A stretch of 64,000 nucleotides of DNA from Tannerella sp. Lineage in GTDB: Bacteria > Bacteroidota > Bacteroidia > Bacteroidales > Tannerellaceae. The stretch lies in assembly GCA_031276175.1 (NCBI GenBank), contig JAISNP010000109.1, forward strand, positions 1 through 64,000, in the 5' to 3' direction. Below are positions 1 to 64,000 of this stretch, in pieces. Every line of letters starts with the position of its first letter. Positions within the stretch are counted from its first letter, which is position 1. Made by a program: the position numbers and the translations under genes. A model generated the notes under the pieces. That model was not told the origin of the DNA. It did no database searches and saw nothing but the letters and a program-made list of their open reading frames with translations.

Positions 1-28
1 AATAAAAAGATAAGAATGTTTCCGTATT

Positions 29-500
29 AGAAACTGCTTTGAATTAACATAAATATGGACGACAATAACCGAGTTTCCGTCGACAACAACCGAATTATTG
101 TCGACAACAACCGAGTTTCCGTCGACAACAACCGAGTTTCTGTCGACAACAAATGAGTTTCTGTCGACAACAACTGAGTTTCTGTCGACAACAAATGAGT
201 TTCCGTCGACAACATTTGAGTTTCTGTCGACAATAAATGAGTTTCTGTCGACAACATTTGAGTTTCTGTCGACAACAAATGAGTTTCTGTCGACAACAAC
301 CGAGTTTCTGTCGACAACAAATGAGTTTCCGTCGACAACATTTGAGTTTCTGTCGACAACATTTGAGTTTCCGTCGACAACAACCGAGTTTCCGTCGACA
401 ACAACTGAGTTTCTGTCGACAACAAATGAGTTTCCGTCGACAATAAAAAGAAGAAATACTGCCTGCCGATAAGCATTTATGCTAATTCAAAACAGTTTCT
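29..500. repeat. Tandem array of about 18.5 x 21-bp units (CGACAACAAnnGAGTTTCnGT; each contains GTCGAC) at 60-448, flanked by 26-bp inverted repeats (29-54 / 475-500, 24/26 identical)
   Basis: Direct reading: CGAC start recurs every 21 bp from 60 to 438; left arm AGAAACTGCTTTGAATTAACATAAAT versus reverse complement of right arm AGAAACTGTTTTGAATTAGCATAAAT. Confidence 0.93.
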
Positions 501-633
501 TAGTCTTCGCATCACTTTAAAAGATAAAAAGCGCCTGAATGCGATGAATTGCGGGGTTTAGATTGCCGGATGCCGGTCAACACTAATCATGGTTGGCGCG
601 ACTTTCGGCATGTTTCTTTTGTTCGTAAATACA

Positions 634-1830
634 TTAATTCTTTTGGGAGTCGACTTTTTCTATCGAAAGAGTATTTTTAAGCGCCTCAAGGCCTTTCCGA
701 AGCATGGCGCGCGGGCAGCCGACGTTCATGCGGAGATAGCCTTCGCCTTCGCGGCCGAACATCGTGCCGTTGTTCAGCGCCAGTCCCGCTCCGTTGCATA
801 CGAGCGCAAACAATTCCTGCTGATTCATTTTCAGGTCGCGGCAGTCCAGCCATATCAGAAACGATGCCTGGGGGCGATAGACCTTGATTTGCGGAATGTG
901 TGCGCGGACGTATTCTTCGGCGAACAGGATGTTTTTCTTTACATATTCAAGCATCTGCCGGCGCCATTCGTCGCCGCGGACGTAGGCGGCAACGGTCGCG
1001 ATGTACGAAAAAATCGTCCCTTCGTGCAGTTCGCACGCTTCAAGGAAGGAATAAAACGCGCGGCGTAACGAATCGTCGGGGACGATGGCGTATGACGATA
1101 CGATGCCGGCAATGTTGAACGTCTTGCTCGGCGCCATGAAAGTGATACTGCACGCGGCGGCATCGTCCGATACGGTCGGAAACGGGTGGTGTTCGAAGCC
1201 GGGGAACGTCATTTCCGAATGGATTTCGTCGGCGATGACGAGTATGCTACGCCTGCGGCATATTTCGGCAAGCCGTTGCAGCGTCTTTCCGTCCCAGACG
1301 ATGCCGGCCGGATTGTGCGGGCTTGAGAGTATCAGCGCCCGGCAACCGTTGTCCGCTACTGCCTCCAGATGTTCGAAATCCATTTCGTACACGCCGTTTA
1401 CCTGTCGCAGCGGATTGTAAACCACTTCGCGGTTCAGTTTTTCGGGCACGATGCGGAAGGGATGGTAAACGGGCGGTTGAATGATCACCTTGTCTCCTTT
1501 TTCCGTGAAACATTCCAGCGCCAGCCCGATGCCTTTCACGATGCCGGGGATGTAGCTGAGCCATTCTTCCCGCACGTCCCATTTGTACAAATGTTTTATC
1601 CAGCGGATGATTGAGGGGAAATATTCGGCCGGCGGGAAAGTATATCCGAAAACCGGATGTTCGCAACGTTTTTTCAGCGCGTCAACAATAAAATCGGGCG
1701 TGCGAAAATCCATGTCCGCCACCCAGAACGGCATCAGGTCTGCCTTGCCGAAAAGGTCTTTCAGTTTGTCGTATTTCAGGCAGTCGGTTCCCCTGCGCTC
1801 TACGATCTCGTCAAAATCATATTGTATCAT
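634..1830 (-). CDS. patB: PLP-dependent aminotransferase, MalY/PatB family (cystathionine beta-lyase-like)
   Basis: ORF 634..1857; MIQYDFDEIVERRGTDCLKYD..PFWVADMDF.., SSPHNPAGIVW and SKTFNIAG motifs; start taken at the internal Met. Confidence 0.85.
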   Translation of the reverse strand: MIQYDFDEIVERRGTDCLKYDKLKDLFGKADLMPFWVADMDFRTPDFIVDALKKRCEHPVFGYTFPPAEYFPSIIRWIKHLYKWDVREEWLSYIPGIVKGIGLALECFTEKGDKVIIQPPVYHPFRIVPEKLNREVVYNPLRQVNGVYEMDFEHLEAVADNGCRALILSSPHNPAGIVWDGKTLQRLAEICRRRSILVIADEIHSEMTFPGFEHHPFPTVSDDAAACSITFMAPSKTFNIAGIVSSYAIVPDDSLRRAFYSFLEACELHEGTIFSYIATVAAYVRGDEWRRQMLEYVKKNILFAEEYVRAHIPQIKVYRPQASFLIWLDCRDLKMNQQELFALVCNGAGLALNNGTMFGREGEGYLRMNVGCPRAMLRKGLEALKNTLSIEKVDSQKN

Positions 1831-2028
1831 CAATATTTTTGTTTTTACCGGATGCAAAAGTAAGCGAAATATTTCGAAACGGTATGCGAGCGAATAAAAA
1901 ACGGGAAAATCATTCCGTTATTTAGCAAGGATACTTACCTTTGTGCCGCTTACGGAATCTACATGCAGCGCGGCGCAGTATTATTAATGTATAGTGTTTG
2001 CATGGATAAAATAAAAGATTAAACGCAA

Positions 2029-5025
2029 ATGAAAAGAATTATTACACTATTGTGTCTGGCAGTGGGGAGCTACTCGGCAAGCGGACAGCGTTCGTACCGG
2101 TTCGAATCGCCGGACAGATTATTTAACGAAGGAAAAACCTTTTTCGAGTTGCGCGACTATTCCGGTTGTACGGACAAACTCGAAGTTTTTAAAGCGCAGT
2201 CGACCGACGGCGCACTGATTCAGGAAGCAGACTACATGATGGCATACATAGCCTTCGAGCAGGGGAAAACGACGAGCTTGGACGTACTGCAACGTTTCCT
2301 CTCGACGTATCCCGACAGCCGGCACAGAAACGAGATTTGTTTCCTCGCAGGTTCGGCCTGTTTCGAACTCGGCGACTATCATTCGACAATCCGGTGGCTG
2401 AACGAATCGGATGAGAGCGCACTCGGCGCGTCGCAACAAGCCGACTACGCTTTCAGGATGGCATACGCAATGTTGCAGACAGAAGATCTTGTAGGCGCGC
2501 GCTATTACTTCTCGTCGCTCCGGCAGTCGGCCGGCTATATGACTTCGGCAGCCTACTACATTGCCTGCATCGACTATGCGGAAAAGAAATACGACACGGC
2601 GCTCGGCAGTTTCACGAAACTGAAAAGCAATCCCGAATACGGCGAACGCGCGTCTTACTTCATCATCCGGATTTATTTCGTCAACAGTCAGTACGAAAAA
2701 GTCATTGCCCACGGCGAAGAGTTGTTGAAAACGTATCCGGACAATGCGGACAATACGGAAATATACCGCCTTCTGGGCAATGCGTACTACCGTCAGGGCG
2801 ACCGGACGAAGGCAACGGAGATGCTCGAAAAATATACGGAATCGACCGACCGGCCGTTGCGCGGCGACTTGTATCTGCTCGGCGTTTGCTACTATCACCG
2901 AAACGACTACGGAAAGGCCGTCGACGCGCTTTCGAAAACCGTCGACGAAACGGACGAACTGACCCAGAACGCCTACCTCTACCTCGGACAAAGCTACTTG
3001 AAACTGAACGATAAAAACAACGCCCGCATGGCTTTTGAATGGGCGGCCACTTCGGAATACGACAAGCAGGTGCAGGAAACGGCGCTGTACAATTATGCGC
3101 TGGTGATTCACGAAACGTCTTTTTCGGGTTTTGGCGAGTCCGTTGCCATTTTCGAAGATTTCCTCAACGACTTCCCCAACTCGCAGTATGCCGACAAGGT
3201 GAACGACTATCTGACCGAAGTGTATTTAAGCACCAAAAACTATGAATCGGCGCTGGCGTCTATCGAAAAAATACGCCGTCCGGGAGCGCAGATACTTGCC
3301 GCCAAGCAAAACTTGCTCTTTCAATTGGGCGCGCAGGCGTTTACGAACCAGACGCCCGAACGCGCCGTCGAATACTTCAATCAGGCAATCGCCCTGAAAG
3401 GCTACGATGCGGCAACATACGCCGACGCCTGTTTCTGGCGCGCCGAATCGTACTACCGCCTGAACAGTTTCGCACAGGCGGCGCAGGACTATCAGGCTTA
3501 TATCGACAATGCAAAAGGACGCTCGCCTGATGTTTATGCGCTGGCGCACTATAATTTGGGATACAGTCATTTTAAGAAAAAATCATACGCGCCGGCTTTG
3601 AAAGCGTTTAGACGGTATGCCGATCTGGAGAAAAACACTTCGGAGCCTTCGCTTGCCGACGCATACAACCGCATCGGCGACTGTCTGTTTTACGACCGTC
3701 AATATGCCGCGGCAGAAGAAAGCTACACCCGGGCTGCCGCCCTGCAACCCGGTTCGGGCGGTTACGCGCTATACCAGAAAGGGCTTGTCATGGGACTGCA
3801 AAAAGACTATCGGGGCAAAATCGCGATGCTGGACAAGCTGATTCGCGAATATCCCGAATCGCCGTATGTGGACGATGCGCTATACGAAAAGGGACGTTCG
3901 TACGTCATGCTCGACATGCCCGACAAGGCTGCCGAATCGTTCGACAAGCTGATTGCCGACTTCCCGCAGAACAGCCTTGCCCGCAAGTCGGGACTTCAAC
4001 TGGGACTGCTTTACTTCAACAGCAACCGGCCGGAAAAGGCCATCTACGCCTATAAACGGGTGATTGCCGACTATCCGGGCAGCGAGGAAACCAAAATAGC
4101 CTTGCAGGATCTGAAGACGGTGTATGCCGACATGAACGATGTGGCCGGATATGCGGCATATGTCCGTACGCTCGGCGGAAATGTCCGCTTCGAAATCAGC
4201 GAACAGGATTCGCTGACTTATTTTGCTGCCGAAAAACTGTTCCTGCGCGGCGACAACGACGGCGCTCGACGCAGCCTGCGCAGCTATGTGGCGTCTTTCC
4301 CCGGCGGAGCTTTCAACCTTGATGCCAACTATTACCTCGGACAAATCGCTTTCGCCCAAAAGGACTATGCCGAGGCGAGGCAACGCTTCTCGACCGTCCT
4401 CGGCTACGGAAATACAAAATTCTCGGAAGAAGCGCTTGCGCGGAAATCCGAAGTTGAATACGTGGAAAAAGACTACGCCGCTGCCATGGAGAGTTTCAAA
4501 CAACTGCTGGCGGTTGCCGAGTCGGCGCAAAACGCCGAAGCCGCCAAGCTCGGCATCCTGCGCTGCGCACGGCAGACAGGCCTCCATGCCGAAACGCGAA
4601 AAGCTGCCGACGAACTGCTTAAAAACGCCAAGCTGTCGCCCGAAGTGGCCGCCGAAGCCCGATTATCGCGCGCCAAAGCCTGTCTGGCACAGCACGAAGC
4701 GGACAAGGCCGATGCCGACCTCGTCGCCCTGAGTAAGGATACGCGAACGGTCTACGGCGCCGAAGCCAAATATCTGCTCGCATGGACGTATTTCGACAAA
4801 AACGAGTATGACAAGGCCGAAAAGGAACTGATGGATTTCATCCGCAAGGGCACGTCGCATCAATACTGGCTCGCACGGGCATTTGTTCTCCTTTCGGACG
4901 TGTATGTCCGCAAGGGAGACGACTTTCAGGCACGCCAGTATCTGCTCAACCTGCAGAAAAATTACAAAGGCAAAGACGATATTACCGGAATGATAGAAGA
5001 ACGATTGGATAAACTCAACAAATAA
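2029..5025 (+). CDS. Large tetratricopeptide-repeat protein with signal peptide
   Basis: 998-aa ORF with many TPR-like repeats (A..Y..ALxxF..L). Confidence 0.85.
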   Translation: MKRIITLLCLAVGSYSASGQRSYRFESPDRLFNEGKTFFELRDYSGCTDKLEVFKAQSTDGALIQEADYMMAYIAFEQGKTTSLDVLQRFLSTYPDSRHRNEICFLAGSACFELGDYHSTIRWLNESDESALGASQQADYAFRMAYAMLQTEDLVGARYYFSSLRQSAGYMTSAAYYIACIDYAEKKYDTALGSFTKLKSNPEYGERASYFIIRIYFVNSQYEKVIAHGEELLKTYPDNADNTEIYRLLGNAYYRQGDRTKATEMLEKYTESTDRPLRGDLYLLGVCYYHRNDYGKAVDALSKTVDETDELTQNAYLYLGQSYLKLNDKNNARMAFEWAATSEYDKQVQETALYNYALVIHETSFSGFGESVAIFEDFLNDFPNSQYADKVNDYLTEVYLSTKNYESALASIEKIRRPGAQILAAKQNLLFQLGAQAFTNQTPERAVEYFNQAIALKGYDAATYADACFWRAESYYRLNSFAQAAQDYQAYIDNAKGRSPDVYALAHYNLGYSHFKKKSYAPALKAFRRYADLEKNTSEPSLADAYNRIGDCLFYDRQYAAAEESYTRAAALQPGSGGYALYQKGLVMGLQKDYRGKIAMLDKLIREYPESPYVDDALYEKGRSYVMLDMPDKAAESFDKLIADFPQNSLARKSGLQLGLLYFNSNRPEKAIYAYKRVIADYPGSEETKIALQDLKTVYADMNDVAGYAAYVRTLGGNVRFEISEQDSLTYFAAEKLFLRGDNDGARRSLRSYVASFPGGAFNLDANYYLGQIAFAQKDYAEARQRFSTVLGYGNTKFSEEALARKSEVEYVEKDYAAAMESFKQLLAVAESAQNAEAAKLGILRCARQTGLHAETRKAADELLKNAKLSPEVAAEARLSRAKACLAQHEADKADADLVALSKDTRTVYGAEAKYLLAWTYFDKNEYDKAEKELMDFIRKGTSHQYWLARAFVLLSDVYVRKGDDFQARQYLLNLQKNYKGKDDITGMIEERLDKLNK

Positions 5026-5028
5026 GCA

Positions 5029-6801
5029 ATGAAAAATATACATGCAACAATAAAGGTTTTGACGATAGCGGCGATATGGGGCGTATGCGCCGCCGTCGGC
5101 ACGATAAAAGCGCAGGAGCAACTGGAACGCGAGATGACGCTGGAACGCGAATACGACCCGACCGTTCGGGATGCCAACAAAATAAACCGGCTTCCTGAAA
5201 TAAAAGAACCCGTCGTCTCCAAACGACCGATAGATTATTCGCCCTTTACGTCGCCCGCCTACCCAAGCGGGGAGATTGCCGCCCTTTCGCCGGGCAATAT
5301 CCATACGGAAATACTGCATAACAAGCGGCGCGGATACTTTCATTTCGGCGGCGGGATGTATGCCAACCTGAGCGGCGACCTGGGATACCATCTCATAGAC
5401 GGCGAGCAGGGCAAACTGGCGCTTTTCGTCACGCACAACTCGACCGCCGGTAACGTGAAATTCCCCGAATACGACAACCTCCGGCGAAAAGCCAAACTGA
5501 ACGACAACCTTGTCGCTGCGGATTTCAACCATTCCATCGGGCGTAATGCCGCGCTCAGGATCGGCGCATCGTACGGTTATACGGGTTTCAATTACTACGG
5601 AATACCTTTCACTACAGTTTTCAGTTCCGTCCCTGTCGAAAACGATACCGAAACCGGTCAGATCAACCAAACCGTCGACTTCAACCTCGGCATATCGGGC
5701 GATAACGGCAAGTTCGGATACACACTCGGCGCCGATTTCAGGCATTTCAATCAGAAATACGGTTGGAGGAAAGATTTGGACGGCATCCGCGAAGACCGGC
5801 TCGCCCCGAAATTCGACATGAATTTTTCTGTCGGGGATGCCGGGCAGCGCATCGGGATTGCGGGCGCGGCGGATTTTTTCAACTACCGCTATCCGTCCGT
5901 TTACAACATCGACGATTTGACCGGATACAGGAGCCACGTCGAAGCGACCGTCTCGCCCTATTTCATTACCGGAGGCGAAACGTGGCATCTCCGCCTCGGA
6001 GCGAATGTCATGCTTATCTCCGGCGATTCGCTTCGGGTTTTTGCTTCGCCGAACGTCTCCGTCGAGGCGCAGGTGGCCGACAGGACTGTTTTTTATGCCG
6101 ACGCGCGGGGCGAAATCCGCTCGAACGACGCTTACTCGCTTTCGCGCCTTAACCGGTACACGGATCATTCGGTGGCGGTTAAACCTTCGCGCACGTGGTT
6201 AGACGCCCGGCTCGGTATCCGCAGCGGTATTGCGGAAGGATTCCGGACGGACATCTTTGCAGGTTTCAGGAGCACGAAGGACGCGGCGTTTTTTATCCCG
6301 ACTTACCGTGCGTACGAAAATGCGGATTTTGCCTCCTACGCCGCCGCGCTTCAGGCGGACGCTTCGCTGATGTGCGCCGGAGCGGTGTTCATGTATGCGT
6401 TCCGTACGCTGGTCGATATTTCGCTGAAAGGCGTATACAACCGGTGGACGGTCGACGACGACGGGCACAGTTACACGCCATACGCTGACGGCAACGACGG
6501 CATGAAGCCTTACGGGCTGCCGGAGGCGGAACTGAACGCCGACGTGACGGTAAAGCCGCTGGCGCCGCTCGCCCTGACGCTCGACTATTATCTGGGCACG
6601 GGGCGGTACACGCTGCTGCTCGGCAGGGAAGTGCGGATGAAAGACCTTCACGAACTGAACTTTCGCGCCTCGTGGAATTTCAACGACAACTTCGGGGCAT
6701 ATCTGAAACTGAACAATCTGATGTTTCGCAGTCAGGAGCGGATGTACGGCTATCCGATGCAAGGCTTCCACGCAATGGCGGGGATCAATATCAACTTTTG
6801 A
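5029..6801 (+). CDS. Outer-membrane beta-barrel protein (TonB-receptor-like barrel), coupled to the TPR gene
   Basis: 590-aa ORF starting 3 nt after the TPR stop; signal peptide, alternating aromatic strands, terminal F. Confidence 0.7.
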   Translation: MKNIHATIKVLTIAAIWGVCAAVGTIKAQEQLEREMTLEREYDPTVRDANKINRLPEIKEPVVSKRPIDYSPFTSPAYPSGEIAALSPGNIHTEILHNKRRGYFHFGGGMYANLSGDLGYHLIDGEQGKLALFVTHNSTAGNVKFPEYDNLRRKAKLNDNLVAADFNHSIGRNAALRIGASYGYTGFNYYGIPFTTVFSSVPVENDTETGQINQTVDFNLGISGDNGKFGYTLGADFRHFNQKYGWRKDLDGIREDRLAPKFDMNFSVGDAGQRIGIAGAADFFNYRYPSVYNIDDLTGYRSHVEATVSPYFITGGETWHLRLGANVMLISGDSLRVFASPNVSVEAQVADRTVFYADARGEIRSNDAYSLSRLNRYTDHSVAVKPSRTWLDARLGIRSGIAEGFRTDIFAGFRSTKDAAFFIPTYRAYENADFASYAAALQADASLMCAGAVFMYAFRTLVDISLKGVYNRWTVDDDGHSYTPYADGNDGMKPYGLPEAELNADVTVKPLAPLALTLDYYLGTGRYTLLLGREVRMKDLHELNFRASWNFNDNFGAYLKLNNLMFRSQERMYGYPMQGFHAMAGININF

Positions 6802-6990
6802 AATAATCGGGGGAACGACAATTCACGTACAAGTCCTGCCGTCTCCGGCGGGACTTTTTTTTCGCAGCGTTTTCATTTCATTCCCTTCTCTTCCCTGCAA
6901 TTTATATCGAACACGGATTAATCTTATGCGCCTGTATGGATTTTCCCTTTCCTGCGCATCTTATTTTATACAACCAAATCAGGAACAGAT

Positions 6991-8805
6991 ATGAAGATAA
7001 AAGCATTTTACGTAATGATGATTGTCCATGCGGGCATAGCGGTACACGGCGCCACGGAGGCAAAACGTGTACATTCGACGCCGGACGAAGTCACCCTCTT
7101 TTTCCACGGCGCGGAACTGACCCACTCGGCCGAGGCTTCGCTGGCGAAGGGTGAAAACGAAATAGTGATTGACGGGCTAAGTCCCTTGATCGACCGGAAC
7201 AGCCTGAAGATAAAAGTCACGGGAGGCGCCGTCGTTTCGGCCTACGAATTTTCGGTCGACTACCTGTCGGACGGGAAGACCAACCCCGTGGTACGGAAGC
7301 TGACCGACTCGGTCGAATTTTACGACAAAAAACTGCAGCAGACGGAGGTCGACATCGAAATAAACGGCCAACTGATCAACTTGCTGCAGAAAGGCACGAT
7401 GAAAAACGTATCCGGCTCGGAAAGCGGAATGTCTTTCGACGAATTAGTCAAGACGATGGACTACTACAAGACGAAATCCGTCGAACTGAAATCCGTTTCG
7501 TCCGAAAACAAAGAAAAGAAGGCCGCATACGAAGCGGAAATCAAACGCCTGAGGGCAAAACTGAACGACGAAACCGTCAAAAACAACAAGACCGCCGGCA
7601 TACTCAAACTCGTCCTGAATGCCCCGATTGCCGTAAACAGCCGGTTCACGATCAGTTATTTCACCGCCACCGCCGGATGGACGCCCTATTACGACATCCT
7701 TGTCGAATCGACCGACCGGCCGGTAAAAATCGTCTCCAAGGCCAAACTGCGCCAGACGACGGGGATTGAGTGGAACAAAGTCAAGCTGACGCTCTCGACC
7801 GCTGCGCCCGGCAACGGCAAAACGGCGCCGCGCTTCAGCACGTGGTTTCTGGATTTCCGGAACCCCTACTTCACGAGAGACAACGCGGCTATGAAGCAGA
7901 ACGCCTTTTCGTACAGCCTGAAAGAGATGCGCGCCTCCTCGCAGGTAATCGAAGAAGAGGAGACGCTCTTCGAAGCGGCGCCCGAGCCGCCGGCGCCGCC
8001 GAACTACCGCTACATCGTCAACGGCGCCGAAGTAGACCCGGACACTTACAACTCCATCGACCCCGCCATAATAGCCTCGCGCATGTTCCTCAACAGAGAG
8101 CAGGCCGGCGACGCCTGGGGCGATGACGTGGACGGCGTCTGGCAGGTAGAACTCAAACACAGCATGGACGACTATGTCGCCACATCCGAAAACATGCTGG
8201 ACATCACTTACGCCATCGACGTCCCCTATTCCATCCCCGGCAACGGCAAGGAGCAAACCCTCGAACTCAATACGCGCGAAGTCGAGGCTTCGTACAGGCA
8301 CTACTGCGCCCCGAAACTCGACCCCGAAACGTATCTGCTGGCCGAAATCGCCCACCCCGAACGGCTGAACCTGCCGAACGGCAAAGCCAACGTCACATAC
8401 GACGGGACATACATCGGCGAAACCATGATCGAGGCAAACTCCACCCTCGCCACCCTCACGCTCACCCTGGGCGTCGACCGCCGCGTCTCGGTGAAAAGAG
8501 AAAAAGTGCAGGACTTCAGCAGCCGCAAGTTCGTCGGCTCCGAAGCGGAGCAAATCTTCACCTACTCGCTCACCGTCAGAAACGGACGGAACAAACCTGT
8601 ACAAATGACGCTCAAAGACCAGTATCCCATCTCTTCGCAAAAAGAAATCAAAGTCGCGCTGCTCGACCGGACGACTGCGCCGTCTTTCAACGTAGAAGAC
8701 ATCGGCGTGCTGACGTGGGAAGAAGAACTGCAGGCCGGCGAAACAAAAACGTATGAGATCAGTTACAGCGTGAAGTATCCGAAAAACAAGACGCCTGACT
8801 TTTGA
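6991..8805 (+). CDS. DUF4139/DUF4140 (mucoidy inhibitor MuiA-like) protein
   Basis: N-terminal VTLFFHGAELTHSAEASLAKGENEIVIDGLSP and C-terminal DQYPISSQKEIKVAL...TWEEELQAGETKTYEISYSVKYPK. Confidence 0.8.
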   Translation: MKIKAFYVMMIVHAGIAVHGATEAKRVHSTPDEVTLFFHGAELTHSAEASLAKGENEIVIDGLSPLIDRNSLKIKVTGGAVVSAYEFSVDYLSDGKTNPVVRKLTDSVEFYDKKLQQTEVDIEINGQLINLLQKGTMKNVSGSESGMSFDELVKTMDYYKTKSVELKSVSSENKEKKAAYEAEIKRLRAKLNDETVKNNKTAGILKLVLNAPIAVNSRFTISYFTATAGWTPYYDILVESTDRPVKIVSKAKLRQTTGIEWNKVKLTLSTAAPGNGKTAPRFSTWFLDFRNPYFTRDNAAMKQNAFSYSLKEMRASSQVIEEEETLFEAAPEPPAPPNYRYIVNGAEVDPDTYNSIDPAIIASRMFLNREQAGDAWGDDVDGVWQVELKHSMDDYVATSENMLDITYAIDVPYSIPGNGKEQTLELNTREVEASYRHYCAPKLDPETYLLAEIAHPERLNLPNGKANVTYDGTYIGETMIEANSTLATLTLTLGVDRRVSVKREKVQDFSSRKFVGSEAEQIFTYSLTVRNGRNKPVQMTLKDQYPISSQKEIKVALLDRTTAPSFNVEDIGVLTWEEELQAGETKTYEISYSVKYPKNKTPDF

Positions 8806-8918
8806 TGCGTCCGCACGCCGCGCACCCTTTTTCCGGAATACCGTCCGTCCCGTACCGGGAAGGAAAGCGGAAAAACGCTTCCATCCTACGGACAAACCAG
8901 TGAAAACAGTTAAAAAAC

Positions 8919-9024
8919 GCTTCGTACCAGCGGCAGAAGCGTAAAAGCAGACGGATTCATGCTTCGTACCAGCGGCAGAAGCATAAAAGCAGACGGATTC
9001 ACGGTTCTGCCGCTGGTATGAGAC
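8919..9024. repeat. 42-bp direct duplication followed by an inverted third copy of its core (hairpin), between convergent genes
   Basis: GCTTCGTACCAGCGGCAGAAGCrTAAAAGCAGACGGATTCAy at 8919 and 8961, then GGTTCTGCCGCTGGTATGAGAC at 9003. Confidence 0.9.
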
Positions 9025-9030
9025 TTAAAA

Positions 9031-9735
9031 CTAAAAATAAGCACGCTTCTGCCCGTCTGAAGCGCCTATGCTCCGTAAACATTTATCGGCAGCCTTCCTG
9101 ATCTGCTTTTGCAGCAGCGGGAGGGTGCCGAGATCGAAGGCGACGAAACGGTAATGCCCGTCGTACACCCTGGCTTTCGACGCATCGTACACCGAATAGT
9201 GGAACATGTGCGTGAAACTGTCGTACGGATAGACTTCCTTCTTGATGTAGTACTGGTCGATTACCAGCAGGTACGCCGCCTGCGCATCCTGCATCACGCG
9301 GCGGTATTCCTCTTCGTCTATCTCCGAAAGATTACTGTACAGCACATCGCCGTCGTAGTCGTACCGGAGGCCGGCAACCAGCCTCGCCGCCGCGTCGTCG
9401 CACGCCGAGAGACGGAGGCTTTGCTTAACGGCCGCATCTGCGAAGGCGTTGTAAAATTCGCGGTTGATAAATTCGTCCGTCGCATCCGTCGCCACGCCGA
9501 AATTCTCGGCTATCCGGTCGGCCGTATAGTAGTCGGACGAAAAGTAGCAGCCCTTCAGGCCTGCAAACAGGATTATACGGGTGGCAGGCGCCGTATCGTC
9601 TCCTGCAAAGGCGCGCAGGCCGGCAAAGGCTGCTACGACGACAAAAGCAAAGAATGTATTTCGCATATCTTTTTTATTATTTCGCATACGTGGAGGGATT
9701 AAAAGGCATATTTCAGGCCGAGCTGTATCTGCCAC
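9031..9735 (-). CDS. Hypothetical exported protein
   Basis: ORF with internal signal peptide (MRNTFFAFVVVAAFAGLRAFA); no family recognised; true start probably internal. Confidence 0.55.
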   Translation of the reverse strand: MADTARPEICLLIPPRMRNNKKDMRNTFFAFVVVAAFAGLRAFAGDDTAPATRIILFAGLKGCYFSSDYYTADRIAENFGVATDATDEFINREFYNAFADAAVKQSLRLSACDDAAARLVAGLRYDYDGDVLYSNLSEIDEEEYRRVMQDAQAAYLLVIDQYYIKKEVYPYDSFTHMFHYSVYDASKARVYDGHYRFVAFDLGTLPLLQKQIRKAADKCLRSIGASDGQKRAYF

Positions 9736-12700
9736 GGGTTTCCGCCCGGCATCACCCGGCCGGCCGAGTTGTTGACCTGATAGATGTACTGCCGGCTGCC
9801 GGCATCGAACCCGCTCACGTTGTACAGGCTTTGTTTGGAAAGCGTCCGCCGCAAGCCTTTTCCCTTGTCGATGAGGTTAGCCACGTTGAAGACGTCTGCC
9901 GACAGTTCTATCCCGTGCGTACGGTAGAGGCGGAAGTTTTTCGTCACCCGCAGGTCCCACACGCCGTAGAAACCGTTCACTCCCCCGTTGCGTTCGGCTA
10001 TTTTCCCGAAGCTGCGGCGGAGGTAATCTTTAAAACCCTCGTCCGTCTCGTCGCTGCTGAGCAGACCGTTCAGCCCCTCGCGTATGTTTTGCGGGGTAGC
10101 GGGATCGTCCGGATCGAAAACGTATGCCAGGTCGTTGCCCGAAACAAAATCGCCGTTGATATTCCCGTTCACCACCGCAGAATAGCGCGTTCCGCCCGTG
10201 CCCGAAAAGCGTACTCCCGCCGTGATGCCGAAAAACGAAGGCAGGGTGCCGAACAGCACAACCTTGTGTCGATACTGCGCGTCTGAATAGCTCATGGTCT
10301 CCATCTCGCGCGGGTCGTCTTTTATCATCCGGTAGAGGGTGGCGGAGTTGGCCACGTTGCCGTTGTACGACGTATTGTCCTTCGAATCGTTCCATGTGTA
10401 GCTTGCGCTGAACTGCCCGTCGCGGAAGTAGCGCCACGTAATGTCCGCCACGGCGGTAAAGGTGTTGATACGCCCGTCGCTGTTCAGTTCGAGCACGCGC
10501 CCCGCTTTGTCCGACTTCCTGCCCGCAGTCCAGTCCGTCGTGCCCCGCTGCGTGCTGATGGTCGATGCCGGAACATACACCCCGCGTCCACCCTCGTTGT
10601 TGAGCGTAAAATACGGCTCGTCCGCCATGTTGCGATCTACATACATGTAGTTGTGTCGCGCAAGCGTAGCGTAGAATGTCACGCCGGCGCGCAGTCGGTC
10701 GGAAAAGAAGCGGTTGTACGACACGTTTGCCTTATATACGGTGGGCAGTTTCGTATCCTCGCCGTTGATGTTGAACGTAGCCACCCGCTGCAGTCCGAAG
10801 CGGTCGAACAGTTCGGCGCCGGGCGCGGTCGCCGGGTCGGCGCGGTAGCCGGCAAAGTCGGGCACGATGCCCAGTTCGCCTCCGTTCGGCGCCGAGCGGT
10901 CGAAGGCGACAACCCGCATCCCGTCGAACTCAAGGTTGTTGACCATCGCGTAGTTGTTCATGTTCGACCCGAAGATGCCTGCGCCGATACGCACCACGTC
11001 TCTCTGCCGGGCGCCCACGTCCCACGTCAGCCGGACGCGGGGCTGCAGTTGCAGCGCGCCCACGCGGTTTGTCGTCTTCAATCCCAGCTCGGAGGTGAGC
11101 AGCGCGTTGTCCGCAGGATCGGAAAAATAAGCCGTGTAGTCGGCGCGCACGCCGGCCGACAGCTCGACCTCGCGCGACAGCTTCATCTGCATCTGGGCAT
11201 AAACCGCCGCGTCGAGCACGTCCTGCTTCACCGTCGGATCCCCCGCCGGCACCTCGCGGGCATAACGGTATGGGCGGTTCTGTTCAAACGCATCCAGACC
11301 GTTGTAGTAAAAGCGACCGTTCATCTCGCTCGTAGCTTTTGAATTGAGATGGGTATACATCACGTCCGTCCCGAAAGTATAATTGATCCTCTCCGCAGAG
11401 AAATACAGATTGTCGGCAAACTGGTATACGTGGTTCACAAAAAGTTCCGGCAGATAGCGCTGCCCGCCGAGCTGGACGGCGGTCCTGTATTCCTTTCCGT
11501 CGATCACGGAAGTAATATTCTCCACTATGGCGCGCGGGATGTTGTCGGCCGGAAGCTGGCTGCCCGGCTGCCCGTGGTCTTTGGTATAAAGATGCTGAAA
11601 CTTCAACTCGTTCATCAGACTTGCGCCGAGCACGGAGCGCAGCGAAGCCATCAGGCTGTTGTCCTGACTGACGTGCGTGCCGTAAACCTCGTAGAGATTG
11701 ATGGCCGTATTGTCGCCGACACCCAGCCGGTTCTCGTCGCGGTTATAATTGTTGCGCACGGTCAGCAGTCCCGTGGCGCCGATTTGCCAGTCGAGGCGTG
11801 CAAAGATGTTGTTCGACGGCCGCGTCTTGTCGAACGACCCCGTCTGCGGCGCGCCGGATACCCCGTACTGCGCGCGGGCTATCTGAAGGAACTTATCCAG
11901 CGTTTCGCCCGAAATCATGTACCGAAGTTCGTCCTCATGGTTCCGTATGTCGGCGATATACATCGGTCGGCGGTCTGTCTGATGCTCCCATAAAACGAAA
12001 TAATGCAGCCTGTCCCTGATAATCGGCCCGCCGAGCGAAAACCCGTACTGCGTAATTGCGTAAGCATCCGAACGCCGGTTGCCCCGCGCATCGTAGCGGC
12101 TCGACAACTCGTCGGCGCGGTGATACGCAAACGCCGAGCCGGAGAGGTTGTTGGTCCCCGAACGGGTCACCGAACCCACGGCGCCACCGCCGGCGCGTCC
12201 GAGCGTCACGTCGTAATCATTCGTCACCACCTCAAACTCGCGGATAGCCTCCATCGACAGCAGGTAAGGGCCGCGGTTCGACGTGCCGCCCGACAGCGGG
12301 CCGCGCGCCGTCATCCCGTCTATCATATACGAGGTCGACGTGGCCAGCTGCCCCGCAAGGCTGCTGCCGTCGCTCAGCGGCGAAAGATCGATCAGCGACG
12401 TGAAATTCCGCCCGTTCACCGGCAACGTCCTTATATCCTTCGGCGAAACCGACGTAGCCTCGCCCAAGCGCTCTATCCCCTTGCGCAGGCTGTTGGCCTG
12501 CACCTCCACCTCGGCAATGGACGTACTCTCCTCGCGAAGCACAAAGTCGACCCGCAACAAATCGCCCTGACCCAGCGTATAACCCGTCCGCTGCTGTCCG
12601 CCGTATCCGATATACGATACGCCCACGCTGTAAGGCGAACCGAGCGGAAGACGGCGGACGGTATATTCGCCCGAAACATCGGTTGCCGTACCCGCCGTAA

Positions 12701-12914
12701 AGCCCGTCGACTCGTTCCTGATCATAATCGTCGCACCGATCACCGGCTCCCCCTCCGCATCCGTAACCCTTCCCGTAACGGATGCATTCGTAACCTGCGA
12801 ATATGCGGACACACATGCCGCACACGCCAGCGCCAACGCCGGCAATAATCGGCATAACAATCTTCCGTAACAATACTTTAGTCCGTTCATCTTTGTCATT
12901 GTTTTATAATTCAT
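9699..12914 (-). CDS. TonB-dependent receptor with N-terminal carboxypeptidase-regulatory-like domain (Oar-like)
   Basis: SVTGRVTDAEGEPVIGATIMIRNESTGFTAGTATDVSGEYTVRRLPLGSPY; plug region; C-terminal PWQIQLGLKYAF. Confidence 0.88.
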   Translation of the reverse strand: MNYKTMTKMNGLKYCYGRLLCRLLPALALACAACVSAYSQVTNASVTGRVTDAEGEPVIGATIMIRNESTGFTAGTATDVSGEYTVRRLPLGSPYSVGVSYIGYGGQQRTGYTLGQGDLLRVDFVLREESTSIAEVEVQANSLRKGIERLGEATSVSPKDIRTLPVNGRNFTSLIDLSPLSDGSSLAGQLATSTSYMIDGMTARGPLSGGTSNRGPYLLSMEAIREFEVVTNDYDVTLGRAGGGAVGSVTRSGTNNLSGSAFAYHRADELSSRYDARGNRRSDAYAITQYGFSLGGPIIRDRLHYFVLWEHQTDRRPMYIADIRNHEDELRYMISGETLDKFLQIARAQYGVSGAPQTGSFDKTRPSNNIFARLDWQIGATGLLTVRNNYNRDENRLGVGDNTAINLYEVYGTHVSQDNSLMASLRSVLGASLMNELKFQHLYTKDHGQPGSQLPADNIPRAIVENITSVIDGKEYRTAVQLGGQRYLPELFVNHVYQFADNLYFSAERINYTFGTDVMYTHLNSKATSEMNGRFYYNGLDAFEQNRPYRYAREVPAGDPTVKQDVLDAAVYAQMQMKLSREVELSAGVRADYTAYFSDPADNALLTSELGLKTTNRVGALQLQPRVRLTWDVGARQRDVVRIGAGIFGSNMNNYAMVNNLEFDGMRVVAFDRSAPNGGELGIVPDFAGYRADPATAPGAELFDRFGLQRVATFNINGEDTKLPTVYKANVSYNRFFSDRLRAGVTFYATLARHNYMYVDRNMADEPYFTLNNEGGRGVYVPASTISTQRGTTDWTAGRKSDKAGRVLELNSDGRINTFTAVADITWRYFRDGQFSASYTWNDSKDNTSYNGNVANSATLYRMIKDDPREMETMSYSDAQYRHKVVLFGTLPSFFGITAGVRFSGTGGTRYSAVVNGNINGDFVSGNDLAYVFDPDDPATPQNIREGLNGLLSSDETDEGFKDYLRRSFGKIAERNGGVNGFYGVWDLRVTKNFRLYRTHGIELSADVFNVANLIDKGKGLRRTLSKQSLYNVSGFDAGSRQYIYQVNNSAGRVMPGGNPWQIQLGLKYAF

Positions 12915-13189
12915 GACGCAAAAGTACGGGGCGGTTATTACGAAACCGTAAACTTAAGGATACGAAAAACGCACATTTCCGCTTTTGCCCTCCACCGCGC
13001 TTTCCGGGAGTTTCGGCAAAGCCGACCGGATTAATGCTTAAACCGGTTGCCGGGGTTGCATTGTGATTCACGCAAGTTCGGCGTAAGAAAAACAGGAGAA
13101 GGCAGGCATCGGAGCGACACAAAGCCGGTTATCCGCGCGACCGTTCGCTGTTGCGCAAATAAATATTGTGGATTTAATGAAGGGAATGC

Positions 13190-13219
13190 GGAGCCCCGTG
13201 AAGGAAATGCCGGGGCTCC
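13190..13219. terminator. Perfect 9-bp inverted repeat GGAGCCCCG/CGGGGCTCC, possible terminator or hairpin
   Basis: Direct reading; lies downstream of the minus-strand gene waaA. Confidence 0.45.
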
Positions 13220-13271
13220 CATCCGCGTATTCTTACGTCTAAATCACGTGAATCAGAATCAGGAGGATTTC

Positions 13272-14507
13272 CTATTCGAGCTTTAATTCGTCGATAATCT
13301 TTTCGGCGACGCCGGCGTTCCGCTCCACGTAGTTGCCGACGATTGCGCCTGCTTTCCGGCGCCGTTCGGGATGTGCGACAAAATCGTCCGTCAGTCCGGC
13401 AAAGGCCGCCTCGTCCGCCGTCGAAAAGCCGCCGCCGAGGGCAATCAGGTCTTTTGCTTCCTTGAACTTGTGATACTTCGGCCCGAACACGACGGGAATG
13501 CCGTACACCGCCGCTTCGAGCGTGTTGTGGATGCCTTTGCCGAAGCCGCCGCCTATGTAGGCCATTTGGCCGTAGCGATAGACGGACGAAAGCAGTCCGA
13601 AACTGTCGATTATCAGGCAATCCTTTCCTGCGACGGACTGCCTGTTTATTTCCGAGATACGCAGGGAGGGGCGTTGCAGCTTCGACTCGATGTCGAGCAG
13701 ACGTTCGCGATAAATCTCGTGCGGCGCGATGATGAGCTTTATCGCCGGATGGCTGTTGAAATAAGGGATAATCAGGTCTTCGTCCCGCGCCCAGGTGCTT
13801 CCCGCCACGAGCACGGGATGCTTGCCGTCGCCCGCAAACACGTCCAGCATCGGCAGGATACGCGCCTGTCGCTGCACGTCCAGCACGCGGTCGAAGCGCG
13901 TATCGCCGCAGACGCTTACGCGGGTAATGCCGTATTCGGCCAGAAGCTGCGCGGACGGCTCGTCCTGCACGAACAGGCGGTCGAAACACGACAGCGCACG
14001 CCGGTACCACCGGCCGTAGCGTCGGAAAAAAAACTGTTCCCTGCGGAAAATGGCCGAGATGACGTAGGTGGGTATCTTGCGTCGCCGGAGTTCGCTGAGG
14101 TAGTTCAGCCAGAACTCGTATTTGATGAAAATCGCCATGCAGGGATTGGCCAGGTTCAGGAACTTTTTCACCCTGTACGGCGTGTCGAAAGGCAGGTAGC
14201 AAATCACGTCCGCGCCGTCGTAGTTTTTCCGCACTTCGTATCCTGAGGGCGAAAAGAACGTCAGCAGAATCTTGTACTGCGGATACTTGCGGCGTATCAT
14301 CTCCATCACCGGGCGCCCCTGTTCGAACTCGCCCAGCGAAGCGGCGTGAAACCAGATGTAGCGCGCGCCGGCGTCTATTTTTGTGCGCAGGATGCCGTTT
14401 GTATGCCATTGCCCCAGCCGCGTCATCCGCGCCTTGCGGTTGAAGAACGAAAGCAGCGCCGTGAAAAGTGCATACGTATGCAGCGCTAAAGTATAGAGCA
14501 GTGTCAT
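13272..14507 (-). CDS. waaA: 3-deoxy-D-manno-octulosonic acid transferase
   Basis: YIWFHAASLGEFEQGRPVMEMIR, GDTRFDRV, VAGSTWARDED, YIGGGFGKGIHNTLEAAVYGIPVVFGPKYHKF. Confidence 0.92.
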   Translation of the reverse strand: MTLLYTLALHTYALFTALLSFFNRKARMTRLGQWHTNGILRTKIDAGARYIWFHAASLGEFEQGRPVMEMIRRKYPQYKILLTFFSPSGYEVRKNYDGADVICYLPFDTPYRVKKFLNLANPCMAIFIKYEFWLNYLSELRRRKIPTYVISAIFRREQFFFRRYGRWYRRALSCFDRLFVQDEPSAQLLAEYGITRVSVCGDTRFDRVLDVQRQARILPMLDVFAGDGKHPVLVAGSTWARDEDLIIPYFNSHPAIKLIIAPHEIYRERLLDIESKLQRPSLRISEINRQSVAGKDCLIIDSFGLLSSVYRYGQMAYIGGGFGKGIHNTLEAAVYGIPVVFGPKYHKFKEAKDLIALGGGFSTADEAAFAGLTDDFVAHPERRRKAGAIVGNYVERNAGVAEKIIDELKLE

Positions 14508-14510
14508 ATT

Positions 14511-16025
14511 TTATCCCAGGACGTCGATTGCCCGCCGCAGCCGCCGCAGGGTTTCTTCCTTTCCGATGGCTTCGGTGATGTGGAAAATCTGCGGACCGAT
14601 GCCTTCGCCTGCAAGCGCCAGGCGCACGGCGTTCATGATGTTTCCCAAATGATAGCCTTTACGTTCGATCCACGCCTTTACGTCGGCTTCCGTCCCTTCC
14701 GTATCGAAAGGTTCGCGCGCCTGCAACACCTCTGCCAGTTCTGCCAGTTGCGTAGCGCTGTCTGCTTTCCAGCGTTTCTGGCGCGTTTTTTCGTCGTATG
14801 TCGTCGGTGCGACAAAGAAGTAATGCGTATGCGCCCACAGTTCGGGGATAAAGCAGACCCGCTCTTTCATCATCGCCACCACCTTTTCGACGTATGCGGC
14901 GTCGGCTTCCACGCCGTGGCTTTTCAGTACGGGGGCAAACATGCGGGCTACTTCACTGTTGTCGCACTTCCGGATATACTGTTGATTGAACCATTTGCCT
15001 TTTTCGTAATCGAACTTTGCCCCGCTTTTGCTGCAATGCGACAGGTCGAAACCGTCTATCAGTTCGTCCATCGACATCAGTTCCCTGTTATCGCCCGGAT
15101 TCCATCCCAGCAGAGCAAGGAAGTTGATCACCGCTTCGGGCAGATAGCCGCTCTCGCGGTAGCCCGACGATATTTCGCCGCTTTTGGGGTCGCGCCATTC
15201 CAGCGGGAAAACGGGGAATCCCAGCCGGTCGCCGTCGCGCTTGCTCAGCTTGCCTCCGCCTTCGGGCTTGAGCAGCAGGGGCAGGTGCGCAAACGCCGGC
15301 ATCGTGTCTTCCCAGCCGAGGCAGCGGTACAGCAGCACGTGCAACGGCGCGCTCGACAGCCATTCCTCCCCGCGAATGACGTGCGTAATTCGCATCAGAT
15401 GGTCGTCTACAATATTTGCCAAATGATACGTGGGCAGATGGTCGGAAGATTTATACAGCGCCTTGTCGTCCAGGATAGACGAGTTGATGACTACTTCGCC
15501 GCGGATCAGGTCGTTCACACGAATGTCTTCGCCGGGGTTGATTTTGAGGCGGACGACATACCGCTCGCCTGCGTTCAGCAGCGTTTCGACTTCGCCGGCC
15601 GGCAGCGTCAGCGAGTTGCGCATCTTCATGCGCACGGATGCGTCGTACTGGAAATTGGGAATCTCCTTTCGCCGGGCTTCCAGTTCTTCGGGAGTGTCAA
15701 ACGCAATGTATGCCGAACCGTTGTCGAGCAACCGGTCTACGTATTGCCTGTAAATGCTTTTCCGCTCGCTCTGGCGGTAGGGGCCGCAGTTGCCGCAGTT
15801 GTCGCCGCAACCCACGCCCTCGTCGAAGGGAATACCCAGCCATTTGAACGACTCGACGATGTATTCTTCCGCCCCTTCGACAAAGCGTTGCGAATCGGTA
15901 TCTTCGATACGAAGAATCATTTCTCCGCCTTTTTGTTTTGCAAACAGATAATTGTATAATGCCGTCCGGACGCCGCCGATATGCAGCGGGCCGGTCGGAC
16001 TGGGAGCAAACCGTACTCTTACCAT
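14511..16025 (-). CDS. gltX: Glutamate-tRNA ligase
   Basis: [30 protein letters not shown] (HIGH motif), KLSKRDGD (KMSKS-like). Confidence 0.95.
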
Positions 16026-16161
16026 AAGTTTTATTTCAGTTATGTTTAGCATTCAAAAACAGGGACGAGTGTCTCTGTTTTTTTTAAAGACAGCAAAAAT
16101 AGCGTTTTATTTTTTCCTGCTGAATTTTTTTACGTAATTTCGCCGATAAAAACAAACAGAC

Positions 16162-18234
16162 ATGTTTTATATGAAAGCAAAAAAATCAGTCGTACAACCT
16201 GTTATCCTTTTCACCCTCGCGGCTGTCCTGATCGCCTACTTTTTCCCGCGCGAAGGCAAGTTCATTTACCAGTTCTACGAAGGCAAACCGTGGCAATACG
16301 AATTGCTGACTGCGCCTTTCGACTTCCCCGTCTATAAAACCGAAAGCGAAATCAATGCCGGCAAAGACAGCATCCGCGCACAGTTCAAGCCCTATTTCCG
16401 CATGGATATGGAGGCAAAAACGGAACGGATGGAAAGAATAGCGTCGGCAATCAGGCAATCGGCCGACCGGAACAGGCCGCAAACCCAGTGCCTGCAGTAT
16501 ATTGCACGTCAGCTTGACAAGCTTTACAATAACGGCATCCTCCCGGCGAAGGAACTCGAAAACCTGCGGCAGGCGAACCTCTCGCGCGTGTACGTGCTCC
16601 GCGATAATGTATCCGAAATCCGCAACGCAAGCAATTTCAATACGACCAAATCGGCCTACGAAGCGATTGTCCGCAACGCGCCTCCTTCGCAGGACATGCA
16701 GGTATTGAAAGATTGCAACATTGAAGATTATCTGGTCGAAAACCTGTTCTACGACAAAGAGACGTCCGGGAAGATACTGGACGAACAGTTGGAAACCCTC
16801 TCCCCCTCGTCGGGCATGATGCAGGCGGGCGAGCGCATTATCGACCGCGGCGAAGTGGTGGACAGTCATGCGTACAGGACGCTGCTTTCCCTCAAAACGG
16901 TTTACGAAACAAGGGCGGGCAGCCCCGGACAGCGTGCGCTGACATGGTTCGGGCAGTTCGTCCTGATTTTCGGCATCCTGCTTTGCAGCGGGTTTTACCT
17001 CGCATCGTTCTGCCCCGGCATCTTTTATAACCGGCGCAACCTGCTCTTCATCATACTGGGGATACTGGCCACCTGCCTGCCGGCGGAGATTTGCACCGGA
17101 TACGACTTCGTCAGCATCTACGTCCTCCCGTTTGCGATACTGCCCATCGTGGTGCGGACGTTTTTCGATTCGCATACCGCGCTGTTTACGCATCTGATTG
17201 CGGTATTGCTGTGCTCGCTGGCGGCGCCTTTCCCGCACGAATTTTTGATTTTGCAGATTATCGCGGGGATTGCCGTGATTTTCTCGCTGAAAGAGCTGAC
17301 GCAGCGCGCGCAGCTGGTGCGGTGTTCGATATTCATTTTCGCATCCTATACGCTGGCCTACCTGAGCCTCTCGCTCTATCAGGAAGGCGATTTCGGCAAG
17401 ATACGGTGGATCATGCTGCTTTTCTTCGGCATCAATTTCGTGCTGCTGATGTTTTCATACCTGCTCATTTATTTGCTGGAGAAGATTTTCGGATACGTTT
17501 CGACCATTACGCTGGTGGAGCTTTCGAATATCAACACGCCTGTGCTCGGCAAACTGTCCGAGACGTGCCCGGGCACTTTCCAGCACGTCCTGCAAGTATC
17601 CATCCTTGCTTCGGAGGCGGGCGGGCGCATCGGCGCCGATATGCAGCTTATCCGCACGGGCGCACTGTATCACGACATCGGGAAGATGAACAACCCTGCT
17701 TTCTTTACCGAAAACCAGAAAGGAGGCAATAACCCGCACAACGGGCTGCCGTTTGAAGAAAGTGCACAAATCATCATCCGCCATGTGGCCGACGGCGTGA
17801 AGATTGCCGAAAAGGCTTCCATCCCGAAGCAGATTATCGACTTTATACGCACGCATCACGGGACGGGCAAAACCAAGTATTTCTACAATTCGTACCGTAA
17901 CGCTTTCCCGGACATGCCGGTGGACGACAAACTGTTCACATACCCCGGCCCCAATCCTTTTACGAAGGAAACGGGCATACTGATGATGGCCGATTCGGTA
18001 GAAGCCGCGTCGCGAAGCCTGCAGGAATATACCGACGAGACGATCTCCGCGCTGGTCGACAAAATCGTCGACGGACAGATTGCCGACGGATTGCTGAGAG
18101 ACACGCCGCTCACGTTCAAAGATATTGAAATCATCAAATCTTCTTTCGTCGAAAAACTGAAGACGATGTACCATACGCGGATAAGCTATCCCGACGTGAA
18201 GCAGGACACGGAAATCACGACAATGAAATATTGA
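16162..18234 (+). CDS. 7TM-HD family (PgpH-like) HDIG phosphohydrolase
   Basis: TM helices then LSETCPGTFQHVLQVSILASEAGGRIGADMQLIRTGALYHDIGKM and HHGTGKTKYFY. Confidence 0.9.
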   Translation: MFYMKAKKSVVQPVILFTLAAVLIAYFFPREGKFIYQFYEGKPWQYELLTAPFDFPVYKTESEINAGKDSIRAQFKPYFRMDMEAKTERMERIASAIRQSADRNRPQTQCLQYIARQLDKLYNNGILPAKELENLRQANLSRVYVLRDNVSEIRNASNFNTTKSAYEAIVRNAPPSQDMQVLKDCNIEDYLVENLFYDKETSGKILDEQLETLSPSSGMMQAGERIIDRGEVVDSHAYRTLLSLKTVYETRAGSPGQRALTWFGQFVLIFGILLCSGFYLASFCPGIFYNRRNLLFIILGILATCLPAEICTGYDFVSIYVLPFAILPIVVRTFFDSHTALFTHLIAVLLCSLAAPFPHEFLILQIIAGIAVIFSLKELTQRAQLVRCSIFIFASYTLAYLSLSLYQEGDFGKIRWIMLLFFGINFVLLMFSYLLIYLLEKIFGYVSTITLVELSNINTPVLGKLSETCPGTFQHVLQVSILASEAGGRIGADMQLIRTGALYHDIGKMNNPAFFTENQKGGNNPHNGLPFEESAQIIIRHVADGVKIAEKASIPKQIIDFIRTHHGTGKTKYFYNSYRNAFPDMPVDDKLFTYPGPNPFTKETGILMMADSVEAASRSLQEYTDETISALVDKIVDGQIADGLLRDTPLTFKDIEIIKSSFVEKLKTMYHTRISYPDVKQDTEITTMKY

Positions 18235-18251
18235 AAACAGAGATACACGAT

Positions 18252-19007
18252 ATGAAAACGGCATTTATAACAGGTTCGACGTCGGGCATCGGGAAAGCCG
18301 TTGCCCTGCGTCTGGCGCGGGAAGGATTCGGTTTGATTGTCTGCGGAAGGCGGGCGGAACGACTGACGGAACTGAAACGCGCGATCGAAAGCGCCGCGCA
18401 CGCGAAAGTATGCACCCTTTCGTTCGACGTGCGCAGGTACGACGAAGTAGCACATGCGGTAAACAGCCTGCCCGACGAATGGAAAGCGATTGACGTATTA
18501 GTCAACAACGCAGGCCTTGCCGCCGGATTCGACCCGGTTCACCTGGGGGCGACGGACGACTGGGAGAGGATGATAGACACGAATATCAAGGGATTGCTCT
18601 ACGTCACGCGGACAGTGTCGCCCGGAATGGTTGCACGCCGCGCGGGGCATATCGTCAACATCGGCTCGATTGCCGGGCGGAGCGTTTACCCCAACGGCAA
18701 CGTATACTGCGCCACGAAACATGCCGTGGACGCGCTTAGCCGCGGGATGCGGATGGATTTGCTGCCGTATGGCATCCGCGTCACGCAGGTTTGCCCCGGC
18801 GCTGTGGAAACGGAGTTCTCGCTCGTCCGCTTCAAGGGCGACCGTCACAGGGCGGACAAGGTTTACGAAGGCTACACCCCTCTCGCGGCGGACGACGTGG
18901 CCGAAGCCGTCTGCTACGCCGTCACGCAGCCCCCGCACGTAGATATTCAGGATGTGCTCATCATGCCGACGGCACAGGCCGATGCCGGAATGTTCCATAA
19001 AAAGTGA
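18252..19007 (+). CDS. SDR family NAD(P)-dependent oxidoreductase (YdfG-like)
   Basis: TGSTSGIGKAVAL, NNAG, YCATKHAVDALSRGMR motifs; start taken at MKTAFITG. Confidence 0.9.
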   Translation: MKTAFITGSTSGIGKAVALRLAREGFGLIVCGRRAERLTELKRAIESAAHAKVCTLSFDVRRYDEVAHAVNSLPDEWKAIDVLVNNAGLAAGFDPVHLGATDDWERMIDTNIKGLLYVTRTVSPGMVARRAGHIVNIGSIAGRSVYPNGNVYCATKHAVDALSRGMRMDLLPYGIRVTQVCPGAVETEFSLVRFKGDRHRADKVYEGYTPLAADDVAEAVCYAVTQPPHVDIQDVLIMPTAQADAGMFHKK

Positions 19008-19149
19008 CCGGCGGTAAGCGGTAAATCAACCTGCGTTGGAACGAGATTTCATCCCGTCCGAACGGCAAAAACTTTTGCGGGGCGGGACTTTCGCGGACGT
19101 CCGGCGCGGAAGGCAGAAGATAAAAAAAAAACGAATATCGTACTCCACG

Positions 19150-19198
19150 CCTGATAAGCAGGAAAGGATTTATTTTTCATAGCCTTACGCTTGCGGTG
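19150..19198. repeat. Dispersed REP-like element, copy 1
   Basis: CTGATAAGCAGGAAAGGATTTATTTTTCATAGCCTTACGCTTGCGGTG resembles 27433-27480 and 58265-58321. Confidence 0.65.
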
Positions 19199-19240
19199 CG
19201 AAGCTAAAACCCACTCCGGATGCCTTAACTCGGCGCCTCT

Positions 19241-19469
19241 CGGAGTTAACTCCGAGCCGCGCAGAGTTAGCTCCGAACCGCGCGGAGTTAACTCCGAGCC
19301 ACGCAGAGTTAGCTCCGAGCCGCACGGAGTTAGCTCCGAACCCACGCGGAGTTAGCTCCGAACCACGCGGAGTTAACTCCGAGCCTCTCGGAGTTAGCTC
19401 CGAACCCGCGCGGAGTTAGCTCCGAGCCACGCGGAGTTAGCTCCGAGCCGCGCGGAGTTAACTCCGAAC
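19241..19469. repeat. Tandem array of about 11 x 21-bp units carrying CGGAGTTAACTCCG-type palindromes
   Basis: Direct reading; period 21 with occasional 1-nt insertion; flanked by 17-bp direct repeat CCGAACGGCAAAAACTT (19058-19074, 19464-19480). Confidence 0.93.
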
Positions 19470-19521
19470 GGCAAAAACTTGGTTGAGGTATCATATCCGA
19501 TATACATTAAAAAAAATACCA

Positions 19522-19529
19522 TACCTTTG
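19522..19529 (+). promoter_or_regulatory. Bacteroidetes -7 promoter element TACCTTTG upstream of poly-G ORF A
   Basis: Matches TAnnTTTG consensus, 21 nt upstream of ATG. Confidence 0.6.
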
Positions 19530-19549
19530 CCGCCAAGGCAAATCCGAAC

Positions 19550-19951
19550 ATGCTTTTCGATGCGCTTGACATATTCATCTTTATCTCCTCGACTTCGTCC
19601 TTCCCCGGACGAAACGCAGATATGACCGACCTCCATGCCGGACGCTTTGCCGTTCCGTGTCGGGGGGGGGCAAAATGCTGTATAATAGCCGGTTGTAAAA
19701 CCGCGTCGGATACTTTCGCGTTTTCCGCGGGAATATTGTTTCCCGCAACACCTTCACGGCGTACATTCGCTCCCTGCATTTTCCGTACTGCCCGAAATAC
19801 ATTTTTAAACGCCCGAACAAATCATTTTCCTCCGGGAAAAAACTTTTTTCCTTTGGGAAAAGACCTTCCTTTTTACGAAAAAGTCCACTTTTTCCTTTCC
19901 GCAAAATTGACGGCAACGGCTGAAATTAAAAGCGGAGGGAATGGAGAATAA
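19550..19951 (+). CDS. Putative phase-variable leader ORF A (G9 tract at 19662-19670, in frame)
   Basis: MLFDALDIFIFISSTSSFPGRNAD..CRGGAKCCIIAGCK..; in-frame 21-nt repeats at 19819-19902; similar to ORF B and ORF C. Confidence 0.6.
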   Translation: MLFDALDIFIFISSTSSFPGRNADMTDLHAGRFAVPCRGGAKCCIIAGCKTASDTFAFSAGILFPATPSRRTFAPCIFRTARNTFLNARTNHFPPGKNFFPLGKDLPFYEKVHFFLSAKLTATAEIKSGGNGE

Positions 19952-19993
19952 CGGGCATCGCGACAAACAGTAATATCATATTCAAATAAATAC

Positions 19994-22330
19994 ATGACGA
20001 ATAGAAAAATCGGAAAATCAGGAAAAAATTCCATTTCGGCGAAACGCATTTTGCCGGTTGCCGGAAATGAGCCGGGCGCGGCGGACAAACGGCAGGAGGC
20101 GCTGCGTGCGCCGCTTACGCACGCGGAACACGGTTTTTGGTTTTGGGCTTTTGTCGGCCTTGCGGCGGTTTTGTTTTTTGCGCTGCCGCTGTTGAGCCTT
20201 GATGCGGGGAACAGCGGGGATGAGGATTCGTACCGGATTCCGCAGGGAAATCACGTGCTGGATTTTTACCAGTCGGGAGGCAGGGATTCCACAGGGCTTT
20301 ATTTGGGGAGCAGGTACTACGGCGCGTCGTTCGACGTGGCGACGGCTTTTGTTAACCGCACGTTGGGGATAGAAGAGATTCACGTGACGCGGCATCTTTT
20401 TAATGCTTTTTTCGGCTGGACGGCGATACTGTTTGCCGGGCTGATTGCCTGCCGTGTGGGGGGCTGGCGGGCGGGCGTGATGACGATGGCGCTGCTGTTT
20501 CTCTCGCCGAGGTTCCTCGGACATGCGTACAATAATCCCAAAGATATTCCTTTTGCGGCGGCGATTACTGCGGGGTGCTATTTCATGATGCGGTTTTTCG
20601 GCCGGTTCCCGGATGTGAAGATTAAAACCGCAGTCTGCCTTGCCCTTTCCATTGCGCTGGCCGTAAGCATACGTATCGGGGGGCTGATATTGTTCGGTTA
20701 TTTCGGCGTTTTCGGACTGATATATCTTGCGGATATTTATTTTGCCGGGAGGAAACAAGATCCGAAAGAGGCCGTGCGCCTGCTCGGAAGGCGCGTGCCT
20801 CGGTTGCTGCTTTATGGCTTTGCCATTTGTGTGACCGGGTATTTTGCGGGGCTGATTTTGTGGCCTTACGCCCTGATGTCGCCCGTTGCCCATCCGCTGG
20901 AGGCTTTCAAGGCGATGTCTTTCTATTCGACTTCCCTGGGGCAGTTGTTCGAGGGGTATTACACCATGTCCGCCGACCTGCCGCGGTACTATACGCCGAA
21001 GTATATTTTGATTACGACGCCCCTTGCCGTCACGCTGGGAGCGATGGTTTACCTGTTTGCCGGGGGATTGAAGCGCGCCGTCCGTCCGGCGACTTTTATG
21101 ATTTATTTTGCGTTCGCGTTCCCCGTGTTCTGGATCGCGTATACCGGCGCTAACGTGTATGGCGGGTGGCGCCATGCGTTGTTTGTCTGTCCGCCGATGG
21201 CCGTTGCCGCAGGATTGGGATTCAACGCCCTGGCGGAACGGGCGAAGCGGCGGTACCTCAAGACGGCGCTGATCGCATTGCCGTTTGCACTGCTGGCGAT
21301 GCCTGCGGCGCATATTGTCCGTAACCATCCGCATGAATACGTGTATTTCAATGCGCTCGCCGGGGGGATAGACGGGGCTTACGGGAATTATGAGACGGAT
21401 TATTACTTCCACTCCACCCGCGCGGCGGCGGAATGGGTAAAGGCAAATGCCCGCAAGTCGGGGCTGGAGACGGGCGACAAAATCGTCGTAGGGAGCTGGC
21501 ATTCGGCGTCGGTGGAATATTTCCTGCGGAAAGACACGGCACGGTTTCGCACCGCCTTCGTGCGCTGGCGCGAACGCAGCACGACGGACTGGGACTATGC
21601 CATATTCCCTCTTGTGGGCATGACGCCGCAGATCATTAAAAGCGCCCACTTCCCGCCGTCGAATACCGTCCACACGATAAAGGTGGACGACAAGCCCATT
21701 TGCCTCATACTGAAACGTAGCGACAAGTCGGCGTACCGCGCCGCGCTTTTGCGGGAAAAATATAACGACAAAACCCTCGACGGCGAACAGCGCAGGAAGC
21801 TGTTTGTGGAAGCCATGACCGGATACCTCCGTGCGGTCGAAGCGGAGCCGGACGAATTTTATCTGCTGATTACCCTGGCACAGGAATGTTTCAATGCCGG
21901 CAGCATAGATATGTCGGCGCACTATCTGAACCAAGTGATAGAATACTGTGCGGACGAGTTTAACCTGAATTTCGCCGCCTCCATGTATGAACAGTATGCG
22001 GAGCGGACAAAGGACCTTCAGTATGCGGAACAGATGGCGGCATTTCGCCGGCGGATGGTATCCGACTTTCCCCGCAAGCCGAAGTATTATTATGACCTTG
22101 CAATGATATACGCCGGGAAAGGCAATGCCGCCGCCGGGAAAAAACTGATGGACGACTGCATGAAGAAAAACGGCTATCTCTTCGATTCGTATTACTACAT
22201 GGCCTATTATCTGTCGCATACCGGCAACCGCGAAGCTGCCCTGAAGATTCTGGACAAGTGCAGGGCAAAATTTCCTTCCTACGCTTCCGTCGTGCAGGAA
22301 ACGCGGCTGCGCATCGAGCAAGGACAGTGA
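19994..22330 (+). CDS. Glycosyltransferase family 39-like integral membrane protein with C-terminal TPR-like region
   Basis: Multiple TM helices; LFLSPRFLGHAYNNPKDIPFAAAITAG; C-terminal helical repeats. Confidence 0.7.
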   Translation: MTNRKIGKSGKNSISAKRILPVAGNEPGAADKRQEALRAPLTHAEHGFWFWAFVGLAAVLFFALPLLSLDAGNSGDEDSYRIPQGNHVLDFYQSGGRDSTGLYLGSRYYGASFDVATAFVNRTLGIEEIHVTRHLFNAFFGWTAILFAGLIACRVGGWRAGVMTMALLFLSPRFLGHAYNNPKDIPFAAAITAGCYFMMRFFGRFPDVKIKTAVCLALSIALAVSIRIGGLILFGYFGVFGLIYLADIYFAGRKQDPKEAVRLLGRRVPRLLLYGFAICVTGYFAGLILWPYALMSPVAHPLEAFKAMSFYSTSLGQLFEGYYTMSADLPRYYTPKYILITTPLAVTLGAMVYLFAGGLKRAVRPATFMIYFAFAFPVFWIAYTGANVYGGWRHALFVCPPMAVAAGLGFNALAERAKRRYLKTALIALPFALLAMPAAHIVRNHPHEYVYFNALAGGIDGAYGNYETDYYFHSTRAAAEWVKANARKSGLETGDKIVVGSWHSASVEYFLRKDTARFRTAFVRWRERSTTDWDYAIFPLVGMTPQIIKSAHFPPSNTVHTIKVDDKPICLILKRSDKSAYRAALLREKYNDKTLDGEQRRKLFVEAMTGYLRAVEAEPDEFYLLITLAQECFNAGSIDMSAHYLNQVIEYCADEFNLNFAASMYEQYAERTKDLQYAEQMAAFRRRMVSDFPRKPKYYYDLAMIYAGKGNAAAGKKLMDDCMKKNGYLFDSYYYMAYYLSHTGNREAALKILDKCRAKFPSYASVVQETRLRIEQGQ

Positions 22331-22449
22331 AAAAGATTTGTTTCCGACACGATGTTGGCCTAAGTTAAATATGATTATTTATATAAAACACATTTTGAAT
22401 AAAGAAAGATTCAAAGTAATTTCGTGTCCGTTTTTTTCATAAATCGTAT

Positions 22450-23307
22450 ATGAGGCAGTTAAAAATAAATCCGTCAATTACCAAACGAGAAAGCGAATCT
22501 ATCGAAAAATATCTTCCCGAAATCGGAAGACAAAGACTTATCTCGGCCGAAGAAGAAGTTGAACTTGCCCAAAGAATCAAACAGGGAGACAAGGCGGCAA
22601 TGGACAAACTTGTGCTTGCAAACCTGCGTTTTGTCGTTTCGGTGGCAAAGCAGTATCAAAACCAGGGCATCACTTTGCAGGACCTGATCAGCGAAGGAAA
22701 TCTGGGACTGATAAAAGCCGCGGAAAGATTTGATGAGACACGAGGGTTTAAGTTTATTTCTTATGCGGTGTGGTGGATCCGGCAAAGCATACTTCAGGCT
22801 TTGGCCGAACAGTCGCGGATGGTACGCCTGCCTCTCAATCAGGTCGGGAATTTAAATAAACTTGCCAAAATGACTGCAAAGTTCGAACAGGAGAACCAGC
22901 GTAAGCCGTCGAACGAAGAACTGGCGGACATACTGAATATTTCAACCGAAAAGCTTTCCGATTTATATAATTTTTCAAACCGCCATGTTTCGGTAGACGC
23001 CCCTTTTACGGAAGAGGGCGACAACAATCTGCTTGACGTGATTGTCGACAGAGACGCCCCCATGGCCGATAAAAATCTGATTCACGAATCGCTGTCGAAA
23101 GACATCAACCGCACCCTCTCCACCTTGAACGACCGCGACAGGGAAGTGATCAAATGGTCTTTCGGCATCGGTTGCCGTGAATTGACGCTGGAAGAAATCA
23201 GCGGCAAACTCGGTCTGACACGCGAGCGTGTAAGACAAATCAGAGAAAAAGCAATCAAAAAGCTGAAAAACAAAAGTCATATCCTGCTAAAAAGCTATTG
23301 GGGATAA
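22450..23307 (+). CDS. rpoD: Primary RNA polymerase sigma factor (sigma-70, short Bacteroidetes form)
   Basis: [50 protein letters not shown]; region 4 [29 protein letters not shown]. Confidence 0.95.
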
Positions 23308-23364
23308 GACACCGCCGCAGCCGGTTTCTTCATCTTCATCTGCATTTCCAAAACCACGAAAAAA

Positions 23365-24195
23365 ATGGCCGGAACTACCGTACAATTGATTAATACGGGC
23401 TTTTTTTATGCCGACGGAGGCTCCATGTTCGGGGCGACGCCGCGTCAGGCATGGAAAAGGCGCTATCCCTGCGACGAGCAAAACCGTTGCCTGCTTGCCA
23501 TGCGCGCCGGTCTGGTGATTACCGGTTGCGGACGCATCATTCTTATCGACAACGGCGTAGGAGACAAACACATTGAGAAGTTGAAAAACACATCTTACCG
23601 GTTTTTCGATTTGGTCGACATCCGCGAGGCGCTTAACGCGAGGGGCATTGCTCCCGGACAAGTGACCGACGTGGTACTCACGCACCTGCATTTCGACCAC
23701 TGCGGCGCTACGACACGCTATGAAAACGGACAAACGACGCCCACCTTTCCCGAAGCGACATGCTGGGTAAGCCGCGCGCAATGGCAAAACAGCCTGTCCC
23801 CTAACCCGCTTGAGGCCGATTCTTATTTTCACGAAAATATCAGCGCCGTCGCGACGACCGGGAAACTGCGCCTGATTGATTCCGACTGCGATTTGTGCGA
23901 AGACGTCCGGCTGCGGCTTTACGGCGGGCATACGCCCGGACAGATTGCGCCTTACGTCGGGACAGACGAAAAGACGATGGTTTTTGCGGGCGACGTGATT
24001 CCCATCGCGGCGCAGGTATCACCTTTGTGGATTTCGGCTTACGACACGCATCCGCTGACATCGTACTACGAAAAACTGCGCATGTTGGACGAAGCTGCCG
24101 ACAGGAAACAAACGATCGTGCACTACCACGATGCCTGTAAGCCCTGCTCGACCGTACGGAAAATCGGGAATGCCATAATTCGTCGGGACGATTAG
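23365..24195 (+). CDS. MBL-fold metallo-hydrolase
   Basis: VVLTHLHFDHCGATTRYENG; YGGHTPGQIAPYV. Confidence 0.85.
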   Translation: MAGTTVQLINTGFFYADGGSMFGATPRQAWKRRYPCDEQNRCLLAMRAGLVITGCGRIILIDNGVGDKHIEKLKNTSYRFFDLVDIREALNARGIAPGQVTDVVLTHLHFDHCGATTRYENGQTTPTFPEATCWVSRAQWQNSLSPNPLEADSYFHENISAVATTGKLRLIDSDCDLCEDVRLRLYGGHTPGQIAPYVGTDEKTMVFAGDVIPIAAQVSPLWISAYDTHPLTSYYEKLRMLDEAADRKQTIVHYHDACKPCSTVRKIGNAIIRRDD

Positions 24196-24231
24196 ATCCG
24201 TCACGTCCTGTCGGAAGATTCTCCCGCGCGT

Positions 24232-24480
24232 TTGATTAATCGCATCACGGATAGTCTTGACATAAGCCGCATGGCAGATACTTATCGCGGGGGAGGGGCA
24301 AGTTCCTGTCATCCCCGGATGATGTTTAAGGTGATTATCTTCGGGGATTTGAACAATATTTACCCGTGTCGCAAAATAGAAAATGCCCTGACCGGCAGGG
24401 GGAGTTTCATGTGGCTTACGTGCGGTTGGACTCCCGGCCGTAACACCGGCAACCGCTTTCGTTCTTCCCGTTTATCAGAA
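24232..24480 (+). pseudogene. Decayed IS1182-like transposase N-terminal fragment
   Basis: ORF contains SCHPRMMFKVIIFGDLNNIYPCRKIENALTGRGSFMWLTCGWTPGRNTGNRFRSSRL, typical of the DUF772/IS1182 N-terminus. Confidence 0.7.
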
Positions 24481-26538
24481 CTTGTATTTAATCATCAGAT
24501 TCAGGTCGGTGCGTTTTTTGCCTGCAATGGCTTCGAGGTCGCTACCGATGGCTTCGCGATCGATGTAGTGCATTTGTACGATTTTGACGGAGAGCGCCAG
24601 CCGTTCCGTTAAAAAATACCGCACGACGGCGGCACAGCGGAATCCTTCGCCGTAGAGGAGCGACGGGTTGTAGACGTACTGAAGTTTTTTCTCGCGCGAA
24701 CCGATGCGGCTGTCATAATCGTCGGTATCGAAGTATGCGATAAACAAATCGGCCTGCAGTCGCGCGGAAGGCTTCCATGCAATGCTTTGCGAGAAGGCAA
24801 ACCCGCGGCTTTCTTTTCCCCGCATTTTGTCGTAGAGGCAGACGTCGACCGACGTGCGTGCGGACAGGGCCGGTTGCGGGTTGAAAACGAAATGCCCCCC
24901 GACGCGGTGTTGCGTGTAGGGGAGCGCTTCGGTTTCGTGGAGTTCGCCTGTGGTTCGGTTGGCGTATTTTTGGCGGTACCGGTACCGGAGGTAAGCGGAG
25001 TATTTGTCGGCGGCGGTATAATCGACCTGCACCATGTATTCCGTGCCGGACGAGGGGGCGTCGACTCCGTATTTCAGCCACGGGAAGCGGAATAAGTCGG
25101 CATATCCCGAAAAACTCCAGTGCGCCGCGGGCGTAAACTTCAATCCTGTATGCAGTCCCTGTTCGTTCCGCACATCGCTGTTCTGCGAAAAAGCCCTGCC
25201 GTACAGCGCCTGATAGTCGGGCGCGTAGGATCGGAACAGTACGAAGGCGGACAGGTACGAAACAGGCGTCCACTGCATCGTGTTCAGCGTAGCCCACGCG
25301 CCGTTTTTGGAAACGGCCGTTTCGCCGGACAGCCAGACGTTGTCGTGAAGGAAGCAGTAGTCTATGCTTGCGTTCACGTTTCGCGTGCCCCTGAAATAAT
25401 ATACGTTATACGGATGCGGTTCGGGCGCGACGGTCAGGCGTCCGTAGTCGTGTGTCAGCGCGGTCACTCCCACGGCAAACGTCGGGGCTTCGTAACGGAT
25501 ATTCCCGCCGAAGACGTGCGATGTAATCGTATTTTTCTTCTCCATGTCGCTTTCGCGGCGATGCAGTCCGTCGGTTTTGAACGACGTGATCATGCCGTCT
25601 TCCACATTTCCGTCTTCTCTGCGGGCGGAAAAGAAAACGGAGGCGTCGATGTTTTTCCGGCTGACAGTCGCTGCAAATCCCCGGAAGAAACTGCTTTCGT
25701 TTGCAGAATAATGGCGGCGGAACCCGTTGTTCCGGTTTCCTGCGTGTGTCTGAATGGCGTACATCCGCGGGTTGAAATCGTGGCTGAGCGTCAGCCCCTG
25801 TCCGAACGAAGCCTTGTAGTCGCCCACGACAAGCGTTTTGAGCCATTTCATATTGCGCAGCAACAAGTGTGCGGAATAATAGTCGTATCCCCTGTTGCGG
25901 CTGTTCATGAACGGTTCACCGGCATCCTTTTCCATGACAATTCCGGCCTGCAGGCGGTCGTCGAAAGCATATGAGTAGCGTAAATTATGATAAAACGGCT
26001 GACCGAGGTACCGGCTGTCGGGCGACTGCAGCAATACGCTGTCGGGCGCCGGCAGGTATCCCTGTTTCAGCGGAAAGGTACGGTCGAACCGTAGCACAAA
26101 CTCATGCGAGCCGTACTTCGTCAGGTTGCCGATATTCGGAGGCAGCTTGCCGGGCGTCACATCGCCGGCATACACAAAGGGCAACAACAGGTCGATAGTC
26201 GGCCAATCCAGTTCTTCGATGCCTTTCAGTTCGTATACCGTCGCCATGTTTCCGTAACGCTCCCTGTACGCGATGATGCTTTCAATCTGGCGATCGGACA
26301 GGAACGGCAACTGTTTCAGCATTTCCGCCGTGACGGTATTCAGGTTGAACGGATGCTCCGCGAGATACGACAGTTCGGCAAACAGCGCTTCCGCCTGCCC
26401 GTCGTCTTCCGATTCTTCCGCAAGTCTTTCGATAAATTCCACCCACTTTTCCGCCGTCCTGTTTTCCTGTCCTGCTGCACCGGAGAATGAAACCAGCAGG
26501 ATTGCAAGCGTCACCGTAGGCAGCCGTTTCATTATCAT
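24475..26538 (-). CDS. Helix-hairpin-helix (ComEA-like) N-terminal outer-membrane protein
   Basis: NLNTVTAEMLKQLPFLSDRQIESIIAYRERYGNMATVYELKGIEELD followed by beta-barrel-like sequence. Confidence 0.8.
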   Translation of the reverse strand: MIMKRLPTVTLAILLVSFSGAAGQENRTAEKWVEFIERLAEESEDDGQAEALFAELSYLAEHPFNLNTVTAEMLKQLPFLSDRQIESIIAYRERYGNMATVYELKGIEELDWPTIDLLLPFVYAGDVTPGKLPPNIGNLTKYGSHEFVLRFDRTFPLKQGYLPAPDSVLLQSPDSRYLGQPFYHNLRYSYAFDDRLQAGIVMEKDAGEPFMNSRNRGYDYYSAHLLLRNMKWLKTLVVGDYKASFGQGLTLSHDFNPRMYAIQTHAGNRNNGFRRHYSANESSFFRGFAATVSRKNIDASVFFSARREDGNVEDGMITSFKTDGLHRRESDMEKKNTITSHVFGGNIRYEAPTFAVGVTALTHDYGRLTVAPEPHPYNVYYFRGTRNVNASIDYCFLHDNVWLSGETAVSKNGAWATLNTMQWTPVSYLSAFVLFRSYAPDYQALYGRAFSQNSDVRNEQGLHTGLKFTPAAHWSFSGYADLFRFPWLKYGVDAPSSGTEYMVQVDYTAADKYSAYLRYRYRQKYANRTTGELHETEALPYTQHRVGGHFVFNPQPALSARTSVDVCLYDKMRGKESRGFAFSQSIAWKPSARLQADLFIAYFDTDDYDSRIGSREKKLQYVYNPSLLYGEGFRCAAVVRYFLTERLALSVKIVQMHYIDREAIGSDLEAIAGKKRTDLNLMIKYKF

Positions 26539-26544
26539 TAAGGA

Positions 26545-27357
26545 TTAAAATAACAGGGATAAACCCATGCCGAGATTTGCGCCCAGTATGGAATGATAAA
26601 TCATGACCGTATCAACCTCGATGTTGTTGAGCCGAAAACTCATTCCCAGCGAAGGGCGGAGCGGCGTCGTCCGTACGCCCGCCCTGAGCCGGAAATCGTC
26701 GGAGATGAGATATTCCGTTCCGAACGATGCCGAGAACGGCGTTTCTTCGCAATGTGCGATTCCGGAAGTGATCCGCGCCTCGTTCGTCATGTTCCAGTTA
26801 ACGTTCAGTTCCGCCAGATATGCGCCGATGCGCCTGCTGTCGACACCTGCTTCGTTCAGCGGGACGGAGGGGAAGTTGATCACCGACACTCCCGCCGACA
26901 GGTTTTCGGAAGGCCGGAAAGTAACTCCGATGTCGGTTGAAATGCGCGCAACGTCCGATTCGAAGATTTCCGACTGCATGACCGTATATTGCACGCTTAT
27001 GCCCAAAGCCCACGATGCATTCAACTGCTTGCCTGCCGAAAGACGGAACAGGCTCTCGCGATACTCGTCGTATCCGAACGAAGCCACGTGCAGTCCGACG
27101 GGAAGCACACGGTTGGGAAAGCAGAATCCGCTGCTGATCGTAGCCAACTCTTTCAGCGAATAACGGCTGTAATAATCGACGCGTACCGTTTTCTTCGTCT
27201 GCATCCCCAGCAGCGAGGGGTTGAAAAACGCCGAATGTGCACCTCCGTTGCCTCCCATGCCCAGCGTTCCGACGTCGGGCAATCGCAGGTTGTCGGTCGC
27301 CGGAACGGAAAAACACCGGAACCATACGGCAAATATAATGATCAGCCATTTCTTCAT
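26545..27357 (-). CDS. Hypothetical outer-membrane protein (PorV/FadL-like barrel features)
   Basis: Signal peptide; DVGTLGMGGNGGAHSAFFNPSLLG; barrel-like C-terminus. Confidence 0.55.
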   Translation of the reverse strand: MKKWLIIIFAVWFRCFSVPATDNLRLPDVGTLGMGGNGGAHSAFFNPSLLGMQTKKTVRVDYYSRYSLKELATISSGFCFPNRVLPVGLHVASFGYDEYRESLFRLSAGKQLNASWALGISVQYTVMQSEIFESDVARISTDIGVTFRPSENLSAGVSVINFPSVPLNEAGVDSRRIGAYLAELNVNWNMTNEARITSGIAHCEETPFSASFGTEYLISDDFRLRAGVRTTPLRPSLGMSFRLNNIEVDTVMIYHSILGANLGMGLSLLF

Positions 27358-27400
27358 GTGCGTAAAATATATGTGGATAACATTTGTTGTTCGGGACAAA

Positions 27401-27490
27401 GATAATGATTTTAAATGAATATTGCATTCATTGCCTGATCAGCCTGAAGGGCTATATTTTCATAGCCTTAAGTTTGCGGTTGAAAAAATC
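27401..27490. repeat. Dispersed REP-like element, copy 2 (AATGAATATTGCATTCATT palindrome + GCCTGATCAGCCTGAAGGGCTATATTTTCATAGCCTTAAGTTTGCGGTT)
   Basis: Similarity to 58235-58325 and 19150-19198. Confidence 0.7.
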
Positions 27491-27648
27491 GGGGTTAAAT
27501 ATTTACTTTTGTTGTATGAAAGTAAGGATTTGATCGACCGGCAAAGGTAAACTATTTTCATAACGAGACATTAAAGTCTATCTGCGGAAAGAGACCTTTG
27601 TCGGTCAAGTTGAGGATACTGTGTAGAATATCAGGCTTTTAATCCTGT

Positions 27649-28395
27649 TTAAATTTTAACGAAATAAAAGCATAAAGGGTTTCCGTATTTGGCACATAGA
27701 TATTTTCTTTGAAGTGACAAAACTAAAAAAGAAATGTATCCAACAGACACAATTACTCTTGAATTTCCGGGAACAGAACTTTCCCGATGAGAGGATACTG
27801 CATTTACGTACTTCGTACCTCCCATGGTCATATTCCCATTCCTCCGACACGCTCTCTGCAGGACAGGTTTTAAAACCAAATACCGCTTCTTCGTACAAAT
27901 TTCCTTGATTCTCTTTCAAGGCCAACAGGTAATGACCGCCTTTTGTCTTGATCTTTTCGCTATATCACGTTTTTTTTGTCCTGCGCACACCCGATTCTCC
28001 GATACCCACGCATTGACTGTGTATAATCCTTTGTTGCCACGGCTGCATGGAGATGTTCCTCTGAGTTTTTTCCCGTCCAAACAAATTTGTTTTTCCGACA
28101 ATAACCCGATAAGGTCTTTGCCGTAATCGTTCAAACATACCCGTAATACTTCCGGCTCCAACATCGGAAATACCCGACGGAAAGTGTCGTGCGACGGTAT
28201 CCCATTAGGCAAGGATACATAGGGGTGTAAAAACTCTTTGTGGGTACGGGCAAATAAAACCATGTCTTCGTAATCTTTCCCGCTACTCAGGTAAGTAAAT
28301 AAGCCTGTCAACAATATGTACGACAACTTGTGCAAACACTTTTTTTCTATTCGAAAATCTTTTACCTCCGACAGGTATGCTTGTATCGTTTTCAT
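27649..28395 (-). pseudogene. Degenerate ISAs1-family transposase (frameshifted, internally deleted)
   Basis: ORF 27916..28395 MKTIQAYLSEVKDFRIEKKCLHKLSYIL..DGKKLRGT and ORF 27656..27925 ALKENQGNLYEE..DHGRYEVRKCSI in a different frame. Confidence 0.85.
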
Positions 28396-28495
28396 GCCCC
28401 AAAGTTAGTAATTTCGTGCGTTTGCCCGTCGTACGGGATTGTTTTTGCAAAACACACAATTTATTGTTCATTTCGGAGTTATCAATTATCATACG

Positions 28496-29458
28496 ATGAA
28501 ACGGATTTATTTTTTTATAGTTGCTATAAGTGCGTGTGCATCCGTGGCGAGGGCGCAAACGGACGATGCGATGCTCAGCCAGTATTTCGCGGCATTGAAT
28601 TACTACAACCCTGCGTATGCCGGCAAGTCGGGCGAGTTGAATACGATGGCGTTGTACCGTATGCAATGGCTGGGAGTTACGAACGCCCCCAGGTCGATAT
28701 GCGTGGCGGCGGATATGCCTTGGAAATACGGGAAAATACAGCAGGGCATCGGCATCGTCGTAGTGAGCGACAAACTGGGACTGGACGAAAACCTGAGCGC
28801 GGGAGTGCAGTACGCATACAAGCGCAAACTGGGTAAAGGCACGCTCGGCATCGGGCTTCAGGCGGGCATACTCAACAAAGTGTTCAGGGGCGACAGTATC
28901 AACATCCCTTCGGGTAGCGAGATTGTTACGCCCGACGATGAAGCTCTCCCTCAAACGGAACTGGACGCTATGGGGATCGACATGACTGCCGGCATCATGT
29001 ACTACGGCGACCGCTATTTCGTGGGAATCGGTTCCGCACATCTGACGGCACCTACGCTCAATCTCGACGAAAATACGGAACGAAAAATCGAACGCACCTA
29101 TAATTTAACGGCCGGATACAATATGCAATTAAAAAATACGTTACTTGAATTGCAACCTTCCGTACTGGTACTGACGAACCTGCAAATGGTTTCGGCAGAC
29201 GTAACGGCAAGAGCGGTATATAACAAAATGTACAACGGTGGACTGGGGCTGCGTATCAGCGACAACGGGAAACTCAACAGCGCAACACTTTACCTTGGCG
29301 CCTTCATCAAAGGATTCCGTGTGGGTTATGCGTTCGAATTTCCGACTTCCGCAATGAATGCAAGCGCCGGAAGTCATGAATTTGCAGTCTCATACCACCT
29401 GAAACTGAACAACAGAAAAGGATTAAAAAACAAACACAAAAGCATAAGGATCTTGTAA
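28496..29458 (+). CDS. porP: Type IX secretion system membrane protein PorP/SprF family
   Basis: DAMLSQYFAALNYYNPAYAGKSGELNTMALYRMQWLGVTNAPRS. Confidence 0.9.
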   Translation: MKRIYFFIVAISACASVARAQTDDAMLSQYFAALNYYNPAYAGKSGELNTMALYRMQWLGVTNAPRSICVAADMPWKYGKIQQGIGIVVVSDKLGLDENLSAGVQYAYKRKLGKGTLGIGLQAGILNKVFRGDSINIPSGSEIVTPDDEALPQTELDAMGIDMTAGIMYYGDRYFVGIGSAHLTAPTLNLDENTERKIERTYNLTAGYNMQLKNTLLELQPSVLVLTNLQMVSADVTARAVYNKMYNGGLGLRISDNGKLNSATLYLGAFIKGFRVGYAFEFPTSAMNASAGSHEFAVSYHLKLNNRKGLKNKHKSIRIL

Positions 29459-29489
29459 GAGGAACTTAAAAAAATAGAATGAGCCAATC

Positions 29490-30923
29490 ATGAAGAAAAT
29501 TGTTTTGATACTTGTATCAGCCACATTGCTGGCATCATGCGGAAAACTGTTTTCCGGCGACGGCAGCGAATTGACAGGAGTCAAACTGGCGTCGTTCGCC
29601 GAGCCTGCACCTTACGGAATGGTATTGATTAAACGCGGTTCGTTTGCGATGGGCCCTGCCGACAATGACAGCCTCTGGGGCTTCAATGCCGGAACGAAAG
29701 GCGTCTCCTTCGAAGCGTTCTGGATGGACGAAACGGAAATCACAAACGCCAAATACCGACAATTCGTATATTGGGTGCGCGATTCCATCATCCGTACACG
29801 TCTGGCAGACCCGGCCTACGGCGGGAACGAATTGTTTATGATTACGGAAGACAGATACGGAGACCCCGTCACCCCGCATCTGGATTGGAACCGCCCGATT
29901 CCCTGGCGCCGAGCCAACGAAGACGAACTGCGTGCCATCGAAAGCGTCTATTACACGCACCCCGTAACAGGCGAACGGAGTCTGGACAAAAACCAGATGA
30001 ACTACAAATACGAATGGTTCGACCACACCTCTGCCGCACTGCGCCGCAACAATCTGAATCCCGCCGACCGCAACAGAAATACGGACATCCCGTTCAACCC
30101 GGAGGAAGTGGTAATGATTTCGAAAGATACGGCATACATCGACGACAACGGCAACGTGATCAACACGACCGTTACGCGCCCGCTCGGCTCGCCGTTCGAC
30201 TTCCTGCATACCCGCATCACCAATATCTATCCCGACGAAACAAGCTGGGTGAACGATTTCAGAAACGCTTACAACGAACCGTATCTGAAACTGTACTTCA
30301 ATCATCCGGGATACGACGACTATCCGGTAGTCGGCATCTCGTGGGAGCAGGCCAATGCCTTCTGCGTATGGCGCACGGAATCTTACAAGAAATCGTCGAA
30401 TCTGCCCGCCGGACAAGTGATTGAGCCGTTCCGCCTCCCGACGGAAGGCGAATGGGAATATGCGGCGCGTTCCGGAAAAAGCGAAAACAAATACCCGTGG
30501 GCGGACGCATCGTTGCAGAACGAAAAAGGCTGCTTCATGGCAAACTTCAAACCCGGCGACGGAAACTATACGGACGACGGCCATTTGGTTACTTCACGCG
30601 TAGCATCGTTCGCCCCGAACGAATTCGGGCTGTACGACATGGCCGGCAACGTGGCCGAATGGACATCTTCTATCTATACCGAAGCCGGGCTAAGCCAGGT
30701 GAACGACCTCAACCCCGACCTGCGTTACAGTGCGGCCAAGGAAGATCCCTATGAGATGAAGAAAAAAGTCGTCCGCGGAGGTTCATGGAAAGACGTCGCG
30801 CAGTTTATCCGTTCCGACATGCGCACGTTCGAATATCAGAATGAAACACGCTCGTACATCGGATTCCGGTGCGTGCGGACGCAGGTAGGTTTTTCGAATG
30901 TCAAAGGGAAAAAGAGTAAATAA
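29490..30923 (+). CDS. porK: T9SS ring lipoprotein PorK/GldK (SUMF1-like)
   Basis: Lipoprotein signal ATLLASCG; SUMF1 motifs; position first in the KLMN block. Confidence 0.92.
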   Translation: MKKIVLILVSATLLASCGKLFSGDGSELTGVKLASFAEPAPYGMVLIKRGSFAMGPADNDSLWGFNAGTKGVSFEAFWMDETEITNAKYRQFVYWVRDSIIRTRLADPAYGGNELFMITEDRYGDPVTPHLDWNRPIPWRRANEDELRAIESVYYTHPVTGERSLDKNQMNYKYEWFDHTSAALRRNNLNPADRNRNTDIPFNPEEVVMISKDTAYIDDNGNVINTTVTRPLGSPFDFLHTRITNIYPDETSWVNDFRNAYNEPYLKLYFNHPGYDDYPVVGISWEQANAFCVWRTESYKKSSNLPAGQVIEPFRLPTEGEWEYAARSGKSENKYPWADASLQNEKGCFMANFKPGDGNYTDDGHLVTSRVASFAPNEFGLYDMAGNVAEWTSSIYTEAGLSQVNDLNPDLRYSAAKEDPYEMKKKVVRGGSWKDVAQFIRSDMRTFEYQNETRSYIGFRCVRTQVGFSNVKGKKSK

Positions 30924-30955
30924 TGCGAACTATAATATAATGAAAATAATAAAAC

Positions 30956-32272
30956 ATGGGAAAGTACAGGCGGTATAAGAACAAAATGGAGATGTTTCTC
31001 TCCAGCGAAAGAGGGAAACGTGTGCTGAACTTCTGTTACAGTTGGGGAGCATCCATTGTCGTGATCGGGGCAATGTTTAAGATTGTGCACTTGCCGTATG
31101 CAAATCAGATTCTATGCATATCCCTGATTTGCGAGGCAGTGGTATTCTTTATTTCGGCATTTGAACGGCCGGCGAGCGAATACAATTGGGAAGAAGTATT
31201 CCCCGTCCTCAAGTCTAAAAATCCGCTGGATCGTCCGGACTTCGGCAAAGAAGGCGCTACGTCCGGCGGCGGAGTGATAGTCGGAGGCATGGTAGCCGGC
31301 GGCGGCATTGTCGGAGGCGACGCTGTCGAAGGTGGTGTTGTCGGAGGCGGCGCTGTTGGAGGTGGTGTTGTTGGTGGTGGCATTGTCGGGGGCGGTGTTG
31401 TCGGCGGTGGCATTGTCGGTGGTGGCATTGTCGGAGGCGGTGTTATTGGCGGCGGTGTTGTCGGAGGACAAGGTGGCGGCGGAACTGTCATTATCGGTAA
31501 TATCCCGCAGGGCGGCGACGCAATAGCAGATGGAACAGTAGCGGGAGGAGCAATATCAGGCGGCGCAGTGGGCGGTGGCACGGTTGTCATCGGCGGCGGA
31601 GCAACGCCGGTACAGCGACCCACGCCCGAACAGACTGCCGACGCAGGACTGAAAACGATGGGACTGAACGTTTCCGAAGAAGACGCGCAAACACTCGCCG
31701 CCAGTATCAAAAAGCTGGGCGAAGCAGCCGAACAGATTGCCAAAATGGCCGATATGACCGAAGCCACCCAATCGTATGTCGAGCAGATTACGACGGTAGC
31801 GCAAAATCTGGAACGCTTCAACACCGTGGCGCTTTCGCTGGGCGAAGTGTCGGACTCACTGGTCTCCTCGTGCAAAGCCATATCGGGAACGCAAAACGAA
31901 GAAAATCCCGGAGACATGACACCGGGCTACGTGCAGCAGATGGAATACCTGAACGAAAACCTGTCGGAACTGAACAGGTTCTACGAAACACAACTGAACG
32001 GACTGCGTCCGCAAATGGATACGATTCACCACATCAATGCCGGACTGAGCCGCATCCGCGACATGTACGACAGTTCGGTTGTGGACAGCAGCGCTTTCCG
32101 CGTCGAAAACGAACGCATGGCGCAGTTACTCGGACAGCTCAACCAGGTATACAGCCGCCTGTTGCAAGCCATGACGCTCAACGCAAATCCGGGCGGCATA
32201 CCTTACCCGCCACAGCAACCGCCTTATCCGGGCGGATACCACCAGTCGCCATATTCCAATCCGGTGCGGTAG
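30956..32272 (+). CDS. porL: T9SS motor protein PorL/GldL with a long Gly/Val/Ile-rich insertion
   Basis: RGKRVLNFCYSWGASIVVIGAMFKIVHLPYANQILCISLICEAVVFFISAFE; insertion at about 31258-31620. Confidence 0.92.
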   Translation: MGKYRRYKNKMEMFLSSERGKRVLNFCYSWGASIVVIGAMFKIVHLPYANQILCISLICEAVVFFISAFERPASEYNWEEVFPVLKSKNPLDRPDFGKEGATSGGGVIVGGMVAGGGIVGGDAVEGGVVGGGAVGGGVVGGGIVGGGVVGGGIVGGGIVGGGVIGGGVVGGQGGGGTVIIGNIPQGGDAIADGTVAGGAISGGAVGGGTVVIGGGATPVQRPTPEQTADAGLKTMGLNVSEEDAQTLAASIKKLGEAAEQIAKMADMTEATQSYVEQITTVAQNLERFNTVALSLGEVSDSLVSSCKAISGTQNEENPGDMTPGYVQQMEYLNENLSELNRFYETQLNGLRPQMDTIHHINAGLSRIRDMYDSSVVDSSAFRVENERMAQLLGQLNQVYSRLLQAMTLNANPGGIPYPPQQPPYPGGYHQSPYSNPVR

Positions 32273-32308
32273 GGAAACAACATGTCTCAGCAACAAACAG
32301 AATAAAAT

Positions 32309-33874
32309 ATGGCCGGAATATCAAGCAACCCCAATTCGCCCCGTCAGAAAATGATCAACCTGATGTATCTGGTATTTATTGCCATGATGGCGCTCAACGT
32401 GTCGTCGGAAGTACTGGACGGTTTTGAATTGGTGGAAGACAGCCTGCAAAAAACAATTACCCACGCCGCACACCGCAACGAAATCGTGAAGGAGGAACTG
32501 GACTTCTATTACCGTACCAATCCCGAACGTGTAGGAGAATGGCACAATAAGGGCAGCGAAGTCAAGCGGCAATCCGACGAACTGTACGATTACATTCAGT
32601 ACCTCAAGGAACAAATTGTGAAGAAAACGGACGGCAGCGACGGCGACGTGGACAACATCAAGCACAAGGAAGACCTTGAGGCCGCATCGCGCGTCATGCT
32701 GGCGCCGGTCGTGGGCGAAGGCAGGAAGTTGAGGGAAAAGCTCGAATCGTATCGCACCTTCGTGGCGGGAACGGTGGCGGATACGGCAAAGACAGCCGTC
32801 ATCGAATCCGTCCTTAACCTGCGAACCCCGTCGAAAGGCGGCATCACCGCAGCCAATTGGGAGACGGCGCTGTTTGAAAGTATGCCCGTAGCGGCAGCCG
32901 TCACGATACTGACCAAACTGCAAAGCGACGTGCGCTACGTCGAAGGCGAGGCGCTGGCCTATATCCTGAGCGGCGTCGACGAAGGCGCCTACCGCGTCAA
33001 CGACGTCAAGGCTATGGTCATCCCACAAAGCCAGATTGTCATGCAGGGCATACCCTTCAAAGCGCAGATAGCCCTCGTAGCGATGGACTCGACGCAGCAT
33101 CCCAGGGTGTTTGTCAACGGCGCGGAACTGCCCGAATCGGAAAACGGCATGTATACAGGCTCCTCCGCCGGCATTGGCGAGCATAAATTCTCCGGCGAAG
33201 TGGTCATCAACGGCGCCGACGGCTCGCCCCGCAGCTATCCGTTTGCCGATTCCTACTTCGTGACGGAACAGACGGCAACGATCGCCCCCGTGCTGATGAA
33301 CGTGCTGTATGAAAGCATTGACAACGACATCGAGGTCGCCATCCCCGGCGTACCCAGCGGAAGCGTAAGGACAACCATTTCGGCAGGCACGATGAGGCAG
33401 AAAAGCGGCAACGTATGGACAGCCCGTCCACCCTCCGGCGCATCGAAGGTCGACGTCACCCTGTCCGCCGTTTCGGGAGGCCGTTCCATTTCAATGTCCC
33501 GTGAATTTAAAGTACGCCCCCTGCCTCCGGCCACGCCTTTCATTACGTACAAGGATGCCGAAGGCGCCACGCGCAAATTCACGGGCGGTTCCATTGCCAA
33601 ACGCTATCTGGTAGACGCCGGAGGCATCATGGCTGCTATCGACGACGGCATACTCGACGTGCCCTTCACGGTGACAAGTTTCGAACTCGTATTCTACGAC
33701 TCAATGGGCAACGCGCTGCCCGAAGTGTCGCAAAGCGCCTCGTTCACCGATCGACAGAAAAACATGATTCGCAATCTGGCGCGCGGCAAACGGTTTTATA
33801 TCACCAACGTCAGGGCAAACGACCCCGGCGGCAAGCAGCAGCGGCTTGCAACCATCGAAGTAATCGTAAACTAA
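32309..33874 (+). CDS. porM: T9SS protein PorM/GldM
   Basis: SPRQKMINLMYLVFIAMMALNVSSEVLDGF and operon order. Confidence 0.93.
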   Translation: MAGISSNPNSPRQKMINLMYLVFIAMMALNVSSEVLDGFELVEDSLQKTITHAAHRNEIVKEELDFYYRTNPERVGEWHNKGSEVKRQSDELYDYIQYLKEQIVKKTDGSDGDVDNIKHKEDLEAASRVMLAPVVGEGRKLREKLESYRTFVAGTVADTAKTAVIESVLNLRTPSKGGITAANWETALFESMPVAAAVTILTKLQSDVRYVEGEALAYILSGVDEGAYRVNDVKAMVIPQSQIVMQGIPFKAQIALVAMDSTQHPRVFVNGAELPESENGMYTGSSAGIGEHKFSGEVVINGADGSPRSYPFADSYFVTEQTATIAPVLMNVLYESIDNDIEVAIPGVPSGSVRTTISAGTMRQKSGNVWTARPPSGASKVDVTLSAVSGGRSISMSREFKVRPLPPATPFITYKDAEGATRKFTGGSIAKRYLVDAGGIMAAIDDGILDVPFTVTSFELVFYDSMGNALPEVSQSASFTDRQKNMIRNLARGKRFYITNVRANDPGGKQQRLATIEVIVN

Positions 33875-33895
33875 ATTTCCAAACAAATACAAACT

Positions 33896-34951
33896 ATGAA
33901 GCGTATCTATTTTATACTGGCTCTGGCGATATGCACCCTGACGGCGTCCACGGCGATGCAGGCGCAGGACAACCGCCGCACGCCGCAGGCGCGGAGAGGC
34001 GCCGACCGCAACAGGGAACGAAACGAAGACAAGGCGCCATCCGAACTGACCGCAAGGGCGCAGCAGATGAACGAACTGATGACGCAGGACATAGGACACG
34101 CCCGATGGATGCGTGTAATTTACAGAGACCTGGACCTGCTGAACGAAAAAAACGCCCCGCTGTACTATCCCACTACTCCGGTAAACGGCGTTTCCAACCT
34201 CTGCGCAACCATCTTCCGCCTCGTGTCCGAAGGCAAACTCCCCGCATACGAATATGTGGACGGATACGAAATATTCGACGAGGCGCATCTGATAGATTTC
34301 AAGGAAGTACTGGATCGTTTCGAAATCATGTACGAAACCGACACCGTCAACAACCGGCAGCATTACGTCGTCAACGAAAGCGACATCCCCTCCCTGGAAG
34401 TAAAATCGCTCTACGCAAAAGAAGCATGGTTCTTCGACCAGAACAACTCGGTCTACGACGTGAAAATCCTCGCCGTATGCCCCTTCATCTACCTGAACCG
34501 CGACTTTGGGGAACAGCGCTCGCCCATGTTCTGGATACGTTACGAAGACCTCCGCCCCTACGTCATGAATACCTATATCATGACCTCGAATATTAACAAC
34601 GCCAAAACGTTTACGATAGACGACTACTTCCGCCTCCGGATGTTCGAAGGCGAAATATTCAAAACGGAAAACCTCCTGAACATCCCTCTCAATGCCTACG
34701 TCCCCGAAGACTCCATCAAGTTCGAACAGGAACGCATCGAAAAGCAACTGGCCGACTTCAAGGAATCGCTGTGGTTCAAGCCGGACACAACCCAGTTGCT
34801 TGCCACGGACAAGAAAGCGAAAAAGGCGAACGCCCGCGCACAAAAAAAGGCGGCTAAAGAAAAAGCGTCCAAACAGACAGACGAAAAACAGTCCAAACAA
34901 CCCAAAGCCGAAAAATCGGCGCCCGCGCGCAGCGTCAGACGCGGACGGTAA
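33896..34951 (+). CDS. porN: T9SS protein PorN/GldN
   Basis: Operon order; LMTQDIGHARWMRVIYRDLDLLNEKNAPLYYP. Confidence 0.92.
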   Translation: MKRIYFILALAICTLTASTAMQAQDNRRTPQARRGADRNRERNEDKAPSELTARAQQMNELMTQDIGHARWMRVIYRDLDLLNEKNAPLYYPTTPVNGVSNLCATIFRLVSEGKLPAYEYVDGYEIFDEAHLIDFKEVLDRFEIMYETDTVNNRQHYVVNESDIPSLEVKSLYAKEAWFFDQNNSVYDVKILAVCPFIYLNRDFGEQRSPMFWIRYEDLRPYVMNTYIMTSNINNAKTFTIDDYFRLRMFEGEIFKTENLLNIPLNAYVPEDSIKFEQERIEKQLADFKESLWFKPDTTQLLATDKKAKKANARAQKKAAKEKASKQTDEKQSKQPKAEKSAPARSVRRGR

Positions 34952-34967
34952 TCGAAAACCGGGAACA

Positions 34968-35930
34968 TTGAGAATCATACGTAATGCAGCGAAAGCGTCG
35001 GACCGGAAATGGGTGGCGACAGTCGGGTTTTTCGACGGCGTACACCGCGGACATCGTTTCCTCATCGACTCAATGTGCGAGCTGGCAGCAAGGAAACGCC
35101 TCCACGCTGCCGTACTCACCTTTCCCGCACATCCGCGCGAAGTGCTGCGGAAAGATTTCGAACCTTCGCTCCTTAACTCATTTGACGAAAAAACGGCGCA
35201 ACTGGCCACGACCGGCATCGACGCCTGCTTTCTCCTCGACTTCACGCCCGAACTGGCCGCTCTGCCGGCGCGCGACTTCATCGCCGGCGTCCTGTCGCAA
35301 CAATGGCATGTCGACACGTTGCTGGTGGGATACGACCATCGCTTCGGGCACAACCGCACCGACGGTTTCGAACAGTACGCGGCGTACGGCCGGGCATGTG
35401 GAATGGAAGTCCTCCGCGCCGGGATCTGCCGCGCCGGCGAAGAAGCCGTCAGCGCCTCCCGCATCCGTCAACTCCTCTCCGAAGGCAACGTAGAAGAAGC
35501 CGCGCAACTCCTCACCTATCCCTATCCTCTGAAAGGACGCGTCGTACACGGAAGCCGCACGGGGCGCGAACTGGGATTTCCGACCGCCAACATCGAAGCC
35601 TCCGACCGCCGGAAAATCATCCCCGGCGCGGGAGTATACGCCGTCCGCGTATCCCTCTGCGACGGCCGGAGATACAAGGGTATGCTTTCCGTCGGCAACC
35701 GTCCCACCTTCGGCAGCGAAAAAAACTCCGTCGAGGTACACTTGCTCCACTTTTCGGACACGATTTACGACTGCGAAATCGAAATCGCCTTCATCCGGCG
35801 CCTCCGTGCCAACAGGAAATTCGACACTCCGGCCGCCCTCGCCGCGCAACTCACCGAAGACTGCCGCACGACGGACTTGATATTATCACAACCCATTCTC
35901 TCCGGTCGTGACGGACAGGAGCACGAATAA
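34968..35930 (+). CDS. ribF: Bifunctional riboflavin kinase/FAD synthetase
   Basis: VATVGFFDGVHRGHRFLI; GRVVHGSRTGRELGFPTANI; start inferred as TTG because upstream part of the frame overlaps porN. Confidence 0.88.
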   Translation: MRIIRNAAKASDRKWVATVGFFDGVHRGHRFLIDSMCELAARKRLHAAVLTFPAHPREVLRKDFEPSLLNSFDEKTAQLATTGIDACFLLDFTPELAALPARDFIAGVLSQQWHVDTLLVGYDHRFGHNRTDGFEQYAAYGRACGMEVLRAGICRAGEEAVSASRIRQLLSEGNVEEAAQLLTYPYPLKGRVVHGSRTGRELGFPTANIEASDRRKIIPGAGVYAVRVSLCDGRRYKGMLSVGNRPTFGSEKNSVEVHLLHFSDTIYDCEIEIAFIRRLRANRKFDTPAALAAQLTEDCRTTDLILSQPILSGRDGQEHE

Positions 35931-36008
35931 CACATCATACCTGCATATAATGAAACCATCTCGACATATTCATAATTAATAGGTATTTCCGCATATGTGC
36001 GAACCGTA

Positions 36009-36016
36009 TACTTTTG
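36009..36016 (+). promoter_or_regulatory. Putative -7 promoter element TACTTTTG upstream of hmuR
   Basis: Matches TAnnTTTG; about 48 nt before the chosen hmuR start. Confidence 0.45.
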
Positions 36017-36063
36017 CAGCGACAAACAAGCTTACATCCGTATCCCTGAATGAAAAAATCGGA

Positions 36064-38058
36064 ATGAAGAAATATATCGTACTGACCGCTTTTTTACTGT
36101 CTGCCGCCTGTAATGCCTTTTCGCAGTCTTCCGACGCAAGGGCATCCGCCGACAGCGTCCGCCCGTTGGGGATAGACGAACGCACGCATTTCCTGGACGA
36201 AGTAGTCGTCACCGGCACGCTGACCTCCCGGACGCTGAAGAATACCCCGGTGCTGACGCGCGTCATCCCCGGCGCCGACATCCGCCGGTCGGGAGCCGTC
36301 ACGGCGCTGGAGGCGCTGGAGAATTTCGTCCCCGGCGTCCACTTTACGCCCAACCCGATGGGCGACAATATCCAAATCGCGGGATTGGACAACAAGTATA
36401 TCCTTGTGCTTGTCGACGGCGAACGTCTGGTGAACGAACGCACGGAAAACGTCAACTTCTCGCGCCTGAACGCTTCCGACATCAAGCGAATCGAAATCAT
36501 CAACGGCGCATCGTCCGTACTCTACGGCTCGAACGCCATCGGGGCGGTCATCAACATCATTACGGCCGACGTGGATAAACCGCTGCTCGGGTCGGTGCGC
36601 GTGCGCTATTCCAAATACAACAGTTTTGTGGCCGATGCCACGTTCGGGTTCCGGATAAAGGGGTTTTCTTCGAAGACCACCCTGTCGGCCAAAAACTCGG
36701 ACGGATATACGGCTCGCTCGCAGCCCGGCGAAGACGGACAAACGACGCAGTACACCATGTATCCGTATTCCGACCTCTCGCTCTCGCGGGTCTTCAAATA
36801 CGAAACCACGCGCCTGACCGCCGAACTGAAAGGCGCGTACTACCGCAACGAACAGTGGTTCCTGCACAAATACCAGACGCGGGTGGACGTGAATCACACG
36901 CTGGGCGCAAAAGTGCGCTACACGCCCCCCTCGGCTGCGCATACGCTCACCCTCTCCGGGAACAGCGACAATTACGGCGGACATCAGGTATACAAGATGC
37001 GCCGCGATTCGTCGGTCTACGTGAACGGCTCGCGCTACACGGCCTTCCGACTGATCGACGCATGGGACGTCACGGACAAAATACAACTCGTGAGCGGCGC
37101 GGAAATGAATCTCGAACATACTTTCAGCTATAACCAGTTCGGGTTCGACCCTGCAAAGAGGCGCGCTTCGAACGCCAACGTCTTCGCGCAGGGCGAGTTC
37201 AGGACGGACAACGGACTGGAAGCCCTGGCAGGAGCGCGGTATACGCACCATTCGCAGTTCGGCGGATACCTTTCTCCCAAAATCTCGCTGATGTACCGCA
37301 CGGGCGGATTCCGTTTCCGCGGAAATATCAGCAACGGATACAAGGCGCCTACGCTGAAGGAACTCTACATGAACTTCCCGCACAAAATCGGCGAAGACAT
37401 CCCCTTCTGGATTATCGGCAACGACGCCCTCGTGCCCGAAGAATCGTGGTACAGGGCTGTTTCGGTCGAATACATCGCGCCCGGAATCAACGCCTCGGTG
37501 ACGGCGCACGACAACTCCATCAGGAATAAAATCAACACAACGCAGTTTTGGGACGAAGCGCTGAGCCGCACGGAGATGAAATACGAAAACGTGGAAGACG
37601 CGCGCATCACGGGCGTCGACTGCGCGCTGCAATGGGATTTCCTGAAGCGCTTCCACCTCAGAAGCGGATATTCGTTTGCCCACGCCGTCGACGTGGCTAC
37701 CGGCCGCCAACTGTCGGGCAACAGCAAGCATACGGCAACGCTAAGCCTGATGTTCGGCAACGCGCGCCTCCCCTTCCTCCCGTCTTCCGACAGCCCCTAC
37801 ACCCTCTCGCTGCTTGCGCGATTCATGTCGCCGCGGAATTTTTATTCCGTCGATTTGATTACGGGAGAGGTCAACGACGATTCGACCGGCAGCTATTTCA
37901 TCTCCAACTTCGTGTATTCGCAGCAGTTTGCCTTGCACAAAGATTTAAAGGCCGAATTTCAGTTCGGCATCAACAACCTGTTCAACCACGTCAACCGCGA
38001 TTTCCTTTCCAACAATCCCGGAAGGATATTTTTCGTCGCTTCGGGAATAAGATTTTAA
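36064..38058 (+). CDS. hmuR: TonB-dependent heme receptor, HmuR type
   Basis: Plug domain LEALENFVPGVHFTPNPMGDNIQIAGLDNKYILVLVDGERL..; operon with HmuY and CobN-like genes. Confidence 0.85.
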   Translation: MKKYIVLTAFLLSAACNAFSQSSDARASADSVRPLGIDERTHFLDEVVVTGTLTSRTLKNTPVLTRVIPGADIRRSGAVTALEALENFVPGVHFTPNPMGDNIQIAGLDNKYILVLVDGERLVNERTENVNFSRLNASDIKRIEIINGASSVLYGSNAIGAVINIITADVDKPLLGSVRVRYSKYNSFVADATFGFRIKGFSSKTTLSAKNSDGYTARSQPGEDGQTTQYTMYPYSDLSLSRVFKYETTRLTAELKGAYYRNEQWFLHKYQTRVDVNHTLGAKVRYTPPSAAHTLTLSGNSDNYGGHQVYKMRRDSSVYVNGSRYTAFRLIDAWDVTDKIQLVSGAEMNLEHTFSYNQFGFDPAKRRASNANVFAQGEFRTDNGLEALAGARYTHHSQFGGYLSPKISLMYRTGGFRFRGNISNGYKAPTLKELYMNFPHKIGEDIPFWIIGNDALVPEESWYRAVSVEYIAPGINASVTAHDNSIRNKINTTQFWDEALSRTEMKYENVEDARITGVDCALQWDFLKRFHLRSGYSFAHAVDVATGRQLSGNSKHTATLSLMFGNARLPFLPSSDSPYTLSLLARFMSPRNFYSVDLITGEVNDDSTGSYFISNFVYSQQFALHKDLKAEFQFGINNLFNHVNRDFLSNNPGRIFFVASGIRF

Positions 38059-38061
38059 CCT

Positions 38062-38760
38062 ATGAAACATTTATCACCCATATTAAAAGGATTGAAGCGC
38101 GCCGCGCTCGTCGTCGCCGTACTGACGGGGATGGCGGCGTGCCGTATCGACCGCCTTTGGGACAAAGACTTCATGTTCGAAACGGTCGAGCCGCAGGACG
38201 GCATGTTCGTCTACGATTGCAGCAGTTACACCGAGTGGCATTTCTTCTCGTTTGCCGAAGGCGGCGTGATCGGGAAGTGCGACGCCGGCGACGACGCAGC
38301 CTGTGACACGTGGCGGAAACGGACGGACTGGGATTTGGCCTTCCACCGCCAGAACGTAAAGACCAACAGCGGCGCGTCGGGAGCAGGGCAGGGGGGGATA
38401 CTGAAATACGGGCAGGCCGTCTTCGATTTCGACGCCGTGACCGAAGCCCCGGAAGAGGGCTACATGACCGATACGCCCGACTCCATCGTCTACGACATGA
38501 GCCGGATGACCGTCGGCGACATCGGATACATCCGCACCGGGCTGGCGCAGCCCGTCAAAGACTGGGCGACGCTGACGGACATGATGAACAGCGTATGGAC
38601 GTACCTGCAGGCCGTCTTCGTCGTCAGAACCGCCGACGGTAAGTACGCCCGTATTTATCTCCGTAACTTTAAGAACGACATCGGCGTGTCCGGCACCATC
38701 ACCATGCAGTACGTCTATCAGGCCGACGGCACAATCAATCTCGATATAAAACAAAACTGA
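38062..38760 (+). CDS. hmuY: HmuY family heme-binding lipoprotein
   Basis: Lipobox TGMAAC; WHFFSFAEGGVIGKC..KRTDWDLAFHRQNVKTNSGASGAGQGG. Confidence 0.88.
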   Translation: MKHLSPILKGLKRAALVVAVLTGMAACRIDRLWDKDFMFETVEPQDGMFVYDCSSYTEWHFFSFAEGGVIGKCDAGDDAACDTWRKRTDWDLAFHRQNVKTNSGASGAGQGGILKYGQAVFDFDAVTEAPEEGYMTDTPDSIVYDMSRMTVGDIGYIRTGLAQPVKDWATLTDMMNSVWTYLQAVFVVRTADGKYARIYLRNFKNDIGVSGTITMQYVYQADGTINLDIKQN

Positions 38761-38799
38761 TACAGACACATTATTTACTAATCCTTTAATTCTTATTTT

Positions 38800-39714
38800 A
38801 TGAACAAAAAAATTACCTTTTCACTACTCGGCATACTTCTCGTTGCAAGTATGTCGGCTCAGGTCAAAACCTGTCACCTGAACATCAGCGGCGGAAACTA
38901 CAAAGGCGCTCCGGTTCCGGACTACACGCGCTGGTACTACTTCTCCTTCGCACAGGGCGACACCATCGGCTCGAGCGCGGCCGTACTCACCGACGTCGGC
39001 TCCTCACGGGCAGGCGCCGAAGTAATCGACGAAGCCTGGAAGGCGCGCACCGACTGGGACATCGCCTTCCACGCCTGCGACATCCGTACCAACGGCGGCG
39101 ACGCAGGCAGCGGACAGGCCGGGGCGCTGCTTGTCGCAGACACGTCGAGCGCCGCGCCCCTCGCCGACGTCTTCGCCGCCCTCCACGAAGCGCCCGCCGC
39201 ACAATATGCGCCGGACGAACTCCTGACCGGGACGTTTATCTTCGGAATGGAATTCATGCCGCCCCTGCGCGCCACGCAACTCCTTGCCTCGGCTGCCGCC
39301 CACGGATGGGCAACCGTCGGCATGGAAGGAAGCGCCGAAAGTCCGAGGATCATCGTATTCAAAACAGCCGGCGGCGAGTACGTCAAGGTACATCTGAAAA
39401 AATTTGTCGACGCCGACGGCAACCCCGGTTTCATCGAATTCGACTACGCCTCCATTCCCCCCGCAGAAGGCATGGGGATTGAAACGCCCCCCGCAGCAGC
39501 CGCCACCGTATATTCCGCCGACGGCGCGCTGTATGTCGACGCCGCCGGACGGACGGACGTGTATGTGTACACCGTTTCCGGTGCCCTTGCCGCACATGTG
39601 CGCGTACAGGCCGGGCGGACGCCCATACCCGTGCAAGCCCCGACGGAAGGCGTGTATATCGTAAAAACCGTTTCAGACGGCGCGGTATCCACGCAGAAAG
39701 TAGTTTTGAAATAA
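38800..39714 (+). CDS. Second HmuY-like protein, with C-terminal type IX sorting domain
   Basis: WYYFSFAQGDTIGSS..ARTDWDIAFHACDIRTNGGDAGSGQAGALL and CTD VYVYTVSGALAAHVRVQAG..EGVYIVKTVSDGAVSTQKVVLK. Confidence 0.82.
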   Translation: MNKKITFSLLGILLVASMSAQVKTCHLNISGGNYKGAPVPDYTRWYYFSFAQGDTIGSSAAVLTDVGSSRAGAEVIDEAWKARTDWDIAFHACDIRTNGGDAGSGQAGALLVADTSSAAPLADVFAALHEAPAAQYAPDELLTGTFIFGMEFMPPLRATQLLASAAAHGWATVGMEGSAESPRIIVFKTAGGEYVKVHLKKFVDADGNPGFIEFDYASIPPAEGMGIETPPAAAATVYSADGALYVDAAGRTDVYVYTVSGALAAHVRVQAGRTPIPVQAPTEGVYIVKTVSDGAVSTQKVVLK

Positions 39715-39765
39715 AACGCGCCCTGCCGGTCGCAACCCGGCAACGTCGAAAAGCAAGTATTTATT

Positions 39766-39855
39766 GAAACACGGAAGCCCCGTGTACGCAAAGGGTGATT
39801 CGCCGAAGCGAATCGTCAAGCCAAACCCTCCGTATACGCACTGCTTCCGTGTTTC
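39766..39855 (+). promoter_or_regulatory. Long imperfect stem-loop in the hmuY2-hmuS intergenic region
   Basis: Perfect 13-bp arms GAAACACGGAAGC/GCTTCCGTGTTTC with internal pairs CGTGTACG/CGTATACG and GATTCGC/GCGAATC. Confidence 0.75.
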
Positions 39856-39873
39856 GCGCATTATCCGGAAACC

Positions 39874-39912
39874 TTTCGGGAACTCCCGGAAAACTCCGGG
39901 GAGTTCCCGAAA
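39874..39912 (+). promoter_or_regulatory. Second strong hairpin in the hmuY2-hmuS intergenic region
   Basis: TTTCGGGAACTCCCGGA AAAC TCCGGGGAGTTCCCGAAA (17-bp stem with one bulge). Confidence 0.75.
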
Positions 39913-39993
39913 AGCGTCCGGCAAGGCAAAAGAGGCCTCTTTTTAATCCTCGTCATCTTATAATAATCACGAAAGAACGAATCACAGGAGAAT

Positions 39994-42900
39994 ATGAAAA
40001 CAGGAAAAAAACGAATTATTATATCGGCGGTCGCGTGCATCGCCGCGCTGTGCATCTGGGTGGTGTGGGAACGCACGGCTTCCGCCACGCGAATCGCGCT
40101 GGTGAACTTCCAGCCGTTTCAGACGTCGAGCATCGTCAAGTCGAACGACGACCCGTTTGTGCGCTACGACGCCGTTCCCCTCGAAGAGACGGCGAAGCTC
40201 GGCCGCTACGACTTTATGCTGGCCTTCGGCATGGGCCTGCAAATGACGGTCGAACAGCGCGCCGCCATCCGGGAGATGGCCGACCGAGGGCTGCCCGTCT
40301 ACGTCTACGGCGCCACTTCGCCCGAAAACAACATCTGCAACCTCGACAGCGCGGACATGCAGTGCATCGGCGACTACCTGAACCACGGCAACAAACGCAA
40401 CTACCGGAGCCTCGCCCGATACGTCCGGCAGCGCATCGACGGAAAGCGGTTTTTCGTCAACGCGCCCGACACGGCCTTCCGAAGCGCCTCCGACGTGCTT
40501 TATCATCTGGACGAAAACGTAGCCTTTGCGCAGGTGGCCGACTACGAAGCGTATCTTAAGGAAAACGGTTTCTACACGCCCTCCGCGCCGCGGATTGCCG
40601 TCGTCGGAGGGCTGAACGATCCTTTCGGCGGAAACCGCGACAATATAGACAGCCTGATTGTCGCCCTCCAGCGTGACGGGATGAACGTCTATCCCGTGCT
40701 TTCGTTCATGAAACGCCTGGATTTCCTGCGGGATATACAGCCCGACGCCGTGATTTACTTTGCGCACGGACGGATGGTGATGGGGCAGGCCGACGAGGCC
40801 GTCGAATGGCTTAAGGCGCGCAACATCCCCGTTTTTGCCCCGCTCTCGCTCCTGCAGACTAAGGAGGAATGGGAAGCCGACGCGATGGGCATGTTCGGGG
40901 GATTCATGTCGCAAAGCATCGTCATGCCCGAACTCGACGGGGCGATTTATCCCTACGTGCTGAATGTGCAGGAAACAGACCGCGACGGGCTGTACCTCTT
41001 CAAGGCGATACCCGAACGGCTGCATACGTTTACGCAGATTGTAAAAAACTTCGTCGCCCTGAAACAAAAGCGCAATGCCGACAAGAAGATTGCGGTGTAT
41101 TACTTTAAGGGCGCCGGGCAATCCACCCTCGCCGCGCAGGGATTAGAAACGGTTCCCGCGCTGTACAACTTCCTGAAAAGGCTTCAGGCGGAGGGCTACC
41201 GGGTGGACGGACTGCCTGCCGACGTCCGCAGTTTCGAGAAACTGCTGATGACGCAGGGCGCCGTCCTCAGCCCTTATGCCGAGGGCGCGTTCGACGATTT
41301 CATTGCGCACGGGCAGCCGGCGACGGTCGAAAAGGCGGAGTACGAATCGTGGGTAGCCCGCTCGCTGCCGGAAGCGCTTTATGACGACGTGGTGCGCGCA
41401 TACGGCGAAGCGCCGGGCAGCTACATGGCCGTCCGGCAGGACGACCGCGACTTCATCGCCGTAGCCCGCATTCGGCTGGGCAACATCGCGCTGCTTCCAC
41501 AGCCGATGGCCGGAACGGGTAGCGACGCCTTTGCCGTGGTGCACGGCACGCGCTCCGCTCCGCCGCATCCCTACATCGCTTCTTACCTCTGGACGCAGCA
41601 CGACTTCAAAGCCGACGCCATCCTGCATTTCGGTACCCACGGGAGCCTCGAATTTACGCCGCAGAAGCAGGTAGCCCTTAGCGGCAACGACTGGCCGGAC
41701 TGCCTCGTGGGCGCCGTGCCGCATTTCTACTACTATACCATCGGGAATGTCGGCGAAAGCATGATGGCCAAACGACGCGCCTATGCCGCGACCGTCTCCT
41801 ACCTCACCCCGCCTTTCACGGAAAGCCGGATGCGCGGACAGTTTAAGGCTTTGCAGGACAAAATACGCGCCCTGCACGCCGCCGCCGAAAACCGCCGCCC
41901 CGCCGCCGCCCTCGAAGTGAAGAAAATCGCAGTAGCGATGGGGTTGCACCGCGACCTTCGGCTGGACAGTGCGCTGACCGTGCCGTATTCCGACGACGAC
42001 GTGGCACGCATCGAAAACTTTGCCGAAGAGATTGCAAACGAAAAGATGACCGGGCAGCTTTACACGTCGGGCGTACCCTACGACGACGCGAAGATCCGCT
42101 CCACCGTGCTTGCCGTCAGCGCCGACCCCATTGCATACGGCCTTGCCGCGCTCGACCGCCTGCGCGGGACGGTGGACGACGAACAGTTGAAGAACAAACC
42201 GCTTTTCACGCAAAACTACCTCGTCCCGGCGCAGCAGCTTGTCGGGCGTATACTGGACGGCGTCCGTGCCGACGACGAATTGATATGCGCCGTAGCCCGT
42301 ATCACTCCCGACGAACTGCGCGAAGCCAAAACCATCCTCGCCCCCGTCCGGCGCGCGATGCCGTCGGGCATGTCTGCCGGCAGCGCGCCTTCCGCCTCCA
42401 CCGGCGCGGCAGGGGGAAAGAAACCCTCCTCCGGCGGCGGCCACCCCTCGTGGATACCGAAGATAGGGAAACGGCCTGCCGAAACGACTTCCTCCGCGCC
42501 GGCGACGCCCGACACCGCGAAAACGACGCCCGCCATGCCGCCCGCCGTCCCTCAACCTCCCGCATACACCGCCGAGCAGAAAGCTCGCGCCCGCGCCGTA
42601 TCGGAGGTCGAACGCGCCGTTCGCTACGTGACGGCCTGTAAAAAAGCGCTGGAAGAAAGTCCCGAACAGGAGCTTCGCTCGCTCCTGAACGCCCTCGCCG
42701 GCGGATACGTAGCCCCCTCGTCCGGCGGCGACGCCGTGGCGAATCCGAACGCCCTGCCCACCGGACGCAACCTCTATGCCGTCAACGCCGAGGCGACGCC
42801 CTCCGAAACGGCCTGGGACAAGGGCGTAGCGCTCGTCGACGCCCTGCTGGAACAGTACAAAAAGCAGCACGGCGATTATCCCCGCAAGGTCAGCTACACG

Positions 42901-44253
42901 TTCTGGAGCAGCGAATTTATCGAAAGCGAAGGCGTCACCGTTGCGCAGGCGCTCTATATGCTGGGCGTGGAGCCGGTGCGCGACAGCTACGGGCGCGTGT
43001 CCGACCTGCAACTCATCCCCTCCTCCCGGCTGGCGCGACCGCGCATAGACATCGTCGTGCAAACGTCGGGACAGTTCAGGGATTTGGCAGCCTCCCGCCT
43101 TGCCCTCATAAGCCGCGCGGTCGAAATGGCGGCCTCCGCCGGCGACGACGACGCGGGCAACTTCGTTGCCGCCGGCGCCGTAGATACCGAGCGGCTGCTG
43201 GTCGAGCAGGGCGTCCCGCCGAAAGCGGCGCGCGAGATGTCGCTGCACAGAATCTTCGGCGGCGTCAACGGCATGTACGGAACGAACATACAGGGCATGG
43301 TAACGGCGGGCGACCGCTGGGAGACCGAACAGGAAATTGCCGATACCTACATCCGCAACATGGGCGCCGTATACGGCAGCGATAAAAGCTGGGGGCAGTA
43401 TCACGACGGGCTGCTGCGCGCCGTGCTCCGGCATACCGACGTCGTCGTCCAGCCGCGCCAGAGCAATACCTGGGGCGCGCTCAGCCTCGACCACGTCTAC
43501 GAATTTATGGGCGGCCTCAACCTGGCCGTCCGGCAGGTGACGGGCAAAGACCCCGACGCCTGGTTTGCCGACTACCGCAACCGCAACCACGTCCGGATGC
43601 AGGAACTGAAAGAGGCCATCGGGGTGGAAGCGCGCGCCACCGTCTTCAACCCGGCCTATATCCGCGAAGTAATGAAAGGCAACGCTTCGAGCGCGGCGCA
43701 AATCACCGAAGTAGTGACGAACACCTACGGTTGGAACGTGATGAAGCCGGACGTAATCGACCGGGAGATGTGGGACAAGTTGTACGACGTATACGTAAAA
43801 GACGAATACGCCCTTGGGACGGAAGACTTTTTCAGGCGCGAAAACCCCTTCGCCCTTCAGGAAATCACAGCCGTGATGCTCGAAACGGCACGTAAAGGCA
43901 TGTGGCAGGCCGGCGAACAGCAGTTGCGCGACATCGCCGACCTGCATGTCCGTCTGGTGGATGAATTCGGCCCGTCCGCCTCCGGCTTTTCCGGCGGGAA
44001 CGCCCGGTTGCAGGACTTCATCGCCCGCAACGCCGACCCGCAGGCCGCAGGCGAATACCGTCAACAGCTGCGAAAAATGCAGACCTCCGCTCCCGACGAC
44101 GACACGCAGCGTGGGCTTACGCTGAAAAAAGACGGCGACGCGCAGCCCGGCGACGACGGGAAAGGCGTGCCGAACGGCGCGTACATCGTTCCGGCCATAC
44201 TTGTCCTGTTTGTCGTCCTGCTGGCGCTCCTGCGGAAAAAAAGGAAGGGTTGA
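39994..44253 (+). CDS. hmuS: CobN/magnesium-chelatase H-like protein, HmuS type, with N- and C-terminal TM anchors
   Basis: ILHFGTHGSLEFTPQKQVALSGNDWPD, SNTWGALSLDHVYEFMGGLNLAV, NTYGWNVMKPDVID; C-terminal IVPAILVLFVVLLALLRKKRKG. Confidence 0.9.
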   Translation: MKTGKKRIIISAVACIAALCIWVVWERTASATRIALVNFQPFQTSSIVKSNDDPFVRYDAVPLEETAKLGRYDFMLAFGMGLQMTVEQRAAIREMADRGLPVYVYGATSPENNICNLDSADMQCIGDYLNHGNKRNYRSLARYVRQRIDGKRFFVNAPDTAFRSASDVLYHLDENVAFAQVADYEAYLKENGFYTPSAPRIAVVGGLNDPFGGNRDNIDSLIVALQRDGMNVYPVLSFMKRLDFLRDIQPDAVIYFAHGRMVMGQADEAVEWLKARNIPVFAPLSLLQTKEEWEADAMGMFGGFMSQSIVMPELDGAIYPYVLNVQETDRDGLYLFKAIPERLHTFTQIVKNFVALKQKRNADKKIAVYYFKGAGQSTLAAQGLETVPALYNFLKRLQAEGYRVDGLPADVRSFEKLLMTQGAVLSPYAEGAFDDFIAHGQPATVEKAEYESWVARSLPEALYDDVVRAYGEAPGSYMAVRQDDRDFIAVARIRLGNIALLPQPMAGTGSDAFAVVHGTRSAPPHPYIASYLWTQHDFKADAILHFGTHGSLEFTPQKQVALSGNDWPDCLVGAVPHFYYYTIGNVGESMMAKRRAYAATVSYLTPPFTESRMRGQFKALQDKIRALHAAAENRRPAAALEVKKIAVAMGLHRDLRLDSALTVPYSDDDVARIENFAEEIANEKMTGQLYTSGVPYDDAKIRSTVLAVSADPIAYGLAALDRLRGTVDDEQLKNKPLFTQNYLVPAQQLVGRILDGVRADDELICAVARITPDELREAKTILAPVRRAMPSGMSAGSAPSASTGAAGGKKPSSGGGHPSWIPKIGKRPAETTSSAPATPDTAKTTPAMPPAVPQPPAYTAEQKARARAVSEVERAVRYVTACKKALEESPEQELRSLLNALAGGYVAPSSGGDAVANPNALPTGRNLYAVNAEATPSETAWDKGVALVDALLEQYKKQHGDYPRKVSYTFWSSEFIESEGVTVAQALYMLGVEPVRDSYGRVSDLQLIPSSRLARPRIDIVVQTSGQFRDLAASRLALISRAVEMAASAGDDDAGNFVAAGAVDTERLLVEQGVPPKAAREMSLHRIFGGVNGMYGTNIQGMVTAGDRWETEQEIADTYIRNMGAVYGSDKSWGQYHDGLLRAVLRHTDVVVQPRQSNTWGALSLDHVYEFMGGLNLAVRQVTGKDPDAWFADYRNRNHVRMQELKEAIGVEARATVFNPAYIREVMKGNASSAAQITEVVTNTYGWNVMKPDVIDREMWDKLYDVYVKDEYALGTEDFFRRENPFALQEITAVMLETARKGMWQAGEQQLRDIADLHVRLVDEFGPSASGFSGGNARLQDFIARNADPQAAGEYRQQLRKMQTSAPDDDTQRGLTLKKDGDAQPGDDGKGVPNGAYIVPAILVLFVVLLALLRKKRKG

Positions 44254-44256
44254 GGT

Positions 44257-44964
44257 ATGGAAGAGGTCGTCACGATACTGCTTTTTTTCATACTGGTAAA
44301 CTGCCTGTTCAAGCTCAGCTTCTGGAAATGGTGGCAGGCGGCGGCGTTCGGCCTCGTCTGCGCCCTCTTTGTAGTCGGCAGTTGCCGGTGGGCGATTTTG
44401 CAGTCCAAAACGCAGCTGGCCGACTTGCTCCGCAATGCGGGGGCGATGCAGGATGCGGCCGTGTGGGTGACGGTGGAGTCGGCCGTCTGCTTTGCGTTCT
44501 GCTTTGCGAGGCTGCGCGAGGTATTCGGGCGTCCGCACAGGGCGAGGCTGCGCGTGTTGCACGCATATCCGGGGCTGCTCGTGTTCCCGGCGCTGTTTTA
44601 TCTTCAGACGCAGGCCGTTTTTCATTTGCCGGGCACGGATTTTATGGTTGTATCAACCCTGCTGGCCGCCTTTGTTTTCGCTGCCGTCCCCCTGTCGGCA
44701 GCCCTGCTCAGGCGGATGTATCCCGACGAGGCGCTCCGGCTTGAGGCGCATTTTCTCGTCAGCCTGTTCGTATGTATCACCGGACTGATTGCGACCGTGA
44801 ACGGGAACGTCGCGTATGCCGCCGTCGAACAGTCGTCGGACGCCGGGGCGATGCTGCTCACGCTCGGCCTTTTTGCCCTGTTTTTCGCGGCGGGCGTCTT
44901 AATCCACAAATACAAATGGAGGTTCGGGAAATCCCGGAACTCCGGCACATTCATTCACAAGTAA
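44257..44964 (+). CDS. hmuT: Integral membrane protein, HmuT position
   Basis: Multiple TM segments; starts 3 nt after hmuS; operon position. Confidence 0.7.
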   Translation: MEEVVTILLFFILVNCLFKLSFWKWWQAAAFGLVCALFVVGSCRWAILQSKTQLADLLRNAGAMQDAAVWVTVESAVCFAFCFARLREVFGRPHRARLRVLHAYPGLLVFPALFYLQTQAVFHLPGTDFMVVSTLLAAFVFAAVPLSAALLRRMYPDEALRLEAHFLVSLFVCITGLIATVNGNVAYAAVEQSSDAGAMLLTLGLFALFFAAGVLIHKYKWRFGKSRNSGTFIHK

Positions 44965-44978
44965 TATATTATGACATT

Positions 44979-45581
44979 ATGGAGATAATTACAAAAGCTT
45001 TGTTTTGGGTAGCCAACAGCCTGCTGATTCCGGACATTCTTATTCTGCTGGCGCTGTTTTTCCGTTCCCTGCTGCTGACCGGGAGTTTTTATAACCAGTA
45101 CATGGTGAAGCGCAAAAACGACAGGGCGCTGGGCGATAAAATCAAGCGGCTGACGCCCGCCGGCATCGCGGAGCTGAAAGCCGCCTTGCCTGCAAGAGAC
45201 GACTCCCTGTTCGTCAAATACCTTCGCGACCTGCTCACCTCCCCTCCGGGCGAGGCGTATGCCGACTTTCTCATTTCCGGCTTCGAAAACGAGGCGGGTA
45301 AAGACCTGTCCCTCTCCCGCATCCTGACCAAGATAGGGCCGGTGCTCGGACTGATCGGCACCTTGATTGCGATGAGTCCCGCGCTGGTCGGGCTTTCCGC
45401 CGGCGACATCGGCGGGATGGCATACCACATGCAGGTCGTGTTCGCCACCACGGTCATCGGGCTGGTCATAAGCGCCGTCGGGCTGGTTACCCTCCAATTC
45501 AAGCAACGCTGGTATGCAAAGGAGGCCGACAGCCTCGAATACGTATCCCGCATACTCACGCTCAACCCCTCCGGGATATGA
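44979..45581 (+). CDS. hmuU: MotA/TolQ/ExbB proton-channel family protein, HmuU type
   Basis: ILTKIGPVLGLIGTLIAMSPALVGLSAGDIGGMAYHMQVVFATTVIGLVISAVG; start taken at MEIITK. Confidence 0.88.
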   Translation: MEIITKALFWVANSLLIPDILILLALFFRSLLLTGSFYNQYMVKRKNDRALGDKIKRLTPAGIAELKAALPARDDSLFVKYLRDLLTSPPGEAYADFLISGFENEAGKDLSLSRILTKIGPVLGLIGTLIAMSPALVGLSAGDIGGMAYHMQVVFATTVIGLVISAVGLVTLQFKQRWYAKEADSLEYVSRILTLNPSGI

Positions 45582-45922
45582 AAAAGCCCTCCCGACGCAA
45601 AAACAGGCTCACGGCCGAAGACGATTCCGATCCCCTGAGCGTAGCAGTCAACCTCTTCGACGTGGCGATGGTCTTTGCCGTGGCGCTGGTGGTAGCCACG
45701 GTGATGCACCTGAACATGACGGAAGTCTTTACGCAGGAAGACTTCACCGTCGTAAAGAATCCGGGGAAAGAAAACATGGAAATCATCACCCGTGAAGGCG
45801 GCAAAGTAAGCCGGTACACGCCGTCGGACAATCCCTCCACCGGCAAAAAAGGCAAACGTGTCGGCATAGCCTACGAACTGGAGAACGGGGAAATCATCTA
45901 CGTACCGGAAACGGAGAAGTAA
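45578..45922 (+). CDS. hmuV: DUF2149 protein, HmuV type
   Basis: DDSDPLSVAVNLFDVAMVFAVALVVATVM; overlaps hmuU. Confidence 0.85.
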   Translation: MKKPSRRKNRLTAEDDSDPLSVAVNLFDVAMVFAVALVVATVMHLNMTEVFTQEDFTVVKNPGKENMEIITREGGKVSRYTPSDNPSTGKKGKRVGIAYELENGEIIYVPETEK

Positions 45923-46040
45923 CGGGGAAAAGCGGGGATGCGCGCACGGCAAAAACGCCGGACAGCATTGCCCCGCCGCACGGGACGGGGGAGTTTGTCG
46001 CACGGGACACTCCGCGGAGGCAAATTCAACGGAATTTTTC

Positions 46041-46875
46041 GTGCCGGAGGTTCCGGGAACAAAAATGCTCGGGGAAATTTTCGTCCCGGAGGTTCCGGGA
46101 ACAAAAATGCTCAGGGAATTTTTCGTGCCGGAGGTTCCGGGAACAAAAATGCTCAGGGAAATTTTCATGCCGGAGGTTCCGGGAACAAAAATGCTCGGGG
46201 AAATTTTCGTGCCGGAGGTTCCGGGAACAAAAATGCTCAGGGAAATTTTCGTCCCGGAGGTTCCGGGAACAAAAATGCTCGGGGAAATTTTCGTCCCGGA
46301 GGTTCCGGGAACAAAAATGCTCGGGGAAATTTTCGTCCCGGAGGTTCCGGGAACAAAAATGCTCGGGGAATTTTTCATGCCGGAGGTTCCGGGGACAAAA
46401 TTGCTCAAGAAATTTTTCATGCCGAAGGTTCCGGGGACAAAATTGCTCAAGAAATTTTTCATGCCGGAGGTTCCGGGGACAAAATTGCTCAAGAAATTTT
46501 TCATGCCGGAGGTTCCGGGGACAAAATTGCTCAAGAAATTTTTCGCTCCGAAGGTTCCGGAGACAAAATTGCTCAAGAAATTTTTCGCTCCGAAGGTTCC
46601 ATGGACAAAATTGCTCAAGAAATTTTTCATCTCGGAGGTTCCGGGAACAAAAATGCTCAGGGAAATTTTCGTCCCGGAGGTTCCGGGAACAAAAATGCTC
46701 GGGGAAATTTTCGTCCCGGAGGTTCCGGGAACAAAAATGCTCAGGGAAATTTTCGTCCCGGAGGTTCCGGGAACAAAAATGCTCAAGAAATTTTGTGTGC
46801 CGAAGTCTCCGGGAACAAAAATGCTCTGGAAATTTTATGTGCCGAAGTCTCCGGGAACAAAAATGCGCATAGAAG
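46041..46875. repeat. Tandem array of about 20 x 42-bp units between convergent hmuV and the MATE gene
   Basis: GTsCCGGAGGTTCCGGGAACAAAAATGCTCrGGGAAATTTTC; units begin exactly at 46041+42n through 46839; two unit subtypes. Confidence 0.95.
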
Positions 46876-46960
46876 TCGGAAAAAACAAAAGATTTTTCAC
46901 CGGATCGCGTCCGGTAATTCCGCTAATCCCGCTCCGGTACGCCGCGATAGGGCGCGCGCT

Positions 46961-48283
46961 TCATATCCGCCTGTCGCGCCACGGTGCGAAACGGAAATAC
47001 AGCACGCTCCCTGCGAACATGCCGGCAAAATAAACCGGCTCGGCAATGAAACAGACGTGTACGGGCAGATGCATCCGTATCCCCGCCACGTAGATAAAAA
47101 GCGTATAGACGACAAGCGTCGCCATCTCGACGACCAGAGCCGGGCGCGTATTGCCGGCGCCCGACAGTGCATTGAAGACCACGCTTGCCGCCGAAGCTAC
47201 AAGCGTCGCCACGGCAACCACCTGCAACGAGGCTACGGAATCGGCTATCAGCGACGCATCGTTCGTATAAATACGCAATACGGCATGGGGAAACAGTCCG
47301 GTCACGGTCGAACAGACAAGCATCACGCCGAGCGACATCATCGCCGTCCGGCGCACAAGGGGAATGACCTGCCCGCTGCGCCCGGCGCCCATCGTATTAC
47401 TGACAAGCGTATTGACGGCGGTGGAAAACGCATTGACGGGGATGAACAGCACGATGTACATGCTGCGGACAATATTGGCCACCGCCAGCGACCGCAGTCC
47501 GAGCCGCTCGACGACGAGGAAGAACAGGAAAAAAGTACTCATCGACACGAAATGCTGCATCATCATGAAAACGGAAACCCGGAGGATACGCTTCATCAGG
47601 CCGAAATCGAACACACGCAGCCGCGTCAGGCCGTACTTCCGGCGGTCGACGGTCAGAAAAGTATACGTCAGGAAAAACACGACCGAAACGCCTTCGGCAA
47701 CCACCGACGCCAGCGCCGCGCCGCGCACGCCCATCTGCGGAAAGCCGCCGTGCCCGAATATCAGCGCCCGGTCCAGCGCCACATTCGTCAGCGACATCAA
47801 AAGCGCATTGAACGTAAGCGCCCTCGTGCGCGTAAGGCCTACAAAAAGCGCGCGGAACATCACGTGTACAAACGAAAAGAAAAAACCGTACACCCGTATA
47901 TCCAGAAAATCCATCGTCGCCTCCAGCACGGCTTCCGACGAAATCAGCCACCGCATCAGCTCCGCGCCCGTCCGGCGGGTGAACGCAAACAACCCTGCGG
48001 CAAGCATAAAAAGAAACGTAATTCCTCCGAACAGTACCGGCCCCACGGCGGCAAACTGCCCTTCGCCGTTCCGCCTTCCGATGATGATCTGCGCACCCAT
48101 GCTGAACCCGAACGCAATCGTGAAGGCGCAGATGTAATACAACCCGCCCATCGCCGAAGCGCCCAGTTCCACTTCGCCCACCCTTCCCAGAAAAGCCGTA
48201 TCGGTTACGTTGATGACATTCTGCGCCAGCAAACTCAGCAACACGGGGAAGGCGACCTTTAATATATCCCTTTTCCTGTACAT
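46961..48283 (-). CDS. MATE family efflux transporter
   Basis: ILKVAFPVLLSLLAQNVINVTDTAFLGRVGEVELGASAMGG. Confidence 0.92.
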   Translation of the reverse strand: MYRKRDILKVAFPVLLSLLAQNVINVTDTAFLGRVGEVELGASAMGGLYYICAFTIAFGFSMGAQIIIGRRNGEGQFAAVGPVLFGGITFLFMLAAGLFAFTRRTGAELMRWLISSEAVLEATMDFLDIRVYGFFFSFVHVMFRALFVGLTRTRALTFNALLMSLTNVALDRALIFGHGGFPQMGVRGAALASVVAEGVSVVFFLTYTFLTVDRRKYGLTRLRVFDFGLMKRILRVSVFMMMQHFVSMSTFFLFFLVVERLGLRSLAVANIVRSMYIVLFIPVNAFSTAVNTLVSNTMGAGRSGQVIPLVRRTAMMSLGVMLVCSTVTGLFPHAVLRIYTNDASLIADSVASLQVVAVATLVASAASVVFNALSGAGNTRPALVVEMATLVVYTLFIYVAGIRMHLPVHVCFIAEPVYFAGMFAGSVLYFRFAPWRDRRI

Positions 48284-48453
48284 TCGGTTATTATGCGCGT
48301 CTCACAAAAAAAAGGGGGATTCCCGTTTCCGGTATCCCCTGCCGTGACAGGGTTTCGCCCCTTGCCTGTTCCGACGGATTGTTTCGCCTGTTCCGTTCCG
48401 TCGGTGAGACGGAATCGAACGGGAGACGGAAGCTTGTCCGTCCGCCCGTCCGC

Positions 48454-48804
48454 CTATGTCGGTCGATTGGTAGCCGTATCGGGGAAAACCACCTTCGGGC
48501 GGAACGTCCGCGCCTCGGCAAAGTCGATCTGCGCATACGACAGGATGATGACAATATCGCCCGGCTGTACCCTCCGCGCTGCCGCGCCGTTCAGGCATAT
48601 CGTTCCCGAGCCGCGTTCTCCCCTGATTACATACGTCTCGAAACGTTCTCCGTTGTTGTTGTTCAGCACATGCACCTTCTCATATTCAACCAGACCGGCC
48701 GCATCCATCAAATCCTCGTCGATCGTGATGCTGCCCACATAGTTTAAATTCGCATCCGTTACCGTGACGCGATGAATCTTCGATTTCAGAACCTCGATAT
48801 ACAT
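48454..48804 (-). CDS. panD: Aspartate 1-decarboxylase
   Basis: [38 protein letters not shown] (GS cleavage site). Confidence 0.95.
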
Positions 48805-48822
48805 TAATTACTTCCTGATAAA

Positions 48823-49698
48823 TTACAGTTTATAAATCTTGCCGTACCGCACGTTGTCTATCAACCGCACATCGCCGCAAAAAACAGCGATACACCCTGC
48901 GATGTCTTCCGGTTCATACCAGTCCCGGACGGGTAAAAGCGTCTTTGCATCTACGATTTCAAAATACTCTACACGTAACGGAGGCACGCCGTTCAATGTG
49001 TTCACTACATGTTCGATTACCTCCTCCACCTTTTTCCCGTACACAAAGGTACGACTTTCTTTCAACGTAGCGGCAATCAGAGGCGCAACTCGCCGTTGCT
49101 CCGGCGTTAGACGTACATTCCGGCTGCTCATCGCCAGGCCGTCGTGTTCGCGCACGATCGGGCACGGCACGATTCGTACTCCAAGCCCCAACTGTCGCGT
49201 CATCTCTCTGATTACGGCAATCTGCTGAAAATCCTTTTCCCCAAAATACGCGCTCTGCGGCTTTACAATTTCGAACAGACGGCTGACCACCTGCGCCACG
49301 CCGTTGAAGTGCCCCGGACGGAAGGCGCCTTCCATCACCTCCGCCACCCTGCCCAGGTCGAACCGGCGCGTGTCCGGTTCGGGATACATCTCTTCCACCG
49401 ACGGCATGAACACGCAGTCGCATCCCGCCTCTTCGAGCGCGGCACAATCCTTTTCCGGCGTACGCGGATAGGCCTCAAGGTCGCGTATGTCGTTAAACTG
49501 AGCGGGATTCACAAAAATACTGGCCACGCACACGTCATTTTCGGCTACGCACGTCCGCACCAGACTCATGTGCCCTTCGTGCAAAGCGCCCATCGTCGGT
49601 ACAAAACCGATTCGCCTGCCGACCTGCCGTTCCACGGCAAGAAATGCTTCCAGATCATCCTTCTTTTCAACAATTTTCATCATGCTGTAATTATTCAT
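48823..49698 (-). CDS. panC: Pantothenate synthetase
   Basis: [37 protein letters not shown]. Confidence 0.95.
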
Positions 49699-49860
49699 CG
49701 TTCCTGTTGCAAATCACAAAAGACGATTGCAAAGCAACAAAATAAATCAATACAGGAATACATACACAGAAGTTAATTATGTTTATAATACGGAAAACAC
49801 TTTGATAATCGAAACTTATTTTTAGTATCTTTGTAGGCGATTTATACAATCAGTCAAAGA

Positions 49861-50676
49861 ATGGATGCTAAAAAGATTTTATTCATAACTCAAGAAATCT
49901 CACCATACTCCCCTGACTCCGAAATTGCATTGCTATGCAGGGAACTTCCGCACGGGATACAGGAGTACGGAAAGGAAATCAGGATATTTATGCCGAGATA
50001 CGGCTGTATCAACGAGCGGCGAAACCAGTTGCACGAAGTTATCCGGTTATCGGGTATGAATCTGATTATCGACGACACCGACCATCCGCTGATCATTAAG
50101 GTAGCATCGATTCAGTCGGCACGTATGCAGGTCTACTTCATCGACAACGAAGACTTTTTCCACCGCAAGGCCACCCTCTCGGACGAGAACGGCAACGAAT
50201 TTGAAGACAACGACGAGCGAACGATCTTCTTCGTCCGCGGCGTATTCGAAACCATCAAGAAACTGCGCTGGATTCCCGACCTGATTCACTGTCACGGATG
50301 GTTTACCGCACTCACTCCGCTTTATCTCAAACGGATGTATCTGGACGAAATGCGCTTCTCGAACACAAAAATCATCTATTCCGTATACGACGACAAATTC
50401 AGCAACCCGCTCAGGAATGAATTTGCGGGCAAACTGATACATGACGGCGCAACGCAGGAAGACATGAAACTTCTCGCGTCTCCCGATCACTGCTCGCTGA
50501 CCAAACTCGCCGTGCATTTTGCCGACGCCGTCATTCAGGGAAGTCCGCAAATCGACGACGAAGTCCGGAGCTTCATCTCGCAATCCGGGAAACCGTTTAT
50601 ATCTCATCAATCATCGACCAATTACATAAATACATACAACGAACTTTACGATTCGCTAATCAATTTTAAAAAATAG
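49861..50676 (+). CDS. Short starch/glycogen synthase catalytic-domain protein (GT5 N-terminal half only)
   Basis: KKILFITQEISPYSPDSEIALLCRELPHGIQEYGKEIRIFMPRYGCINERRNQLHEV; DLIHCHGWFTALTPLYLK. Confidence 0.85.
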   Translation: MDAKKILFITQEISPYSPDSEIALLCRELPHGIQEYGKEIRIFMPRYGCINERRNQLHEVIRLSGMNLIIDDTDHPLIIKVASIQSARMQVYFIDNEDFFHRKATLSDENGNEFEDNDERTIFFVRGVFETIKKLRWIPDLIHCHGWFTALTPLYLKRMYLDEMRFSNTKIIYSVYDDKFSNPLRNEFAGKLIHDGATQEDMKLLASPDHCSLTKLAVHFADAVIQGSPQIDDEVRSFISQSGKPFISHQSSTNYINTYNELYDSLINFKK

Positions 50677-50679
50677 GAC

Positions 50680-52056
50680 ATGAATATCAGACAATATATA
50701 ACAGCCCTGACCGGGCTGTGCGGCCTTTTGCTTGCATCCTGCGACGACGGCATAATGGATCCGGTCGGCAATACCATCCTGCCCGACGAAGACAAGGTCA
50801 CGGTATATGCCGACACGTTTCAAATCATCGCCTCCACCGTAGAGTACGATTCGCTCTATGCCAGAACCAATTCCGGCTACCTCGGCGAATTTTACGACCC
50901 GCTCTACGGCCGGTTGAAATCCGACTACCTCTGCCAGTTCTACTGCAAGGAAGGATTCCGTTTCTATCAAACACCCGACAACGGACGGATTGATTCCGTC
51001 TCGCTCGTCATAATGTACGACCAGTGGAAAGGCGACCCGAATATTCCCATGCAAATATCCGCATATCCCGTCGTCCGGGAGCTGACGAAAAACTTTTACA
51101 CCAATATCGACCCGACGGTTTTTTGCGACATGCGAACTCCGGCAACCTCGCAGGCATATTCTGCGCAAAGCGGAACAATAATCGACTCGCTGACGACCAC
51201 AGGCACGTATTTAAGAGAACATAAACTTCCGCTGTCCGTCGAATGGGGACAGAAATTGTATGACGAAACGATAAACAATCCCTCCTCGTTCAACGATCAG
51301 GAGTCGTTCAACCGGTATTTCCCCGGACTCTATATCACCACCGACTACGGTAGCGGAAACATGCTTTACGTCTACTATACGCAAATCAGAATCAACTATC
51401 ATACCACGCTGCAAAGCAGTGCGGGCGAAGATTCCATCGTCAACATCACGGAAGTATTCAACGTCAGCAAGGATGTCATCCAGTTGAACCGCTTCCAAAG
51501 CACGGATACGGAAAAACTGCTCGAAAACAACAACAACTACTCGTATATCAAAACGCCTGCCGGCATCTTTACGCATCTCGTCATTCCTTCCGTAGAAATC
51601 GACAAAATACTCAAAAACCGGATCGTCAACTACGTTTCGTTAAACCTGAAATACATGCCGCAGGAAGATCTGCCGTATGCGCTCACACCGCCGCCCTACC
51701 TGCTGCTGCTGCCGGAAGATTCGATTGGTACGTTTTTTGAAAACAGGAATATAGAAAACAACATCACGTCGTATGTTTCCAACTATTCCGGTTCTTCGTC
51801 GGTCGGATATAACGAAGCGGGGCGCGTCTATCCGTTTCCCAACATATCAAATTTGCTGAGCTATCACATCTCACTCAAGCCCGACGAAGATCTGCGGCTC
51901 CTCGTCGTACCCGTAAACCGTACCGTCGGCACGAGCGGTTCAAATACCTACACTACGGCGCTCAGTCATTATCTTGCGCCGTCGGGACTGGAGATACGCA
52001 AGGATGGAGATAACATGAAAGGAGTAATTATATCAAGCTACCTGTACGGGAAGTAG
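50680..52056 (+). CDS. DUF4270 family lipoprotein
   Basis: Lipobox GLLLASC; position after starch synthase as in other Bacteroidales. Confidence 0.75.
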   Translation: MNIRQYITALTGLCGLLLASCDDGIMDPVGNTILPDEDKVTVYADTFQIIASTVEYDSLYARTNSGYLGEFYDPLYGRLKSDYLCQFYCKEGFRFYQTPDNGRIDSVSLVIMYDQWKGDPNIPMQISAYPVVRELTKNFYTNIDPTVFCDMRTPATSQAYSAQSGTIIDSLTTTGTYLREHKLPLSVEWGQKLYDETINNPSSFNDQESFNRYFPGLYITTDYGSGNMLYVYYTQIRINYHTTLQSSAGEDSIVNITEVFNVSKDVIQLNRFQSTDTEKLLENNNNYSYIKTPAGIFTHLVIPSVEIDKILKNRIVNYVSLNLKYMPQEDLPYALTPPPYLLLLPEDSIGTFFENRNIENNITSYVSNYSGSSSVGYNEAGRVYPFPNISNLLSYHISLKPDEDLRLLVVPVNRTVGTSGSNTYTTALSHYLAPSGLEIRKDGDNMKGVIISSYLYGK

Positions 52057-52076
52057 CCGATGAATGACGCGCGCGT

Positions 52077-52970
52077 TCAGCGTCTGATGTCCGGATTACG
52101 CAATACGTCGCGAATCTTTTCGCCGGTCGGGATGCGCGTCGGCGTCAAAGGCAGGCGCAGTTTGTTTTCGATGAATCCCATCATGTTCAGCATACTTTTC
52201 ACCCCGGCGGGATTGCCGTCCACGACAAGCAGTTCGAACAGTTCCGTGAAACGCGAGTGTATTGCGCGCGCATTCTCGCAGTCGCCTGCCAGCGCCAGTT
52301 TGACCATTCGACCAAATTCATTAGGAAGGGCGTTACCGATCACGGAAATCACGCCGACGGCGCCCAAAGCGATCAGCGGGAAAGTAATGGCGTCGTCTCC
52401 CGATATGACTTGAAAATCGGCAGGCTTGTGTTTAATAATATCGTTAATTTGGATAATATTGCCCGACGCCTCCTTGACTGCAATCACGACGTCAAATTCG
52501 CGTGCGATACGGAGTGTAGTCTCTGCCGTCATGTTCACGCCGGTACGTCCGGGCACATTATATAATACGAGCGGTAAAGGCGTAACCTCCGCCAGCGCCT
52601 TGTAGTGCCGATAAAGCCCTTCCTGCGAAGGTTTGTTGTAGTAGGGCGTAACCGACAGTATGGCGTCAATGCCCTTAAAATCGTCATGTTTCAGTTTGTC
52701 GACAAGCGCGCGCGTGCAGTTTCCGCCCACACCCATTATGACGGGCACGCGGCGGCGAACCCTCTCCACGATGCGGCTGACGATTTCTTTCTTCTCCTCT
52801 TCGGTCAGCGTCGGCGTCTCGGCTGTCGTGCCCAATACTACCAGATAATCCGTCCCGCTCTGTATCTGATATTCCGTCAGACGCATTAATGCGTCGTAAT
52901 CCACACTCTCGTCTTCCTTAAACGGCGTTACCAGCGCAACACCCATTCCTCTTAAATTCATACGTATCAT
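52077..52970 (-). CDS. dapA: 4-hydroxy-tetrahydrodipicolinate synthase
   Basis: GMGVALVTPFKEDESVDYDAL; VLGTTAETPTLT; SVTPYYNKPSQEGLYRHYKA; LYNVPGRTGV. Confidence 0.95.
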   Translation of the reverse strand: MIRMNLRGMGVALVTPFKEDESVDYDALMRLTEYQIQSGTDYLVVLGTTAETPTLTEEEKKEIVSRIVERVRRRVPVIMGVGGNCTRALVDKLKHDDFKGIDAILSVTPYYNKPSQEGLYRHYKALAEVTPLPLVLYNVPGRTGVNMTAETTLRIAREFDVVIAVKEASGNIIQINDIIKHKPADFQVISGDDAITFPLIALGAVGVISVIGNALPNEFGRMVKLALAGDCENARAIHSRFTELFELLVVDGNPAGVKSMLNMMGFIENKLRLPLTPTRIPTGEKIRDVLRNPDIRR

Positions 52971-53020
52971 TGGAATAATTTCTTTCGGTTATTTTGAGAA
53001 ACAAAAATAAGCAACTTCCC

Positions 53021-55953
<2,933 letters not shown>

Positions 55954-55954
55954 C

Positions 55955-55962
55955 TATCTTTG
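55955..55962 (+). promoter_or_regulatory. -7 promoter element TATCTTTG upstream of poly-G ORF B
   Basis: TAnnTTTG; 22 nt before ATG. Confidence 0.6.
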
Positions 55963-55983
55963 TCGCTGTAAAAACGATGTGAC

Positions 55984-56623
55984 ATGCTTCTTCAAGCGAC
56001 TGACATACTCAACATCCGGACCCCGTCCTTCCCGAAACGGAAAACGGACGCTGCCCCCGCAATAATGGATTCCTTTCAATTCCATATGGGGGGGGGGTAT
56101 AAAATGCTATTTATCGGTATGTTGTAAAGACCACGCGGTTTTTTTCTTCCTCCCCGCCGGAAGATCGTTTCCCCAAACGCTTTCCCCTTCTCCCGCCGTA
56201 GCGCATTTCCCTTTGCGACGGAAATCTTTTCATAAACCCTCTGCATCTCTCCTCCGCGCCGCGCGGAAAACGTTTTTTTTCACGACAAACGACGCTTTTC
56301 TCCGGGAGACAGACTTTTTCCCTGCCGAAACAGACACGCTCCCTGTGGAAAAAAACATTTTCCCTGCAGGGCAACTGGAAAACCTTCACCGTCTCCACCA
56401 CTCCGGCAGGCCGGGATTTCGGTGTACGGCGGTATACGCCTATAGCCCTGTTGCGGCGCAAGAATTTGAAATCGCAAACACGGGCACGACGCTGACCGGC
56501 ACAGACGCCGCAGCGTTTGAAATCAACACGGCGTTCAGCTGCACAAGTATTGCAGCGGGCGGCACGGCAACCGTCAGCGTAAAACCGAAAATGAATAATA
56601 TAAAAATGAATAAGGATGAATAA
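55984..56623 (+). CDS. Putative phase-variable leader ORF B, OFF in this sequence (G10 tract at 56088-56097; deleting one G fuses two reading frames to 212 aa)
   Basis: Frame 1 MLLQATDILNIRTPSFPKRKTDAAPAIMDSFQFHMGGG then stop; frame 2 ORF continues to 56623; fused version aligns with ORF A (GGIKCYLSVCCK versus GGAKCCIIAGCK); downstream FEIANTGTTLTGTDAAAFEINTAFSCTSIAAGGTATVSV resembles an Ig-like (choice-of-anchor-D type) segment. Confidence 0.6.
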
Positions 56624-57338
56624 CTTTGAGAATTTCCCTAAAAAAAGAGAGGCTTTGCCCATAGCATATCAAAGAATCTATGAAAAGCAGTATTTACAGA
56701 ATCGCACCGGCAAAACAAAAATGTCTTTTTTATCACAGAAGATGGAAGCATGGTTGCATAAATCGGTTGCAAAAACAAGTGATACAAATAAGAAAACGTT
56801 GGAAATTGGGGCCGGAACGCTTAATCAATTGAAATACGAGAAAAAATCGACGTATGATATTGTTGAGCCATTTGCTGCATTGTATAAAAATGCTGCCGAA
56901 TTGAACAGAGTAAATAAAATATATAATGATATTTCTGAAATAGAGGGAAATAAAAAATACAGTCGAATTATTTCATGTGCCTGTTTTGAACATATATTAA
57001 ACCTGCCTGAAGTCGTGGCAAAAACCTGTCTTTTGTTAGATAATGCGGAGGGGGTATTATGTGTTTCTATTCCAAATGAAGGAAGATTCCTTTGGAAATT
57101 GGGTTATAGACTTACAACCGGACTTGAATTCGGGAGGAAGTATAATTTGGATTATGAAGTGATTATGAAACACGAACATGTAAATACGGCTGATGAAATA
57201 GAGTCTGTTTTAAAATATTTTTTCAATCAAACCAAAATGAAACTGTTCGGAATAAATAAAACCTTTGCTTTATACAGATATTACGAATGTAAAAAACCGG
57301 ATATAGTAAAAGCGCAAGAATACTTAAAGCAGTTATAA
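56616..57338 (+). CDS. Class I SAM-dependent methyltransferase-like protein
   Basis: KKTLEIGAGTLNQLKYEKKSTYDIVEPFAALYKNA; FEHILNLPEVV; start overlaps ORF B stop (ATGAATAA). Confidence 0.75.
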   Translation: MNNFENFPKKREALPIAYQRIYEKQYLQNRTGKTKMSFLSQKMEAWLHKSVAKTSDTNKKTLEIGAGTLNQLKYEKKSTYDIVEPFAALYKNAAELNRVNKIYNDISEIEGNKKYSRIISCACFEHILNLPEVVAKTCLLLDNAEGVLCVSIPNEGRFLWKLGYRLTTGLEFGRKYNLDYEVIMKHEHVNTADEIESVLKYFFNQTKMKLFGINKTFALYRYYECKKPDIVKAQEYLKQL

Positions 57339-57364
57339 ATCGGTTATTCATGTTATGTACAATC

Positions 57365-57500
57365 AAAAAAAGACTGTAACTCTACTCCTGCTCCCGGGGA
57401 ATCTCCCGGTCTACTGAGGGAGCGCCTTACAGTCCCTTCGGGTAATGCGATCTTGTCCGAATTAGATGCATTTCAGATTGTCGCACCCTCCGACTTCGTT
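57365..57500 (-). ncRNA. Candidate structured RNA / intrinsic terminator downstream of the GT2 gene
   Basis: Minus strand GACTGTAAGGCGCTCCC...GGGAGCAGGAGTAGAGTTACAGTCTTTTTTT: nested stems GACTGTAA/TTACAGTC and GCTCCC/GGGAGC ending in T7. Confidence 0.5.
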
Positions 57501-58216
57501 TAGTTTACAAACCGGTACTTTATCAATGTCCAGATAGCAATGATCCCGTCCGTCCATCTTAACTTTTTCCCTTCTTCTATCAAACGCGGATAGTAATTAA
57601 TCGGCACCTCCCGAATTTTGATTCCGCGCTTCGCTGCCTTTGCCGTCACTTCCGAACAAAATTCAAATCCGTTACACTTCAACGGAATGGATTTGAGAAA
57701 GGTCGCTTCAAAAAATTTGTAACAGGTAGATTCATCCGTTAAATGTTGACCGAATAAAAGATTGGCAACGCAAGTGACTAACCGTCCGCCCCAATAAAAA
57801 GAAAAGTATAAATGTCCGTTTTGTCTGTTTTTGGGATTCAAAAAACGGGATCCGTACACCACTTTCAGGTTTTCGTTCAGGATGGTTTCCAGTAAAATAT
57901 TATAGTCTTCCGGCTCGGTTTCCAGATCTGCATCCTGTATAATGACATAGTCGCCTGTTATTTCTTTAAGTCCTTTACGGATTGCGGCGCCTTTCCCCTG
58001 ATTTTTTTCCTGATTGATCAGCCGGATGTTTTCATCCGCATGAGACCGGATATAATCTTTTACAAGTTCTTCCGTCGTATCATGTGAGCCGTCATTTATA
58101 ATGACAATTTCTTTTTGAATATTGCGGATCAATTTGACGTTCACTACTTTTTGCAACAACAGGGCAATTGTTTTTTCTTCGTTGTAGGCAGGAATGATTA
58201 CAGATAATATCTTCAT
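57500..58216 (-). CDS. Family 2 glycosyltransferase (dolichol-phosphate-mannose synthase-like)
   Basis: SVIIPAYNEEKTIALLLQKVV; VIINDGSHDTTEELVKDY; GKGAAIRKGLKEITGDYVIIQDADLE. Confidence 0.9.
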   Translation of the reverse strand: MKILSVIIPAYNEEKTIALLLQKVVNVKLIRNIQKEIVIINDGSHDTTEELVKDYIRSHADENIRLINQEKNQGKGAAIRKGLKEITGDYVIIQDADLETEPEDYNILLETILNENLKVVYGSRFLNPKNRQNGHLYFSFYWGGRLVTCVANLLFGQHLTDESTCYKFFEATFLKSIPLKCNGFEFCSEVTAKAAKRGIKIREVPINYYPRLIEEGKKLRWTDGIIAIWTLIKYRFVN

Positions 58217-58234
58217 TGTATTAAGCTTTTAACC

Positions 58235-58490
58235 GATTTTATTTTAATGAATATCGTATTCATTACCGAATAAGCCCGAAGGGCTTTATTTTCATCACCG
58301 CAATGCCGACGGCTTGCGGTGTGGAGACGAAACCTGATCCTGCTGCCTGTAAGGCAGGACGCCGAGCATAGCGCGTTGTCTTGCCTTACAGGAAACGGTT
58401 GCGGAGCGACTTGCGTGCCGACGGTCGTCGACCGCAGGTTATGAAGATTGCGGCTTTCAGTCGGCTGAGGTATCATATCCGATGTACAAT
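58235..58490. repeat. Dispersed REP-like element, copy 3, with inner inverted repeat (58346-58392) and shared right end TGAGGTATCATATCCGATGTACA
   Basis: Similarity to 27401-27490; right end nearly identical to 19493-19515 TGAGGTATCATATCCGATATACA. Confidence 0.7.
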
Positions 58491-58492
58491 AT

Positions 58493-59881
58493 TTATTTTT
58501 TCCCATGCTTGGATACAGGGAATACAAAATCATCAATCTTCTCAAAAAGCAGGCTTATGTTCCGGCCGGCGGCTACATAAAACCACAGCAGCGGTACAAA
58601 CGAAAACAGGAAGCGCTTGTATGAATACCTCATCACGTTTTCCAGCGAATCCCAAACATAATCAATCTGGTAAATCAAAATGGTGTAAAACAGCCATGCC
58701 AGAAATATCAGCAACAGGGAAACGACCTGATCTCTTTTTTTGAAAATATGCCACACGTTGGAAAGCAGGACAATCAGGAATGCAGCGAAGGTAAAACCGT
58801 AATATACCGGATTGCCGAACAGCGCCCACATCTCCCGTCCGATAGTGGCCATCTTTTCGCCGTCCCAATAGGGTTTGGGAATGATTGCCTGTTCCATCTC
58901 CATATGATTTATCTTCAGGAAAACCTGCCAGAACACAAAAGGGAACAGGCATAACACAGTAAACAGAATGAAATCCCTGTATTGTTTTGTTTTTATACTT
59001 TGGAAGCACAGCAGGCAGCAGGCAGCTCCGATAAACGCCAGTCCTTCGTTGCGAGTCCAATTGTTCAACATCAGCAATACGGCCGCGAGCCATAAGAAGG
59101 AGGGAATTTTTTTGTAGTACCACGCAACAAAAAACAGAAGCCCCAAAGACGCATACAAGGCATGGGTAAAATTTATTCCCGACATGGAAGAAAATCCCAG
59201 CATCTCCGGCGTGATGATCACAAAAAACGTAGTCAATGCAGCCAGCGTATGCGTAACAAAACGACCGGTTACGCCGTAGAACGCGAAAATAAACGAGACA
59301 AATATCAGCGCATTAAAAATCTTGGACGTTTCCGCCCCCAGCATGTACACGTAAGCGTATCCCAGTTGTGAAAGCGGAGTATAGGCTATGGCCACGTTCT
59401 TGCTTTCCTGAAAATTTTCTCCCGTATACAGCGAAAGATCTTTGATAGTCCCCTCGTGCGCCACGGCCATGCCGATTAAATTAAATCCCCTCACGCTGTC
59501 CGTGTCGAAAGTAGGGAAATACATGGTCTTCGTGATGTTCATTACGCATACAATCGCCAGCGCACCACACGCAAGAATCCACAGCCAGTTGATTTTAGGA
59601 CGCGAAAAAACGCGCAGCTGCGCAATCCGTTCTCCAAGCGAACGGCGCAACGAATACAGCCGGACGCACAATGCCGCAATACATGCGAGGGACGCGAGGA
59701 TAACCGTCGTCGCCGTAATCCGTATGCCGACAAAATCCAGACACACCATCAGGAACGTCTGTACGCCGATCCCCACCGGGAAGGCCAATCCCAGCGCTTC
59801 CGTCCATTTTAACTGCCGTGAAATGCTCAACACTACGCCGAGGCCAAGCAGAATACTGATAAGTAAACCTGTGACTAACAT
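58493..59881 (-). CDS. Polytopic membrane protein, GT39/ArnT-like
   Basis: About 10 hydrophobic segments; gene context with GT2. Confidence 0.6.
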   Translation of the reverse strand: MLVTGLLISILLGLGVVLSISRQLKWTEALGLAFPVGIGVQTFLMVCLDFVGIRITATTVILASLACIAALCVRLYSLRRSLGERIAQLRVFSRPKINWLWILACGALAIVCVMNITKTMYFPTFDTDSVRGFNLIGMAVAHEGTIKDLSLYTGENFQESKNVAIAYTPLSQLGYAYVYMLGAETSKIFNALIFVSFIFAFYGVTGRFVTHTLAALTTFFVIITPEMLGFSSMSGINFTHALYASLGLLFFVAWYYKKIPSFLWLAAVLLMLNNWTRNEGLAFIGAACCLLCFQSIKTKQYRDFILFTVLCLFPFVFWQVFLKINHMEMEQAIIPKPYWDGEKMATIGREMWALFGNPVYYGFTFAAFLIVLLSNVWHIFKKRDQVVSLLLIFLAWLFYTILIYQIDYVWDSLENVMRYSYKRFLFSFVPLLWFYVAAGRNISLLFEKIDDFVFPVSKHGKK

Positions 59882-59893
59882 ATTTTTTGGGTT

Positions 59894-60475
59894 TTAGCGA
59901 TCCGGATGTTTTTTTGGAAATAAGGCAAATGCGGGTTTATCCGCCACTTCATATTCAAGGTCTTCATAACCGTGACCGGCAATAATGGCCACATGCGTGA
60001 CCTGATTGTACAGCGGGTTCGTGTCCTTTTCGTCTTTATAAAGCGCCAGACGCGGGTACACGAAATGCGTCACCCAGCTTTTGTTCGTTATATCATATCC
60101 TAATTTCATGTTTCCGCTTTGCTCCGTGATATGTTCCCGCAGCGGAAAGAGGATCACGGCATCTTCGGGCGTATTTTTCCTGATATGGTTCAAGTAGCTG
60201 AAATCGAAACCCATTTTCATCTGATTGCGTTCCTCCAGGCTTGCATTGCGATTGGCGCGGATGAAATTCCAGTTTCCCTTCAGCAACCCGTTCCATGCCC
60301 AATTGTATCCCTCGTTCATGGGCAGGGCGATATACAGCAAAAGGCATCCCGCTATTGCAACCCCCATGCTTCTAATGCCAAAGGCCTTACTCCACCAGTC
60401 GTTTGCCGGCGCCTGCCTGTTTTCCGGCCGGGCGACCGGCGATTGAGATTTTTTCTTACGAACAAGTTTGGTCAT
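59894..60475 (-). CDS. Hypothetical single-TM protein
   Basis: 193-aa ORF, TM near SMGVAIAGCLLLYIALPM; 10 nt downstream of ORF C. Confidence 0.6.
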   Translation of the reverse strand: MTKLVRKKKSQSPVARPENRQAPANDWWSKAFGIRSMGVAIAGCLLLYIALPMNEGYNWAWNGLLKGNWNFIRANRNASLEERNQMKMGFDFSYLNHIRKNTPEDAVILFPLREHITEQSGNMKLGYDITNKSWVTHFVYPRLALYKDEKDTNPLYNQVTHVAIIAGHGYEDLEYEVADKPAFALFPKKHPDR

Positions 60476-60485
60476 ATATTCTGTT

Positions 60486-60842
60486 TTATGCTATGATATG
60501 CGCAACAGGAAATGCGGGCTGTTTCCCTGAGGAAGCAGTCTTGCGTGCAAAAGGGTTTTTCTCCGCAGAAAAAATGCGGATTCCCCTGCGGGAAAAAATA
60601 CTTTTCCCGCAGACGGAAAACCCGTGCATGCGACTATCGGAAGATTTTGCCGGAGATATGAAAAAGGATGGTTTGAAAATTTGTCCCTGTGCAGGCGAAA
60701 AGGATTCGCCCCATTGGACGGATTGAAAATAATTACAAAGAAACGCCCCCCCCCTTAACATATATTCAATGTTTCGGGCGGGAAACTTTACCTCCGTCAA
60801 AACAAGGAGGGCTACGGCGTAGGATAATGCGGAAAGAAACAT
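60486..60842 (-). CDS. Putative phase-variable leader ORF C (C9 on + strand at 60746-60754 = G9 in the coding sense, in frame)
   Basis: MFLSALSYAVALLVLTEVKFPARNIEYMLRGGAF.. resembles ORF A start MLFDALDIF..SSFPGRNAD..CRGGA; TATCTTTG promoter at 60865-60872 (minus). Confidence 0.55.
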   Translation of the reverse strand: MFLSALSYAVALLVLTEVKFPARNIEYMLRGGAFLCNYFQSVQWGESFSPAQGQIFKPSFFISPAKSSDSRMHGFSVCGKSIFSRRGIRIFSAEKNPFARKTASSGKQPAFPVAHIIA

Positions 60843-60864
60843 TCGTTTAATCGTAATTTTGCGG

Positions 60865-60872
60865 CAAAGATA
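60865..60872 (-). promoter_or_regulatory. -7 promoter element TATCTTTG upstream of poly-G ORF C
   Basis: CAAAGATA on + strand; 23 nt before ATG. Confidence 0.6.
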
Positions 60873-61040
60873 GTTCTTTTAATTTAAAATTGAAGATAAA
60901 GTTCGAAAAATACCGCACTCCCGGCAGCCTGTACGGCGCGTCGGTTGATATATCCGCTTAATGCTTTCGTAATCAATAAAATTTAGTCGCACATATTCAA
61001 TCGCTCGATTCTCCGTCCGCTATGCTGCGACCGGTTTTTC

Positions 61041-61124
61041 AACCGCGAGGTTGAAAGACCGAACCTCAAGGTTAAAAGACCGAACCTCGAGGTTGAAAGA
61101 TCGAACCTCGAGGTTGAAAATCCG
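61041..61124. repeat. Tandem array of 4 x 21-bp units (AACCTCGAGGTTGAAAGACCG)
   Basis: Exact 21-bp register at 61041, 61062, 61083, 61104; AACCTCGAGGTT palindrome. Confidence 0.92.
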
Positions 61125-61199
61125 TTTTCCGGAAATAAAAGACCTGTATGTAGCGCCGATTCCGTAATTCCGTGAAACCGGCGTCTCCTGTCCGCAGGC

Positions 61200-62198
61200 T
61201 TATTTGACGGGATAATTGGTATAATACTTATCAATACATTTCTTGAACAGCGTCAGGCTTTCGACGGATGCTTGTATGGGTTCTGCTTTTCCTTCGAATT
61301 CGAGGGTGATGTAACCCCGGTAGTCCGCATCGTAGAATATCTTGAAGATGTGGTCGTAGTCCAGATCGAGCGAATACCATGTGCCGCCGCCCTGATAGGT
61401 TTTGCAGGAGACAAAGGCGCAGTCTTTGATGACCTGTTCGATTTTGCTGTACGGGTTTTCGAGGAAATTACCCGTGTCGAGGAGGAACTTGAGCCATTCG
61501 GAGTTCACGCTGTTTTTGATGCGGATCATGCCTTCGGGCGTGCCGGCTATTCCCCAGTGATTTTCGAGCGCCATGACTACGCCGCATTTTTCGGCTGTGG
61601 GGATGCACTTGTAGATGCTGTCCTGTACCCATCCGAAGCCGTCGTCGAGGGTATATCCTTCGATAAGCGGCTCAATGCCCCGCGCTTTCATCAGGTCGTT
61701 GAACGAGCCGGTCGTGCCCCATGTGCCCGAATTGAGGCGGATGGCCGGGATGCCCATGTTGTAAGCCAGTTCGATGCACCGGATGGTGTGTTCTACCATG
61801 CGTTGGCGGTATTCGGGATGCGGGTCGACGAAGTCTTGATGTATGGAGAGGCAGGCCAGCGCCACTCCGTTGCGGTAAGCCGTCTGTTTGAGCTTCTGGC
61901 AGTAGGCGTTGTCTTCGCTCGGCATACTCCGGTGGAGGATGTCGACGGCGTCGATGCCGAAGTCGGCTGCCGTGAGGATGCTTTTTTCGATTCCGTCCGG
62001 GTCTCGGCGGAAGCTTTGCAGACTGTATGTGGAAACACACAGTTTGGGACGTCCCTTTACGCCTTCGGCTGTTTTTGCTGCCGCGGGGGGGGGCGATTCG
62101 AGAGATGGGGCTTTCATGCCGGGAAAGACTGCGCTGCTTACTGCGCCTGCTATGCTGCCTGCTCCGGCAGCGAGAAATGATCTGCGTGATAGTTTCAT
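61200..62198 (-). CDS. Sugar phosphate isomerase/epimerase (TIM barrel) with Tat-type signal; C9 tract in the linker
   Basis: MKLSRRSFLAAGAGSIAGAV; GIDAVDILHRSMPSED; VMALENHWGIAGTPEGMIRI; ESPPPAAAK encoded by C9 (62085-62093). Confidence 0.88.
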   Translation of the reverse strand: MKLSRRSFLAAGAGSIAGAVSSAVFPGMKAPSLESPPPAAAKTAEGVKGRPKLCVSTYSLQSFRRDPDGIEKSILTAADFGIDAVDILHRSMPSEDNAYCQKLKQTAYRNGVALACLSIHQDFVDPHPEYRQRMVEHTIRCIELAYNMGIPAIRLNSGTWGTTGSFNDLMKARGIEPLIEGYTLDDGFGWVQDSIYKCIPTAEKCGVVMALENHWGIAGTPEGMIRIKNSVNSEWLKFLLDTGNFLENPYSKIEQVIKDCAFVSCKTYQGGGTWYSLDLDYDHIFKIFYDADYRGYITLEFEGKAEPIQASVESLTLFKKCIDKYYTNYPVK

Positions 62199-62298
62199 GA
62201 TGAGTTCTGTTTTAATTTTGAAATAGTTTTATTTAGTGTGTAAATGTAAGAAAAATGTATCCTTGCGGATACACTTTTCTTGTAATTTAACCTGTGTG

Positions 62299-63831
62299 TC
62301 AGTATCCCGGATTTTGTTTCAGATTCGGATTGATTGCTATTTCGTTGCTCGAAATGGGGACAAGGTTGTCGCGATTGATGTCGTAGCCGTTTGCGAATTT
62401 AGTTTCGATTTTTTGCCCCAGGGCGCCGACGACGTCGCAGGGATAGTATTCCGGCCCGGCGTTCCAGCGTTTGATGTCGTCCCAGAACTGGCCTTCGAGG
62501 GCAAGCTCGATGCGTCGTTCGTGGCGCAGTATTTTGCGCGCTTCGGCCTGATTCAATCCTTTTTCTACGGGTTTTATTTTCACGTCGTCGCGTTCCGTGC
62601 GGATACGGTTGATGATGTCGATGGCGGCATTTATGTCTCCGCCGGTTTCGATCAGCGCCTCCGCGCGGCAGAGGAGCACGTCGCCGTAGCGTACAACCAT
62701 AAAGTCGAGGTCGGACTGATACTCTACCACCTGCCGGGTCTCAATCGTATATTTGCGGATGCCGAAGCCTACCTGCTGTCCGGTATGGTTCTTGATTTCA
62801 TCCGGATAGAGTTGTCCCTGGAAAGAGGCGCCCGGGCGCAGCACGGTGAAATCCAGACGCGGATCGCGGTTTGCATACGGATTTGCCGGGTCTATCGGCG
62901 AGCCGTCGATCGTTTCGTATTCGTCTACCAGCAGTTGGGTGGGCGCCGTCGAGTTGGAGCCGTCCATGCCGTATTTCAGGTTTTGCGGCTGGAAGTAACG
63001 GTCGAAGCAACTGCCCTGGCTGTTGGGGCCTCCCATAAAGCCGAGGGCAAACAGCGTCTCGATGTTTCCTTCGTTTTCGGGCTGAAACAGGCCGTAGTAC
63101 GACGGGAACAGGCCGTATTTCCCCAGTCCGTCAATCTTGTCGCAATATTCCAGCACCTTGTCCCATTGCGACGTGTAGAGGTAAGCCTTCATTTTCATTC
63201 CGTAGGCTGCCCCCAGGGTAGCCTGTCCTGCTTTTCCGTCTTTAGGGAGGCGTTTAATGGCTTCGTCGAAATCCTTGTGCGCCTGTTCCCAGGATTCTTC
63301 CGTCGTGTTGCGCGTCAACTCTTTCGATTCGGCGGGGGTGAGCGTCTTTGTTACAACAGGCACACCGCCGTAGGTACGGGTCAGAAGGTCGTAGGCCACG
63401 CCGCGCAGGAAGTAGGCTTCGCCGATAATCCGTTCCTTCTCGGCGTTGTCGAAGCCGGGGATCTTGTCGATGTTTTCGAAAAGATAATTGGTACGGTATA
63501 TCAGTTGATAACAGTCTCTCCAGCGGTTGGGTACAAACAGCGTCATGTTCGGCGTGATTGTTCCGTTTCCGATTTGCGCCATGCGGGTTTCCCAGTTAGC
63601 CCACTGGTAGGCGTTGGGCGTACAGGCGTCGATGCCGGGGCCATAGCCGTAGAGGAAGTACGAGCGGAGCGAAGCGTAACAGCCGTTGAGCGCCAGTGTA
63701 GCGTCTTCGGGCGTTTGCCAGAAGATGGCGTCGGTGATCTGGTCGTCGGGCGCTACATCCAGATAGCTTTCACATGCATTAAAACTCAGTAATATGACGG
63801 CAGAAAATATGCCGGTGAATATCTTTTTCAT
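62299..63831 (-). CDS. RagB/SusD family nutrient uptake lipoprotein
   Basis: FNACESYLDVAPDDQITDAIFWQTPEDATLALNGCYASLR; C-terminal IAINPNLKQNPGY. Confidence 0.93.
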   Translation of the reverse strand: MKKIFTGIFSAVILLSFNACESYLDVAPDDQITDAIFWQTPEDATLALNGCYASLRSYFLYGYGPGIDACTPNAYQWANWETRMAQIGNGTITPNMTLFVPNRWRDCYQLIYRTNYLFENIDKIPGFDNAEKERIIGEAYFLRGVAYDLLTRTYGGVPVVTKTLTPAESKELTRNTTEESWEQAHKDFDEAIKRLPKDGKAGQATLGAAYGMKMKAYLYTSQWDKVLEYCDKIDGLGKYGLFPSYYGLFQPENEGNIETLFALGFMGGPNSQGSCFDRYFQPQNLKYGMDGSNSTAPTQLLVDEYETIDGSPIDPANPYANRDPRLDFTVLRPGASFQGQLYPDEIKNHTGQQVGFGIRKYTIETRQVVEYQSDLDFMVVRYGDVLLCRAEALIETGGDINAAIDIINRIRTERDDVKIKPVEKGLNQAEARKILRHERRIELALEGQFWDDIKRWNAGPEYYPCDVVGALGQKIETKFANGYDINRDNLVPISSNEIAINPNLKQNPGY

Positions 63832-63858
63832 ATCGCTTTTATATTTGAAATTAAATAA

Positions 63859-64000
63859 TCAGAATGTTACATTCAAACCGAAAGAAAATACGCGCGGTAC
63901 GGGGTATTGATAGTATCCGTTGCCCATCGTGTCTCTTTCGGGGTCAAATCCTTCATAGTCCTTTGTCACCAGTGTGAATACTTCGGAGACATTGACATAG
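63859..64000 (-). CDS. SusC/RagA TonB-linked outer membrane protein, C-terminal fragment (runs off window)
   Basis: Minus-strand translation YVNVSEVFTLVTKDYEGFDPERDTMGNGYYQYPVPRVFSFGLNVTF*. Confidence 0.9.
   Translation of the reverse strand, partial: YVNVSEVFTLVTKDYEGFDPERDTMGNGYYQYPVPRVFSFGLNVTF

Follow-up and report, generated by a model that had tools for sequence, protein, structure and literature searches.

The element at the contig start is a 470-bp MITE with a 21-bp array

The window analysed here is a 64,000-nt stretch of Tannerella sp. DNA, which runs from base 1 of contig C85. A repeat search of the window confirmed the inverted arms of the preliminary description: they are 26 nt long, lie at 29–54 and 475–500, are complementary in 24 of 26 positions (92%) and stand 420 nt apart. 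The array that it had placed between them was borne out as well, as TRF gives a tandem repeat at 60–443 with a period of 21, 18.3 copies and 88% matches. When up to three mismatches are allowed, the arm sequence occurs within the 64-kb window at these two places only, and it was found in none of 100 dinucleotide shuffles.

The border of the element is better set at G30 and C499, since TTA is then directly repeated at 27–29 and 500–502. The element is thus a 470-bp MITE at 30–499, situated between TTA direct repeats, and its left flank on this contig is only 28 bp long. From left to right, the locus consists of the left copy of the putative 3-bp target duplication (TTA, 27–29), the terminal inverted repeat of end B (GAAACTGCTTTGAATTAACATAAAT, 30–54, plus strand), the minisatellite of 21-bp units with an invariant GTCGAC core (60–443), the subterminal sequence of end A, common to the copies on contigs C90 and C101 (444–474, minus strand), the terminal inverted repeat of end A (reverse complement GAAACTGTTTTGAATTAGCATAAAT, 475–499, minus strand) and the right copy of the putative duplication (TTA, 500–502). 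The neighbouring class I/II aminotransferase gene (PF00155, 634–1857, minus strand) turns its 3' end toward the element and is given for context only. We applied the term MITE to elements of 50–1000 bp with terminal inverted repeats and without a transposase gene; with its length of 470 bp, arms matching in 24/26 and no coding content, the element is of this size and structure.

Searches of Rfam and of a plasmid collection gave no match. As single-stranded DNA the element folds far better than shuffled sequences (z = −5.95), which is due to the inverted ends and the palindromic units. The very large cruciform that had been proposed is therefore physically possible, but it is a consequence of this architecture.

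Four more arrays with a period of 21 or 42 and unrelated units lie in the window (19241–19467, 46031–46866, 55664–55919 and 61041–61119). Some of them form strong palindromes (CGGAGTTAACTCCG, AACCTCGAGGTT), and none is bounded by MITE-type terminal inverted repeats.

Copies of the element are dispersed in the genome

The preliminary description had suggested looking for further copies of the arm, and such copies exist: in the whole genome (G000) the arm sequence is present 7 times versus 0 for the reversed control, and a looser arm pattern finds 13 sites. The elements at C90:47380–47767 (386 bp) and C101:6073–6250 (176 bp) have both ends nearly identical to those of the window copy. Two recognisable ends, one of them diverged, delimit the element at C59:6290–6734 (443 bp), while the one at C107:48555–49188 (632 bp) has one decayed end (AAAACCG) and a right part that recurs at the beginning of contig C67. 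Each of these four is built around a GTCGAC-centred 21-bp array. Together with the window copy there are five two-ended copies (one with the decayed end) and several truncated ones, all at unrelated loci, as expected of a multi-copy MITE. The partial copies are cut by the contig end (C133), retain one good end (C86) or show a decayed end (C5), and contig C2 holds an array of the window unit type without MITE ends.

The likeness of the copies extends beyond the inverted repeats, to subterminal sequences which are distinct at end A and end B and common to the copies; the window copy is reversed in orientation relative to those on C90 and C101. Array-bearing copies are also present in a sister species (G004), with subterminal sequence similar to that of the G000 copies. 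The assembly contigs break in or beside arrays (C85 start, C107 end and C67 start, C133 end), thus all copy counts are lower bounds.

Target duplications and homologous sites in relatives

When the element is taken as GAAACTG...CAGTTTC, TTA is found on both sides of the window copy and of the copies on C90 and C101. Among 28 elements with such ends, identical 3-bp flanks (TTA, TCA, TGA or TAA) accompany 14 and are absent in the other half, and 20 of the 28 have TNA on both sides; these counts exclude the row L059:1565–2111 of the duplication table, which matched by chance. Because T and A could belong to the inverted repeat, the evidence for duplication is the middle base only, which agrees in 14 of the 20 elements versus 7.3 expected (p about 0.0005). 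A target duplication was thus found, as looked for in a MITE, and in the 3-bp TNA form that marks the IS1031 group of IS5. In L053, L054, L060, L106 and L123 the middle bases of TNA are complementary rather than identical (e.g., TGA/TCA). Inversions between copies could yield such pairs, the numbers being too small to say more.

Two further species of the genus, G030 and G022, have many array-free MITEs with closely similar ends (L053–L060 and L105–L123). These elements are about 80–250 bp long and many contain a long internal palindrome.

Behind the aminotransferase gene, the relatives inspected have neither a pair of MITE ends nor a GTCGAC array. The same holds, in the relatives inspected, for the gene adjoining the C90 element, which we take to encode an N-acyltransferase/FemX-like protein. 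The last four codons and the stop of this gene (KKLF*; L008:5755–6720, G000:C90) are read from the inserted MITE end, and its relatives have other C-termini. Protein identity to the nearest relatives is about 80%, so this evidence for insertion is at the level of the gene and not of the base. Of the empty sites that had been suggested as a check, we therefore observe the absence of the element at homologous gene ends, and no base-level empty site was found among these relatives.

Array units differ between copies around a constant GTCGAC core

The number of GTCGAC units ranges from 3 to 26 per copy, the window copy having 18. The units are alike within a copy and often unlike between copies: the window spacers read RGAAACTCNNNTGTT, those of C90 GATAACTCATTTATT alternating with AATAATTCGGTTATT, those of C107 GTTGTCGCGAAGAAT and those of C86 GTCTGCGCCAAGAAT. 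Identity of the 15-bp spacers between subfamilies is about that expected by chance (window versus C107 0.27, versus C86 0.30), while GTCGAC is kept, which makes the array the unusual feature of the element. The search did not create this constancy, since the copies were found by their ends and not by GTCGAC; the arrays were, however, trimmed at the first and last perfect GTCGAC, which slightly favours core constancy. In C107, C86 and C5, the units at the array margins are similar to the C90/C59 type, a pattern that would be expected if repeated local amplification replaces the inner units.

Across the genus, the GTCGAC-N15 pattern gave 414 matches in 11 of 41 genomes versus 7 for the reversed control. 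MITE ends are lacking in many of these arrays. This type of array is thus distributed more widely than the MITE, which either picked it up or carries it along. GTCGAC-centred 21-bp arrays without MITE ends occur, for instance, at L087, L090, L091, L092, L093, L094 and L095, with spacers that differ per species. Arrays with a period of 21–23 and unrelated units were also seen at loci of relatives fetched via genes (L130, L143, L145, L146, L147, L148 and L150). We do not claim a genus-wide rule of 21–23-bp arrays, which were seen in such gene-anchored loci and were few in ten other 20-kb stretches.

Does the array have a function of its own? It may be a selected DNA array (e.g., one that binds a protein or organises the nucleoid), in which GTCGAC recurs every 21 bp, that is, every two helical turns, and for which the MITE is only a vehicle. 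Conservation of the core amid spacers at chance identity argues for this, as do the abundance of the pattern over its control and the many arrays without MITE ends. On the other hand, 30 of the 41 genomes have no such arrays at the threshold used, the cores of the remaining arrays in the window are different, a binding protein for GTCGAC arrays is not known, and the palindrome might instead seed array amplification. A protein-bound or structural GTCGAC array in this genus, spread by MITEs while its units turn over except for the palindromic core, is thus in our view possible but rather unlikely; this estimate covers the function of the array as such and is compatible with the element being a MITE.

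An IS5-family transposase gene with a matching terminus is present in a sister species

In the sister species G004, contig C48 begins inside an IS5-family transposase gene, whose partial protein scores above the cut-off of NF033580 (136 bits, cut-off 110) and matches PF01609 (2e-23). Just past the stop codon lies the end GAAACTGTTTTGATTTAACA (read inwards), which equals the MITE end in 19 of 20 positions, while shuffles reach 14. This end is therefore common to the MITE and to a presumably autonomous element of G004, of which one terminus is visible, the other being cut off by the contig end. On contig C117 of the same species lies a derivative of 227 bp; it has ends of this kind, retains a decayed remnant of the transposase C-terminus and is a plausible intermediate between the IS and the MITE. 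Related IS of 883 bp are present in G001 and G012, with diverged ends. In the element's own assembly (fragmented, about 91% complete) no intact partner IS with MITE ends was found; its DDE transposase loci were considered as partners and rejected, as they do not carry the MITE end (best 14–15/20, near the null). The TNA targets, the GAA.CTG ends and the related IS of about 880 bp fit the IS1031 group of IS5.

Taken together, the sequence data indicate that the window element is very probably a gene-less MITE, carrying a 21-bp array, that would be mobilised in trans by an IS5-type transposase. The transposase would come from a full-length IS that has the same ends, and would recognise the GAAACTGTTTTGAATT termini; the expected partner would be an IS of about 880 bp in which GAAACTGTTTTGAWTTAACA forms either end and which is flanked by a TNA duplication. 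The element would then move into a TNA target, whose 3 bp would be duplicated. We infer from sequence comparison that this movement is, or formerly was, catalysed by a transposase of the G004 type. After insertion, the length and sequence of the array would change by slippage or unequal recombination between the 21-bp units, with the GTCGAC core kept; the range of 3 to 26 units per copy and the copy-specific units point to these processes. The preliminary description had read the locus as an invertible or mobile cassette, with a nonautonomous element as an alternative. Mobility is supported by the dispersed copies, the TNA duplications, the sister-species transposase with a matching terminus and the absence of the element from the homologous gene ends of the relatives inspected, and the nonautonomous alternative by the copies at unrelated loci, the duplications and the IS5-family transposase gene of G004 with the same terminus.

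Inversion and coding are not supported

The other half of that reading, an invertible phase-variable segment, would make the 26-bp arms recombinase sites between which the array flips and switches a neighbouring gene. Inverted arms do flank the segment. Moreover, six elements are flanked by TNA on either side yet differ in the middle base, and in five of these the two bases are complementary, as could arise by inversion between copies. However, the same arms terminate elements that are scattered over other loci and have target duplications, and none of the six tyrosine-recombinase matches (PF00589) of the genome is on contig C85, so no linked recombinase of this type was found. Promoter-like sites (2 versus 1.0 in shuffles) are in no clear excess, and the neighbouring gene turns its 3' end to the element. 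We thus found no support for invertibility or for a genetic switch, and consider both very improbable. No intrinsic terminator was found.

A gene for a heptad-repeat protein, of 149 aa (ORF 27–476, minus strand) or 124 aa (ORF 98–472, plus strand), is less credible still and was rejected: these ORFs are open, but so are several frames at once on both strands, as expected of a stop-free unit with a period divisible by three, and the frames extend across the ends of the element and vary from copy to copy.

Comparison with known systems

Within the IS5 family, the IS1031 group (e.g., ISLrh) has a TNA target with a 3-bp repeat, a length of 857 bp and GAACCTGT ends (PMC12016507). The window element resembles it in the GAA.CTGT ends, the TNA site with its 3-bp duplication, the related full-length elements of about 860–883 bp and the IS5 transposase, and differs in that it has an array instead of a transposase gene. 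MITEs with internal repeats are known from Porphyromonas: MITEPgRS/MITE464 of P. gingivalis combines IS5-type ends with 41-nt internal tandem repeats, and BrickBuilt, found in P. gingivalis and P. gulae, is an IS5-type MITE with a 23-nt minisatellite (PMC4596501). The window element differs from MITEPgRS/MITE464 in ends, unit length and unit sequence.

The closest precedent is BrickBuilt. Like it, the window element is a minisatellite inside an IS5-type MITE, with IS5-type terminal inverted repeats, non-repetitive subterminal segments and a spacer-less internal array of about 20-bp units, and both are intergenic, variable in copy number, without a transposase gene and present in several copies per genome. 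However, BrickBuilt is recognised by GAGACCTTTGCA ends and a 23-nt unit, whereas the window element ends in GAAACTGTTTTGAATT (more fully, GAAACTGTTTTG) and has a 21-bp unit with a GTCGAC core. Moreover, its target duplications are clear 3-bp TNA repeats, while those of BrickBuilt are irregular (PMC4596501), and its family, unlike BrickBuilt, has array units that differ from copy to copy. The window element is thus another member of that kind and, by ends, period and unit, not BrickBuilt.

What is new in comparison with BrickBuilt are the regular TNA duplications and the transposase gene next to a matching end, both of which the BrickBuilt study lacked, and the copy-specific units around a constant GTCGAC. 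Minisatellite-carrying IS5 MITEs are therefore not peculiar to Porphyromonas gingivalis, and the constant core within replaced units may reflect either selection of the repeat for binding or a palindrome that seeds amplification.
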